From: Acheta domesticus
Lineage: Eukaryota; Arthropoda; Insecta; Orthoptera; Gryllidae
Reading direction: 5' to 3'
Length of the DNA stretch: 64,000 bases
Assembly (NCBI GenBank): GCA_031308135.1
Contig: JAHLJT010009436.1
Span: forward strand, 140,142,303-140,206,302
The notes under the pieces were generated by a model, which saw nothing but the letters and a program-made list of their open reading frames with translations, was not told the DNA's origin and made no database searches. The position numbers and the translations under genes were made by a program. Shown one piece after another: positions 1 to 64,000 of the stretch; the stretch's first letter is position 1, and each line of letters begins with the position of its first letter.

Positions 1-2204
1 ACTTCAACCTTGTATGAAATATATTTTATTATCACCTGATTGTCTATAATGAATGGAACCTTTCTTTATGCAATGAAGAAAGACAATCAATAAAAACTTA
101 TGAATATTATTGACATGAATATGATTGTAGAAATTGTAAAATAACTGGTTTCATCACTGCCAACAAAAGCTTGCTGATAATAAAGAAACTTGTTTCATTT
201 ATCTACAATGTCAACGATATGTCACAAATCCATCAACGTTATAGTAAAGATCACCAATGATGAACTTCAGGAAACATCAGCGTTTCAATTCATTTACAAA
301 TGAGAGTGTAGAATTAGATTAAAAAAATGAATAAATGAAAATAAATTATGCACTCTACAAATGCTTTAAAGGTAGGTTCGGTTGTTTAAAAAAATGATAA
401 TACAATTACTAGAAATAAACAAATTGAAAAACCAAAACGATTTTGTTTTAATTACTTCCCTTATACAACAGATCTTAAATTTTTTAACAATCCTAAGTTC
501 AGAAATCCAACCCTGCAATCAGTCCAAACATAAATAATATTCTGAAAGAATTTTTGATACTGGAATCCCAATCTAATTTAGACTATGCACATTAACAATA
601 TGCACAATCTATTTATAGAAGTAGTGGTATCATATATTATAAGGCAGATCAATCAATATTGATTGTTGACATTTAATTAATCTTTCTTTAAATTCAATGA
701 TATTATAAAATGTAACTGAATTTTAAAATTCAATATTTTTTATATTTAGCCTACATTACATTTTCAGTAACAAAGTAACAATAATCTGCTTCAGCTTCCC
801 GAAATAGAAGGGTATTTTTCATTATACAAGTATATATTACTATGGATTCAGAGAAGCACAAAACATAAATATGAATTAGTACATTTAACAATAAGATTTC
901 ATAAAAATGTGCAAATAATATTTTTGGAATCTATGTGAAAACCAAAGAATGTTTTATATACTATTTCACATTTATTCCAGTATGTCACACCAAAACAAAA
1001 ATAAAATTTTATTTTGTATCTTCTGAAGAAGACAAAATAACTTTGACATCTGGGCAGGATTATTTCTAATCTTTGAATTTTATGACAATTATGCTGAATT
1101 TGTTTCTGTTTATTAAAAGACATGGTTTATCATAACGTTTTATTATATACATTTCATTTTAAAAAATTGTGCAAATATTACTTGCATTTGAAAGTTCCAT
1201 GACATCAGATTTGATTAGATTTGATTTGATTTCGTTTGGTAAAACCATGGTTTAGGGTAGCACGATTCCTTTGAAGATAGTCTTGACTTCCAATGAGGTG
1301 AAATTATTTTATTAGTTGCACTAAAAACTACTGAAATAACTTTTGCAGCCCTTCACCAGAGCACAAAGTATCAATCAAAAATATTTGTAAAACTCTCAGT
1401 AGAGCCCCAATATTGTTGTTTTGAAAATTAAATACACAACTTGCAAGGTAAATAAAACCAAAAACACTTACTTTGAGTCATATTAACAGCCGTTTCATAT
1501 CCCAAATCATAGTCACATGCAGTACGTTCTTCAGGCGGATGAATGCAGTAATTTTCCCATCCAATTAAGTACACAGCGTTTCTTCAGCGTACACAGCTGC
1601 TTCTATCATTGTAATTAAGAACTTTATTATCACGCCCGCTTTTTAAACAATTCTTTTCACGCCTTTATAGTTGTTCTTAAACTGCTGAACAATACTTACT
1701 GTGTTGAAATTCGTTTGCAGGTTATGTGATGCTTCTTTTTTGCTTTTGTAACTTTGCTTACAATAGTATTCGAGTATTTGTCAATGACAATTGTGAAAAT
1801 ATCAATTTCTTAAATAGAAATGTTAGATTGGTTGGCCCTGGATACATTTCTCAGTACGCGAATTGGACATTGGAGATCGCGTTTGAAGTGGCGCTATTAC
1901 TAATGTTTACAAACAGAACCACGACATCGATATACTCCACAGCCAATCATATTCATTGTAACATTCTCGCCAAGGATAACCCTCGAATCCGTCAATTCTC
2001 TGATGACCGCGGCTTGTGAATAAGAACAATGAGTTATCCGAGTGTTAACCTAATCCGCGAATTCCTCGATTCACAGATTATTTTCGAAGTAATCCATGAT
2101 TGAGAATACGGGCGTATAAATACGATTTATTTGAACTTGTTTGTGCAATGGACTTCTTTCCTCTTAAGGACTATGCACGATCCGCCACTGGAAGCTGCTC
2201 TTAC
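1..2204. other. Intron 4 of gene 1 (no exon seen)
   Basis: AT-rich. I searched the minus strand for an exon like exon 5 of gene 2 (LLGPTAGF, DPRWIGAWW) and found none, so exon 5 of gene 1 lies beyond the left edge. A plus-strand open stretch at 1726-2019 has no recognisable domain. Short GATTT-rich runs occur near 1,210-1,240. Confidence 0.6.
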
Positions 2205-2414
2205 CAAGTGCCAATGGAGCCTTGTCTTTGTGCGTATTGTCGTCCAGATAGGCCACCCCCAGCGTCCAGTATACGGAGGAAGAAACGCCGAGAATGAGGC
2301 TGGAGGTGAGAAGGATGATCGCGGGCGTGCCCAGAGAGCCGCTGTCCGAGCAATCGTCTTCGTCCTGAGATCTTGCGGTGCCACACAAGGACCCTCTGTC
2401 GCTGGTTTCGCCAC
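2205..2414 (-). CDS. Oatp gene 1, coding exon 4 (acidic loop and TM4)
   Basis: Acceptor TTCTGCAG|GTGGCG, donor GCACTTG|GTAAGA, 210 nt (phase 1 to 1). It encodes a loop with two cysteines (SLCGTARSQDEDDCSDSGS), then TM4 and LGVAYLDDNTHKDKAPLALG, which matches the conserved Oatp Y-[IL]-D-D-N motif after TM4. Confidence 0.94.
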
Positions 2415-5400
2415 CTGCAGAAGAGATGATTTTTATTTAATTTTTCCTTAGCTTTTGAAGTTAGCCTCCGAGAGTTCTAGGATACGGAAAATGGGTTCAG
2501 AAAGTTAATCTATCGAATTTGATTTGATTTTATTTGAATTATTTTAATAACAGCAAAAAACTGTATGGGACCTATGGGGAGGAAGTATAGTAGGGATTTT
2601 AGCTCTATAATCCATTTCTCACCATTGTACTATAAGTAGTTGAATGAACAATAAAAGTATCTATAGAGCGCGATTAGCAACATTAAAAAACTAGAAATTC
2701 TTGCTTCGGAAGGTATAGAAAACGTATTTATATTGATAAGCGAACTACAGATTTGATTATATAGTTTTGTTAACAAAATAGTAACCCAAGCCTCTGGCTC
2801 TACTTCCACCAAAACAGAGCTCAACAAAATGTGCGCATAGTGACGATATATATTTATGTCTAAAAGCAAAACAAGAGACCGCATCAGAATTTGCTGAATG
2901 AATCAGGGAAACTGGACGAAAAACTTGATCGATGTCGATTTTGCTTAATCAAAGCTAATTTCTAGTCTGCAGTGAAATTAATTTCCGCGGGACAAAAGCT
3001 TGAGGAAACCGAAAGATGGTTAAAAATTGATATAGGAACGTTGAAATTAGTACCTTGTATTTTAAAATACTTATTAGGATTTATAATTTATCAAATAAGG
3101 CAATTCCAAAAATACAGCTTAAGTTACTTTCTGCTACATGTTCAAATCATTTATATTTTAACAGAATGCTGTTGTTATTACGTTTTAAACATTGCTGTCA
3201 AAGTGATACGGAATTGCACATTCAAAACCAAATTCAAGATGATTCGGTGAACAATTGCAAAAGTTGGTGAAGGTTCGTGATAGAAACGTAAAAAAATGTT
3301 CTTTAGTTTCTAATGTGATGTCGATACAAGGATATTGGTTATTTTCTGGCAGGAAAATCGTTGCCCAAATTGTGTGTCATTCTGTAGTATACTACATCAC
3401 TGTGCTGAGGCAGCGCAAAGGGACGAAACGTGTTAGAGAGAACAAATGGGGAACGTTTTCTCGGTGACGCGGTGAGGGGCCCGCGCCGTTGGCAAGAGCT
3501 TGAACTTACAAAAGTTGATCTATTATTCGAGATGAACATATGTAACATATCGCACTCTGAATCGAAGAATTCAAAGAGTTCACGATATTCAAAACGTTAT
3601 AACAATGGAATTATTTTAATTTCCCTCTCCTCTAGTTAATCGAAATTATGCTTTACCATGGTGTGCATATTAGAACATTAGTCCTTAAAGAACACGAATG
3701 GCTACGTCACAAAGGTCAAAAAGAATATCAGGTACATAAATATTGATCAGTAACTTCTAAGGACATCGTATTGGGGCCCGAAAACACTTCTATCATGATC
3801 TTTTATCAACTCCCCAAATTTCTTCATTGTGTATCGAGATGACGCCCTCTGAATAAATACTAAATATTGAATAATTATGTTATTCATTTTTGTCTTTTTC
3901 ACCTACTACGGTGCGTGTATTTAAAGTAAGTACCACTTTGGAAAAAGCTCATAAAAATTCGTTTTTCAAAACAAAATTTACTCTTGCATGAAAGAACATC
4001 TGTTAAACTATTTTTCTACCTAGTTGTCACTATCGTTCAGACATTTGTAACAGTGGGAAACTAAACTATGTCCTTTTCATATAAAGATGCTGCCAGTGAA
4101 GGCATACACTTCTGAATATCATTTTTCAAAGCAAAAAAATGTTAAGCTATCTGAAATTCTTGGCAAACTTATGGAGATTTATGGTGAGAATGTAATGAGT
4201 GATGGATGATGAGAAATTGGGTTTGACAATTTAATGACAGACGATCAAATTTTCAAGACAAATCACAAAATGGGCGACCTTTGTTGTCGATGATAGGTTG
4301 GATGAAAAAGTGATGAAAAAATTCGTGAAAACAGGTAGTTCACAAGAAGAATGCTTTGTGATGAGGTTTTTACAAATCGCAGCACCGTTTTTATAAAAAG
4401 AACTTGTTCAGAAGTGGCTATCTTCACTGTCGGCATCTTTACGTAAAAAAGGCATGGAAAAGTTGGTTTTCTGCTCTGACAAATGTCTGAATAATGGTGA
4501 CAAATGTGTCAAAAAATAGTTTTAGAAATACTCTTTTATGTAAAAATAAATTTTGGTTTGAAAAACAAGAGTCTATTTTTTGTCAAAACGGTAGTTACTT
4601 TAAAAACACGCCTGGTATAATAAAATTAAAAATTATTTGCCCTCGAAAAAAACATGGATAATACAAATATTAAATAATACGAACTCTTATCGTAGATGTT
4701 TCTTTTAGCTTCTCAAGACTAAAACAGCTATTGATATTATAGCTGCTTGTCACTTCATGGTCAAATAAGTTCTTTAAATAATCTCTCTCGAACAACCATG
4801 AAACCTTTTGACAAAGGGAAACATTTCCTGCCACTTACCCGAAGAGTTGCTTAGCAGCAGGGCGGCGTCTCCATATTCCTTAGTTAGCTCCAGCGCATCT
4901 TGTCCTGGTCCATACACCCAATGCGGAAGCAGCCGCCCGAGCAAGGCAATGGACATGACAATCGTGCCCATAGCCACCATGCGCGGCTTGTGCCCTTGCC
5001 TGCCCAAGTAGCCCATTATGAGCAAAGAGCTCATTGCTCCTACTTCCCAAACGGCAGCAATAAAACCTACAATACACAAGAAAAAAGTGTTTTTTGAAAT
5101 AAGAAATGTGTTGTTATAGAATGCACGTTACAGAATACATGTTTTACTTGTGTATACTTTGTATAACTAGTGGTGCTACAGAATAGCACAGACTTTATTG
5201 TAGTAAACAATGTACATATACGTCTATTATTTCTTGTGTCAGTGTTGCCTTTCTTGTAGTCGAAAGAGTTTGTGCATCAAGGCCACTGTATCCTAAATAT
5301 TTCATTTCCATTTCATATCTAGTCAGGGTTTTGTTAATTATTATTTGATAGATTGCCATCTTTAAATTGTGGCCCTTGTAGTTACATTGTTGTAATATTG

Positions 5401-8400
5401 TAGTAATATCTAATTAAGAAAGGAATTAATTCAAATGAGTAACTGCTCATTCTCGCAAGATTCGAGATGAATTTTAAAATCTCTGCATAAAACAAAGGAT
5501 GCAAAAGAGCTATTGCTAACTTTGTTAGGGTTATCTCTAGTTTTCTCTAAGAACGTGGTATAATCTAGAGCTCGCTTTGTTGTCTATGTATAAAATAACA
5601 TTTGTAAATGTGTAAAATGTTCCTGTTTTTTGTGAAAAATTTGCAAATTCATATTGTTGATAAATGCTGAATAAAAATAAAATTACTTCCTTGCATTGAA
5701 GTTATTAAAACATCATTTTCAGAAGGGAAATAACATGAGCTTTGTTGTAAACCAAAACAAGCATGCTTCAAATCTATAAGTTGGAAAATGGTTAATTTTA
5801 CAACAAAAGCTTACAGGAACATTTTAGAAACTTTTATCTACTTTAATTTAGTATAGAACATAATTTTTTAAAGGAATTGATAGTTATGAAGGTACAGGCA
5901 AAAAATATCGAAAAAACACCTTCAAACGGCCGCTCCGCTACCGGCTCACCCCCCCCCCACACACACACACATTTCAGGATTTTTAGTATGTTTTACAATA
6001 GGTAAAAAGAAACAATCATGCCAAGTTTCAAAACTCTGGGATTTTTTTTCACTCGATTTGTCTATGTATAATGGGGTATGGGGTATGGAAAAATAAGGAA
6101 GATGAGAGGGATGAGTTATTAACAGGAGACACTGTGGGAGTCGAGTTCATGATGTGTCATGCAAGTTCACTAGCGAGTGTGTTTTCCAGCAAGATTCATG
6201 TGAAGAAATTTCCGAGAGGAAATTTATTTCGAAAAGAGTAACATTTGATTCTCTCAGATGCAGTGTTAGCTAATGGTTTGCGTGCTTAATCTCGTTTCAT
6301 AGGGTTGGTCTTTTGTATCAGAAGGGCAATATTAGTGTTTTGGGTGGCAAAATGTAAGTTATGTGTTGTTCAGATGTAAACTGATTTCTCAACTTAATGT
6401 AATTCTCCTCTAATTTTCTAAACTCTTTAGCCTGGGCTATCTTTTCAGTTTTGTTCCACCCTCTTCCCAGATACCATCTATTGCGGTCTAAAGAAAAGTT
6501 TTTCTCATTTTCTCAATTTTTCGAACCTCTAATGATTGAATTGAAGTATAATTTTAAGAATATTATACTAAAAGAGTATAATTCAATTCTATGTTTTGAT
6601 GGAATGCGCCTGGTCAAATCAATCGCCATCAGGTTTAAGGATTCATTCCCTTCTCTCATTTATCCGTCTTATTATATCGGCATTCTGCTTCGTAATATTG
6701 GTGCTTTCAATTCGACGCCTATCCGGGCGCTCTATCTGTGTCAAGCGTGCATTGATTTCTTAAAATTTGCTATTACCTATTTAATTTACATTTGGTAGGT
6801 GTTATTTGACTGCATTTAAGGGTGGCAATTAAAAAAAGGTTATTTAAATTGTTAAAAAGGTCATTTACTTCATGAAATTAAATTTAAATACACAATTTGG
6901 ACCGAAAGTCGCAATGCGCATTGTTTACAATAAATTAATGTGATCTAAAACTACACAATTTCTACTCGTCTTTTCTTGAATCTTGTCAATTGGGTTAACA
7001 AACTGTCTTTGAATGCACATACCATAGAGTCGTGCTTCCCTCGATGATGATGCGCCAAGTACCTGGGAGCGTCTCCTCTCCGCCTGCACCAAAATGGAGT
7101 GTGAATGGTGAGAGAGAAGACCTTGCTGCCCTCTCTGTCGGTCCTCGCCGCTTCCGCTTCAGTAGCCGGCCCGCACACACAAGGCCGACGCCCTCTGATC
7201 AGGAAAGGTCCCCAGCGCCTCTTGCAGTCTCGCATAATTTTCACTACGCCTTTTGTGGCTACTCTCAGCGTGACATTTACTCGCATAGTAATTACTGTCG
7301 CGGTGATCTTTGAATGTCAATTGCACTGCCGCTTACATCAGTAAGCAATGCGCTCGCCATGAAACTTGCTCGATCTCAACGTGATCATTTTTTAAATTTT
7401 TTATTGAATCATGTTGGTTGTATGCAGTTCAGTATAACTTCAACTTTACATATGTTTGAAAGGCCTACATGCTAACTTATATTTAAAATTTCCTTCTAAC
7501 ACTAAAATCTAACATGAGGTTGAGGATGCCCTTTTGAGTCCTCTATACTGGTTCAAATTCGGAGAAGGATTTTAGAAATATATTGTAGGAATATCTGTTT
7601 TTTATTCTGGTGTGGTTAGGATTTTTTGCGGGTCTGAAGGTTGCAAGGGAAGGGATTTGGGGTAAATAATGGTCAAAGTTAGTGGCTAGGTATGTGATGT
7701 GATGTTCATTGGTTCTAGGCTCAGTTCTTTATAAAGCTGATGATTGGTGACAAACCACGGTGTATTGGATATTGTTCCGAGAAATTGGTTCTGAATGATT
7801 GGTAATTTTTTTAGATTGGTTTTTGAGGCATTTATTCAGATGGGATAGGCATATAGTAGTATTGGTCTTATGAAGGATTTATATATTGCAATTGAAGAGT
7901 GATAAGGTAATGGGCTGTTTCTGTAGATTAGAGGTTTTAATCGCAGTAGTTTTATTTTAGCTTGTTTAACTTTTTCGTCTATGCGCTGTTTTCAGTTCAG
8001 TTTAGTGTCCAATTTTAATCCCATGTATTTAATTAGTTTGTTAGGGGGTACCAGTTGATTGGATTGCTATTTATTGTTAGGGCGGTGGGAGAGGTACAGG
8101 GTCTTAGCGTAAATATTTTTACCGCAGTTTTGGTTGGATTTAGTTGGATTTTAAATTTGAATGCCCAGCTATCGAGTAAGTTGAAGTATATTTGTGTTCT
8201 ATTTCTGATTTCAATGATAGAGTTGCCAGAAGAGAATTTTGCTGTGTCGTCCGCGAATTGGGTTATATGAATTATGGGAATAATGTGAATTATGGGAATG
8301 TGAATGTTCATTAATTTAGGAAGATTTGCAACGTATAAGTTGAATGGTGTAAGTGGTGAGCCTTGGGAAGTCCTGCGTTAATTAGTCTAGGGTTGGAATG

Positions 8401-11400
8401 GTGATTAGTGACGAAAATGTTCTTTGTTGAGAAAGCTGTTGATAATTGATTTTCTGTAGTATGGCATGCCAATTTATTTTATCTTGTACATTAAGGCTTG
8501 GTGTCATGCCTGGTCAATGCCTGAGTGTCAATGAATATGCCTATTGCGTGATGGTTTTTTGAAATGCTGTGTACATATGTTCCGATAATCTTAGTAACTG
8601 GAGCTGTGTAGACATTTTTTCGATAAATCCAAACTGTTCTCTAGGGATTGTTTTCGTTATGTACAGGTGACAGTTTAATATTTTTAGTATAATTTTCTCG
8701 AATATCTTTGATAGAGATGGCAATAAACTGATTGGACGATAATTGTCAGTGTTTGCAGGATTTTTATTTTTTTACAAATGGGAATAATAATAATAATAGC
8801 ATGTTTCCAGCTATGCGGAAAGTAACTTGTTCTGAAACACGAATTATATATGTTTGTAAGAGTACTATTGCTGGTGCAGGTAAATATTTTAATATGACAT
8901 TATTTGTATTGTCGTGTCCGGGTGATTTTTGAGAGGTAATTTATTAATATTTTTTCGGAGGGTGATGTAATGTATTTTTTGGTGCGGTTCATATACTTGT
9001 TCTAATGCTTATTTGGTTATAGTGATGTGTCCAGAATGAAAATTAGTGTTATTAAAAATAAAAGTTGAGGTGAAATAGTTTACTAGTTCTTCTTATTTAT
9101 GGTAGTATGTGTAAGCTTTATCTGTTATTGCAGGGGTCCTCAAACTTTTTAAACGGGGGGCCAGTTCAGTGTCCCTCAGGCCGTCGGAGGGCCGGATTAT
9201 ATAGTGCAATTTTTCTGACTCTGCCTCTCAAGCCCCTTTGGCCGGTCACACGGCATTTCGCGTCTTTCTCGGTCCTGCCGCTAGATGTCGCATGGTCGCA
9301 AGCACTGCTTGATACGGTCGCGATCATGCAATATCTAGCGGCATGACTGAGAAAGACTCGAGGTACCATGACATATTCCATCGTGAAGACAGGCCTTTCG
9401 AGCGTGGTAAAGAGGATAACGCAAATCATCGATATTGCTTTATTAAAACCAATTAAAAAAAACACCGATGTTTTGGCAACAAAATATCGATGTGAAGAAA
9501 ACATCGAAAGCAAAATATCGATGTTTCTGGTGGAAAACATCGTTGTTTTAAAACCATCGATTTTTTTGCTATCCGTAGACACCCTAACACGTAATAAAAA
9601 AATCGCGGATATTAAGAAAAAAAATCTTTAAACCATAAAAACCCGGCGGGCCGTACAAATGTCCTCGGCGTGCTGCATGTGTCCCGCGGGCCGTAGTTTG
9701 AGGACCCCTGTGTTATTGTGTTAATAGCAGGTATCGTGTTTTTCTTCGTCAATATTTTTCTTGTGAATTGCCGCAGAGAGTTATTATTTGCGCTGAGTGA
9801 TTGGATTAAGTTATGATAATGTTGGTTATTGAACTTAGTTTTAAGTCTTTTTATTACATTTGTTATTAGGGTTAGTTCTCTCTTTAGTTCAAGTGTTCTT
9901 AATCTGTACCAAAGTCTTCTAGTTTTATTTTTATCGAAATTGCTTTCAATATTTCTTTAGTATTATTTTATGTCTGGTTGTTTTTGAATTGGGTGGAATG
10001 GTTAATTGTGTACTTTTTAGCGTGGAGTGTATTCATTCATTGAAATAAGAGATGGATTAATCTATCCATCAGGATTTCTAATATTTTTATTTTAGGTAGA
10101 TAATTTATTAATGTTTCTTGAAATTTTTGCCAATTAAGTTTAATGAATTTGGTTTTGGGGCGGGGGCGTGTTGCGGTGTGAGTTGGTGTCTAGCAATAAT
10201 TACCGGGAAATGATCGGAGTCGATTCGAAAATAGGTGTTGAGTAGAATTTAATATTAGTATTTGTGATGCCTAAGAATGCCCGGTTTCCAAGTGCGATTT
10301 TTAGGATGGTATGTTGGTTCCGAGTGAGCGAGTATTCTTAGGTTTGAAATGATTACTAGTTGAGCTAGTACTTTTCCGTTGTGATTATTAGTTTGGCATC
10401 CCCAGCTTGAGTGTTTAGAATTAAGGTCACCCATCAGCAAAGTTTTCGCGTTAGGGTGAAATAAATTAGGAAAATTTGCATTTAGAATTTTGGCTGTAGA
10501 GGGCTTATAAGCTGTTATTATTTTCCATGATTGACCATTTATATAGATTTGGATAGCGACAGATTCGATGCCTGATGTGTCAGCCACATTAATTTGGTGG
10601 TGATTGAGACAACTTTTGACCACGCTAAATACACCACCTCCTTTATCTTCCGTTCTATCTGTTCTATATATGTTGTAACCTGGGATAAATAGTTAATTTT
10701 TATATGCAGGTGTGTTTCGGTTATACAAGAAATGAAGTAGTTCTGTTTCTTATTACTGATGCTGTTAGCATTCCAGTTCATGAAGGACATATTATTACTG
10801 GATTGCGTTGGCATTAATATTTCTTAGATATGCAGTGACTGAAATTTGAATGGTGCTGATGATGGAAGGGATTAGAGAATTTATGAAATTTATCATACAA
10901 AAGGTGACTGAATTAATTATTGTATTGATAATTGTGTTATTAGATTCAGAATCTTGTGGATGATGAGTTGGCTGGGCGAGGGTGTGAGAAGTTTGAAAGT
11001 TGGATTGGATTCTATTATTGGTATTTGAGATATGGGTGAAGTTTCGGAGAGTGTTGGTTTGGGGTAATCCTGGGAAAGGTTCTCTGGATTGGTTTGGAGG
11101 AAAGGGTGGGGGAGAAGATTGAGTGTTTTGAAGGTTTACATTACTGGGATTTTTGTTGCAAACATAGTTTTATCATTCAAGGATTTCTTTAAAATAGTCG
11201 GTTTTGGATTCGTATGTCTGCATCGTGGTTTCCGTTGCAGTTCGGAAAAAGAGGGGTTTCATTTTTTGGGGAACACATCACAGAATAGTTATATCCGGCA
11301 CAAAAAGCACACTTGATGACATGATTGCAGTTATTCTTCGAGTGACCGTAATCTAAACATATTTGACACTGCAAGGGGCCCTGAGGATTTTTACGTCTTT

Positions 11401-14400
11401 CTGTTTTCACACGGAGATTACATATTTGCGTTATAGCTAGAATTGTTTCTATTGGCTCGGCTCCGTTAAACTTAGCGGCTACCACAGAGATTGGGTTATT
11501 GTCTTTTAGTTATCTTGTAACTTTGGTAATTGATAAATGACGCTGTTTTAAATGTGAGAATATTTCTAGTTCCGAAATAGTCTGATGAATATTTTAAAAA
11601 ACAACTGAATATTTTTATTTGATGGATGTTTAAACGAGTGAAAACTTCTCTGAGTTCGTATTAAATATTTAACTAGCGTACCCGTGCGAGAACTCTCGCA
11701 TGTTAAATCTCACCCTTTCCCTATCCATTTGTCTATCCGTTCCATAAAGGAGAGGAACTACTAATGTACTTACAGAATATCAAACAAAATAACAATGCAA
11801 TTGATGTTTGAAACAAATTTTCAATTAAAGTTTATTCCACATTATAGAGAGATGTTCTTGGAACAATTTATTCTTCTTTAAAAACAACATTTGAAGAAAT
11901 TTGTCAATCTTCCTTGAGAGTTAGCTTTTCGCTTTCCTTGATAGTCAAATAATAGAAAAGGTTTTTACTCTTGAGAAAGCCAAGTAAAGTAGTGCGAAAA
12001 TACCGGATCGGGCAAGAACAGACCTACTCATTGCAATATTATTTAACTTTCCTTGATTTGTTATGAAGAACCGAGTGGGTTTTGGAGAGTCAGGGTGCCA
12101 TCTTGCTGGGGTGAGAAAATTGAAAAATTATTTGTTTACTAAAAAGTATTGAATTATTTTCTGCGTCCTTACGTACCTCAAGAAAAACAATTCCGAGCCA
12201 AAAAATAATCAAACTAAAGTTTTCACCTTTGAGTACTAAATACCATTTGTTAGCATTAGAAACAATTTAGTAGGCATTAGTAAGCCCACTTCGGTACATG
12301 GGAATGTTTCTCAAACTATGTTTGCATTTTTAATATCTTAACGAACCGACACCTTGAGTTTAATATCAAACGGTGTTTTATTTACAATATGAGTTTGCAG
12401 TTGGGCGTTAGTGTACATACTTCCAGATATCGTCAACATTTAAATCGTGCGTTTGGACTGCGATCGTTGGCAGTTGTCGGGTGACTTGCACTATTCTTTC
12501 TATAATTTTAAATTTAGTTGTTTTTAATTGATTCACGTAGTATCGTAGGCTAGCACGTTTTGATTTTTGTTTTCCATTTATTTCAAGCTATTTTACTTCA
12601 CCTACTTTAAAAAGTTTGTTCTTTGTGTTGTGCCATAGCACAAGTTTTCCCCCACTACGTCTGCGTATATATACCCGTGCGAGAACTCTCGCATGTGAGA
12701 CCCCACACTCATCCCTTTCCTTCTATTTTCATTCTAAGAGGGAAAGTAGTTAACGATACGTGTTTATTTGTATCTACACTACTTACTACTATCTATACTA
12801 CTATACTTTTATTTTTATCTACAAAGATAACTTGCAATATGCGAACACAATTACAAATAAAAATAAATCACAATGCAATTAATGTGTAAAAGAAATTTTC
12901 AACAAATATTTATTCAATATCATGGAGAATTTGCTTGGAACAATTCCCAACACTTACTTAAAGACATTTGAAGTAATTATTCAATATTATTTGTCAATTA
13001 GGTTTTAGTTTTTCGTGATAGTCACAAAAAATATTAGCTTTTTACTTTTGAGAAAGCTACGTGTCTAAACCCGTTGACTTGAAAATTTCATCGAATGATA
13101 ACGAAAATATTGGTACGGGTAAAACACAAACACAGTCTTCACTCTTCACTGAACACCCACATCCTTCCACAATTATGTACACAGCACTTATAGACCATGA
13201 AAAAACATTAATTGAATACTTTCACTACACGCATAAGAAACAATCTTCATAGGTATAGGTATCAAGCAACTATAATAGTACTTTTAGTTGTTACTGGAGA
13301 AAAAAATCTTGAATTAATGATTATGCAAATAAACCTCGTCAGACTGCACAAACTACGGTGCTAACTGCTGTATACACAGCATTTATGCGCGCCAAGGCGG
13401 GCCTAGCGGGCCCACTGTGGCCCCGGGAGGGGGTTGCGGCCCACTGTGTGTGGTCCGAGGAGCGGAGCCCCGAACGCGCAGCCTGCCAAGGGAGGAATGC
13501 CTGCATCCCGGGATCGCCACCAGGGGCAGGTCGGGCGGCGACCGGGCGCGCCGAGGCGTTACGGGCCAGCGGTCAGCGGAGGCGACACCGCCGTTCCCGC
13601 CGGAAAAGGCGGGAAGATCCAGACTCGTCACTCCGGCTCCGCTACTATAAAAGGGGGAAGCCGGCTCGGAGCGGACAGTTGGTGTTTGGAGAGTGAGCCC
13701 GCACTAGTGATCAGTGTTGTCGTGACGGAGGTGCTTTGAAGACGTCAGTGGTGAGCGAGTGGTTATCCTTCTGGACTTTCGGCTGGACTGGCTTCGTATT
13801 GGTACATCTTCTGGTATATTGGTTTGACTGGCTTCGTGTTTTGGACTTCTACTGGCATATCTGTTACCCCTGACTTGTATTAGGTTATTCTTTGGACAAC
13901 GGAAATAAATTGTGTAATCTGAACTGTTATTTCTCTGCCCTGCATTTCCCAGTACATAACACTAACAGAAAGCGTAAATAAAGATTGTCGAATCTAAGCC
14001 TTCTAAGCGTGTCGCCACAAAAATTGCTACCAGCAGGAAGGGCTGAAATATTGAGGTGGCCATGATAGTATTAAAGCGTGAAACCGAAAATTTAACTGAA
14101 TGGATCGAAGAATGTCTCATCTTGTAGATAATGGTGTGAAAAACGTTTCTTTGAGGCCATTGGCCTCAAAATTGTACTTTTTAAGACTCTAAAACGCTTC
14201 GTTTCTGAGTTATTTGCCGATATATGTTGACATGTGATGTTGGTTGCATTTTACATGAATATTTCGATGCGTTTTTTTAAAAGTAATCATTAGGGCCCGG
14301 ATAATTATGTACTAAAAATTAGGAAAATATGTACATATATATGTATTAAAACGTATAGAAATATGTTTTAAAAAGTAAGAAATATGTACTAAAAAGTAAG

Positions 14401-17400
14401 TAAGTAATATAATTTCTTTTTAATAAAATACTTAAATGATGATATATGTAGACTTTATATACTCGTAAAGAACAAAATTAAAACATAATTCTACTCACAA
14501 TTCTGTTATTTACAATGGTCTCCGTACAAAATGAGAAACAAATATTTGTTTCAAATACTTAGAAAATAGCTGAATGTGACTTCACCGACGCTTTAAATTA
14601 CTTTCGGTTGTGTGACTTTTTCTTTTTTCTTCGTCTTTTTTTCGTCTTCCTCGTCTTCATCTTCTTTGTCGTCATCTTCTTTGTCGTCTTCTTCTTCGTC
14701 GTCTCCTCCTCCTTCTTCGTCATCTCCTCCTTTTTCGTCGTCGTCTCCTGCTCCTCCTTTTTCGTCGTCGTCTCCTCCTTTTTCGTCGTCGTCTCCTCCT
14801 TTTTCGTCGTCGTCTCCTCCTTTTTCGTCATCGTCTCTTCATTTTTCGTCGTCGTCTCCTCCTTTTTCGTCGTCGTCTCCTCCTTTTTCGTCGTCGTCTC
14901 CTCCTTTTTCGTCATCGTCTCCTCCTTTTTCGTCGTCTCCTCCTACGTCGTCTCCATTTTCTACGTCATCTCCTACTTCGTCGTCGTTTTCTTCGTCTTC
15001 GTCGTCTTCTTCTTCGTCGTTGTCCTCGTTTCTCTGTCTTTCTCTTCGTCGGTATTGTACTGGAGTTTAATCAACACCGCCTACTCTAGTTAGGTGGCGT
15101 TGATTTAGTTCGCGGCATACTTACCAAGATCACAGCGCCAAAACACGAAAAAACACTTTTTTGGAAATTTCTTAGAATTTAATAGCCATTTCTGGAAACA
15201 AATTATCAGTTCCCCATTAGGACGCCGAGATGCGTCGAATGACACCTCGTTTGTCTTCACTAGTGCACGGGAAGTAGTCTACCCGTGAGAGACGGAACGG
15301 CTCATCCGCAAGCATGCACACGAGGAGTTTACTCAAATACTCTATGTTTCCTATTATCTGTCCGAAAGGCCTTGTACCGACAAAGTGTTCCACATCGCAT
15401 GAACTTACTGGTGTATATTCAAACTTTGTCCCAACATGTTACTGTTCATATCAATGCTATTCACGGATTAGGGAATAAAAACAATGCTGGTTGATATTTA
15501 ATCAATTGACTCTTAGCACAAATTCAGCTTTCTTTAACAATGTTCTTACCCAAGACGCTATTGCTTGACTTCTCTAAAAAGATAAACCAAACTTTGCCTA
15601 TGGCAAATTCCCAGTCTGCGTTACCACAAGGTTTAAGCCAATCGCCGTGAATTATTTTCTGTCCTTTTCTGATCCAAATGCTGTAGTGCCACATCATGAT
15701 TTTACTATAGATTTTCACCTCACAGAGATACTTTACAAACAAGGGTTTAGGCTCTAGTGCAACAAACGGGGAAAGAAAACTGTCAATGGCGCTTTCTGAG
15801 CTGCGTTGGTGTGTGTAATTTTTGGCGAAGGGCATTACGGTCAAGAGAGACCTCTGAAAAATACGTTGTGGGCGCGAGTTATCGCTTGCTAGACGTACCA
15901 TTTTCATACACAAAATTTATTTCTGGGTAGTATTTTGTTCTCTGCTTTACTCACGCTGAAATCTACACACTTGAAGCTTTGTAGTGCAACACCTTTCCCT
16001 TTTGTAGGATTCTGCGTGCTGCAATATCACCTTTTTTATGCATTGCAATAGCGCCAATTTGGAGAGGAGGCTGCCGAAAAATTGTTTGACAATGCTTAAT
16101 TGTTTGTCTTGGTTATTCCTTATCAAAAACATGTAGGATAAATGAAGAATTATACAAAAAGTGCAGAAAAACGAAAATATTAAGAAATATTTAAAAATAT
16201 GTACTTTTGTGAAAAATATGTAAATATATGTACTTTCGGGTAAAATATGTAAATATATGTACTAAAAAGACATCGGTTTTAGGCCTTAATCGACATGAAA
16301 CGTAAATATATTGTGGTTTTGACTTGATAGAGTTAACATACGGAAATATGTAATTACATAATTATCCGGGCCCTAGTAATCATCCATATTTTTAAAGTCA
16401 AAGTGGAATTCGTCAAGTCTCCGTGAAATTCTCTTTCTTTGGAGCCCTCATTTATAAAGATTGGTTGCGTGTGAGAGCCGGAACCCAAAGGTATACTACT
16501 GAAATAATACAGGAGACGATTATGCTTCGAAAGTCAGTAGAGGTGTTAGGACTGATTTTAACTTTGGTATTTTTTATGTTTGCTATGAAATTTGGTGTAA
16601 TTTTTTTATTTTGATGAAATTATTAACTTGATCGATGTGAGCAACAAATATTGGTGGGTTTCTATCATATTCTACACTTATTTGATCTTGTTTGTGATCA
16701 GCGTGATCATAGCGAGAAACTTTGCAAAGGTAGTTGCACTGTCACCAAGATCAATGGGTATTGTGCTCACTCTGATACTATCTCGATCTCAACTAGTTCG
16801 CGGTGTAATCTATTCTGCCCGATCTTAACTCAACAGTGACGTGTTTCTCTCTCGATCTCAATTTTATCACGTCGTGTTCTGTTCTGTCTCTCTGCCCACG
16901 GCCCCAACACCGCGAAGCTGTCTCTTCCCCTCTCATTTTGCTCGGCGAAACTCCACTCTATTTCTCATTTACCCAATGATTATCCAGTTTGATTTTAACA
17001 CTTACCACAGTTTCCCTATTGGTTCGTAGGATTTAGGTCAACAAGCTACGCCGTACTCTGCTCCAGGGGCTCTAACTTGCAGACGTGCAGCAGTTAAATT
17101 CCCGAGGAGGGCAATCTTCTTCCGGAGTCGGTGTTGTTCCTCCTACATTGATCGGTTTATTGGTACTCGGCCGGTCCGCGTGCTCGCCTCGTTCCGCCTA
17201 TCTGCCCGATAGTGAAATCGAACGTGAGCGCGTTGGCGCTCGGCAGCTTGCCGTTTGTTCCAGTCTTCAAGCCATCGTCCAACAGCCATCTCAAAGGGCT
17301 GCTTTTGTGCCGAGCGTCCACCTCGCCTTCATTGCTCCCCGCTCCGCGTGGGCCGTAAATCTGTCGAAGCGGTAAAGCTGGTCGCTCAGGCCATGCAGCT

Positions 17401-20400
17401 TGCAAGCACCCGATTCGTCATAGATCCGAACAAAAACCTTTCTGTTCGCACGTTCTTTCCTTTCGTCCGTGTTCCCTAGAATCTCTTTTTCTTACAAATT
17501 TCTTTATATTATCATATTCAGATGTATGAATTATCAATAAACGCAAATTATCGTTGAAAAATTTGGAACCGCTGTTGCGAAAATGCCTTTTGAGCATTTC
17601 TGAAACTTTTTTACAGAAAACCTCGCAGTTTTCGAAAAAATTGTGAATCATTTGCAGCACTAAAACACCCAATAAATCATTTATCTTTTATGAGAAATAA
17701 AATAAGATGACAATCAATGTTTTTTAATATTTCCACCACCACACCTTTAAGTCATCAAATGCTTATTATAGAAGAAAGCATTCACAAACTGTTTTGCACA
17801 ATATTATCGCATATAATTAGCCTAATTAAACTATTCAAAAATGTATCAATTTATAATTATTAGATTTGCATGGTCCTAATACTTTCTTTAATTTAAATAT
17901 TCATTACAAAATAAGCTGCCTCAAAGAGATTTATAAGGAAATATATGTTTTTGTGAAACCGGTTTTTGTAATATTGATGAATGTACCTGTAGTTTTGCTT
18001 GGTATTTTGAAACGCTTCTCAATGGTGCTTAAAGTGCCGACCATGTAGGATCCCATTGCGATCTGATGGAAACCTAGCAAACCGTGCAGAATCACGTATG
18101 CCTTTTTGCTGGCAAGACGCTGTAACCATGAGGGTCGCCAGCCACCCAGTCCGCATTGTGTGTCTCGATGTTCTTCAGGAGTGCTGGTGAGGTTTTCTTG
18201 CGATGCAATCTACAAATGCGAAATGATATATTCTAATTACAACAGGGAACATTGTCTCCAAAGTTAACTTCGTAAGGTTTGATCCAAATATTTCAATACA
18301 ATTAAATTATGAAGAAACAATAAACGACATTTTTCAGTGTATTATTCAAGAATTACGATATTCTTTCATTTATAATGTTTGCCATGGAATGAGTAGTACG
18401 TTTTTCGTGATGGATCAACAATATATTGCGAAGTTTTGAAATACTGGTCAACTTCTCACAGCATGTTCGTAAACTTTTTACATGAAAACAAAATGTAAAA
18501 TAAAAATTCCTGAGAGAAATAATGCACATTGTTTCAATTATGTTCTAAACTGAAATTCAAGAAGTTCATACGTAGAAGTAACGACCATAGTAATTTAATT
18601 CAGTTTTTTCGAAACTTTGTTCAAGGAGCAATGTTCAACAATTTCTCCTTTAAAAAAATTCCATTTGAATGAAGTAAACAAGCAAACATTTAAACATTTA
18701 TTTATTTACATTGAATGAAGAAAAATAATTATTCAAGAAATTTTTATTTCCAAAATATATTTCGCTTTCAAGAAATTAATTGTTATTTGAGTAAGGTCAT
18801 TGTACATGCCCCTGTAGAGCATTCTGCACTTACGAGCCGACCGTCTGGCCGCGACAGCGCCGAAAGCGCGAGTATACTGCGATTTATTCAACTCTGCCCC
18901 TTGAAGGTATCAGCTATTGACGGTTTCATGCAATCGGGAGCTTAAACGTCACCATAGTGGCGTCACAGTAGCGACATATTAGCTCCCGATTGGATGAAAC
19001 CGTCAACAGCTGATACCTGCCTAGGGCTGAGTTGAATAAATCCCAGTATAAAGGAAGGTAGGAAGATTTGCGGAGAGGAGAGAAGCCTGGCGTCACGTCG
19101 CGGCGGCGTGTAGATTGAATGCTGTGGCGTCTAATCCAATGATCCATGCTGTGAAATCATTTTCCGACTTATTTAAATGGGTGATGTCCCGAATTTCAAA
19201 CTACAAGAGCCACAATTCACTACTTTCACCTGGGCTCTGCTGTGTGTCCACCTTTGAATACACCACTGTATGTATTTTCTTTTTTAAAATTGTTTTAGTT
19301 GAAGCTCATTGTGACTCTTAAGCAATATTTTAAAGCGCAGTGACCTTTATTAAAACTTTATTATTTAATTCTAAAAAAACAAAAATTTACAAGTTAATAA
19401 TTGATAGTTCGGCAGAAATGTTATAATCTCCTAACAATAGCAAAATGATAAGAATGAGAGCAATCTCTCACATCAAGATTGACATAAAAATGGAATATAG
19501 CGAATTCCAAGAATGGTAATGTTTAGCAGCACATAAATTTGCGACCATTTTCATCCGTTGTAAATAGAAATAAAAGATTTTAACGAGCAAACCTCTCTGA
19601 CGATATGTTAGGGCAAACATGAGAGTATCATGGGTCTTATTAAATAGAATGCAAATGTCTTAATATTTTTACACGATGTCGTAAACGATGAATAGTGTTC
19701 CTTGATTTGATATTAGAAGTATATAATACATTCTTGACAGAAATTAGAGCAGAAAATAATTATGATTTTTAAAGAATAATTTGTTTTAGCTAATATAGAA
19801 CCGTCTTATACAATTAAATCTAGTTAATGAAAAAATAGTTTATTGTTATCATCATCAAACAAAAAAAATTCAGTTGCATAATTTTGTGTTTAGCAAAACA
19901 CTTAATTTGTAATTACACCGTAGCAAAGTGAATTACAATATCAGCCCTCCAAGCAATTATTATACTCGGTGTTCAAATCAAATTTGTATAATTCCTTGTA
20001 GTTTCATATTTCATACTGTCATAGATAGTCAACAAACATTTGCAATATAATGCAAAAGACAATATTACTTGAAATGTATGTGACCGTCATGTTCTCGCCG
20101 ATTGCTCTTTCAATTTACGCGCTATGGTTCGAATTGCGCATTCTAATTGGTGGTCCCCGCTCCTAGGATAGGTCTCGTCCCCACCCTTCAACGATTTTCG
20201 CATTCGCATCCGAGTTGCACGCGCGCGGCTCCTGAGGTTAGTGAAAGTGCAAAATGCTGTGCAGGCCTGCTGTAGATTTTCGGTTGCAAGAACGCCTCAT
20301 CTAATACTATGGAGGAAAATCTTCTCTACGCATTCTGGGACCTTCGAGGTTGACCTTTACACACAGAAATTTATAACAATATTCGTATTTCCTTTTTTCT

Positions 20401-23400
20401 ATCAAGTTCTGTTCCAGGTTATTTTTCGGATCCCAAGCTTTGATGGCAGCTGGTATTGTTTAGCATGTAATATATAAAGTATGTGCAATAAACTGTAAAA
20501 ACCGGAGTATAAATGAATGATATTCCTCTAAGACCTCATACAATATTATTTTCCACTTATATAACCCAGAAAAATAAAATATTTTACATAAAAATAACCA
20601 CCATGTTTTTGTTAGATCTCGCTTCAAAGTTATCTCTGAGTTTGTGAAACATATTTTGAGAGGAAAATCAAATACTAATGGTTTCAGAAACAATCTTCGA
20701 TGTTTATGTCAAGGTATTTCAAATGAGGATAGGCGGATAATAACATTATAGTTCGTACGTGGGGTCATTCCGAAACTATGCAAAAAAGTAATGAGAGAGG
20801 GGGTATGTGTCAAACTGGTTAAGTATATGCGTGATAGAACACGAAGACCTCGAGAAGAATTAGAATATATCAACAAAAATACATAAAAGCTCAAAATATT
20901 TTAGGATGCAAAAAGGATCTGAGGATATTGTTCGAACATTAAGCCGATAAATGCGAAGCAAGAACTCAAAATGTGTAAACTCTATTTCAGTTAAATTTAC
21001 TTTGAAGCTAAATTTCTTATTAAACTCAAAATACATATCGAGTCAATGATTTAATAATGGATAAAAAATATTTAACACGCCATAAAAGGGTTAAACCATG
21101 TGACACGATCACTTAAAACCCCTTTATTGTTGTTAATATAGTTTAATTAGTTGCTTCCTCGAATAGGCGTGACCATGTTTACTCTAGGCTGTCAACATTA
21201 TCATAGTATACTGTTCTATATCACACTTCAAATATGCAACCTAAGTTACATGTACACAGAAACACATGTCTGCGACAATGAAGACATATTTTATTTGGTA
21301 TGTTGTTCAAGGACAACTCATATTTATTGCTGATACACATCTAAGGAATTTAACTTCCAGAAAGTAAACACGTAACACCTAGAACCACCTATGAGAGCAA
21401 TGACCTATAAACAAAACGTTATACCAACTTATTGATAATTCACTATAAATATAAAATTAATTATAATAGTAATATTGTAACTCATTTGAATGATAAATTA
21501 ACGAAATAGTTACACGGACGAAATGAAAATGCCGATATGAAAGAAATATGAGAAGGATGAGAAGTGCATAAAGAAGGCAAAAAGAAAGAAAGGAAAGAAG
21601 GGAAGAGAATAAAGAAAGAGAAAGAAAGAAGAAATAGCGGAAGCATTGTATAAAGAAGCGTGGCATAGAAACATAATTTGTTACATCCCATGTTGTAATA
21701 TTATTAGGAAGATTAATAAATAAAATTAATAAAAGTTAAATATGCAATTTTGCTTCGCAATTGAAGGGTTCAGTAGAAGGGGCTATCCCACATTCACCTA
21801 GTTCTGAGATGTTGAGGGTATTATTAGACTAGTCAAACGGTGGTCAAAGGAGCCCGATTCAGGAAAAAATCCGGAAGCTTTTTCTCACCGGTATTATATG
21901 TTTTTGAGGGTGCTGAATTCGAATTTGATGTTTGCTATCTTAAAAAATGTGGGCTTCACAGAGAATTGCAAAAAACCTTTAAATTTTCGCCTTCTTTTTA
22001 GTTTTTGGCTTATATACCGAAAATTATGCGTTTTATCGAAAAAATTGTTATTTACAAAATTAAAGTAGCTAAAATTTCAAACAAAATGGATATATTAACT
22101 TTAAATCCATGATAAACGGTTTATGCACTAGAGCACACTGAAAAACGGTTACTTTTTGGGCCTCTGGCCAAAGCGGGAGAATAGCCCTTTCCAGCCAACA
22201 TTTCTCGCGGCGGCGCTCTAGTTTCACTTTACCATGCTTGAAAACATCTACTGTAAACAAATAATTGGCATTGTTAAATGATTAACACTCCTATATTCTC
22301 GGAATCAATAGGGTCGTATTTGCTTGCTATTACTCGCTTGTTGCTATTCTTAAATATTACTTTAAGAATATTAAAAAAGAGTAATATCTCGTCCTAAATA
22401 GCAATTTTTAATGAAAAATTTGGAGCCGTTTTTAAGAAAATGGTGTTTAATCGTTACTGTAAATGCGAAATTTGAAGCTCTTTCTCGCAGAAAGTTATTG
22501 AGTTTTCGAAAGTTATTGAGTTTCGTTTGAAGTAATTTGAAGCACTTCCAGTCATTATTGTACACAAATTACTTATACATTTACAATTGTATACAAATGT
22601 AAATGTAAGGTATAAACTTTTGAAAATTATCCAGGGGGTTCATGTAAAATACTCCCAAAAGTAAATGAATGTTTTTCAAAATCGCAGTGCTTTGACTGAG
22701 GCCAGGTGGACAGGCAATAGTAGAATGGAAATATTATTTTAAGAATATTAAAGAACAGTCGTCCTAAATTGCAATTTTCTTTTATAAATTTGGAGCCGTT
22801 TTTAAGAAAATGGCTTTTCAGTGCCTGTGAATTCGAAATTTGAAGCTCAAAAAAATATTTAAGTTTTCGAAAAACTGCATTAAAAGTCATTTGAAGCACT
22901 TTAATTCACAAATACAATAGTGTTAACAAATTGCTGGAAATGTGCATATTAACGATGTGAGAGATCTATCAAAAACATTAAATTTGTGTAATTTCTGAAA
23001 AAATAAAAATATATCTTCTAATGAATTTTACGTCATTTTAAAGACTGAAATTAGCACTATTTGTTCGAAAAAAAATTGGAGACATTTATAAGAAAATGGC
23101 AGTGAGCGTTCCTGAAATGAGCATTGAGCGTTCCTGAAAATGCGGAATTTGAGCTCGTTTTCACAAAAAATGATCGAGTTTTCGAGAAACTTATTATGAC
23201 ATTATTTGAGCCAAATATACTCGTAAATATAATTTTGGAACAAATCGCTACTGTAAATACTAACGATGTGACAGACAAATAAATAATGTATTTTTTAAAT
23301 TTTTGAAAAAACAAAAGAATAGAGCATTTGGGCGTTGGTGTGATCTCATAGAGTACGTTTGGAACCATCCAGTACGTCTAGAACTAACCAAAAGTTTAAA

Positions 23401-24473
23401 GAAAACATTTGGAGACGTTTTGGGAAAAAAATTATTTCTGTAGTTTTTAAAATTGCAAATATTGTACGCAATATTGGACGAAAATAACTAAAATTTTCAA
23501 ACAAAAATTACATGGCCTTAATGAAAGAACATTGGAGAACAAATTTTATTTGAAGGAAAAATCTCTATCTTCAATTTTGTAGTTGTATGTAGACGCTGAA
23601 GAACAATCAAAGTTTTGCAATTTTCGAAAATTTAGATTCAACCGTGAAAATCGGGCCTATGCCAACTTTATAAGTGTATTTTACTCTATTCTAACAAGAA
23701 ATTTAAAGCAAAAATTTAGAGCCATTTCTGAGAAAATGTCCGGGGGGCTTCATGTAAAGTACCCCCAAATTGTGAAGAAAGGTTTTCAAAATCGTGGCGC
23801 CTCGAGTGTAGTCAGATGGACTGGGGAATATCCATTTTGGAAGAAATCGTACTTATGGTTTAGAAACTAGTGGTATTCACAGACTGACGGACGGACGGAC
23901 AGACAGACAGTAAGGCAGACAGATGGACGAACGATCGGACAGACGTTTTGAAAAGAACAGCTTTTTCGTTATCAGGGGACCCCAATACGTGTATTTCCGT
24001 TGAAATCCCGAAAACGATTTTCCGCAGTATATTAAATAACTTCCCCTAAACTACGTGTATTACTCCGTATACACGTACGTATTTGGGAAATTAAAAATGA
24101 CATTTCATTAAAATTCGCCCCCCCCTAATTATTACCGCGGCTATTATCAACTTCGTCCCAGAAAGCAGTATTTTCCTACCTGTGCATCAGACAGCCGTCT
24201 CCCATTGGAAACCGTGTCCAAGGCAGAGAAGTCTGATCTTGTGAAAGCTGTTGTGGCGTTGGCACCAGAGTGGACGCTGCTTCCTTCCGCAAGGTCACCA
24301 TGGTGAAAGTCGTGACTTTCTGCACCGCCAGATGTCCATGTGCCACTCGCCGTGCTCTCGTCACTCATCACTGCATTGTGTGTGAGTCGGTCCAGGCTGT
24401 CCCTTTCGTCCGCCGTGGCTACTACCTGGGCAGCTGGAGCGGCGCCCGCAGAATTGGCTGTGGGTGGCGGCAT
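2205..24473 (-). CDS. Oatp: Oatp/SLCO organic anion transporter, gene 1 (exons 1-4; continues off left edge)
   Basis: This is the 5' part of a membrane carrier for amphipathic organic anions (known for the family). Four coding exons are joined in order: 24473-24180 (phase 0 end), 18209-17987, 5066-4839 and 2414-2205 (each ending in phase 1). All have AG acceptors and GT donors. The visible protein is about 318 residues: a Ser/Ala/Gly-rich cytosolic N-terminus (residues 1-98), CGLGGWRPSWLQR leading into TM1 and the family motif IEKRFKIPSKTTG, TM2-TM3 with GYLGRQGHKPRM and LPHWVYGPGQ, then TM4 ending in YLDDN. No stop or frameshift is seen. The start ATG at 24473 has in-frame stops shortly upstream. 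The start lies 1,083 bp beyond the stop of the paralogous gene 2, on the same strand. Exon 5 onward (TM5-12, Kazal loop) must lie left of base 1. Substrate and subfamily cannot be read from this part. Confidence 0.9.
2415..4838. other. Intron 3 of gene 1, partly alignable to intron 3 of gene 2
   Basis: Blocks at about 2,640-3,640 align with 55,660-56,690, and 3,700-3,906 plus 4,617-4,838 align with 59,560-59,985, in the same order. This shows the introns were duplicated with the exons. The main difference on this side is the mariner fossil at 3,909-4,614. Confidence 0.75.
3909..4614 (+). mobile_element. Decayed mariner-type transposon
   Basis: Inverted ends (right end, reverse strand: CCAGGCGTGTTTTTAAAGTA; left end similar) lie beside TA dinucleotides at 3907-3908 and 4615-4616. 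Inside are plus-strand remnants of a mariner transposase, including a C-terminal stretch LRKKGMEKLVFCSDKCLNNG with its stop near 4,519 and an N-terminal part with many stops. About half the gene is missing. The matching site in gene 2 (near 59,770) is uninterrupted, so insertion followed the gene duplication. Confidence 0.75.
4839..5066 (-). CDS. Oatp gene 1, coding exon 3 (TM2-TM3)
   Basis: Acceptor ATTGTAG|GTTTTATT, donor TTCGG|GTAAGT, 228 nt (phase 1 to 1). It encodes GFIAAVWEVGAMSSLLIMGY (TM2), the basic loop LGRQGHKPRMVAMG typical of Oatp, TM3, LPHWVYGPGQDALEL, and a short loop ending LLLSNSSG. Confidence 0.94.
5067..7500. other. Gene 1 intron 2, proximal part
   Basis: No gene. Contains a fragment CTAGTGGTGCTACAGAATAG near 5,168 shared with 53,009, a C-run followed by (CA)n at 5,949-5,971, a fragment at 6,420-6,560 resembling 53,060-53,200, and a GC-richer stretch at 7,030-7,320 with overlapping open frames on both strands and no recognised protein. 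Confidence 0.5.
7500..11620 (-). mobile_element. Degenerate Jockey-like non-LTR retrotransposon (LINE)
   Basis: Reading the minus strand from about 11,600 to 7,500, the order is gag-like zinc knuckles (CQICLDYGHSKNNC and further CCHC-type Cys/His, 11,300-11,400); an AP-endonuclease domain in pieces (MNWNANSISNK near 10,780; LLMGDLNSKHSSWGC near 10,430); reverse transcriptase segments (REQFGFIEKMSTQLQLLRL near 8,640; the QFADDTAKFSS catalytic box near 8,260); and the C-terminal RT region (KQAKIKLLRLKPLIYRNSPL near 7,930). Many stops and frameshifts are present, so the element is dead. A hAT MITE interrupts it at 9,131-9,710. The domain order is that of ORF1-ORF2 Jockey-clade elements. Confidence 0.85.
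9131..9710. mobile_element. Non-autonomous hAT element (MITE) inside the LINE
   Basis: 580 bp with perfect 16-bp terminal inverted repeats CAGGGGTCCTCAAACT and a perfect 8-bp target duplication TGTTATTG (9123-9130 and 9711-9718), the hallmarks of hAT. It carries no transposase. Inside are a large imperfect hairpin (about 9,257-9,358, arms with CTTTCTCGGTCCTGCCGCTA) and a cluster of ATCGATG motifs (9,428-9,562). Confidence 0.93.
13366..13961 (+). mobile_element. Solo LTR inserted in the Helitron-like element
   Basis: 596 bp, begins TGCTGTATACACAG, ends CCCAGTACATAACA, with a perfect 5-bp target duplication CTAAC (13361-13365 and 13962-13966). GC-rich 5' part, a TATA box at 13,646, an AATAAA at 13,904 and TG...CA ends give the plus orientation. 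The uninterrupted site is visible in copy B near 57,715, which confirms the boundaries. Open frames inside are not genes. Confidence 0.9.
13646..13652 (+). promoter_or_regulatory. TATA box of the solo LTR
   Basis: TATAAAA preceded by a GC-rich region and followed about 30 bp on by GGACAGTTGGTG, a plausible start of the LTR transcript. The AATAAA at 13,904-13,909 would be the matching poly(A) signal. Confidence 0.6.
14608..15050. repeat. 21-bp pyrimidine-rich minisatellite inside the hAT-type element
   Basis: About ten or more copies of a 21-bp unit (CCTTTTTCGTCGTCGTCTCC) with flanking degenerate TTCGTC runs. The minus strand would read (KEETTTK)n and the plus strand a Ser/Pro-rich chain, but this openness follows from a unit length divisible by three. 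I do not call a gene. Confidence 0.85.
15524..15913 (-). CDS. Unrecognised 129-residue ORF inside the hAT-type element
   Basis: Open from ATG 15,913 to a stop at 15,524. It contains FVKYLCEVKIYSKIMMWHYS, IWIRKGQKIIHGDWLKPCGN and ADWEFAIGKVWFIFLEKSSN, which look like compact folded-protein sequence with alternating hydrophobics rather than random translation. It does not resemble a hAT transposase. It may be a captured host fragment or a remnant exon. No function can be given. Confidence 0.35.
   Translation of the reverse strand: MCMKMVRLASDNSRPQRIFQRSLLTVMPFAKNYTHQRSSESAIDSFLSPFVALEPKPLFVKYLCEVKIYSKIMMWHYSIWIRKGQKIIHGDWLKPCGNADWEFAIGKVWFIFLEKSSNSVLGKNIVKES
16523..17986. other. Gene 1 intron 2, distal part
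   Basis: A GC-richer block at 17,080-17,460 has overlapping open frames on both strands without a recognised domain. 17,490-17,670 is a fragment of the dispersed GAGCCGTTTTTGAGAAAATG-type family in reverse orientation. 17,680-17,860 aligns with 60,600-60,790 of the much shorter intron 2 of gene 2 and so is ancestral intron. Confidence 0.5.
17987..18209 (-). CDS. Oatp gene 1, coding exon 2 (TM1)
   Basis: Acceptor TTTGTAG|ATTGCATCG, donor ACTACAG|GTACAT, 223 nt (phase 0 to phase 1). It reads IASQENLTSTPEEHRDTQ, then CGLGGWRPSWLQRLASKK, a hydrophobic TM1 (AYVILHGLLGFHQIAMGSYM), then LSTIEKRFKIPSKTTG, which is diagnostic of Oatp proteins. Trp at the WRPSW position is intact here, in contrast to gene 2. 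Confidence 0.93.
18873..19050. mobile_element. Fold-back (inverted repeat) element
   Basis: 178 bp made of two ~70-bp arms in opposite orientation: TATACTGCGATTTATTCAAC... and its near-complement ending GTTGAATAAATCCCAGTATA. Within the arms GACGGTTTCAT...ATCGGGAGCT is matched by AGCTCCCGAT...ATGAAACCGTC. The ~38-bp loop is GC-balanced. It looks like a small MITE that can form a long hairpin. The superfamily is not assigned. Confidence 0.8.
20081..20285. promoter_or_regulatory. Conserved intron-1 block, gene 1 copy
   Basis: About 200 bp shared with 61,858-62,045 of gene 2, including CTTTCAATTTACGCGCTA, GAATTGCGCATTCT, GGTCCCC and CCCCACCCTTC, in an intron that has otherwise diverged widely and expanded. 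It is richer in GC and CpG than its surroundings. It could be an enhancer or an alternative promoter, or simply well-kept duplicate sequence. Confidence 0.4.
22370..24080. repeat. Dispersed repeat family R1 with GGAC minisatellite, copy in gene 1 intron 1
   Basis: A series of related ~200-300-bp blocks carrying AATTTGGAGCCGTTTTTAAG, GAAAATG and GAGTTTTCGAAA, ending in a (GACGGACG)n/(GACAGACA)n run (23,884-23,945), then ACGTGTATTTCCGTTGAAAT and TTTTCCGCAGTATATTA. The same modules recur at 30.5-31.2, 49.6-50.7, 52.3-54.1 and 62.6-63.2 kb. The class of element is unknown to me. Confidence 0.7.
24180..24473 (-). CDS. Oatp gene 1, coding exon 1 (N-terminal cytosolic tail)
   Basis: 98 complete codons from ATG 24473 to the donor CAG|GTAGGA (phase 0). 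The protein starts MPPPTANSAGAAPAAQ and ends NGRRLSDAQ. It is rich in Ser, Ala, Gly, Asp and His with no membrane segment, as expected for the cytosolic tail before TM1. The matching exon of gene 2 (63656 onward) is about 80% alike and ends at the same codon. Confidence 0.88.
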
Positions 24474-25555
24474 GGCAGGCGCCCTGGCGAAGCGTCTGTG
24501 ACTTAGTCAAAAACCACGGGCGCCCCAACAGGCGGAGGCGTATTCGTCGATCATAAATTAGTTTACGTAATGGAGTGATGACGCTTGTTGTTGAGTAGTG
24601 CGGGCTGTGTTAGGTGCCACGCTTTCATTTTGCACTACATTTAGATCTTCGTTTTATCTGATTAGTACTTAATTTGATTACATCTAAACTTATTGTAAAA
24701 GATATACCGTGGAGAACTTTTGTCTTTTTGGATGTATTTTGACGTCGTAATTAGTTCGTTTTTTTCACGCCACTTCAAATATTGACAGCATTTGGGAGGT
24801 GGAGGGATGAATCGGTGTCTTCTCTTAAAACATTTAAGTATATTTGAAAAGGAAATAATAAATAACTCGACGAACTCCATTTCATTTGCCACAAATTCAG
24901 ATTTCCGGCAAACAGTAAGGAGTCTATAAATTGGCTTCTACTTTATCAGTACCTTGTGCGTCACAACTTCTTCCACGAATTCTGAAACTTCATAATGTAA
25001 AAACTACGAATCCAAAGTGTCCGTGGCTTGATAATCAAAGAAAATATTTTCGCGTCTCTGGTAATTTCTGCTGAACATCGCTCTTTCGACAAATAAGATT
25101 TATTTGTTTTTTATTGCTTTTCGAATCTAATAATTTACTTAGGTTAGCAGTAGTCAATGGTTCCGCGAATTAGCCGCTGGTTTGGCAAGAGAAAATGAAA
25201 TCTTGTTGTGCAACAAGATAACGTACTTTCTCGTATTATTGGTAACAGTTAAGTCTTAAATGTTATAATCATTGCTTAATGTCAATTCGTGAGTTATTTT
25301 CAATCACAATTACTAAATATCATTCAAAGAATACACATAATTAAATAGCATATACAAGAAACGAATGAACAATAATCACAAATGATGTTTGTTTAATATT
25401 AAAACATGATATTAAAGACCCCTGTGAAATAGGTTTCACATTAAGTAGATTGTTCTGATACTAGGAAAAATAAGTTAAAAATTGAAAACATAAAATATAA
25501 GTAACAAGCAAAATAACCGTATCGATGAGTTCAAAATTTACATTTCTAGAAGTCA
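24474..25555 (-). promoter_or_regulatory. Intergenic space between gene 2 and gene 1 (promoter/5' UTR region of gene 1)
   Basis: 1.08 kb between the stop of gene 2 and the ATG of gene 1 must hold the 3' UTR of gene 2 and the promoter of gene 1. The first ~70 bp upstream of the gene 1 ATG align with the bases upstream of ATG 63932 of gene 2 (both carry GTCACA and a GGCG-rich stretch), so the duplicated block included 5' flank. No TATA box is evident. A near-palindrome ATCTTGTTG-TG-CAACAAGAT sits at about 25,202. Confidence 0.5.
25099..25115 (-). terminator. Candidate poly(A) signals of gene 2
   Basis: Two AATAAA hexamers on the minus strand (25115-25110 and 25104-25099) lie about 450 nt after the stop codon of gene 2 and before the start of gene 1. 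The position suits a 3' end, but AATAAA is common in such AT-rich DNA. Confidence 0.35.
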
Positions 25556-25698
25556 CTACGTCTTCTCGAGGAACGCTTCAGCTTCTTCCGATTCCTTCAG
25601 TTTCTTTTGTCCTTTGTTTTCCTCTTGCTCGTACATCTGCAGATCTTTACAGCTGTACCATACGGCAATATCTAGCGCCATCCCGCAGAACAAAGCGC
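25556..25698 (-). CDS. Oatp gene 2, terminal coding exon 11 (TM12 and C-terminus)
   Basis: 143 nt, acceptor CCTTTCAG|GCGCTT, stop TAG at 25558-25556. It encodes ALFCGMALDIAVWYSCKDLQ (end of TM12 with the conserved D-x-x-VWY-x-x-K-DL), then a highly charged tail MYEQEENKGQKKLKESEEAE ending FLEKT. It lies 8.85 kb from exon 10 across a transposon-rich intron, and only 1.08 kb before the start of gene 1. Confidence 0.92.
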
Positions 25699-26365
25699 CT
25701 GAAAGGAAATGATACATCGTTACATTTCACATTACGTAATTTTAGGTTACATTTTCACATTCATTCGTTCGAAACATTGAAAAGTATCAGAGAAATGTAT
25801 TTTTGCTGTTGTTTTATTTTTCCTTCCACAGTTCGCGGATCAAATTTCTCTTAAGACTTGCAACACATAATGACGTAATTCATTTCATCTTAAATGGGGA
25901 AATGAGATAGCATGTAATCATTTTTGGGAGATAATCTCTGAACGTGTTTTAGGTAGACGTTAGAAATTTCATCTTAGAACGATTGACGCTTCAGCTAACT
26001 ATGAGATCACTGAACTCGAGGGTAAAAGTTAATCATTTCCACTTGTAGTCAGAGAAAGTAACAGTCGTAATTTCAGTGTTAAATGATCTTAGCGTCAATG
26101 AAACTCAACTTTCCATCCGTTTTGACAGAACAAATTATTTACTGAAATAATCTAATTATATTATTTAAACTAATTTTTTTGTTTTGCATTGACATTGGTG
26201 TTTTCGTGAATCGTATGAAGAAACAGATTTTATCGTTTTTGTAATGGGCCAATATTAAACATCCTCGTAGATATATACTGCAAGTTAATGTGAAGTTATT
26301 CACACATAAGATGTCAGCATTTGGTGAACTATAATGTACCACTAGAATAGTGTATGTATAATATA

Positions 26366-28749
26366 CAGGGTGTCCAGAAGCTCCCGTTACAAAAAAATAC
26401 CCCAAATTCTGTGTTGCACGTCATGAAAAATAGCAGGTCCAGTTTCTCCGAAAAAAATTTTGGCTTTGAGAAAATTGAGTTTAAAAATCACTTCCGGGCC
26501 GCGAAATTCAAACCGGCCGCTATGACATTGCAGACGGCGGCGTCTCCTGCGCGGAGCATTTCCTCGTTTCTCCGCGTAAACGGTGAAACAGTCGTGTAAT
26601 ATTCTCTAAGGAAAGCATTGCGTGGCTTACACTAGAACACGTTAATAGTATACAATGTTCGTAGGTTCTGTTTAACAAATATTTTAAATGTACTTATTGA
26701 AAATTAAGTTTTGTTCAAAATAATAGCCACGGTACACGACGGCGTAAACGTAAGTGATGAACACATCCAACACTTATGAAAAATATTAAATCTCCTGGAA
26801 TGCTCGAATTGTTATTTTTAGCACATATTCATATGATCTAGTGCCTTGGGCTTAAGACTGACACATGAAGATTATTCTAAATGTTATGACAAACAAAAAA
26901 AAAACAACAACAAAAGTTTCGGAAATGAAATATTCGTTCATGAAAATACCGCATTTATTGATTATCTCCGGGCACGGTATTCGAATCGATGCCTCTGGCA
27001 GTCATTTTGTGGAGATGCGGGTCGAATAGTTCATTGAAGAATCTTTATAGGAGGCACGTGGACAATTAACCAACACCACGGGTGAATATTAGCAGATAAA
27101 ATGGCGTTGCCTTATTTGCTATGCGCCAATGAATAAAAACTAGAAAACTAGTGTATTCCTGCCGTGAAAGGGTAAAAAACTGAAAGACTGATGTTGAATT
27201 CCGTAGTGTACAAATATTTCAAAAGAACTCATTCTCTGCACGCAAAGGTTCGACCGAAGTTCATTGAGGGTACCGGACAGGTGCAATTCACAGCCAGTAA
27301 TATGGTCGGTGTCCTTGCATTTGTCAGTTGCTAGGTCGCGTCACATCGTGGTTTATATTGTATGGCAAACAGGCACGTGAACCTACCACCGCCGCCAAGT
27401 GATTCGCCTATTAGCCGCGAGTCAGTTTTGCCTCAAATCAGCAGATTGCGAAGTTCAAGACCTTGCCCGCAGAGTGGTCATGACTGAATAAGCACCTGCA
27501 TGGAGTCATCTTTGGGGATAAAAATGTATTCTCTTGCATAAAAAAAATTTTTTCCTGTGTGCCTATTTTCGTGGTTGTATATTACGGAAATATCAAAGAA
27601 AAATATTGAAAGTTACTACAATGTCCTTGAAGTAAACTATTTCAACTCCCTTACATTCTGTACAATGTAGTAGCCTTGATAAATCGTCCTTCCTTTAATT
27701 AGAAAACGCTAAGAAAGTAAATAATTCAGTTCTGCAGACAGTCATTCGCTTGCGAAGAGAACTGAATTACATCGTTCTACAAAATAGGCGTTAGAGGAAT
27801 TCGGCATAAGCATCGATACTTTTAAATCAAAGAAATGGCCGTCACTCATTTATGCACGTATTTGCTGACTACATTGCAAATGAAACACACAAAGAAATAA
27901 AACGTTTCCCGTGTAGCCGTCAACTACCTCATGAAGTGATTTCACGAAGAAACTCCAAGATTTGGGAGAGAGACATGCTCTCATCTTTCATGTGGAAAAG
28001 GAAAACGACAGGTAGAATGTTTATTCAACTTAGAGAAATGGGTAGTAGGGGCCGTTTGTCGCAAATTAGATATTCCACATAGAACAGTGTAGCATTTTTG
28101 CAATAACAAGTATTTCGGAATGCATTTCTTGTGGCAGCAGAAAGTGCATCTTTCTGTACCACATATTACTTAAGAGAGAATAATTTGACGAGTAGTATCA
28201 AGGAAGTTCATGGATATTTTACTGTACCAACTGATAGTTTTATTTAGGAAAGAAACATTCATTTTGAGGGGGGAAATATTGATATCTATCAATTTCATCT
28301 GAGATAAATCGTGCAGTCATTTATCGAGAAGTTTATATCTGGCGATTATTTATTTGTTTATTTAAGGTCGCTTTAAAAATATCTGTGGTCATTGGCGACC
28401 ACTATTGATTTATACTAGAGATACATTTTTTAAAATTTAGAGTAAACAGAAGTAATAACAATAAACTGAAATATGAAGTACAATAAATTGTGCAACTAAT
28501 AATATTATATTATCTAAACCAGCTAAATTAATATAAGTTAAAATTAATCTGGCTATTGTTAGTCTGAAAACTCAGAATATGACAGCCGGGAGAATCAATT
28601 CAAATTCTAGAGATAATCAATAAACTTGGTATTTTTATGAACAAATATTTCATTTACGAAACACATTTTTGTTTATCACGACATTTAGAATAATCTTCTT
28701 GTGTCAGAATTTGGGGTATTTTTTTGTAACGGGAGCTTCTGGACACCTG
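26366..28749. mobile_element. Long inverted-repeat element of Tc1/mariner type (no transposase)
   Basis: Left end CAGGGTGTCCAGAAGCTCCC... (26,366-26,411) and right end its complement (28,704-28,749, lacking one G), each next to TA. A further inverted pair GAAGATTATTCTAAATGT lies at 26,866 and 28,680. TA flanks and CAGGGTGTCC ends suggest Tc1/mariner. It could also be two separate MITEs in opposite orientation rather than one 2.4-kb element. Confidence 0.55.
28350..28420 (-). mobile_element. SINE 3' fragment
   Basis: The reverse strand reads AATAGTGGTCGCCAATGACC... then AAGCGACCTTAAATAAAC, matching the 3' part of the tRNA-derived SINE at 56,022-56,230 (AATAGTGGTCGCTATTGACC, GCGACCTTG, A-rich tail). 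Confidence 0.6.
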
Positions 28750-28984
28750 TATACAGGATGAGACACGTAACTTTAGCACCTTCTGTAACTTTTGAACAGT
28801 TGAAGTTATTGCAATGCAGTTTTCACGGAAGTGCATGAGGGAAAGGGGCTAATTGATATGGGCATTAATTTGTATTTTATCACTTGTAATTTAAGAGGTT
28901 TTTTAGGTAACTTTGCTTTTTCAAATGGAACTAAACATATTTTTTCAGTCCATCTTGACGAGCGTAAAAAGACGAATCTAATGA

Positions 28985-29320
28985 TGTACATATTGTCATA
29001 TGTTAGATAAGGATTTTTTTGATTAATTTTGATTTTTGCGACCGGGGTTTAACGGACGTTTTGAATAGCCCACCACACAAGGTCATGCAGCGCTCCACCA
29101 GCACACGTGCGCCCGGCGAAGGGAAGGGAAGGGGCATCCAAAAAAAAGACAAATCCAATAATGTGCATATTGTCATATGTTAGATAGAATTTTTTTAGTA
29201 GTTTTGATTTTTGCGACTGGGTTTAACGGGCATTTTGAATAGTCCACCACATAAGGTCTCGCAGCGCTCCACCAGCACACGTGCACCCGGGGACGGGAAG
29301 GGAAGGGAAGAGATCTTTTT
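28985..29320 (+). repeat. Tandem pair of ~150-bp GC-rich units, with an inverted third copy at 29,790-29,935
   Basis: Both units start CATATTGTCATATGTTAGAT and contain TTTTGATTTTTGCGAC, GTTTAACGG, GCAGCGCTCCACCAGCACAC and end GGGAAGGGAAGG. The reverse complement of 29,790-29,935 carries ATTGTCATAAGTTAGACA, GTTTAACGGATATTTT, GCAGCGCTCCCCCAGCA and GGAAGGGAAGGG. It is probably the remains of an inverted-repeat transposon. Confidence 0.65.
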
Positions 29321-30539
29321 TTAAGATACGAAACGTAGTATTCCAAATATTCACAAAACCATTGCAGTTTTTTCCTGAACTGTGCTTTCCATCCTTCCGC
29401 ATTTTCAGATTTTCGTCTTTCTGTGATTGAAGGAATTAAATGATGGAAAATAAGAATTTGTCATAAGTTTGTATTGTAATAAAATTGGTAAAATCTTCAA
29501 CTCCATTTAATGGGGTTTCATAAGATACGTATTAATGGGATCTTGAAACAAATAAGAATAATTAAGACTGTACAAAAAATATTGCAAATTTTGAGCAAAC
29601 AATTTCAATGTTAATAAGAATATAATAATAACTTAGGAATAGAAATAATCTTGTTTCAATACATACTACTTATGACCAATCCGTATTTTCAATCCCTAAG
29701 AAACACAAAATATTTGAAAATGGGTCAAGATGGAAAGGAGAATTCAGGAAAAAATGCAACAGTTTTGTGAATATTTTTCGTATCCTCAGGTACTAAAATC
29801 CCTTCCCTTCCTCGACCCCGCGTTTGCTGGGGGAGCGCTGCGTGTCCTTGTAGGGCTGACAGTTACAATGAAAATATCCGTTAAACACTGTTACTCAAAA
29901 AAATGCTTGTCTAACTTATGACAATATCTATATCTTTGGATTCGCTTTTTTAGGCTTGTCATGATAGATTGAAAAAAATATGCAATATTTCTATTTTCTA
30001 TTTTTCTATTTTAAAAAACAAAGTTACCTCTTTTTAAAGTGTGTTTAGTGGTGCTACAAATCCCATAAACAGCTTTTACCGCTTTTCCGCTACTTTTTAG
30101 AAAATAACGAATAAATATTATGTTATTTTTATCAACCGCTTTTTGGCTGAGATGCTGTTCACGTCACCCCGCAAATATTTTTTGATGATCAAATAATAGT
30201 TATTTGTCTCAAACAGTGAGCCACATAAACTCGACTTTGGCCAATTTTATATTGAAATGATAGAGATAAATAATAGATTTAATAATTTTCAATTGTCCAG
30301 AGCTCCGTAAATGTTTCTCCAAAATACTTTTAATTTATATTAGATTAGAGCTCGAAATCTCAGCTTCAAGACTTTTGTTACATACAATTTAACTCTTTGA
30401 TCGCAATCGTATAAAATTGCGCTGCGCCCCATCACTATTAACGACCCACAGTTGTTACGTACTGCTGTGACTGCTGTGTCACTTCTGTAATAACTATTAA
30501 ACTGTATTGAACATATTTGGAGAGAAATCAAACAGGAAA

Positions 30540-31200
30540 TTTAAAAAAAATATTTTTTAAAATTTCACCAATTGCACGCAATGTTGCGCAAAAACTACTA
30601 AAGGTTTCAAAAATATGTATATGGCTTTACTGAAAGAACTAATTATGGACAAAAAATTTCATTTGAAGGAAAAATCTCTATCTTTAATTTTGTAGTTTTA
30701 TCAAGACGCCGAAAAAATTCAAACTTTACAAAGTTTCGAAGATACAGAGTTAAACCTGAAAATCTGACCGATGCCACCATTATAAGTGTATTTTGCAATA
30801 TTCTTACAAAAATATAAAGAAAAAATTTGGAGCCGTTTTTGACAAAATTTTAAAAATGTAGCTATATGTAATGTACCCTCAAATTTAAAAGAACGTTTTT
30901 TAAAATCGCGGCGCCTCTAGTGGAGCTAGATCGACCGGGGAATATCCATTTTGGAAGAAATCGTACGTATAATTTATGCGCTACATAGGAACGAACGAAC
31001 GGGCTGACGGACGGACGAACGGCCGGAGGGCCGGACAGACGGGCAGACGGCCGGTCGGGCAGGTGGACAGACAGGAGGACGGGCGGCCGTTTTGAAAATA
31101 CCACTTTTTCGGTATCAGGCGACTCCAAAACGTGTATTTCCTTTGAAATCTCGAAATCATTTTTCCGCAGCATTACATATCTTTCTCTTTATACTACATA
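30540..31200 (+). repeat. Dispersed repeat family R1 copy
   Basis: Carries GGAGCCGTTTTTGACAAAAT, the GGACGGACGAACGGCCGG-type minisatellite (30,990-31,090) and ACGTGTATTTCCTTTGAAAT...TTTTCCGCAGCATTACATA, in the same order as at 23,390-24,060. Confidence 0.7.
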
Positions 31201-31201
31201 T

Positions 31202-32745
31202 TGTAGCGGTACGCTATTTTTAATATTTTTTTAAATTTCACAAATAACTGTCGATGTGAGGCGTCCACCTCCCGCCGCCGCCAGCCGGGTCGGCGCGCCC
31301 CCTCCGCTAATGAAAGGGATGACAGCACGCGCCCCTCTAAAGTTTATGGCCATCGTCCGCGAGTCGACCCTCATCCCGTCACGCACCCGGGCGCCGAAGA
31401 AGAGATTAGAGACGTGTACTGATCCCGCCGTTCCGGGTATCATGCGCACTAAGTACCCAGGCCGTCCTTCGCAGCTTTCTCCAGGGGTCCCAACGGACAT
31501 TCCGCGTACCCTTTACTGACCTACTTCCGAAGTCAGACGGAGAGCGTTTTCCAGACAGAGATAGGGCTACGGAAAATTCCTAGAATCACCGGACCTGATT
31601 GGCCGAGGACAAAATTACGGCGTAGTAGCACTTAGCCAATCAGGGGCAAAATTCCGTGGGGTGGGAGCGATTTTGGGGCACTTTTGAATTTTCGGGGTGG
31701 CGGAACGAGGAGAACTCCACGCTAGCGGCGTAGGGGAGAGAATCACTTCTTCTTGTTCGATTGAGCTGGGGGGGGGCGAGCGCCGCGGAGTGAGTAACAG
31801 CTCCGGCGCCGCGTTCGGACACTACGTGTACTCGACTTGTCTTGGGTGGCGAGCGCCGCGGAGTAAGTGATAGCTCCGGCGCCGCGTTCGAGGGAGAATT
31901 ATTACTTTGGGACTTAGTTCGTGGACTCTGAGCTCTGCCGTGGGCAGTGACCGGTGACTAGTTTTCTCCGAGATTCGTGATCGTGAAAACTCCAGAGAAC
32001 TTTCCGTAAGAACTGCTGATTTGTGTGAACGGAATTCGCGATCATTCACGATCCGGGCCAGCTGACCGTCGCCGCCGCCGCCGTCACCGCCGCAGCCGCT
32101 GTCGCCGCCGCCGCTCCTTCGGTAGCTATTGTGGAAGGACGTTTCTCGGCCTGGCAGGGCCATCTCAGCCGCCGACCCAGACGGAGAGAAGCCGACGCTG
32201 CCGCCGCCGCCGCCGAGGGCCGCCTACACGCCGCCCCATTCAGGCATAAACTTCGGTCAACGACCGCCAAAGAACTATTGTGCATTGCTGTGCCGCGCTT
32301 AGGCACTTGTTTCCTCATTATTGTCAGCCAGAAGGCGAATGGCCTAGAGTTTGTTGGGGCCTGTAAAGGAATTTGATTGTAATTCTCGTTCTTTATTTTT
32401 TTTTAGATTTAAGTTTTATCTCATTTTTTCTTTCGTTTCTAACTGAGCTCATCAGGTAGGGCCTTTCTTAACTCTTTGAATCACTGTAACTTCCCCGGCC
32501 TATTATTAGGCGGGAATAAACCTTTTTATTTGCTTTACCAACCACTGAATTGTTTCTGTAGTTAGCAAACGCCTTACGACTGCTTCCATCCGAGTTAGAT
32601 TCTAAGCAGGTGACAAAGTTGGCCGACTGAGCTAGGCCCGGGCCGCCCTCGTTGACTTCGGCGCACACCCACGCCGCCGGAGCTCGACGCTGTGGTTGAC
32701 AATCGACGCCACCGTGTGGCTCGATAACGAACCTTGGGTGTGACA
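31202..32745 (+). mobile_element. Probable solo LTR (Gypsy-type), first of two
   Basis: Starts TGTAGCGGTACGCT, ends CCTTGGGTGTGACA, with a 4-bp ATAT on both sides (31198-31201, 32746-32749). GC-rich centre with duplicated segments (GAGCGCCGCGGAGT.. twice, near 31,780 and 31,850) and CCG/GCC runs near 32,070-32,210. An AATAAA lies near 32,514. The ATAT target is weak evidence in AT-rich DNA. No internal retrotransposon is found. Confidence 0.5.
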
Positions 32746-32856
32746 ATATATACGTACATATACGAGAAAGGAAAAATCTACAATATGTAATGTTTACGAA
32801 AAGTAATTTTATTCTTAAACTATTTGACATATAATTTTAAGTGGAATGTAATATAT

Positions 32857-34428
32857 TGTAGCGTTACCGAATACCAACTTCATTAAATTAGCATTAATTT
32901 CTACATTTCTCTGGCAATAATCTGCGAAAGGCGCCTCCGCTGGCGCCGGGGAATTTTTGGCGTGACTCCCCCCGCTCTAATTCGACACGCGCAGCTGCAC
33001 GCACCCTCCACGTGTTTGTCTTCCGGGAAGCGTTCCTTAAGGAAACTCACCCACCCCCTTCCAGCCCTTGGGCCGCCACCCAGTGGATGTCAACAAAAAT
33101 TAGGCTTGCCCTGGCCCACTTCTACGACGCATGTCTAGGCTTGCACGTGCGTCCAAGTAAACAATGTAAGACAGAGAGACTTGAGACAGAAGATACTGGA
33201 AATTTTCCATTAAAGATCCCTGTTCAAACGCCTTCAGCGAATGGACGAAGTAATTTCACTGCGCAGTTTCCTGTAGCCTATCGCCGAACGGGTTCAAAAT
33301 TGTAGTAGAACATTCTCGAACTTTAGAGATTTTTTTGGAGGGGGACCGAGGCAGCGAGCAGAAAGAAAGTAACATCCGAGAGGTATTCCGCTTGCGACTT
33401 TTGACTGAGTAGCATTCTGTTTTCAGCTTTTGGCTGAGTATCGCTCTGCTTTCGACTTTCGACTGCGGCGCTTGTTAATAAGACTTCGTGAAGACACTCT
33501 GTGACTGCCCTTCGGGGTCTTCACTTGATTTTATTTTGTGGCGAGACTTTTCAAGAGAAAGTTTATCTATCGGACTTGATCAATTTTCTGAACCATAGTT
33601 TTATCGGTTCAAGTTATTTAATGTGCCGTGCTTGGCCACGATTCGGTGAAATAAAACAATTGATTTGTTGAAGTAGACGTGATTATTAGTCTATCTTTGG
33701 CATAAGCACGCGGAAGTGATTGTGTTAATCGTCAAGATCGCCACGGCTTACGTCAATGCTCCTTCAAAGTGCTACCTGAAGGTGCCCGCTCGACCAGCTG
33801 AGAGGATCATTGTTCCCGGCCGCACAACCTCGGAGCGGCGCGCAGAACTGGAGACGACCTGACCGCCGCCACCCGCCTCCACCTCCGCCGCCACCGGGCC
33901 GCTCGGGCCCCCTTTCTGAGACGTCGCTTCGTTGAATGGGGCAATGACCACGAAAATCTCCAGACGGTGATGTGTACGACAGCTTCGCCGAAAGCGCTCA
34001 AATACCCCTCAGGCGCTACGGAATGAACTTTTGCAGTTAGCTCAAAACAAGCAGGGAAGGAAATATTTCAGGCCGCGCGTTGGCCATTAATAAAATTAGT
34101 CGTAGTTTTTTTGTGTAATGCATTTTGTCTGTTGTTGATTGTAATAATTTAATTTTAATTTCTCTTGTTTCGCTTATTTTGGTTTGCATTACGGGGAAAA
34201 CTCACGAGCTCGTGCGTGGTAGTGTAAGTCTAGGTTAATATTTTTTTAATCATTAAATTCTCTACGTTAACCTCATTCAGATATGTACTTTCTTGCTGAA
34301 ACAACAAGAAAGAACATATCCACTCGCCATCCCATTTCTTTCAGGCCACCTTTCTGCCACCTGAGCTAGCTGGAAGGCAAGGCGACCCACCTTCACTGTC
34401 ATTCGCGGAGACCGCGAGTGACGTGGCA
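32857..34428 (+). mobile_element. Probable solo LTR (Gypsy-type), second of two
   Basis: Starts TGTAGCGTTACCGA, ends GAGTGACGTGGCA, also flanked by ATAT (32853-32856, 34429-34432). Start motif, length (1.57 kb against 1.54 kb) and layout resemble the first. It has AATAAA near 33,650 and a hairpin ATGTACTTTCTTGCTG...CAACAAGAAAGAACAT near 34,280-34,320. Open frames inside are not genes. Confidence 0.5.
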
Positions 34429-34548
34429 ATATGTATATCGGAGTAAGCTATACATTACATATATCGTGATTTAATTGTGCAATAAATTGGATTAAAATCA
34501 TTCGAAATCAAAATGTGGGCTTGATTTGGGTGTGTAATCCGTACTTAC

Positions 34549-34650
34549 CTGAAGCTGTAAAGTTCAAATAATATCGTAATTGCCTGTCATCGTAGAGCCA
34601 ACAGTTGCCAGTTTGACCACACATTTCTCCCCACACTAAACATGCAGCAT
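34549..34650 (-). CDS. Oatp gene 2, coding exon 10
   Basis: 102 nt, acceptor TTCCACAG|ATGCTG, donor CTTCAG|GTAAGT, phase 1 to 1. It encodes DAACLVWGEMCGQTGNCWLY and DDRQLRYYLNFTASG, the family's D-x-[ST]-C-[LI]-x-W...C-G-x-x-G-N-C-x-x-Y-D loop before TM12. Confidence 0.94.
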
Positions 34651-35830
34651 CTGTGGAACAAGATATGTATTATTATATTTTTGGATATTTACAAATCGAA
34701 AATATGAAAATATCCATACGTATTTCGCACCTAGGTCTTTCTTTTTAATGTACTTGGGAGAGAATCTCACGTCTCGTGTGAGGTAATAAGTGAAAAGGGA
34801 TGAGACCAGGATAACTAGGGCTTTAGAATTTTATCACGCCGTTTGTCAAATAAAATGAAAGTAAATAAGAGGCGCGTCTAGAAAGCAAATTTCCCTAGAT
34901 CTTCAACAAAAAGAAACAGTTACAAATAAAAACTTTATTTTAACGGATACAGCACACGCTGCACTATTTTGCCTCACAATCACAACTAGAACTGAAAAAT
35001 GTGTCAACCGTGCCGTAGACGTCTGTCGCCTTAGATGGGTACCAGTATCTGGCAGCCCCCTGAAACTCTCTGCAAAACTGCATGCAAAACATTGTAAGAT
35101 TGGATAGAAATCGCTGAGGGCAACACTGGACCACTTGGTGGATTCAGTCGGCATGTTTAAGCACACAACTCGGCTCACAACAGGTCGTCTGCACAAGTTC
35201 GGCCTGGAGGTATTTGCACATCAACCCTATATTCTAGATCGTGCCCACAGCGAATTCCATATTTCTTACATTATCTAGCATTACGCCCATCACAGTGACG
35301 TAATGTTGCAAGTAGCTGTCAAACACTGGTACCTACCCCAATGGGCAGACTTATAAGACTTTGATATACAATTGAAAGTATGATAAATGTCTTAATTTTG
35401 ATGATGATTATGTGAAAAAACAGTGCAACTTATGCCCGCTTCAATAAAATTTTTCAATGAAATTGTGTTTTCTTTTTGTTGAAGACTTAAGGAAATTTAC
35501 TTTCTGGGTGCGCAGCATACCTTCATTGTAAAACCTGTCCCAATACTATTGATTCTCAAACACATTAATTTCCATAAGGATGAATTCATTTAGGTTAGAG
35601 CGGATCGTCGTACAATTCAAAATCACTGCTTCTAGCATCTCTGCATCACCTGCCTATTACTCTGTCTCTATCCACTCTACTATCCATTCTAAATGAATCC
35701 CAAATATTTGTAGTTAATCGGGAATATAGACAAGATTCAGCAATTTACAGTATCCCAGATCCCGTACAATTCATGTTATTGTAAATGAACAATGAAATAT
35801 AATAAACGAAGGAAGAATGATTCGTCTCAC
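34651..35830. other. Intron 9 of gene 2
   Basis: Holds one inverted-repeat element (34,874-35,513); nothing else recognised. Confidence 0.5.
34874..35513. mobile_element. Inverted-repeat DNA element, 640 bp
   Basis: Ends match in inverted orientation over ~40 bp (GAAAGCAAATTTCCCTAGAT.CTTCAACAAAAAGAAA against its partner at 35,467-35,513). No clear target duplication. A minus-strand 97-residue open frame inside is of unknown nature, perhaps transposase debris. Confidence 0.6.
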
Positions 35831-36092
35831 CGAGTAAAGACCCGTAGACGATGGGCCCAGGGAGGAAGGCGAGCGCGCAGAACAGGAACTCCCCCAAGGC
35901 CAAGGCCAGCGACTTATCTTCTTCGTCCACGCATCTGATCTGGATGAGCGTGTTGCCGGCCTTGCCCGAGGAGCCCAGCAGGCGCATGAGGCACTGCGTG
36001 GCGAGGAAGAGGCCGAAGTTGAAGGCGCAGTCGCGGGGGCACGGGCCCTCCACCACGAGCCCGTCGGCCGAGCACGCGCACGCCGAGAACAC
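35831..36092 (-). CDS. Oatp gene 2, coding exon 9 (Kazal-like loop, part 2; TM10-TM11)
   Basis: 262 nt, acceptor GCGCGCAG|GTGTTC, donor ACTCG|GTGAGA, phase 0 to 1. It encodes VFSACACSADGLVVEGPCPR with the remaining loop cysteines, TM10, then NTLIQIRCVDEEDKSLALAL, which matches the Oatp R-[CS]-V-x-[ED]-x-[DE]-K-S-[FL]-A motif, and LAFLPGPIVYGSLLG (TM11). Confidence 0.95.
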
Positions 36093-36558
36093 CTGCGCGC
36101 AACAAACGCACCTCGTAGCCTCCTCCATGAACATAGAATTTGCACAAATGGACGATTCTAGAAGTAGCAATTCATCCCCACATTGTGTAATAGTTCTTAT
36201 TTTACGATTTTTATTGATCTTATTTTGTGATTATTTTCTTTTGTAAAGAAAGTTTGCTTACGTTCCTAAATTTCAACAAACAATAGAAAGTGGAATAAAA
36301 GTAGATTATGTGACTGAAATATCTGTACAATTTATCCATTCAATCTTTCGTGAAATATTTGTTGTGTGTATTATCATAGGTAATATCACGAGTACTTAGG
36401 AAATTGTCGATAAATTTGAGAATTTCCAAAGCACGAGTGGTATTTAATAGGACTATTCCACGAATGAAATTACGCCCAACAGAGTTCCAAAATGCGCCAA
36501 ATGTTGAAAATAACTAAAAGCTGTGTTAAAATCAATGATGTTATGTTACAGTACATAT

Positions 36559-39014
36559 GAGCCATTCCACGTCAAATCGCGCAAGAGTTGACACGACATT
36601 TTTTAAAATGTACGATATTTTTTTTCTTAAATCTGGACATCAAAAAAAGAGACACGTATTTTTTTATTTGCCTGAAAATTGATTATTTGTGTAGTTATAG
36701 CCATATTAAATTTTGGAATTTACAGGTACTTCACAAAATAAGATCAACTATCTCTCCGAATGTACTAAATATAAAAATTTCTGGTTTGTGTCATTTAATA
36801 CTTTGAAATGTGCATTTTATTCCTCTGTAAATAAATTTTTCAAAAAAATTTTTTTCATTTTCAAAAATGTATTTTTTTTCAAAAAAAGTAAAATTTCTAT
36901 ATAAACTCGATGAGATAAAAATTAGAAAAAAATATAGACGTGTTCCTTGTTCAATTTTCTATAAAATACAACAAAAAAAAGTGGGCACTCCACACATACA
37001 GTTCTAAGAAAATCAATTGTAAGTATGAGGGCGCGCTCTGCCTATCCATGCACTAACGAGTTGTGTTCGGCCAGTCTTTGATGCAAGTGTTGAAGAACTA
37101 AAAAAAGAATGACCGTCTGCCTGATAAGGGTTTCAAGAGTTATTAGTATTTCACATGTTCACTCTGCCCCCAGAATGTATGGCAGTGTGTCATACATACT
37201 TTTGTAACATCGTGGGTGACTTGTGGGTCAACTATGTTCTGATGGGTGAAAGCGAAACTAATTGAAATACGAGACATTCCACGTCAAATCGCACTCGAAC
37301 TGACACGAATATTTTCAAAAAAATAAATGACACGAATATATGGCATTCATTCTGGACATCAAAAAAAGAGTCACGTGTTCCTTTATTTACCTGAAAATTG
37401 TTTATTTATGTAGTTTGGCCTATATTAAATTTTGAAATTTACGCGTACTTTGCAAAATATGATTAATGAACGCTCTGAATGTACTTAACATAAAATTATT
37501 GGTTTGTTTTGTTTAATTTTTTGATATGTGGATTTTATTCACCTGTAAATTACTTTCTCATAAAATAAATATTTCATTAAAAAATTGTAATTACTTTTAA
37601 AAAACGAAAATTTCCTTATGAACTCTCTCAGATTAAAATTTGAAAAAATAGGCATATTTCTTGTTCAATTTTCTATAAAACAACAAGAAAAAAGTGGGCA
37701 CTCAACACGTACAGATAAAAAAATCTATTGTAAGTATGGTATGCGGGCGCGTGGTTCCTGCCCTTGCACTAACGAATTGTGTTCGATCAGTCTTGGATAC
37801 TAATGCCAACGAACAATAAAAAGAAAGGCCCTCTGCCTGATTTGGGTTTCACGAAACATTAGTAAATCATATGTTCACTCTTTCCCCAGAAGGGATGGGT
37901 GACAGCATAACGAATGCTTTCCCTCGTGTCAACGAAACTAATTTTACTGCAGTCCCTGCGTCCTAGGGACCGGGTGTCCTCCTGACCTTGCTCGTGAAAT
38001 ACAATCGACCACTTGTCAAGGGACATGGTAAAATTTTCTCAAAATTAGTCGCAATACGCAATACTTATGAAGACAAGAGTGCTAGAATTTGTTCTGTGAA
38101 TCGTGTTTACACTGTGTATCATGAGTGGCGATCAGCGTATGAGATAGATGTTTCTATTGGCTGAAAAAAATGGAATTTTGTTCAGAATTGAAGTAGATTC
38201 GGTAAGGCATTAAAACTGTGTCTTGTGACGAAAGTTCAGGAATTCTATGGTACGCGAGTACTTGTATTTAAAGTGAGTTGTGAGGAACCAGAAAATTTCA
38301 AAATGCCAGTCAAAACCTGAGTCAAGAATCCGTCATTTCATTATTTATAAATTTATAAATTATTTATAAATATATTAATATTATTTATATGTATATTAAT
38401 ACACATAAATATTATTACTTATAAATTCAATCATGAAGTTTCACCACCTCAAGAAGTACTTAGATTACTGCTTCATCCAAAGAAACCGACGACCAGTAAC
38501 GCAAAAAACGTGTCTATTGCAGCAATCTATTACACACTGATTCGTAAAATATTAATATCTTTTAAAGTTACTGAGATCCCACTTTGATTTTTTCTGGATT
38601 TATTATCAATACTCTAGTGCGTTTATAAATATTTTAAAAAATTTTTTAGCTCATCGAGTTTACAAAAATATTCAATTTTCAAAATTTCAGTTTTTGAAAA
38701 AAATTGAAAATTAAAAAAATTAAATATTTTGCAAAATCTTAAAAATTAAACATGTTTTTAAGTTTCGAATGGAATTTGAACGGAATTTCTATAATTGGTG
38801 TATTCAAATATATGATATTTTTAAGTTAGTGATGCGCGTCATTTTTAGCAAATTTCATTATACAATATTTCCGAAAATAATAAAGTTAGAAAAAAATAAA
38901 AATACACGTGTTCACTTATTTCATCCATATAACAAATAGAAAAAATTAGAAAATAAATAAAAATATGAAGGTCAAATTTTGGTCTTTTTTGTGCGATTTG
39001 ACGTGGAATGGCTC
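36559..39014. mobile_element. 2.46-kb DNA element with perfect inverted ends and internal tandem duplication
   Basis: Ends GAGCCATTCCACGTCAAATC...GATTTGACGTGGAATGGCTC are perfect inverted repeats (27 bp if the flanking CATAT is included), with ATAT on both sides as a possible 4-bp target duplication. The left part is a direct duplication of ~700 bp (36,565-37,260 and 37,271-37,930, both starting ATTCCACGTCAAATCGC and both containing GGACATCAAAAAAAGAG and GTGGGCACTC). No transposase is recognised and the superfamily is open. Confidence 0.8.
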
Positions 39015-39482
39015 ATATGCGGTTTATTGGACATCGACATAGCGAACGATGTATTCCACCTACTATGGTAGATGAGACACAGTTTATGATTGGCTAGTAG
39101 GGAGAAGCGGTATGAAAAATCGGGTAGAAAAGGCGATAATGTTTTTCAGATACACCGCCCTGATAGGGGCATTCTGTATGTATATTTAAACATTCTTGGT
39201 TTTAATTTCACGAGTGGAATAGTCATGTCAATATGATTGTTCCGCTGGCATCTATTTACCAAAATAGATAAAGATGATATTTTAGAAAAACAAAATGACA
39301 AGACCAAATTTTGAAAAAAAATTGCATTATAAGAAATTTAATGAAATCTGTATCGATTTCGAGATGGTGTAACTACTCGATTATTTGCATTTGATTAAAT
39401 GTTTTTCTTCTGAACTTTTATGTTCTACTTTCGTCAAACTGCAATTGCGGCAATAATAGATGACAATAGGATGAGTTGAAAA

Positions 39483-39930
39483 ATGGACCGGAGAAGCAGG
39501 ATCAACAGAAGGGGAGAGAAAGGGGGAAAAGTGTGGAAGGGGGAGAGAGAAGGAGATGGAAGGGAGGGAGAAAAAGAGGGAGAGAGACAGGATAAGATTT
39601 AGTGAGAGAGAGGGGTAGCGAATGGGAGTAGAAAAGAGATGAGAGAGAGCCAAAGAAAGAGAAAAGGATGGAATGAGAGAGAATACAACTGAGAGAACGA
39701 GAGAAAGAGTGAGATAGAGAGACATAGGGTCGTTGGAGAAAGAGACGTGGAGAGGGGGAGAGAGCGAGGCACTGGAAGAGTGACAGGTTGAAGAAGAGCG
39801 ACCGATGATAAAGGAGGGAGGGAGAAGGACGGAGGAGACAAAAGAAAGATAAAGAGGGAGAGAGAGCGAAGGAGGGAATGGAGGGAGAAAGAGGTATGTG
39901 GGGGGGGGAGGGGAGGAAGGAAAAAATGCA
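39483..39930 (-). repeat. Long CT-rich (polypyrimidine) tract just after the exon 8 donor
   Basis: The transcribed-sense strand is almost pure CTCTCCCTTT-type sequence for ~440 nt beginning 9 nt past the exon 8 splice donor; the plus strand is GGGAGAGAGA. It accounts for the long open frame running on from exon 8, which is not coding. Confidence 0.9.
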
Positions 39931-39938
39931 ATGCTCAC

Positions 39939-40285
39939 AGTGGTGCCGTTGAGCAGCGCCTGCGCCGCGCCGCAACCCGCGTGGCACGGCGAGTAGAAGG
40001 TGGTGCCCGAGCTGAGCGCGCACACGGGCTCGTACTTGACGTCGGGCCCGCAGGCGCACACGGCGTTGCAGGCGGCCGTGAGGTTCCAGGCGCCGTCGCC
40101 GCCCACGCTGCCGTGCAGGTCGGGCTCCCCGCAGCTGAGGAAGGCCCACGAGAAGTGGCCCAACACGTCCACCACCTCCACGCACACGCTCCACGCGGCC
40201 AGCACGCGCGCACGCGGCTTGAACTTGGAGATGACGATGGCGGACGACGCGATGCCCAGGCCCGAGAACACCAGCCCCACTGAAC
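39939..40285 (-). CDS. Oatp gene 2, coding exon 8 (TM8-TM9 and Kazal-like loop, part 1)
   Basis: 347 nt, acceptor TGACGCAG|GTTCAG, donor ACCACT|GTGAGC, phase 1 to 0. It encodes GSVGLVFSGLGIASSAIVIS (TM8), KFKPRARVLAAW, TM9, then the extracellular loop with LTAACNAVCACGPDVKYEPV and CALSSGTTFYSPCHAGCGAA. The C-x-C...PVC...T-[FY]-x-SPCHAGC pattern is the Kazal-like domain of Oatp. GC content is very high. The first ~44 nt and the splice site are the unit of the tandem array lying directly upstream in the transcript. Reading open past the donor is intronic. Confidence 0.95.
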
Positions 40286-43200
40286 CTGCGTCACACCAAC
40301 CACATTCACCCATTCGACATTCAACGGGAAGGACAGGAAAATGGGATGCTCAAAACATATCTTCTTAAAATGGCTAATGAGACAGTGAACGACGCGATGC
40401 CTAGGCCCGAGAACACCAGCCCCACCGAACCTGCGTCACACCAACCACATTCAACCATTCGACATTCAACGGGAAGGACAGGAAAATGGGATGCTCAAAA
40501 CATATCTTCTTAAAATGGCTAATGAGACAGTGAACGACGCGATGCCTAGGCCCGAGAACACCAGCCCCACCGAACCTGCGTCACACCACAACACATTCAA
40601 CCATTCCACATTCAACGGGAAGGACAGGAAAATGGGATGCTCAAAACATATCTTCTTAAAATGGCTAATGAGACAGTGAACGACGCGATGCCTAGGCCCG
40701 AGAACACCAGCCCCACCGAACCTGCGTCACACCAACCACATTCACCCATTCGACATTCAACGGGAAGGACAGGAAAATGGGATGCTCAAAACATATCTTC
40801 TTAAAATGGCTAATGAGACAGTGAACGACGCGATGCCGAGGCCAGAGAACACCAGCCCCACCGAACCTGCGTCACACCACAACACATTCAACCATTCCAC
40901 ATTCAACGGGAAGGACAGGAAAATGGGATGCTCAAAACATATCTTCTTAAAATGGCTAATGAGACAGTAAACGACGCGATGCCTAGGCCCGAGAACACCA
41001 GCCCCACCGAACCTGCGTCACACCACAACACATTCAACCATTCCACATTCAACGGGAAGGACAGGAAAATGTGATGCTCAAAACATATCTTCTTAAAATG
41101 GCTAATGAGACAGTGAACGACGCGATGCCTAGGCCCGAGAACACCAGCCCCACCGAACCTGCGTCACACCACAACACATTCAACCATTCCACATTCAACG
41201 GGAAGGACAGGAAAATGGGATGCTCAAAACATATCTTCTTAAAATGGCTAATGAGACAGTGAACGACGCGATGCCTAGGCCCGAGAACACCAGCCCCACC
41301 GAACCTGCGTCACACCAACCACATTCACCCATTCGACATTCAACGGGAAGGGCAGGAAAATGGGATGCTCAAAACATATCTTCTTAAAATGGCTAATGAG
41401 ACAGTGAACGACGCGATGCCGAGGCCAGAGAACACCAGCCCCACCGAACCTGCGTCACACCAACCACATTCACCCATTCGACATTCAACGGGAAGGACAG
41501 GAAAATGGGATGCTCAAAACATATCTTCTTAAAATGGCTAATGAGACAGTGAACGACGCGATGCCTAGGCCCGAGAACACCAGCCCCACCGAACCTGCGT
41601 CACACCACAACACATTCAACCATTCCACATTCAACGGGAAGGACAGGAAAATGGGATGCTCAAAACATATCTTCTTAAAATGGCTAATGAGACAGTGAAC
41701 GACGCGATGCCTAGGCCCGAGAACACCAGCCCCACCGAACCTGCGTCACACCACAACACATTCAACCATTCCACATTCAACGGGAAGGACAGGAAAATGG
41801 GATGCTCAAAACATATCTTCTTAAAATGGCTAATGAGACAGTGAACGACGCGATGCCTAGGCCCGAGAACACCAGCCCCACCGATCCTGCGTTACACCAC
41901 AACACATTCAACCATTCCACATTCAACGGGAAGGACAGGAAAATGGGATGCTCAATACATATCTTCTTAAAATGGCTAATGAGACAGTGAACGACGCGAT
42001 GCCTAGGCCCGAGAACACCAGCCCCACCGAACCTGCGTCACACCAACCACATTCACCCATTCGACATTCAACGGGAAGGACAGGAAAATGGGATGCTCAA
42101 AACATATCTTCTTAAAATGGCTAATGAGACAGTGAACGACGCGATGCCTAGGCCCGAGAACACCAGCCCCACCGAACCTGCGTCACACCACAACACATTC
42201 ACCCATTCGACATTCAACGGGAAGGACAGGAAAATGGGATGCTCAAAACATATCTTCTTAAAATGGCTAATGAGACAGTGAACGACGCGATGCCTAGGCC
42301 CGAGAACACCAGCCCCACCGAACCTGCGTCACACCACAACACATTCAACCATTCCACATTCAACGGGAAGGACAGGAAAATGGGATGCTCAAAACATATC
42401 TTCTTAAAATGGCTAATGAGACAGTGAACGACGCGATGCCTAGGCCCGAGAACACCAGCCCCACCGAACCTGCGTCACACCACAACACATTCAACCATTC
42501 CACATTCAACGGGAAGGACAGGAAAATGGGATGCTCAAAACATATCTTCTTAAAATGGCTAATGAGACAGTGAACGACGCGATGCCTAGGCCCGAGAACA
42601 CCAGCCCCACCGAACCTGCGTCACACCAACCACATTCACCCATTCGACATTCAACGGGAAGGACAGGAAAATGGGATGCTCAAAACATATCTTCTTAAAA
42701 TGGCTAATGAGACAGTGAACGACGCGATGCCTAGGCCCGAGAACACCAGCCCCACCGAACCTGCGTCACACCACAACACATTCACCCATTCGACATTCAA
42801 CGGGAAGGACAGGAAAATGTGATGCTCAAAACATATCTTCTTAAAATGGCTAATGAGACAGTGAACGACGCGATGCCGAGGCCAGAGAACACCAGCCCCA
42901 CCGAACGTGCGTCACACCACAGCACATTCAACCATTCGACATTCAACAGGATAGACGGGAAAGCTGAAATGATGTCTGCTTAGACGTACTGTTGAGAATG
43001 TGCACAACACGAAGCTCACGCCTCAAGAACATCCGTCCCACCGAACGTACGTCACACCACACCTCATTCAGTCATTCATTGGGCATCCAACATTGCCGGT
43101 GGAGAATTGGGATGCAGAGAGAATATCTACTGAAATTTGAAGATGACGGTAGCGGTCGTTGCGAAGTTGATGCCAGAGAACCTCAGCCACATCGAATCTG

Positions 43201-43434
43201 CGTTACATCATAACAAAATCAATCAATCATTTGACATTCAAGAAGGCATACGTAGAATGTGATGCGCAAAGGGTGCTGCTTAAACTTGCAGATGAGAAAG
43301 TGGACGACACGATATCTAAGTCCGAGAACACTAGCCCGTCGAATGTACGTCACATCATAGTATGCTCATTAATATGGCAATCAACTGTGCGTACGAGGAA
43401 TCGTGATTTTCAAGCAGTGTCTATTTGTTCTTAG
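40246..43434 (-). repeat. 145/146-bp tandem array built from the intron 7/exon 8 junction
   Basis: Units recur at 40391, 40536, 40682, 40827, 40973, 41119, 41265, 41410, 41555, 41701, 41847, 41993, 42138, 42284, 42430, 42576, 42721 and 42867 (position of GACGCGATGCC), with the real exon 8 start as the zeroth copy at 40246. About three strongly diverged copies follow to 43,434. Each unit contains, on the minus strand, GGTTGGTGTGACGCAG| (the true 3' splice site) and then ~44 nt of exon 8, followed by intron-like sequence. Two unit types, 145 and 146 bp, are interspersed. Plus-strand 62-residue open frames are a by-product of repetition. Confidence 0.97.
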
Positions 43435-46368
43435 AGATGAGGAAGGTAGTAGCTATGGTCTCTAGATTAGCGCTTGCTAACTCAATGCTCTGTGACGTCA
43501 CAAATATCAGCTCTCTTGAACTGAATCGAGCGTCGGAGCAAAGCAAGTGCCGGACGTAGCGACAGGCATACAGTATTCCAATGATGGTACGGAAGTGAGA
43601 GAAAAAGGTTCGCTTGATAATTACGTTTTTAAATGGTAATTATAATTTAAATGTTTATGATTCAATAAAAATATGATAAATTAAAAAATAGAACATACAT
43701 TTTCTGAACAGAGGTGCAACTCATTTTTAATTGTAAATTAGAATGACATTATTCCTAAACGTTTCAAAACATAACCTCGCGCTGTCATTGGCCAGTGTCC
43801 ACGCCGGGCGGGCCCGCCGCGCCGGTCCCCTCCCCAGAGCTGATGCAATATCTCGTAAGAAAAGAACTGTGGAACGATGGAGCTTAACACGGCTGGATGT
43901 GTCTGTCATGCGCTCTGCAAAATTCTCTAATTTTGTGTGAAACACAGTTAGTGATTAATCAACAGTGTTAACGCGAGTGTAATTTGTTTTGCCAATTCGT
44001 AATGGGCGTTTGCATTATCTCAGTGACAATCTGCCTTCCGGCATGCATTTATTAACAGTTGCAATGAGACTTCGTCACGGCTGCACGTGTGTGTCATGCG
44101 ACCCGCAAATTCTCTAATTTTCTATAAATCAACTAGTAATTAATCAACAGTGCAAACGCAACTGCAATATGTTTTGCAATTCGCAATTTATGTTTGTATT
44201 AACTCACTAAACAATCTGCCAAACGCCACTCTCTATAATCGAACGCATTTATTACGCGCTCTTCAACCTTTTCTAAATTCTTAAAAATCACCAATTGAAT
44301 AATTACCCCGAATACAGATCTAACCCACAAAAAGTTGAAAGTTGAGATTTTAGTGGAATAGTGACCTTTTGGACGAAATACACAGCCCCGTCGATTCTGA
44401 AGGCGCACTGGCCATTCCAAAGTAAGTTATTCCTTAGATAAAGTTGGCCTATTGGCGAATAGTAATCTATCTGCAACAATATGTCAGATCGAAGTTAGTA
44501 TATTATGAGAGATAGTGCCTTGATTAAAATTTGACTTCAGAGTGATTCACAGATCATAATATATTGATGGGATGTAAGATGTTTACAGAAATAAATTAAT
44601 TTACACAATTAGAGGTTTATTCTATTTCTTGAAAGATTTTCTTTTTGTGGGTTAGATCTCTATTCGGGGTAACTATTCAATTAGTGATTAGTTAACGGTG
44701 CCAACACCAGTAACGTGCCCGCAACTGCGAGCGGCTACAACTCCATAATCTTCAGGGAAGTGCATTAATTTTGTTTCTTTCCCTTCATAAATGCTGACAT
44801 TAATTTCACGTGAATTTGTTCTATTCCTATTAACAGGATAACCACATGCCAACGGTATTCTGATACATTTTTCAATTCATTTCACAATGGTAAAAGCTGC
44901 ATTTGTTTTAATTTCATGTAATGTTGGTGCAGTTCTTTAATTAAACGTATTAAACTCAAGTGTGTTTCATTCCAAAGTATGCATGCTACTCAATTTCAGC
45001 AAGCGGTGATTGTCTGCCGTTATTAATTGAGACAATTGGTCATTCGAGTTGTAAGGTGAGTTAGAAGATGAGTTATTGTTGGATGCGGGAGTGTGGTATG
45101 CAAAATTACTACAATTCTAAGTCACAGCTCATTGTTCGCATACACCCTCCCACAGCCTTAGTAGACTGAAATTTTCAACATACTGCAGTTCTTTCAAACA
45201 CACTAAACGCTTCGCCATTGTTACAGGATCTACAAAAGAAACATTTCTTCCCAAATAGAAAGAAAATTAATGGGCGTAATTGGGCTCTCATGTTGCCTGA
45301 AACACAGGCAATGGCCAAGGCTGTCGATCCCTCCCCCCCCCCATTGCTCGCACCGCTTCTCCGAGTGCCTTCTCGCGGAGGGGAATGGTACCCTCACGTC
45401 ATTTCTCCTTCAGTTGGCTATTGCTGCTCTAGATCACCAGTCTCACGGGACCTATATCGTCTCACAGGAAATGCATGAAAATATTCGAAAAATATCTTAA
45501 ATAAAATGTCTATATTTTTTAGGAGAAATGTGAGTACGGCGGCCGGAATTTTTGTTGGGTAGTTCAGCTTACCTGTGAGGCATTTGTGGATGGGATGGGG
45601 CGACCAGCACGTCGACAACACAACTTTGTCGGTCCCAAGCCCGGGTAAACAATGAGAGTTTGTGTATTTCTAGTACGGCATTGCTTCCACTTTTTTAACC
45701 CATTAACTGCTACAGCTCCCAATTGAAAATGTCAGAACTTGTTCATTGATGCGTAATAATGTGTAATTTAACTTGAAAATTTTATTTCTTCAATCAATGT
45801 TTCTTAAACGTAACATATAAACAAATGTTTTCATTCCTGAATGCCAGATGTCTAGTTAGCCGTAATCCCTAAGTCAGTCCTGGCCAAGGTATACATGTGA
45901 CTTGCGTCGGTTCGAATCTTCATTTGAAATAGTCCTTAGCTGCTGTATGCCTGTGGTTAAGTCGGAGGGAGACGCTACACAAAATTAGAAAAACCTACTA
46001 GCTTCATGAAGAGACTCCGATTTCAATAAAGTTTTCGCATGCTTAAAATTATGCAATTTCTAAACAAATATTAAATCAGAAAGCGCTTTATTTTTTTAAA
46101 ACATTTTTCCACGGATTGACGAAAGAACGCTTAAAAGAATGACGTGGCTCTTATTGTCGTTGAACTCTCTGTATTTTCTATATTTGCAAGTTTAGAAATA
46201 ATGCAAAAATGTATGTACTCTTGTTGCACCACTAGTTCAAATTTCCAAATATACATTGAAGCTCCAGTAATTGAAATACACGCTCTAAAGAATGGTAAAG
46301 AAGAATTCGGCAGCAGAGAACGACGACTTACGTTACGTTCGCAGCATGAATTTTACACTTCTACTTAC
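43435..46368. other. Intron 7 of gene 2, distal part
   Basis: Contains a ~190-bp tandem duplication (about 43,890-44,220, shared TTAATCAACAGTG, TGTCATGCG, ACAATCTGCC), an inverted pair around 44,280-44,340 and 44,645-44,700 (GATCTAACCCACAAAAAG), and a GC-richer patch at 45,290-45,640 with short open frames and a chance CACAG|GTAAG. No exon is recognised. Confidence 0.5.
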
Positions 46369-46533
46369 CTGTTATAAGACTAGCACGTGATGCTGATTGG
46401 CGATACTGGGTCTCCATGTATTTGGGCATGAAAGTCCAATATCCAGTGAAACCGAACATAAAGCATACGCCACTAAGAGTGTTGAATACCAAAATTCTAT
46501 TCCGCAGTAATCTTTTCATCACTGATACAAAAT
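46369..46533 (-). CDS. Oatp gene 2, coding exon 7 (TM7)
   Basis: 165 nt, acceptor TTTTCAG|ATTTTG, donor ATAACAG|GTAAGT, phase 1 to 1. It encodes DFVSVMKRLLRNRILVFNTL, SGVCFMFGFTGYWTFMPKYM and ETQYRQSASRASLITG. The motif [FY]-x-P-K-Y-[ML]-E-x-Q is typical of Oatp after TM7. Confidence 0.95.
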
Positions 46534-48080
46534 CTGAAAATAGAAAGCCTGAAGTTAAATTGTTAATAGTTTTCAGTCTTTCAACAACAACTCCTGGCAG
46601 ATCAGCTTCATGATTTCATTCTATTCTAACATTTTCAATAAGATTGAAAATGTCTTTATTAACTATTATGACAAAGTGATTTTTGTTTCTGTAAATAAGC
46701 TTAGAACTGCAAACTCCAGTTTCCCACAGTTCATTACAAAATTCGTTTCTAAGTCCAAAAAAGCGGTCGACCACAAAGTGTAATTGGAACAATCAGTCAA
46801 TTCTTAATATATTTTTTGACAAGGAATCCAACGAAAATAGTTATTTTGTTCCTAAATCAAGCATTGGACATGAAATTCTACAAAAACGTGTAAAAAAATT
46901 TAAAAAGTACGATTTTTCACTGAAAATCATCCCTTATGTTAGACTTAAGTATCAAAAATATCAATATAAATTAATGTTTATCTTAGAAAATTGTCTAAAC
47001 AATACAGTTCATTACGTTACATGTTAAGGAAATATAAATTTCGCCTAGATTCAGCTTCAAAAGTGAGAAGAGGGTGAAAAACACATTTTTGATATATGTC
47101 AATATAGTAAGAGAAAAAATTATAAAAATTTGTTTTTCCAGGCTATTTTTGGTGAAGAATAAGATAGCATCATCCTCTTCTAGTTTGGTTGTGGGCCAAT
47201 TTTTACCTGTCTTTTTCCGCTATACCCTTTACAGACAATTTATTTTATCTCACAACCCATAGCTGAGAGCACCTGCTCTTGTTGTAGTAATTGAACAACC
47301 TTGTTAACTTTGTTGCCTGAAAAGACAAGCCGTGGCTTTTACGTCAGGGCAAGAGAGGAGGTGAGCATCCGGTCTTAAGCTGCAGTAACTTTCCTGTTTC
47401 TGTGCTTTTCACGTTTAAGACTGGTTCGCGGGTCTCAGACCGGAATCTTTTGGGGCTGACCGGGGCGAGCAGGATGGCATGAGCTGAGGCACGAGCGGGC
47501 AAAAAAAAACCGACTGATTTTGCGATTCTATTTAGCACCCTCTAGAAACAAGTATGTGATACTGAAGACGTGGAGGGAAGTTATGAATGATTTATCGATC
47601 TATTACCCGAGACGTAACAATTATATCAAGAAAAGCCACCTCAGAGAGAAATCGGAAAGATTTATCATGAAACATCATCGCCCTCTCTACATTATTTAAA
47701 TAATACTATTTATTTATTTTACGTCAAAAGAAGTTAAATTTAATTTATACCAGTATCTATATTGTATCTATAGATTCTTCAAGGTTCTAAGTACGAGCCG
47801 AAACGTTAGTTATTGAAACATCTTGAGTCGACTTCCATCACTAAGTAAATAATTATTGTATACATGATTTTAGTATTTTAACGATAAATCCAAAGGTTGT
47901 TTGCCATAAATAATGGCCGAAAGATAAGTAAATATTTATTACGAAGTGCAGACGTAAACAAATATAAAATTTTCTTAATATCCCTTAATTCATTGCCACA
48001 GTTTCTTTTACGCTTTTTTGTTCTGTTGCAGCCTGTGTAATTCACCCTTCGCTGCAAGCGGCCCAGGGCCACGTACGCAC
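46534..48080. other. Intron 6 of gene 2
   Basis: AT-rich. I see no gene or clear element. A motif ACGAGCCGAAACGTTAG at 47,790 resembles sequences common in retroelement tails. Confidence 0.45.
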
Positions 48081-48227
48081 CCTTGACGCTCCTCTGCTGC
48101 TGCGGGGGCGGCTTGGAGTGGAGGAGAGCGCGCCTAGCGCGGCGCTCGGCGGCGCGAGGAAGCTGGCGCGGGAAGAGCAGCATGAACGCCGCCAGCACCA
48201 GCCCCAGCGCTGCGGCTGGCAGGTACC
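48081..48227 (-). CDS. Oatp gene 2, coding exon 6 (TM6 and the large cytosolic loop)
   Basis: 147 nt, acceptor GGCGCAG|GGTACC, donor AAGG|GTGCGT, phase 1 to 1. It encodes YLPAAALGLVLAAFMLLFPR (TM6), then QLPRAAERRARRALLHSK and PPPQQQRSVKG, a basic loop with FPRxLP as in other Oatps. Open. Confidence 0.92.
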
Positions 48228-49599
48228 CTGCGCCAGGACGACACGTTATTCCGTAATTTGCAATTAATTAATTAATTAATTTATATCTAATTAATTATTA
48301 CAAAATATTAAAAAATATTAACAAATGTATATTTTAAAAATCTAAGGGTTTTCGTTCAGAAATAAATTTTAGCATTCTACTCAACCAAATTTCGATATTT
48401 TCCTTTAAATAAAAGATAGATGCGTAGATCTTACTAACCCGTTTCGTGCTAAATTTTTGCTAAATTTTCATAATATCGTAAAATTAATTGAATGAGCCGT
48501 CATTTGTTCATTATGTCGTTGTCAAGACCTACATACTATATTCCATGTATATAGTTTGAGTGGTCTGAGTCGTTTTGTTTTGCAAGTTAAAATATATCGA
48601 AATCATTCGTTTTACAGCGATTTTTGAAAATTCAAAGATTAATGAGAGTTTTTAAATAGTGCTATTCGTTCGGCAATATCCACCAAACGTCCCAACCGCC
48701 TGTGCAAATTTCACTTCGCGAGAATGCAGAGTGCACAGTATGCATGCCGCAGTGGTCATTAGAAGTGTGATCTTGTATCAGCTGACCACAACATCATGAC
48801 CAGCTTTCGGGGGTAGGTACGCTTGCCGAGTCAGTCCTGGGATGGGAATGACATCATGCTTCTCCTAACTCCTGGGAAGGCCATTAGATAAATGCCGTGT
48901 AGAAAAGAGCAGGAACCTTGTCTCTTTTCTCTCTTGTATGACCCTCCGAGTGATTAGTTTGCTTTAAGGAGACGCTGTTTAATTAGTACGAGACGTAATT
49001 TGAATTTCGCTGTTCGCTTAGAAACTGCGTGTAAAACACCTATTTTATGAAAAATAACCGTGATCGCGTAGAAACTGTTAGCAGAGTGGTTGAACAATTG
49101 TGAATTGGAACTGCGTTTTGAGCATATACAGTTGCCGGCATATAAATTAAATAGTTTGCATAATTGAATCTGAGGCGAGAAAGAACTGAGCTTACGCGAG
49201 CGGCAGTGAATCAAACGAGTATTGTAGGCAGAGGACAGAACTGTTGAATCGCTATAAATCATTTGAAAGATGCAAGGAACATCACGTGAACATAGGCGTC
49301 GAACGCTTAGAGTGCGGGGAAAAGAAAGAAGGCGAGTGTGGACGTGCATTCCACTGGCAGAAGACGATAGAAGAGAGAAGAAGACGGAAGACGAGAGCAG
49401 GCGTTACCTACCCAGACTGAGGGGTTCGAAGCATTGAAGGTCGCTCCGATCAGCGAAGGCGACGTAGTTAGCTGCCGAAGGGAGCAGCTGGGCCCGAGTA
49501 CTTTGCCGCGTGCTTTGAAGAGGCCGGGCTGCGAGGTGACGCCGAGAGTAAAACATTACATTACATTACATTTACACGTAAAACATTTGGTCTTAGCAT

Positions 49600-50720
49600 T
49601 ACAAATGTAAACTAGTGGGGCTACAATAGCACGGACTTTCTCGCGATATTGCTAACGGCTCTGTAATATTATAAAATGACAATTTCTGCCCATCATTTCT
49701 ACTATCATTTGAAAAATTCTTAAATAAATGAAGCGTAAAAAATACATGGTTTTCAAATTCAAATGTTTAAACGAAAACAGCTTTCTGCCCTTGAATTTAG
49801 TGTAATCATGTTTTATCAGGCATTATAAAATCAGGCATTTCAACGAACATGGGACTTGGACCATTCTTTTGAGCTTCCTTTACGATAACTAAGGTCTTCA
49901 TTTAATCATACATTTTGTGTCGTTTTTAAGACAAAATCGTATCGCCAAAATCGACAATTTTTCGTACGTTTGACACAAAATTTCGAAGAAAATACTAATG
50001 TTTTCGAAAAATTGAACGTGGCATTATTTTTAGATCTATTATTTACGAAAACATTTCATTAAGAAAAAATGTGTTTATCTTAATAATTGTCGTTGGGGGA
50101 AGACCCCGAAAACATCTTCAGTTTTTTCAATTTTCGAAAAATCAGTTTTCAGTTAACATGATACCTGCACCATTCAGAGGCGTATCTACGGTATGGCAGA
50201 CATGGCACGTGCCATGGGCGCCACTCACAAGGGGCGCTATTTAGAGTATACCCGCTAAACCAAATAACAAGAATCCTTATCCGAAGTATCCTCACAGGGG
50301 GCGCAAATTCTATGCTTGCCATGGGCGCCTGAATACCTATATACGCCTCTGGCACCGTTCTCTTAAACGTTCTACACAACGTTCCACACTATCCAACAAC
50401 AACATTTAATCAAAAGCGATGGAGCCATTTTTTTAAATTTGAAAAAAATCCCGAGTGCTTCATGTAACGGACAGATGGACGGATTACAGACGGACGGACA
50501 GACAGAAGGACGGACGGGCAGACGGCCGTCAATCGATTTTTTGGTACCCACAAGACATGGATTCTAGCAACACCACGTTTTCTAAATTTAGCAACTGGAT
50601 TTATCCACTTTATCGTTACTAGAACCCTGTCATAAGAGTTTTTATGCCGAAAATTTCGCAGTTTTTTCGCGCAGCATTACATTACTTTCTCTCTACTGCG
50701 TATGCGGTAGCGAGAAAGTA
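49600..50720 (+). repeat. Dispersed repeat family R1 copy with terminal hairpin
   Basis: Starts near AACTAGTGGGGCTACAATAG, includes GGAGCCATTTTTTTAAATTT, a GACGGACGGACAGACAGAAG minisatellite (50,478-50,525), and ends with a hairpin TTACTTTCTC...GAGAAAGTAA (50,690-50,722). A hAT MITE is inserted at 50,175-50,351. Confidence 0.65.
50175..50351. mobile_element. Short hAT MITE
   Basis: 177 bp with inverted ends CAGAGGCGTATCTACGGTAT / CAGAGGCGTATATAGGTATT and an 8-bp target duplication GCACCATT/GCACCGTT (one mismatch). Internal GCCATGGGCGCC occurs in both halves. It lies in an R1 repeat. Confidence 0.88.
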
Positions 50721-51108
50721 AAAACGTGAACGTCAGTTGTTTTTGTCCTGTCTAAAAAGTAAGCTATAGCAAATCTGTGCCAAAAATGATATATTTTTCC
50801 TTTCCTAAATTTATACATATTGTATTCTCTCCCATACCTGTTCCTACTTTTCGTAGGAAATAATTTGACTTTGTCAGCATGACTGTCAGTTTCTTCTAAT
50901 ATTTTATCCACTATACGTTCAGTACCTTTCATTTGCAAATATTTCTTGCAAACACAACACAAAGCCCACTAAAATAGATATTTTTCAGAAGAAATAGGTC
51001 ATCATCAAATCTGTCTCGAATAGTAAGGATGTGCTTGAATTTCTCAAAATTTAAATTATTCGTAAATTGAAACGAAAAAATATTGAACGTAACATGTGGA
51101 TAAAGGGA

Positions 51109-51190
51109 TATAATTGCACTCGTGGTATATAAGAAAACTCGCTCGTATCGTTGCTCGTTTTCTTGAACATACCACTCATGAAATTATGCC
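51109..51190. repeat. Small fold-back element
   Basis: Inverted arms ATTGCACTCGTGGTATATAA...GAAAACTCGCTCGTATCG and CGTTTTCTTGAACATACCAC...TCATGAAATTA. The ACGAGTGGTAT motif also occurs at 36,433, next to the outer inverted repeat of the 36-39 kb element. Confidence 0.6.
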
Positions 51191-51398
51191 TCTCTTTAAC
51201 CACTCGTTTCGTTAATTACTATAATGACGCTAATTTCATAAATATAGTTCTTACGAAAAGTGTCCAATTGCTGGCGCATCCCACAAAGCACTTCCTATAG
51301 AATTCAGGAGCTATGGAAACGACATCCATAATGAAGAATATTTTGAGCAGTTTACAACAATTGTGTCACACTTTCATAAGATGAATGCCATGACTCAC

Positions 51399-51539
51399 CA
51401 ATCCACCAGGCGCCGATCCAGCGAGGGTCGTTTTGGTCGATGAGGGGCGTGACGTCCAGGTCCACGTACCGCGACAGCGCGTACGAGGCCACCGAGAAGC
51501 CGGCGGTGGGGCCCAGCAGGCGAATGCACGACGTCGCCG
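51399..51539 (-). CDS. Oatp gene 2, coding exon 5 (TM5 and the Oatp signature)
   Basis: 141 nt, acceptor GTTTCAG|CGGCG, donor GGATTG|GTGAGT, phase 1 to 1. It encodes AATSCIRLLGPTAGFSVASY (TM5), then VDLDVTPLIDQNDPRWIGAWWIG. The segment DPRWIGAWW-x-G fits the published Oatp superfamily signature D-x-RW-[IV]-GAWW-x-G-[FL]-L, continued as YL by exon 6. The exon is strongly GC-rich, unlike its flanking introns. Confidence 0.95.
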
Positions 51540-54213
51540 CTGAAACGCGTCATTTCATTTCATTTCATAATTATGTCTGGAGTTGGTTATTATAAGTCCG
51601 TTTTACACTGTCATTTTCTCATAATTTTTCTATACAGAAAATGGATAGAAAAGCGATGTTCGTTTCTACTCGGGACGGTTTCGGTATCAAGAGTTAGGGG
51701 TATCAATGAATTGGGGTGTTTTATTCGGTCAATTCGTTTTATGGACGTAATCGTGATGTAAATATTTCCTCTGGACGCCGCGAAAAGCTCTGAAGAATTA
51801 AACAGTTGAACATGGGTACGAATTGCACGTGAAATCGGCCGGAAAAAGCAGGACCCCTTCCAAATAGTCTGCAAATTTTTTGACTTGTTCCACGTGATAT
51901 AAAAAAATCTAGAAGCATCATGTTTAGTACATATGTTTGATTTTTGACCTTGTTTTTATTTATATCCAAAATAAGTAAAATTTCTGAGCATTTTGAACGA
52001 ACTTCTAAAAAAATTGAAATCTCGTGTGAAAATCCATTCTGATACAAGTAAAATGTTTGCCCTAATAGCAAATAGTTCAAAGAAAAGGTTTCTTGCATTG
52101 AGACTCATATCATTTCTATTTTATACCAATATTTTTACGCCCGAATTCAAACGGGCAGCTGTTTTCAAACCTAAACTCCCAAAATACATAATCTTCGATT
52201 TTCGAGTCTGTTGACCCAAAATATTGTACAAACTCTAAATGTTCACGCAAAAAAGAATTCGCGTGTGAAAATGGACATTTCAAAGGTCACAGATATTTAA
52301 AGTCGAAATTGTGTTTTTCAAGTAATCTATTTTTACTTCCCGTATACATACGTATACGTAGTAATATACGTAGTTTAGGGAAAGTTAGGTAATGCGGCGA
52401 ATTTTTGGCAGAAAAAATTCAGTGCCGGGCACTGATAACGAAAAGATGCATAAACCCTGTTGCTAAATTAAGGGGGTGGGAATTCTCTAACACTTCGTGT
52501 AGCCAGAATCCCTGGTTTGTGGGTCCTAGATACCGAAAAACCAATTTACAGCAAAACGTCCGTCCATCCATCCGGTGTATGTGAACAACACTAGAGCCTG
52601 AACCATGCATAGGATTTTTTCCAAATTGAAGAAATTCCTGTCCATTTGGCCTGAGTCGAAATTCTGCGATTTCGAACAACATTCATTAATTTATGGGGAC
52701 ACTTTATATGAAGCCCCCATTTTCAAATTGTTCTCAAAAGCGGCTCCAATTTTTTTCTTTAAACTTCTTGTAAGAATGAAGTAAAATACCCTTATTAAGG
52801 TGGCATAGATCCTATTTCCACGGTTAACTCTCAATTTTCGAAAATTTTAAATGTTTAAATTTTTTCGGCGTGTTACTACAACTATAAATGGAAGATAATC
52901 ATTTTACCTTCAAATAAAATTTGTTCTCCACAGTGAGTTCTTTCATTAAGGTCAGGTACGTTTCTTGGAAATTTTAGTAGTTCTCGCGCAATATTTACAG
53001 TTTTAAACTAGTGGTGCTACAGAATGGCACAGACTTTCCCGTATTAGTTTTCTATTTTCTTGGGTTGGGCTATCTATAGCCACATACCCTTGCCAGTTGC
53101 CATCTATCGCCGCCCAAAGTGCATTTTTTTGACATTTCCTTAATTTTTTGGTTTCCTAATAGTAGAACGGAAATATTAATTTTAGAATATTAAAAACACA
53201 AAAACCTCGCTACGTATGGCAATTTTCTTTTAAAACATTGTAGCTGTTTTTCACAGCTTTGACACAGAAATTTGAAGCTTTTTTCACAGAAAATGTTTGA
53301 GTTTTCAAAAAAATTCATTTAAAGTCATTTAAAGCACTTACACTTACAAATATAATATTCATTGCAAATTGCTGGTAATGTGCATAATAAATATGTGAGA
53401 GATTTAAAAAAATTACATTTGTGTAAATTTTGAAAAAAACAAAAAAACTCGAAAATGAACTTTACGACATATTTTAAAAAAATTGGCACAATCCGTTCAA
53501 ATAGTTTGAAAAAAAATTGGAGCCATTTATGAGAAAATAGCGTTTGAGCGTTTCTGAAAACGCGGAATTTTGAGCTAGTTTACACAAATTACTAGTAAAT
53601 ATAATAATGTGAACAAATCGCCGCTAAAGAAATATTAAAGACGTGGGAGAACAGCCACAAAAATTACATTTTTGTAATTTTTGAAAAACAAAAGAATAGA
53701 GCAATATGGCGTGTATGTCATTTCATAAAGTACATTAGGCACTATCCTTACCAAAAGTTTAAAGAAAAAATTTGGAGCCGTTTTAGAGAAAATCTTGTTC
53801 TTGTAATTTTTTATAATCGCACAAATTGCACGCAATGTCACACGAAAACTACTAAAATTTTCGAAAAAATGTACATGACCTTAAAGAAAGAACTCACTAT
53901 GAAAAACAAATTTTATTTGAAGGAAATATAGCTATCTTTAATTTTGTAGTTGTCAGAAGAAGCCGAAGAAAATTCAAACTTTTGCATTTTGCAAAAGAGT
54001 TAGAGTTAACCGCGAAATTCGAAGCTATGTCATCTTAATAATTGTGTTTTACTCTATTCATACAAGAAATTTGAAGAAAAAAATTGGAGCCGTTTTTGTG
54101 AAAATTTTGAAAATGTCCGGCGGTCTTTATGTAAAATATCCCGAAATTTTACAGAATCTTTTTCAAACGATTGGAAAGAAATCTGAATTGAATACATATT
54201 TTTCTGTTCTTAC
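51540..54213. other. Intron 4 of gene 2
   Basis: Mostly R1 repeat: a reverse-oriented copy at about 52,330-52,980 and a forward copy at 53,000-54,150 that runs up to exon 4. Other sequence unassigned. Confidence 0.55.
52330..54150. repeat. Two R1 repeat copies facing each other
   Basis: 52,330-52,980 (reverse) has TTTACTTCCCGTATACATAC, CACTGATAACGAAAA, ACGTCCGTCCATCCATCC and AGCGGCTCCAATTTTTTTC. 53,000-54,150 (forward) starts AACTAGTGGTGCTACAGAAT and repeats AATTGGAGCC-type blocks to ATGTCCGGCGGTCTTTATGT. Confidence 0.65.
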
Positions 54214-54423
54214 CAAGTGCCAATGGAGCCTTATCTTTGAGTGTATTGTCGTCCAGGTAGGAGACGCCCAGCGTCCAATAGACGGAGGTAGAAACGCCGA
54301 GAATGACGCTGGTAATGAAGAAGATGATCGCTGGCGCGCCCAGTGAGCCGCTGTCCGAGCAGTCGTCTTCGTCCTGAGATCCTGCGTTGCCACACAAGGA
54401 CCCCCTGTCGCTGGTTTCGCCAC
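54214..54423 (-). CDS. Oatp gene 2, coding exon 4 (acidic loop and TM4)
   Basis: 210 nt, acceptor TCATCAG|GTGGCG, donor GCACTTG|GTAAGA. It encodes GETSDRGSLCGNAGSQDEDD, CSDSGSLGAPAIIFFITS and the motif LGVSYLDDNTLKDKAPLALG. Fully open. Confidence 0.94.
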
Positions 54424-56021
54424 CTGATGACGAGATGGCGCGCACAGTTTTTATTCACTTTTAGCCTCCTAGACTTGTAGGGACTGAAAAATGGGTCAAG
54501 GAAGTTAGCGTTAAGAGTATCGATTTTTATTTCATTTGATTAATTTTTGTTAACCCTCTGCTACCGATTTGGAGTCCGTAGGACTCCTCCGACTTCGCGA
54601 AACTTCGAATACGTGCATGTACGTTTTTTTATAACACTGATTCTTCTTGTACCTTTCCCTTGTACAGTTTTAACTAATGATTCACGAGCCTACTGTTGTA
54701 GAATGCTTTTCAGGGAAATTATCAGCCTTTATTGGCACGCATGAGACCTAGGGACTCCACGTCAGTAGTAGTGTAACTTTCACTGACTGCCTATCGCACT
54801 TTGACAGTTAGTAAATTATGTTCTGTTGCATCTCTGAAGAAAGTACAATGTACAGAAACACATATCTAGTCTGTTGTGTGAGTATATAAATATTAATGAC
54901 CATGATTTGGAAGAAAATATTGCGTAATGGGTGGAGCAAGTGAATAGTAGTCTTGAGAGTATCTTCGGATCATCAAATTGAAAATGACCATTACTCATCA
55001 TACGGTCAATTTTGTTTAGAATCTGGACAATAAGACAATCATGATTAGGAATTTCTTAAGAATGATGACCCCGAATAATAAATAACTCAGAATGAAAAAT
55101 ACTATTACGAAAAGAACCAATAAGTGTGCAAGAGTTGTGAAGAAAAAGATGACTAAAGGAACTTGTCTCAGAATTTTAGTGTTTGCTGTACTAACATTTT
55201 TGTACTGGATTTTCAGTTATAATGTTATAGTAGTTTTCAATAATACATTTTTTAATGTTCAATAAATTTTTATTATGAAGATAAATTCGTTAAATTAAAG
55301 GTCTGCATAACGTTTTCAACCATTTCTAATCACATGATATTCTCTCATTAGATAATTAACAAATATATCCTGATTAATGTTTTTAGTCATCATTAATCGT
55401 AAGTTTCAATGTTCTTCACTCTAAATACAAATCAATACTGTAATATTTGAAACAACTTGTTATGAGTGCACGGAACTCCACGTCGATACCAGTGTAACTT
55501 ATTTACCACGTCGGTAGCTAAGGGTTAAAAAATAGTAAGAACTATATGTAATGTGTGGGGAAGAAGAAGAATCTGCGCAAATTTATTGAGCTCCAGAATT
55601 CATTCCCAATTCTTTTCCTGTACATATTTGAATGAATAATAACACTACCAACACAGCCAGATTAACAACATTGGAAAAATAGAAATTTCTATTACCGAAA
55701 GTACCGGAAACTTATTTCGATCGATAAGCGAACTACAGATTTATTATATAGTATTGCTAAGAAAACGTCCACCTCCCATCACTTTTTCCACTAAAACTTG
55801 CAAAAGAAGAGCCCAACAAAGCGTGCGCATATTGAATATACATTTATGCCCAGAAGCAAACAAATCATATCTCAGAATTTTCACAATGGATCCCGTAAAC
55901 TGGACTGATATATGTCGATATTTATTGTAGAAAGCTAATTTCTAAACTGCAGTGAGTTTCATTTCCACTGACCAAAAGCTCCAGGGAAGATATAGACGGT
56001 GAAAGAATCGTAAGACGATTC

Positions 56022-56230
56022 GGTGGCCGAGATCACTAACGCAGTAGTGTGGTAACGATCTCGGACCGAAGGATCGCGGGTTCTAGTCCCGCCTCGGGCA
56101 TGGTTGTATTTGAGTTCGTCATTTCACCCCCTATCATCACCACATCACCTTCATAGTAACCACAGCGTTAAATCCAATAGTGGTCGCTATTGACCTATAT
56201 GTTGATGCGACCTTGAAAAACAAAAAAATT
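56022..56230 (+). mobile_element. tRNA-derived SINE
   Basis: A-box-like TGGCCGAGATCA (56,024) and B-box GGTTCTAGTCC (56,079) within a good T-arm GCGGG-TTCTAGT-CCCGC, followed by a non-tRNA body and an A-rich end CTTGAAAAACAAAAAAA. A 3' fragment of the same family is at 28,350-28,420. Target duplication not clear. Confidence 0.75.
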
Positions 56231-56744
56231 ATAAGACCCTGAAATTAGCATTTTATTTGGTTTATCAAAAATGTGTAGGAATAATAATTATCAAAAAGAC
56301 AAGTACAAAAATGAAGGATTAGCATCTCTCTCATACCTATAAAAATAATTCACATTTGAATAGGATGTTTTTGTTGTTATTGCTTTTTAAACACTAGTGC
56401 AAACGTCATACGAAAAATAATACGAAATAATATGAAAATAATGCGAAGTAAACATCATACCAAAGTGAAAATTCAGAATCAAATGTAAGGTTATCGATAA
56501 ACAATGAAATATTTTCAAAAGCTGACAAAGGTCTCTGATAGAAACGTCAAAAATGTGTTTCAGTTTTCAATGTGAAATCAATACGTTATTGGTCATTTTC
56601 TGTCAGGAAATTCGTTCCCCAAATTTTGAATTATTCTACATTGGGACGAAACGCACTTGTTCTAGCAACGCGGTTGCACTCAAGCTGTCGGCATTAGCGA
56701 GCGACCTCAACACCCTCTGTACACTTCAAGTCAGACCTGCACCG

Positions 56745-57010
56745 AAATTTCTATAAAGGTCATAGAAAAGCTCACAAAAAATTTCGCGGAGACGTGACGA
56801 ATAGCACTTTAACATTAAACATATGAAGGATTTGTTTAAAAAATGCATATAAATAGTCATGTAAAACGTAACCCGCAACGCACGCCAGAATTTTTCAATG
56901 TATATCGTTAAATAACTCATAAACGAAATGTTCTGGGGCGTTAAATCTAAAATATTGAGACGAAAGTCCTCAATGAAACGTTCCTCACACCGTAATCTAC
57001 AGGATGAGAC
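56745..57010 (+). repeat. Direct repeat of the 5' part of Helitron-like copy B
   Basis: Diverged copy of about 57,330-57,550: shares CGGAGACGTGACGAAT/CGGAGACTTGACGAAT, CATGTAAAA..GCAACCCGCA, AAATAACTCATAAAC and CTCAA.GAAACGTT..TCACAC. The two are separated by ~320 bp. Confidence 0.65.
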
Positions 57011-57250
57011 CTTCTTGACTATTCTGTTGCGTTTCGACGCATCTCGATTCTACCCCACCTGTTCAGGGCCAGTAGAACCTGCAGCTCTATGTGAAAAGAC
57101 ACATTACTTGAAATTCTATGCGATTGAATTACCTCTTTGCTCGATAATAAAGTTAAATAAGAATAGTTTGTGTTGACAAGGGTGAATTTTACCGTTATCA
57201 ATTACAAGGTGACATGTAGAAGTGACAAAGGAAAAGAGCGTCTTGAAGAT

Positions 57251-59281
57251 CGTCTCCTGTATTATTTCAGTAGTATACCTTTGGGTTCCGGCTCTCACAC
57301 GCAACCAATCTTTATAAATGATGGCTCCAAAGAAAGAGAATTTCACGGAGACTTGACGAATTCCATTTTGACTTTAAAAATATTGACGACTTCTTTAAAA
57401 AAACGCATCGAAATATTCATGTAAAATGCAACCCGCATCAGATGTCAACTTATATCGGCAAATAACTCATAAACAAAGCATTTTAGAGCCTTAAAAAGTA
57501 AAATTTTGAGGACAAAGGCCTCAAAGAAACGTTTTTCACACTACAATCTACAAGACGAGACATTTTTTGATCCATTCAATTAACTTTTCGGTTCCACGCT
57601 TCAATACTATCAAGGCCACCTCAATATTTCAGTCCTTCCTGCTGGTAGCAATTTTTGTGGCGACACGCTTAGAAGACTTAAATTCGACTATCTTTATTTA
57701 CGCTTTCTGTTAACACTGTAGTTTGTGCAATCTGACGAGTTTTATTTGCATAATCATTAATTCAAGATTTGCTCTCCAGCAACAACTAGAAGTACTATTG
57801 TAGTTGCTTGATACCTATACCTATGAAGATTGTTTCTTATGCGTGTAGTGAAACTATTCAATTAACGTTTTTTCATGGTCTATAAGTGCTGTGTACTTAA
57901 TTGTGGAAGGATGTGGGTGTTCAGTGAAGAGTGAAGACTGTGTTTGTGTTTTACCCGTACCAATATTTTTGTTATCATTCAATGAAATTTTCAAGTCAAC
58001 GGGTTCCGACACGTAGCTTTCTCAGAAGTAAAAAGCTAATATTTTTGTTACTATCACGAAAAACTAAAACCTAATTCACAAAGAATATTGAATAATTACT
58101 TCAAATGTCTTTAAGTAAGTGTTGGGAATTGTTCCAAGCAAATTCTCCATGATATTGAATATATATTTATTGAAAATTTCTTTTACACATTAATTGCATT
58201 GTTTTATATTTTTATTTGTAATTGTGTTAGTACATTGCAAGTTACCTTTATAGATACAAATAAAAGTATAGTAGTATAGATAGTAGTAAGTAGTATAGAT
58301 ACAAATAAACACGTTTGGTTAACAACTTTCCCTCTTAAAATAAAATAGGAGGATAGGGATGAGTGTAGGGTCTAACATGCGAGAATTCTCGCACGGATAT
58401 ATATAAGCAGAGGTAGTGGGGGAAAACTTGTGCTATGGCACAACACAAAGAACAAACTTTTTAAAATAGCTAAAGTAAAATAGCTTGAAATAAATTGAAA
58501 ACAAAAATCAAAACGCGCTTGCCTACAATACTACTTGAATCAATTAAAAAACAGCTAAATTTAAAATTATAGAAACGATAGTGCAAACTCATATTGTATA
58601 TAAAACACTGTTTAAGGTGTCGGTTCGTTAAGATATTAAAAATGCAAACATAGTTTGAGAAACATTCCCAAGTACCGAAGTGGGCTTACTAATGCCTACT
58701 AAATTGTTTCTAATGCTAACAAATGGTATTTAGTACTCAAAGGTGAAAACTTTAGTTTGATTATCTTTTGGCTCGGAATTGTTTTTCTTGAGGTACGTAA
58801 GGACGCAGAAAATAATTCAATACTTTTTAGTAAACAAATAATTTTTCAATTTTCTCACCCTAGCAAGATGGCACCCTGACTCTCCAAAACCCACTCTGTT
58901 CTTCATAACAAATCAAGGAAATTTAAATAAAATTGCAATGAGTAGGTTCTTGACCGATGCTGTATTTTCGCACTACTTTACTTGGCTTTCTCAAGAGTAA
59001 AACCCTTTTCTATTATTTGACTATCAAGGAAATCGAAAAGCTAACTCTTAAGGAAGATTGAAAAATTTCTTCAAATGTTGTTTTTTACGAAGAATGAATT
59101 GTTCCAAGAACATCTCTCTATAACTTTAATTGAAAATTTGTTTCAAACACCAATTACATTGTTATTTTGTTTGATATTCTGTAAGTACATTAGTAGTTCC
59201 TCTCCTTTATGGAATGGATAGACAAATGGATAGGGAAAGGTTGGGATTTAACATGCGAGAGTTCTCGCACGGGTACGCTAG
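57251..59281 (+). mobile_element. Helitron-like non-autonomous element, copy B
   Basis: Matches copy A (11,673-16,522) in reverse, without its LTR and hAT insertions. It ends with the hairpin GCGAGAGTTCTCGC, then ACGGGTACG-CTAG|T, the Helitron 3' pattern. An internal hairpin copy (GCGAGAATTCTCGC) is at 58,380. No coding. The 5' end is uncertain. Confidence 0.6.
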
Positions 59282-59382
59282 TAAATATATATTCAGGTAT
59301 ATATAATGGCTTTTTATGGAAATGGAAAAATTAGGAAGACGGTGGGATGTAGCATGCGAGAGTTCTGGCACGGGTATACTAG
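59282..59382 (+). mobile_element. Second Helitron-like 3' end directly after copy B
   Basis: Carries ATGCGAGAGTTCTGGCACGG-GTATA-CTAG|T, the same terminal motif with one hairpin mismatch, ~100 bp past the end of copy B. It looks like an end-to-end insertion or a duplicated terminus. Confidence 0.55.
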
Positions 59383-59985
59383 TCGTTCTTATTTCGTTTC
59401 CCCCGTACCGGGCATCGGATGCTCGGCCCTCAAGACCTTCGCTCGGTGCTTAGAAGCGGCTAGGTAAACTATGTCTACTGGCCAGACGTCTAGAGGATTT
59501 TCTGCGAACTGCCGCGGTTCTCGAGCAAAATCGTCATGTGCAGGACTCTAATTTGTATCATTGTAATAATTTAATTATTTTAATTTACCTCTGCTCTTGT
59601 AACATGACTGGAGCAGAAATATTGGTCAATAACTTCTAGAACTGGAGTGCGAAAACATTCCATGTTTCTATCATGATATTTTATCAGCTTTCCACATTTG
59701 TTTATTGTCCATCGAATCCCATATGAAACATTGGATGTGAATGTAATACATTTTTTCTTTTTCACATGTAATATAATTATGTCTTCTTAGCTATTTAGAA
59801 AAACAAGGATAATACAAATATTAAACATTATGAACTCTTATCAAATATGTTTATATTAGTTCCTCAAGGCGAAAATAGCAGATAGTATAGCTGCTTATCT
59901 CTGCGTTGTCAAATAAGTTCTTAAAATAATAACTCTCGAACATACATGAAACCGTTTGACAAAGGAAAGCTCTCTTGTCACTTAC

Positions 59986-60213
59986 CCGAAGAGTTGCTTA
60001 GCAGCAGGGCGGAGTCTCCGTATTCCTTCGTGAGCTCCAGCGCGTCTTGCCCTGGTCCATACAGCCAGTGGGGCAGCAGCCGCCCGAGCAAGGCAATGGA
60101 CAAGAGAATCGTGCTCATGCCCACCATGCGTGGCTTGTGTCCGTGCCTGCCCAGGTAGCCCATTATCAGTAAAGAACCCATTGCTCCTATTTCCCAAACG
60201 GCGGCTATTAAAC
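59986..60213 (-). CDS. Oatp gene 2, coding exon 3 (TM2-TM3)
   Basis: 228 nt, acceptor GGTAG|GTTTAATA, donor TTCGG|GTAAGT. It encodes GLIAAVWEIGAMGSLLIMGY, LGRHGHKPRMVGMS, a hydrophobic TM3 and LPHWLYGPGQDALELTKEYG. Many differences from gene 1 are conservative or silent. Confidence 0.94.
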
Positions 60214-60960
60214 CTACCAACATCAGAGAAAAGGTATTTTTCAAATAAAAAAACGTATTGATTTTATATTGTTTCCCTGTGTATACTTTATGTAAAAAGG
60301 AAATTTATTCTCAGTTTTAGATAAACAAGTCATGTCTGAATTTCTGTTAAAAATCACGAGATACTAAAACCTCACACGATATCAAGAAATTCATCAATAT
60401 CACTGGATGATGCTGATTAAAAATGTATGTTACTTATAAAAATCTCTTTAATGTGTAAAATAACATATTTACTCGAATTGTTGGATGTATTACACATATT
60501 TATTATATACATTTTTAAAACGGAAATATCAAAATACTTGATCTCTCCGGAAAACCCTAGATGATTTTTTAAAACGCATAATAATAATGTATTTATTATC
60601 AGAAATAAAATGAGACGATAATGGGTATTTCCTAAAACGTTCATCAAATGCTTATCATCGTTAAAAACGTTCATCAAGTTATCAAATGCTTATTAAAAAT
60701 GCTTATTAACAAACACCAAAACCCTTCACAAATTGTTTTGCACAACATTATCTCATTATATGCTGAATATTAAATTATTTTAAAATTAAAATTTAAAATT
60801 TAATTAAAATATTATTTTAAAGAATAGTTTTAAAAATTGTATGATAAGTAATAATAATTTCTTTATTTAAAGTAATCAATATACGAAGTTTTCTCAGTGA
60901 GCATTGGGAGGAAAATATTTTTATTGCGAAACAATTGCTTTCTAACATTGGTGAATTTAC
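60214..60960. other. Intron 2 of gene 2
   Basis: 747 bp, AT-rich, close to the ancestral state. 60,600-60,790 aligns with 17,680-17,860 of gene 1, whose intron 2 has grown to 12.9 kb by transposon insertion. Confidence 0.7.
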
Positions 60961-61183
60961 CTGTAGTTTTGCTTGGTATTTTGAAACGCTTCTCGATGGT
61001 GCTAAAAGTGCCAACCATGTAGGATACCATTGCGAGCTGATGGAAACCTATCAAACCATGTAGAAGCACGTATGCCTTTTTGCTGGCAAGACGCTGTAAC
61101 TATGAGGGTCGCCAGCTACCCAGCCCACATTGTGTGTATCGGTGTTCTTTGGGAGTATTGGTGAGTTTCTCCTGCGAAGAAAT
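60961..61183 (-). CDS. Oatp gene 2, coding exon 2 (TM1) with in-frame TAG
   Basis: Acceptor TTTGTAG|ATTTCTTCG, donor ACTACAG|GTAAAT, 223 nt, the same length as exon 2 of gene 1. It reads ISSQEKLTNTPKEHRYTQ, CGLGSWRPS, stop, LQRLASKKAYVLLHGLIG and FSTIEKRFKIPSKTTG. Codon 28 of the exon (61102-61100) is TAG where gene 1 has TGG. All other codons are open and conservative. Confidence 0.9.
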
Positions 61184-63655
61184 CTACAAATATAAAATGA
61201 AATCTTCTAATTGTAACGGGGTACAATGCCTCCCAAATTAGCTTCAGTGAGTTTCATCAAAACAATTTAGTATAACCAAATTATGACGATTATTATGACG
61301 ATATTATACTATAAACGATATTTTTTCAGAGCAATATTCGAGAGTTACATGTAGCGATGTACATAATCAACAATGGTTGTCCTGGAACAAATAACATATT
61401 TGTACAGGGTCAAAAATACACTGTGATAAAAACTCATTAGATATGCAAATATACTGATGACAGTAGTATCACGGACAAAAGGTATTTGAGATTAGAAATA
61501 TATAATGTACTCTTGTCACGAATTAGAGCATAACGTAATTAAGATATTTTTAGAATAATATATTTTAGCTTTGACAGATCCGTCTTATTCAATTATACAT
61601 AGTTAACGAAAACAAATAATGTACTACTATCATTATCATCTAACAAAAAAGATTCAATTTTACAATTTTCTGTTTAGCACCACACTAAATTTGTGATTAC
61701 ATCATAGCAAAGCGAATTGCATTATCAGGCATACAAGAAATTATAATACTTGGTATTCACATCAAATATGTACATCTAATACGTTTTAGGTTCATATTTC
61801 ACATTGTCATATATAGACAACAAACATTTCCAACATAAAAATAAATACTTGAACTCTATGTACGTCCGTCATTTCTCGCAATTGCCCTTTCAATTTACGC
61901 GCTAGGATACGAATTGCGCATTCTCACTGGCGGTCCCCACTCGTAGAATGAGTCACATCCCCACCCTTCGTTCTGTCCGTATTTGCACTCACGTTGCTCG
62001 CGTGCAGCTCCCAAAGTCAATGTGCAAAATACTATGCAGGCCTGATCTTCAGCCAACAACTGTATTTTAATTTTTTTCGTCAACTTAATATTATCTTTTT
62101 AATTGAAAATATGTGAAAAATAAGAAAAATGTGAAAAATAAGTTAATTTATACTATCAAAAACATTTTTTGGTATTTCCTCGGTCCCAAATTTAGACGCA
62201 AAACTGATTGGAAAAATAATTTACCAAACACTGAATTAGGTAAGAAAAAACTCAAAACTTTCTCTCGTAACACCGATTGTTGTGATTTTTTCAGATTTTG
62301 TCGATTGCTGGGCGGTAGTTAAAAAACAAAATAAAATCATTTTTTCCCATTAAAATCACTTATGAATTTACGTAGCCACTTTTAAAATGACTGCGACAAT
62401 TCTGTAGCCTGTTAGAGTCATAGTTTAACTACTCACATGGCATTTGGTTTTTGGGAACATGAAAATGTTCCCAAAATACCACCTTACCCCAGGGTCCCCA
62501 TTGCATCACAATTGAAAGTACAAACATTACATACACCCGCTGAAAAGTATAATTAACATAATGACTAAAACATTCAACTCCTTTGTATTAGAAACATATT
62601 TTCTCTGTTTCGTATTCTCGCTACGGAGTGGAAAGAAAGTTCGCAATGCTACGCGAAAACCCGGCGAATTTTCGGCAGGAAAGCCCTTATCACAGGGCCC
62701 TGATAACGAAAAAGTGGATAAATACAGTTATTAAAATTAGAAAAAAAATCCTCTAATACGTGGTGTTGCCAGAATTAATTTTTTGTGGGTTCTTGGTACC
62801 GAAAAATCGAATGACGGCAAAACGTTCTTCGGTCTGTGAACAACGCTAGCGTCTAAACCGTTCAGACGATTTTCTCCAAAATTGATGTTCCCCAGTCGAT
62901 CTGACAAATGTCGCGGCTTTTTTAATTTGAAATCGACATTTTAATTTTGGGGGGTACTTTAAATGAAACCCATGGGATATTTTTAATGATTGCATCGTTT
63001 TTGAAGATTTTTTGGGATAATGTGAAGGACGTTTAAGTGAATGGTGCAGGTTGTATGTTCGTTGAAAACTCTAATTTTTTGAAAATTTAAAAAGTTCTAA
63101 TTTTTTCAGTATCTTCCTACAACAACAAATATACAGATAGATTTTTCTCTTAATAAAATCTGTTTCTTAAAGATATATTTTAAAATAATGTCATATACAA
63201 ATTTTCGAAAATTTGAGTACTTTTTGCGTAATGTTGCCTGAAAATACGGGGAGGGGGAAAGTACGTGCTGTTTTAGAATCACTAGTTTGAAATATAAATT
63301 TCACGGCCTACCCTTAACGCAAACCTTAAAAAATAAACACATCTGTTTGGAACTGAAACAGTCTTCAACCTCCCTTCATTTACTTAACACAATGCTTATG
63401 TTCATCCGAGTAACAAAACCACTGCTTATGGATGGCCATTCCCAAAACGTCAAAAACTACCTACTGCATAATTCACCTCCTCGAAAGACAAGTATGCCAA
63501 ACGAGAAGAACTATTTTAAAAAAATGGTGCTGGAATATGTAAGCACATACTATATATTTTCTTTCGCCCGTGTTGCACCTAGAGGGGTCTCCGAGAGATC
63601 GGAAGTATCATCGTTACATTAGCAAATACGTCCTAGAAAGCAGTGCTTTGCCTAC
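61184..63655. other. Intron 1 of gene 2
   Basis: 2.47 kb. 61,440-62,060 aligns with gene 1. 62,600-63,290 is an R1 repeat in reverse orientation (CCCTGATAACGAAAAAGTGG, GTACCGAAAAATCGA). No exon in the rest. Confidence 0.6.
61858..62045. promoter_or_regulatory. Conserved intron-1 block, gene 2 copy
   Basis: Counterpart of 20,081-20,285, in the same orientation and at a comparable distance upstream of exon 2 in the transcript (0.7 kb here, 1.9 kb there). Shares CTTTCAATTTACGCGCTA and GAATTGCGCATTCTCA with it. Confidence 0.4.
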
Positions 63656-63832
63656 CTGTGCTTCAGATTGCCGCCTACCGTTGGAAACCGTGTCCAAGGC
63701 CGAGACGTCTGATGTTGTGGCGTTGGCACCTGAATGGACGCTGCTTCCTTCTACAGGATCACCATGGTGAGAGTTTTGATTTTCCGCGCCGCCAGATGGC
63801 GGTGTGTCACCCGCCGTGTTTTCGTCGCTCAT
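63656..63832 (-). CDS. Oatp gene 2, coding exon 1 (from downstream ATG)
   Basis: 59 codons from ATG 63832 to donor CAG|GTAGGC. The protein starts MSDENTAGDTPPSGGAENQN and ends NGRRQSEAQ, aligned to residues 36-98 of gene 1. It lacks three residues (AFTR in gene 1 lies in a short gap). The start is chosen because the ancestral upstream ATG at 63932 is out of frame after a net 5-nt loss. It is uncertain whether this ATG is ever used. Confidence 0.75.
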
Positions 63833-63932
63833 CACTGCGTGTCAGCCGGTCCTGGCTACCCCGTTCGTCCGCCGAGGCTACTTCCTGGGCAGCTGGAGCG
63901 GCGCCGGCGGAATTGGCTGTGGGCGGCGGCAT
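63807..63932 (-). other. Upstream ORF that preserves the ancestral N-terminus of gene 2
   Basis: ATG 63932 opens 41 codons, starting MPPPTANSAGAAPAAQEV, nearly identical to the N-terminus of gene 1 for about 32 residues, then shifts frame and stops at TGA 63809-63807. It overlaps the downstream in-frame ATG at 63832 by 26 nt. It is a broken start region, or possibly a translation-damping uORF. Confidence 0.8.
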
Positions 63933-64000
63933 GGCAGGCGCGCTGCTGGGGCGTGTGTGACTTCGTAGAAGACCATGGACGCCCTAGCAGGCGGAGACGT

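Follow-up and report, generated by a model that had tools for sequence, protein, structure and literature searches.

Splice-acceptor copies in a mirage-type minisatellite before exon 8 of an OATP 74D-like gene of Acheta domesticus: predicted decoys that are probably mostly ignored

Minisatellites located at intron-exon boundaries, known as mirages, have been described in lancelets, where RT-PCR suggested normal splicing and where, for the globin and Adh3 mirages, published data suggest no interference with regular splicing (PMC3087553). The unit of the BflGb6 mirage measures 150-160 bp, with 6 copies in one haplotype and 3 in another (PMC3087553). A related arrangement is the VNTR in intron 18 of human ABCA7, in which a 25-bp unit carries a splice donor. 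With longer alleles of this VNTR the following exon is skipped more often and expression is lower, and retention of a single unit breaks the frame and ends in a stop (PMC5954066). Human segmental-duplication paralogs contain internal tandem repeats, some of them at exon-intron boundaries (PMC2812944), and tandem duplication of AG/GT segments has been put forward as a route to intron gain by Rogers 1989 and later (as cited in PMC3087553 and PMC2812944). No insect mirage was found among the matches listed in the open-access literature (the best 25 of 32 and 12 of 69 in two listings), and the cricket locus described here would, as far as those matches show, extend mirages beyond lancelets.

The locus lies in the window, the 64,000-nucleotide stretch of A. 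domesticus DNA that was analysed, where intron 7 meets exon 8 in an OATP 74D-like gene that we designated gene D; its tandem paralogs were designated A, B and C. A mitochondrial-type COX1 of the genome was 98% identical to a Gryllidae cluster, which places it among the true crickets. In both lancelet and cricket, the unit consists of the 3' end of an intron and the 5' part of an exon, many but not all copies bear splice signals, and homogenisation of the interior leaves out the edge copies. Compared with the lancelet mirages, the cricket array is located in an insect, has 21 upstream copies, and belongs to a repeat whose low-copy versions are shared among four paralogous genes, across which the exon itself is homogenised. 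With the ABCA7 VNTR it shares a tandem repeat adjoining an exon, a splice signal in the unit and an out-of-frame stop; ABCA7, however, has a donor in a 25-bp unit with measured length effects, whereas the cricket has acceptors in a 146-bp unit. The human paralog repeats are likewise a case of recent paralogs whose gene structure was altered by minisatellites, possibly with new introns, but they average 30-bp units in 4 copies, half of them in coding sequence (PMC2812944). Duplication of AG/GT segments also makes spare splice signals; unlike in intron gain, no new intron or exon position is seen in the cricket sequence.

Gene D lies on the minus strand. The protein predicted from its definable exons and the family-matching part of exon 1, traced as far as exon 10, matched the Pfam OATP family (E 1e-149), and the same set of exons joins into one open protein. 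Its best relatives with a name were a protein from Gryllus longicercus, at 82% identity, and proteins labelled 'family member 74D' from other insects; the exon 8-9 part was matched by human OATP structures. Exons 7 and 8 are numbered as in the preliminary description; a separate exon 6 was not found in our own reading. Exon 7 (46369..46533, minus strand) ends ...ITG in phase 1 at the donor CAG/GTAAGT (the slash marks the cut). The true exon 8 (39939..40285, minus strand) is 347 nt long with a GC content of 71%, its first ~42 nt are part of the repeat, and it ends at the donor ACT/GTGAGC (39933..39938, minus strand). Exon 9 (35831..36092, minus strand) follows, and its first 163 nt are near-identical in gene C too. 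The G. longicercus protein, which may itself be a gene prediction, is continuous across the exon 7-8 junction as the true acceptor predicts. Two other tracts were observed in the window: a long GA-rich (plus strand) tract in intron 8 immediately past the exon 8 donor (39510-39930), and long CTT/CGTCGT-rich tandem repeats with 21-bp units at 14616-15031.

TRF analysis of the window reported a tandem repeat at 40244-42962 with a period of 146, 18.7 copies, 97% matches and a score of 5074. When copies were cut at the junction and counted in transcript order (minus strand), 21 tandem upstream copies of a ~146-bp segment that straddles the intron 7/exon 8 junction were obtained, 3 decayed and 18 near-identical, and exon 8 proper closed the array at 40285. 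The decayed copies, which fall into two distinguishable unit types, start at 43345, 43197 and 43046: D00 (43198..43345, minus strand, type I) has lost the acceptor AG, D01 (43047..43197, minus strand, type II) has kept it, and D02 (42907..43046, minus strand, type I) has lost it. The near-identical units D03-D20, each 145 or 146 bp long, start at 42906 to 40430. In the first of them, D03 (42761..42906, minus strand), the acceptor is mutated to CAC (GCAC/GTTC); the seventeen that follow, D04-D20 (40286..42760, minus strand), each carry a decoy acceptor with AG, so that the AG is retained in 18 of the 21 upstream copies. About half of intron 7 (40286..46368, minus strand, 6083 bp) is therefore repeat (40286-43345). 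The preliminary description had counted about 18 near-perfect and three decayed copies and had taken the true exon to be the last unit of the array, and the junction-cut order bears out both points.

The same description held that the unit contains the exact acceptor and about 44 nt of exon 8, and this part called for minor corrections. GCAG/GTTC is present in the true exon 8 and in 16 of the 17 units D04-D20, the exception being GCAG/GATC at 41886. The match to the first 44 nt of exon 8 is 41/44 in 13 of the 18 near-identical units and 40/44 in the other 5, with none exact, and after these 44 nt the near-identical units diverge from exon 8. Weaker homology of the copies to exon 8, clearest in the old copies, reaches about position 69, which suggests that the ancestral unit had more than 44 nt of exon 8. 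The 18 near-identical units comprise 11 distinct sequences in mixed order and differ at a mean of 3.4 positions (maximum 9). A 4-unit higher-order repeat is suggestive only, being reached by 12% of shuffles. The GC content of the array is 49.6%, compared to 71% in the 347-nt exon 8 block. There was no ORF of at least 80 aa within the array beyond 40368, and Rfam gave no match within the window.

These findings confirmed, at the level of sequence, that the cricket array is a well-preserved mirage of the kind already known from lancelets. The repeat unit spans an intron-exon boundary, the authentic exon is the terminal unit and the copies lie in the intron, the splice signal is found in many but not all copies, and a homogenised interior of 18 near-identical units is bordered by a diverged edge of 3 decayed distal ones.

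A two-unit query was searched against the 2.33-Gb genome, with only the best candidates scored, so that counts are lower bounds. Among these candidates, matches were confined to the array in gene D and the flank of exon 8 in genes A, B and C (exon 8 starts at C6162:140089201, 140131359 and 140237221), and no second allele of the array was found. Self-alignment detected 3 upstream copies in gene A, 1 in gene B and 3 in gene C. Farther out, A and B each have one additional copy that was recognised by eye and is doubtful, at 51-63% match to other copies. The totals are thus 3-4 in A, 1-2 in B and 3 in C, and a long array is present in gene D only. Gene B has its 5' part inside the window and its exon 8 outside; the preliminary description had proposed looking for an array at that exon, and the one clear and one doubtful upstream copy found there do not amount to one. 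The low-copy states of the paralogs, together with a unit that spans the junction, support the earlier claim that the minisatellite grew out of an intron/exon junction, and they hint at how such an array begins.

Outside the four genes, 4 OATP genes elsewhere on the chromosome had no such repeat in the roughly 1.2-1.3 kb that precede the homologous exon, under conditions in which the positive controls A, B and C were detected 3/3. These were the 4 usable loci of 5: the misplaced L044 was left out, and the matches at L040 were simple repeat only. In one OATP gene, E, the intron at the homologous position is only ~80 nt long. A genome-wide search with the exact 12-mer of the junction gave 128 matches versus 73 for the reversed pattern and was uninformative. 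Introns and spacers of the OATP cluster also contain a dispersed repeat of about 1.2-1.5 kb with roughly 70-80% identity, probably a transposable element (for example C6162:140208573-140209999, 140195305-140196469 and 140165018-140166202).

Genes A and D show the succession type I - type II - type I - exon, and C matches it in its last two copies. In a tree of 28 rows from the 34 sequences (the doubtful copies A0 and B0 and the four true exons were left out), the distal copy C0 fell together with the type II copies from A, C and D, and the 18 near-identical D units fell with those copies of A and C that lie next to the exon. Support was moderate, with no fork at the strict threshold, and the proximal copy of C was unseparated from the D units, which gene conversion could also cause. 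We infer that several copies predate the split of the four genes. Short tandem duplications of the junction would have arisen ahead of the split of the four tandem OATP genes, or conversion would have carried them from gene to gene, and they would account for the type I - type II - type I - exon succession. In gene D, unequal exchange or slippage would then have multiplied the proximal type-I copy to 18.

The copy number was taken from one assembly, and it could be argued that the true locus has far fewer copies. The exact number of units in the 2.6-kb array is that of the assembly, and one published lancelet mirage was misassembled in a draft genome (PMC3087553). An assembly artefact would, however, be hard to reconcile with 11 distinct unit sequences in mixed order, with decayed copies at one edge, with a 250-kb region free of N, and with low-copy versions in three paralogs, and we regard it as highly improbable.

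The consequences of decoy use were assessed in silico by joining exon 7, which ends in phase 1, to each AG-bearing copy. As the preliminary description had predicted, a stop was encountered in all 18 cases within 24-37 codons: at codon 24 for D01 and at codon 37 for the 17 near-identical decoys. The latter share a common 36-residue tail, with one residue different in one unit, and an open 347-nt exon resulted from the true exon 8 acceptor only. Occasional use of a decoy would therefore yield a truncated frame, with a near-uniform 36-residue tail in the case of the 17 near-identical decoys.

Acceptors were scored with a rough frequency matrix that serves ranking only. On this matrix the true exon 8 acceptor scored 2.7, as did six decoys; ten decoys scored 1.0, one 1.2, and D01 -0.4. 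The sequence upstream of the true acceptor is identical for 158 nt at the decoys 42615, 42032 and 41449, and for 116 nt at 40721. This shared sequence supports the inference, made in the preliminary description for about 19 near-identical acceptors, that the splicing machinery has to discriminate among near-identical acceptors, with the difference that the decoys with AG number 18, of which 17 are near-identical. The locus can be regarded as a natural duplicated-splice-site experiment, with up to 19 acceptors per pre-mRNA that differ in downstream context and position only (some with an identical 158 nt upstream), and it allows a direct test of what decides acceptor choice by the splicing machinery.

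RNA folding was considered as a discriminator and rejected, since the values for the true site fell among those of the decoys with either size of flank. Its mean unpaired probability in predicted RNA pairing was 0.24 (decoys 0.19-0.36) at one size and 0.31 (decoys 0.21-0.35) at the other, and its AG was slightly more unpaired than the decoy mean (0.52 versus 0.39, and 0.32 versus 0.28).

Because three decoys cannot be told from the true site within 158 nt upstream, we propose that the last acceptor would be chosen by exon definition, through the distance to the exon 8 donor and the content of the exon body. The exon length to that donor is 347 nt from the true site, 492 nt from the nearest decoy and 2822 nt from the farthest near-identical decoy. 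We therefore favor, as the probable explanation, a mirage-type minisatellite with 21 copies before the true exon whose 18 decoy acceptors would for the most part be passed over, since only the last acceptor leads into a complete GC-rich exon with a donor. All four exon 8 acceptors of genes A-D fall within the eight weakest of 25 usable acceptors (of 32 exon-gene cases; 6 without AG at the cut and exon 3 of C were left out), and the homologous-exon acceptors of five OATP genes without the repeat scored 4.0 to 10.9, above those of A-D. Such weak exon 8 acceptors fit a dependence on exon signals.

A different role for the units was suggested by the GT that directly follows the AG at 16 of the 17 near-identical AG decoys and by weak donor-like sites within the units: they might be working cassette exons or recursive-splicing points. 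A recursive splice site, or ratchet point, is a pyrimidine-rich CAG followed by a GTRAGT donor. The units read CAG/GTTCGG (rough score 4.1) in place of the GTRAGT consensus, behind a pyrimidine-poor tract (7-8 of 17 positions in near-identical units), and were rejected as recursive sites. Tandem exon duplication, whether as cassette or mutually exclusive exons, was also rejected, the copies having at most ~69 of the 347 exon bases and no exon donor of their own. Together with the stop in the frame of all 18 AG-bearing copies, these results make the probability of such a working role close to negligible. A donor-like site in the type-a units, TGG/GTGAAT, is weak at 5.0 and nearly equals the exon 8 donor of gene D (5.3 on the same rough scale), which may leave room for pseudo-exons.

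The exon 8 donor of gene D is unusual among the four genes. The last base of exon 8 (39939) is T in gene D and G in all three paralogs, and the rough donor score is 5.3 in gene D compared to 8.9 in the paralogs. The missing G should weaken exon definition where the array is longest. The donor change specific to D and the expansion of the array might together indicate that gene D is losing function, with a weak donor, a weak acceptor and decoys making a poorly spliced copy on its way to becoming a pseudogene. Its definable exons and the family-matching part of exon 1 nevertheless encode the single open OATP protein described above, and we consider this decay of the gene quite improbable.

The weakened donor, found in gene D only, also bears on the suggestion in the preliminary description that the array could act as a tunable splicing brake. 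Under this proposal the decoys would compete for exon 7, and more copies would result in fewer full-length transcripts. Each of the 17 near-identical decoys leads to the same tail and stop, so every additional unit would contribute to the effect. The weak donor would render this balance delicate, and through unequal exchange the transporter dose would come to differ between individuals. Equal or similar acceptor scores of the 17 decoys and their common stop frame are in line with such a poison-acceptor brake set by copy number on the OATP 74D-like gene, and the ABCA7 VNTR offers a partial precedent (PMC5954066). In ABCA7, however, use of the repeated donor was unchanged with repeat size (PMC5954066), and the lancelet mirages were reported without disturbance of splicing (PMC3087553, PMC3902484).

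Retention of the acceptor AG was also compared across decoys, using 13 copies (12 old ones and one array unit), each aligned around its own acceptor. The AG was retained in 10 of the 13, which counts in favor of a brake but was not distinctive as a sign of selection for decoys: the mean dinucleotide of the unit was kept in 6.7, and 16% of dinucleotides were equal or better. Without the doubtful copies A0 and B0, the AG was present in 8 of 11 and was matched or beaten by 31% of dinucleotides. By gene, it was kept in 4/4 copies of A, 1/2 of B, 3/3 of C and 1/3 of the decayed copies of D, in addition to the one array unit; that all seven decoys of A and C retain it is compatible with some use. 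Taken with the published cases, these data leave the brake an unlikely reading.

Mostly ignored decoys remain our favored reading. Exon 8, which they precede, is itself a sharply bounded island of similarity among the four genes. In exons 2, 3, 4, 5, 7 and 10, gene C is 67.5 to 87.9% identical to genes A, B and D, compared to 98.8 to 99.4% in exon 8, where only 6 of 347 sites vary among the four genes. Fourfold sites of C and D agree at 68/69 in exon 8, versus 9/17 in exon 7, 10/19 in exon 2, 11/22 in exon 3 and 2/9 in exon 10; exons 5 (24/27) and 4 (18/25) are intermediate. Past the exon 8 donor, identity falls abruptly to 52-70% in 5 of 6 gene pairs, and in the B-D pair it stays at 82-96% for ~150 nt before falling. 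Upstream of the acceptor it drops to 52-80% in the three pairs with B, whereas the pairs AC, AD and CD keep 82-96% across the adjacent unit. Exon 9 shows the exon 8 pattern in its first 162-163 nt. Because selection at the protein level fails to explain the agreement at silent sites, recent interlocus gene conversion is a better explanation of the exon 8 similarity than purifying selection. Slow change of exon 8 in crickets may add to it: 112 of 115 amino acids are identical to G. longicercus in exon 8 and 360 of 459 in the rest. The locus combines a coding exon whose first bases lie inside a minisatellite with homogenisation of that exon across four genes.

In gene C (C6162:140210001-140262000), exon 9 is near-identical for the first 163 nt only, and the remainder matches ~1.4 kb further at 77%; the exon may be split. 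Two observations on the assembly (G000) were made in passing. Many mitochondrial-type COX1 copies, some near complete, lie on long chromosomal contigs and are likely NUMTs, and a COX1 that is free of stops in the standard code (G000:C2070:686466-687809), on a 1.45-Mb contig, likely derives from a bacterial associate present in the assembly.
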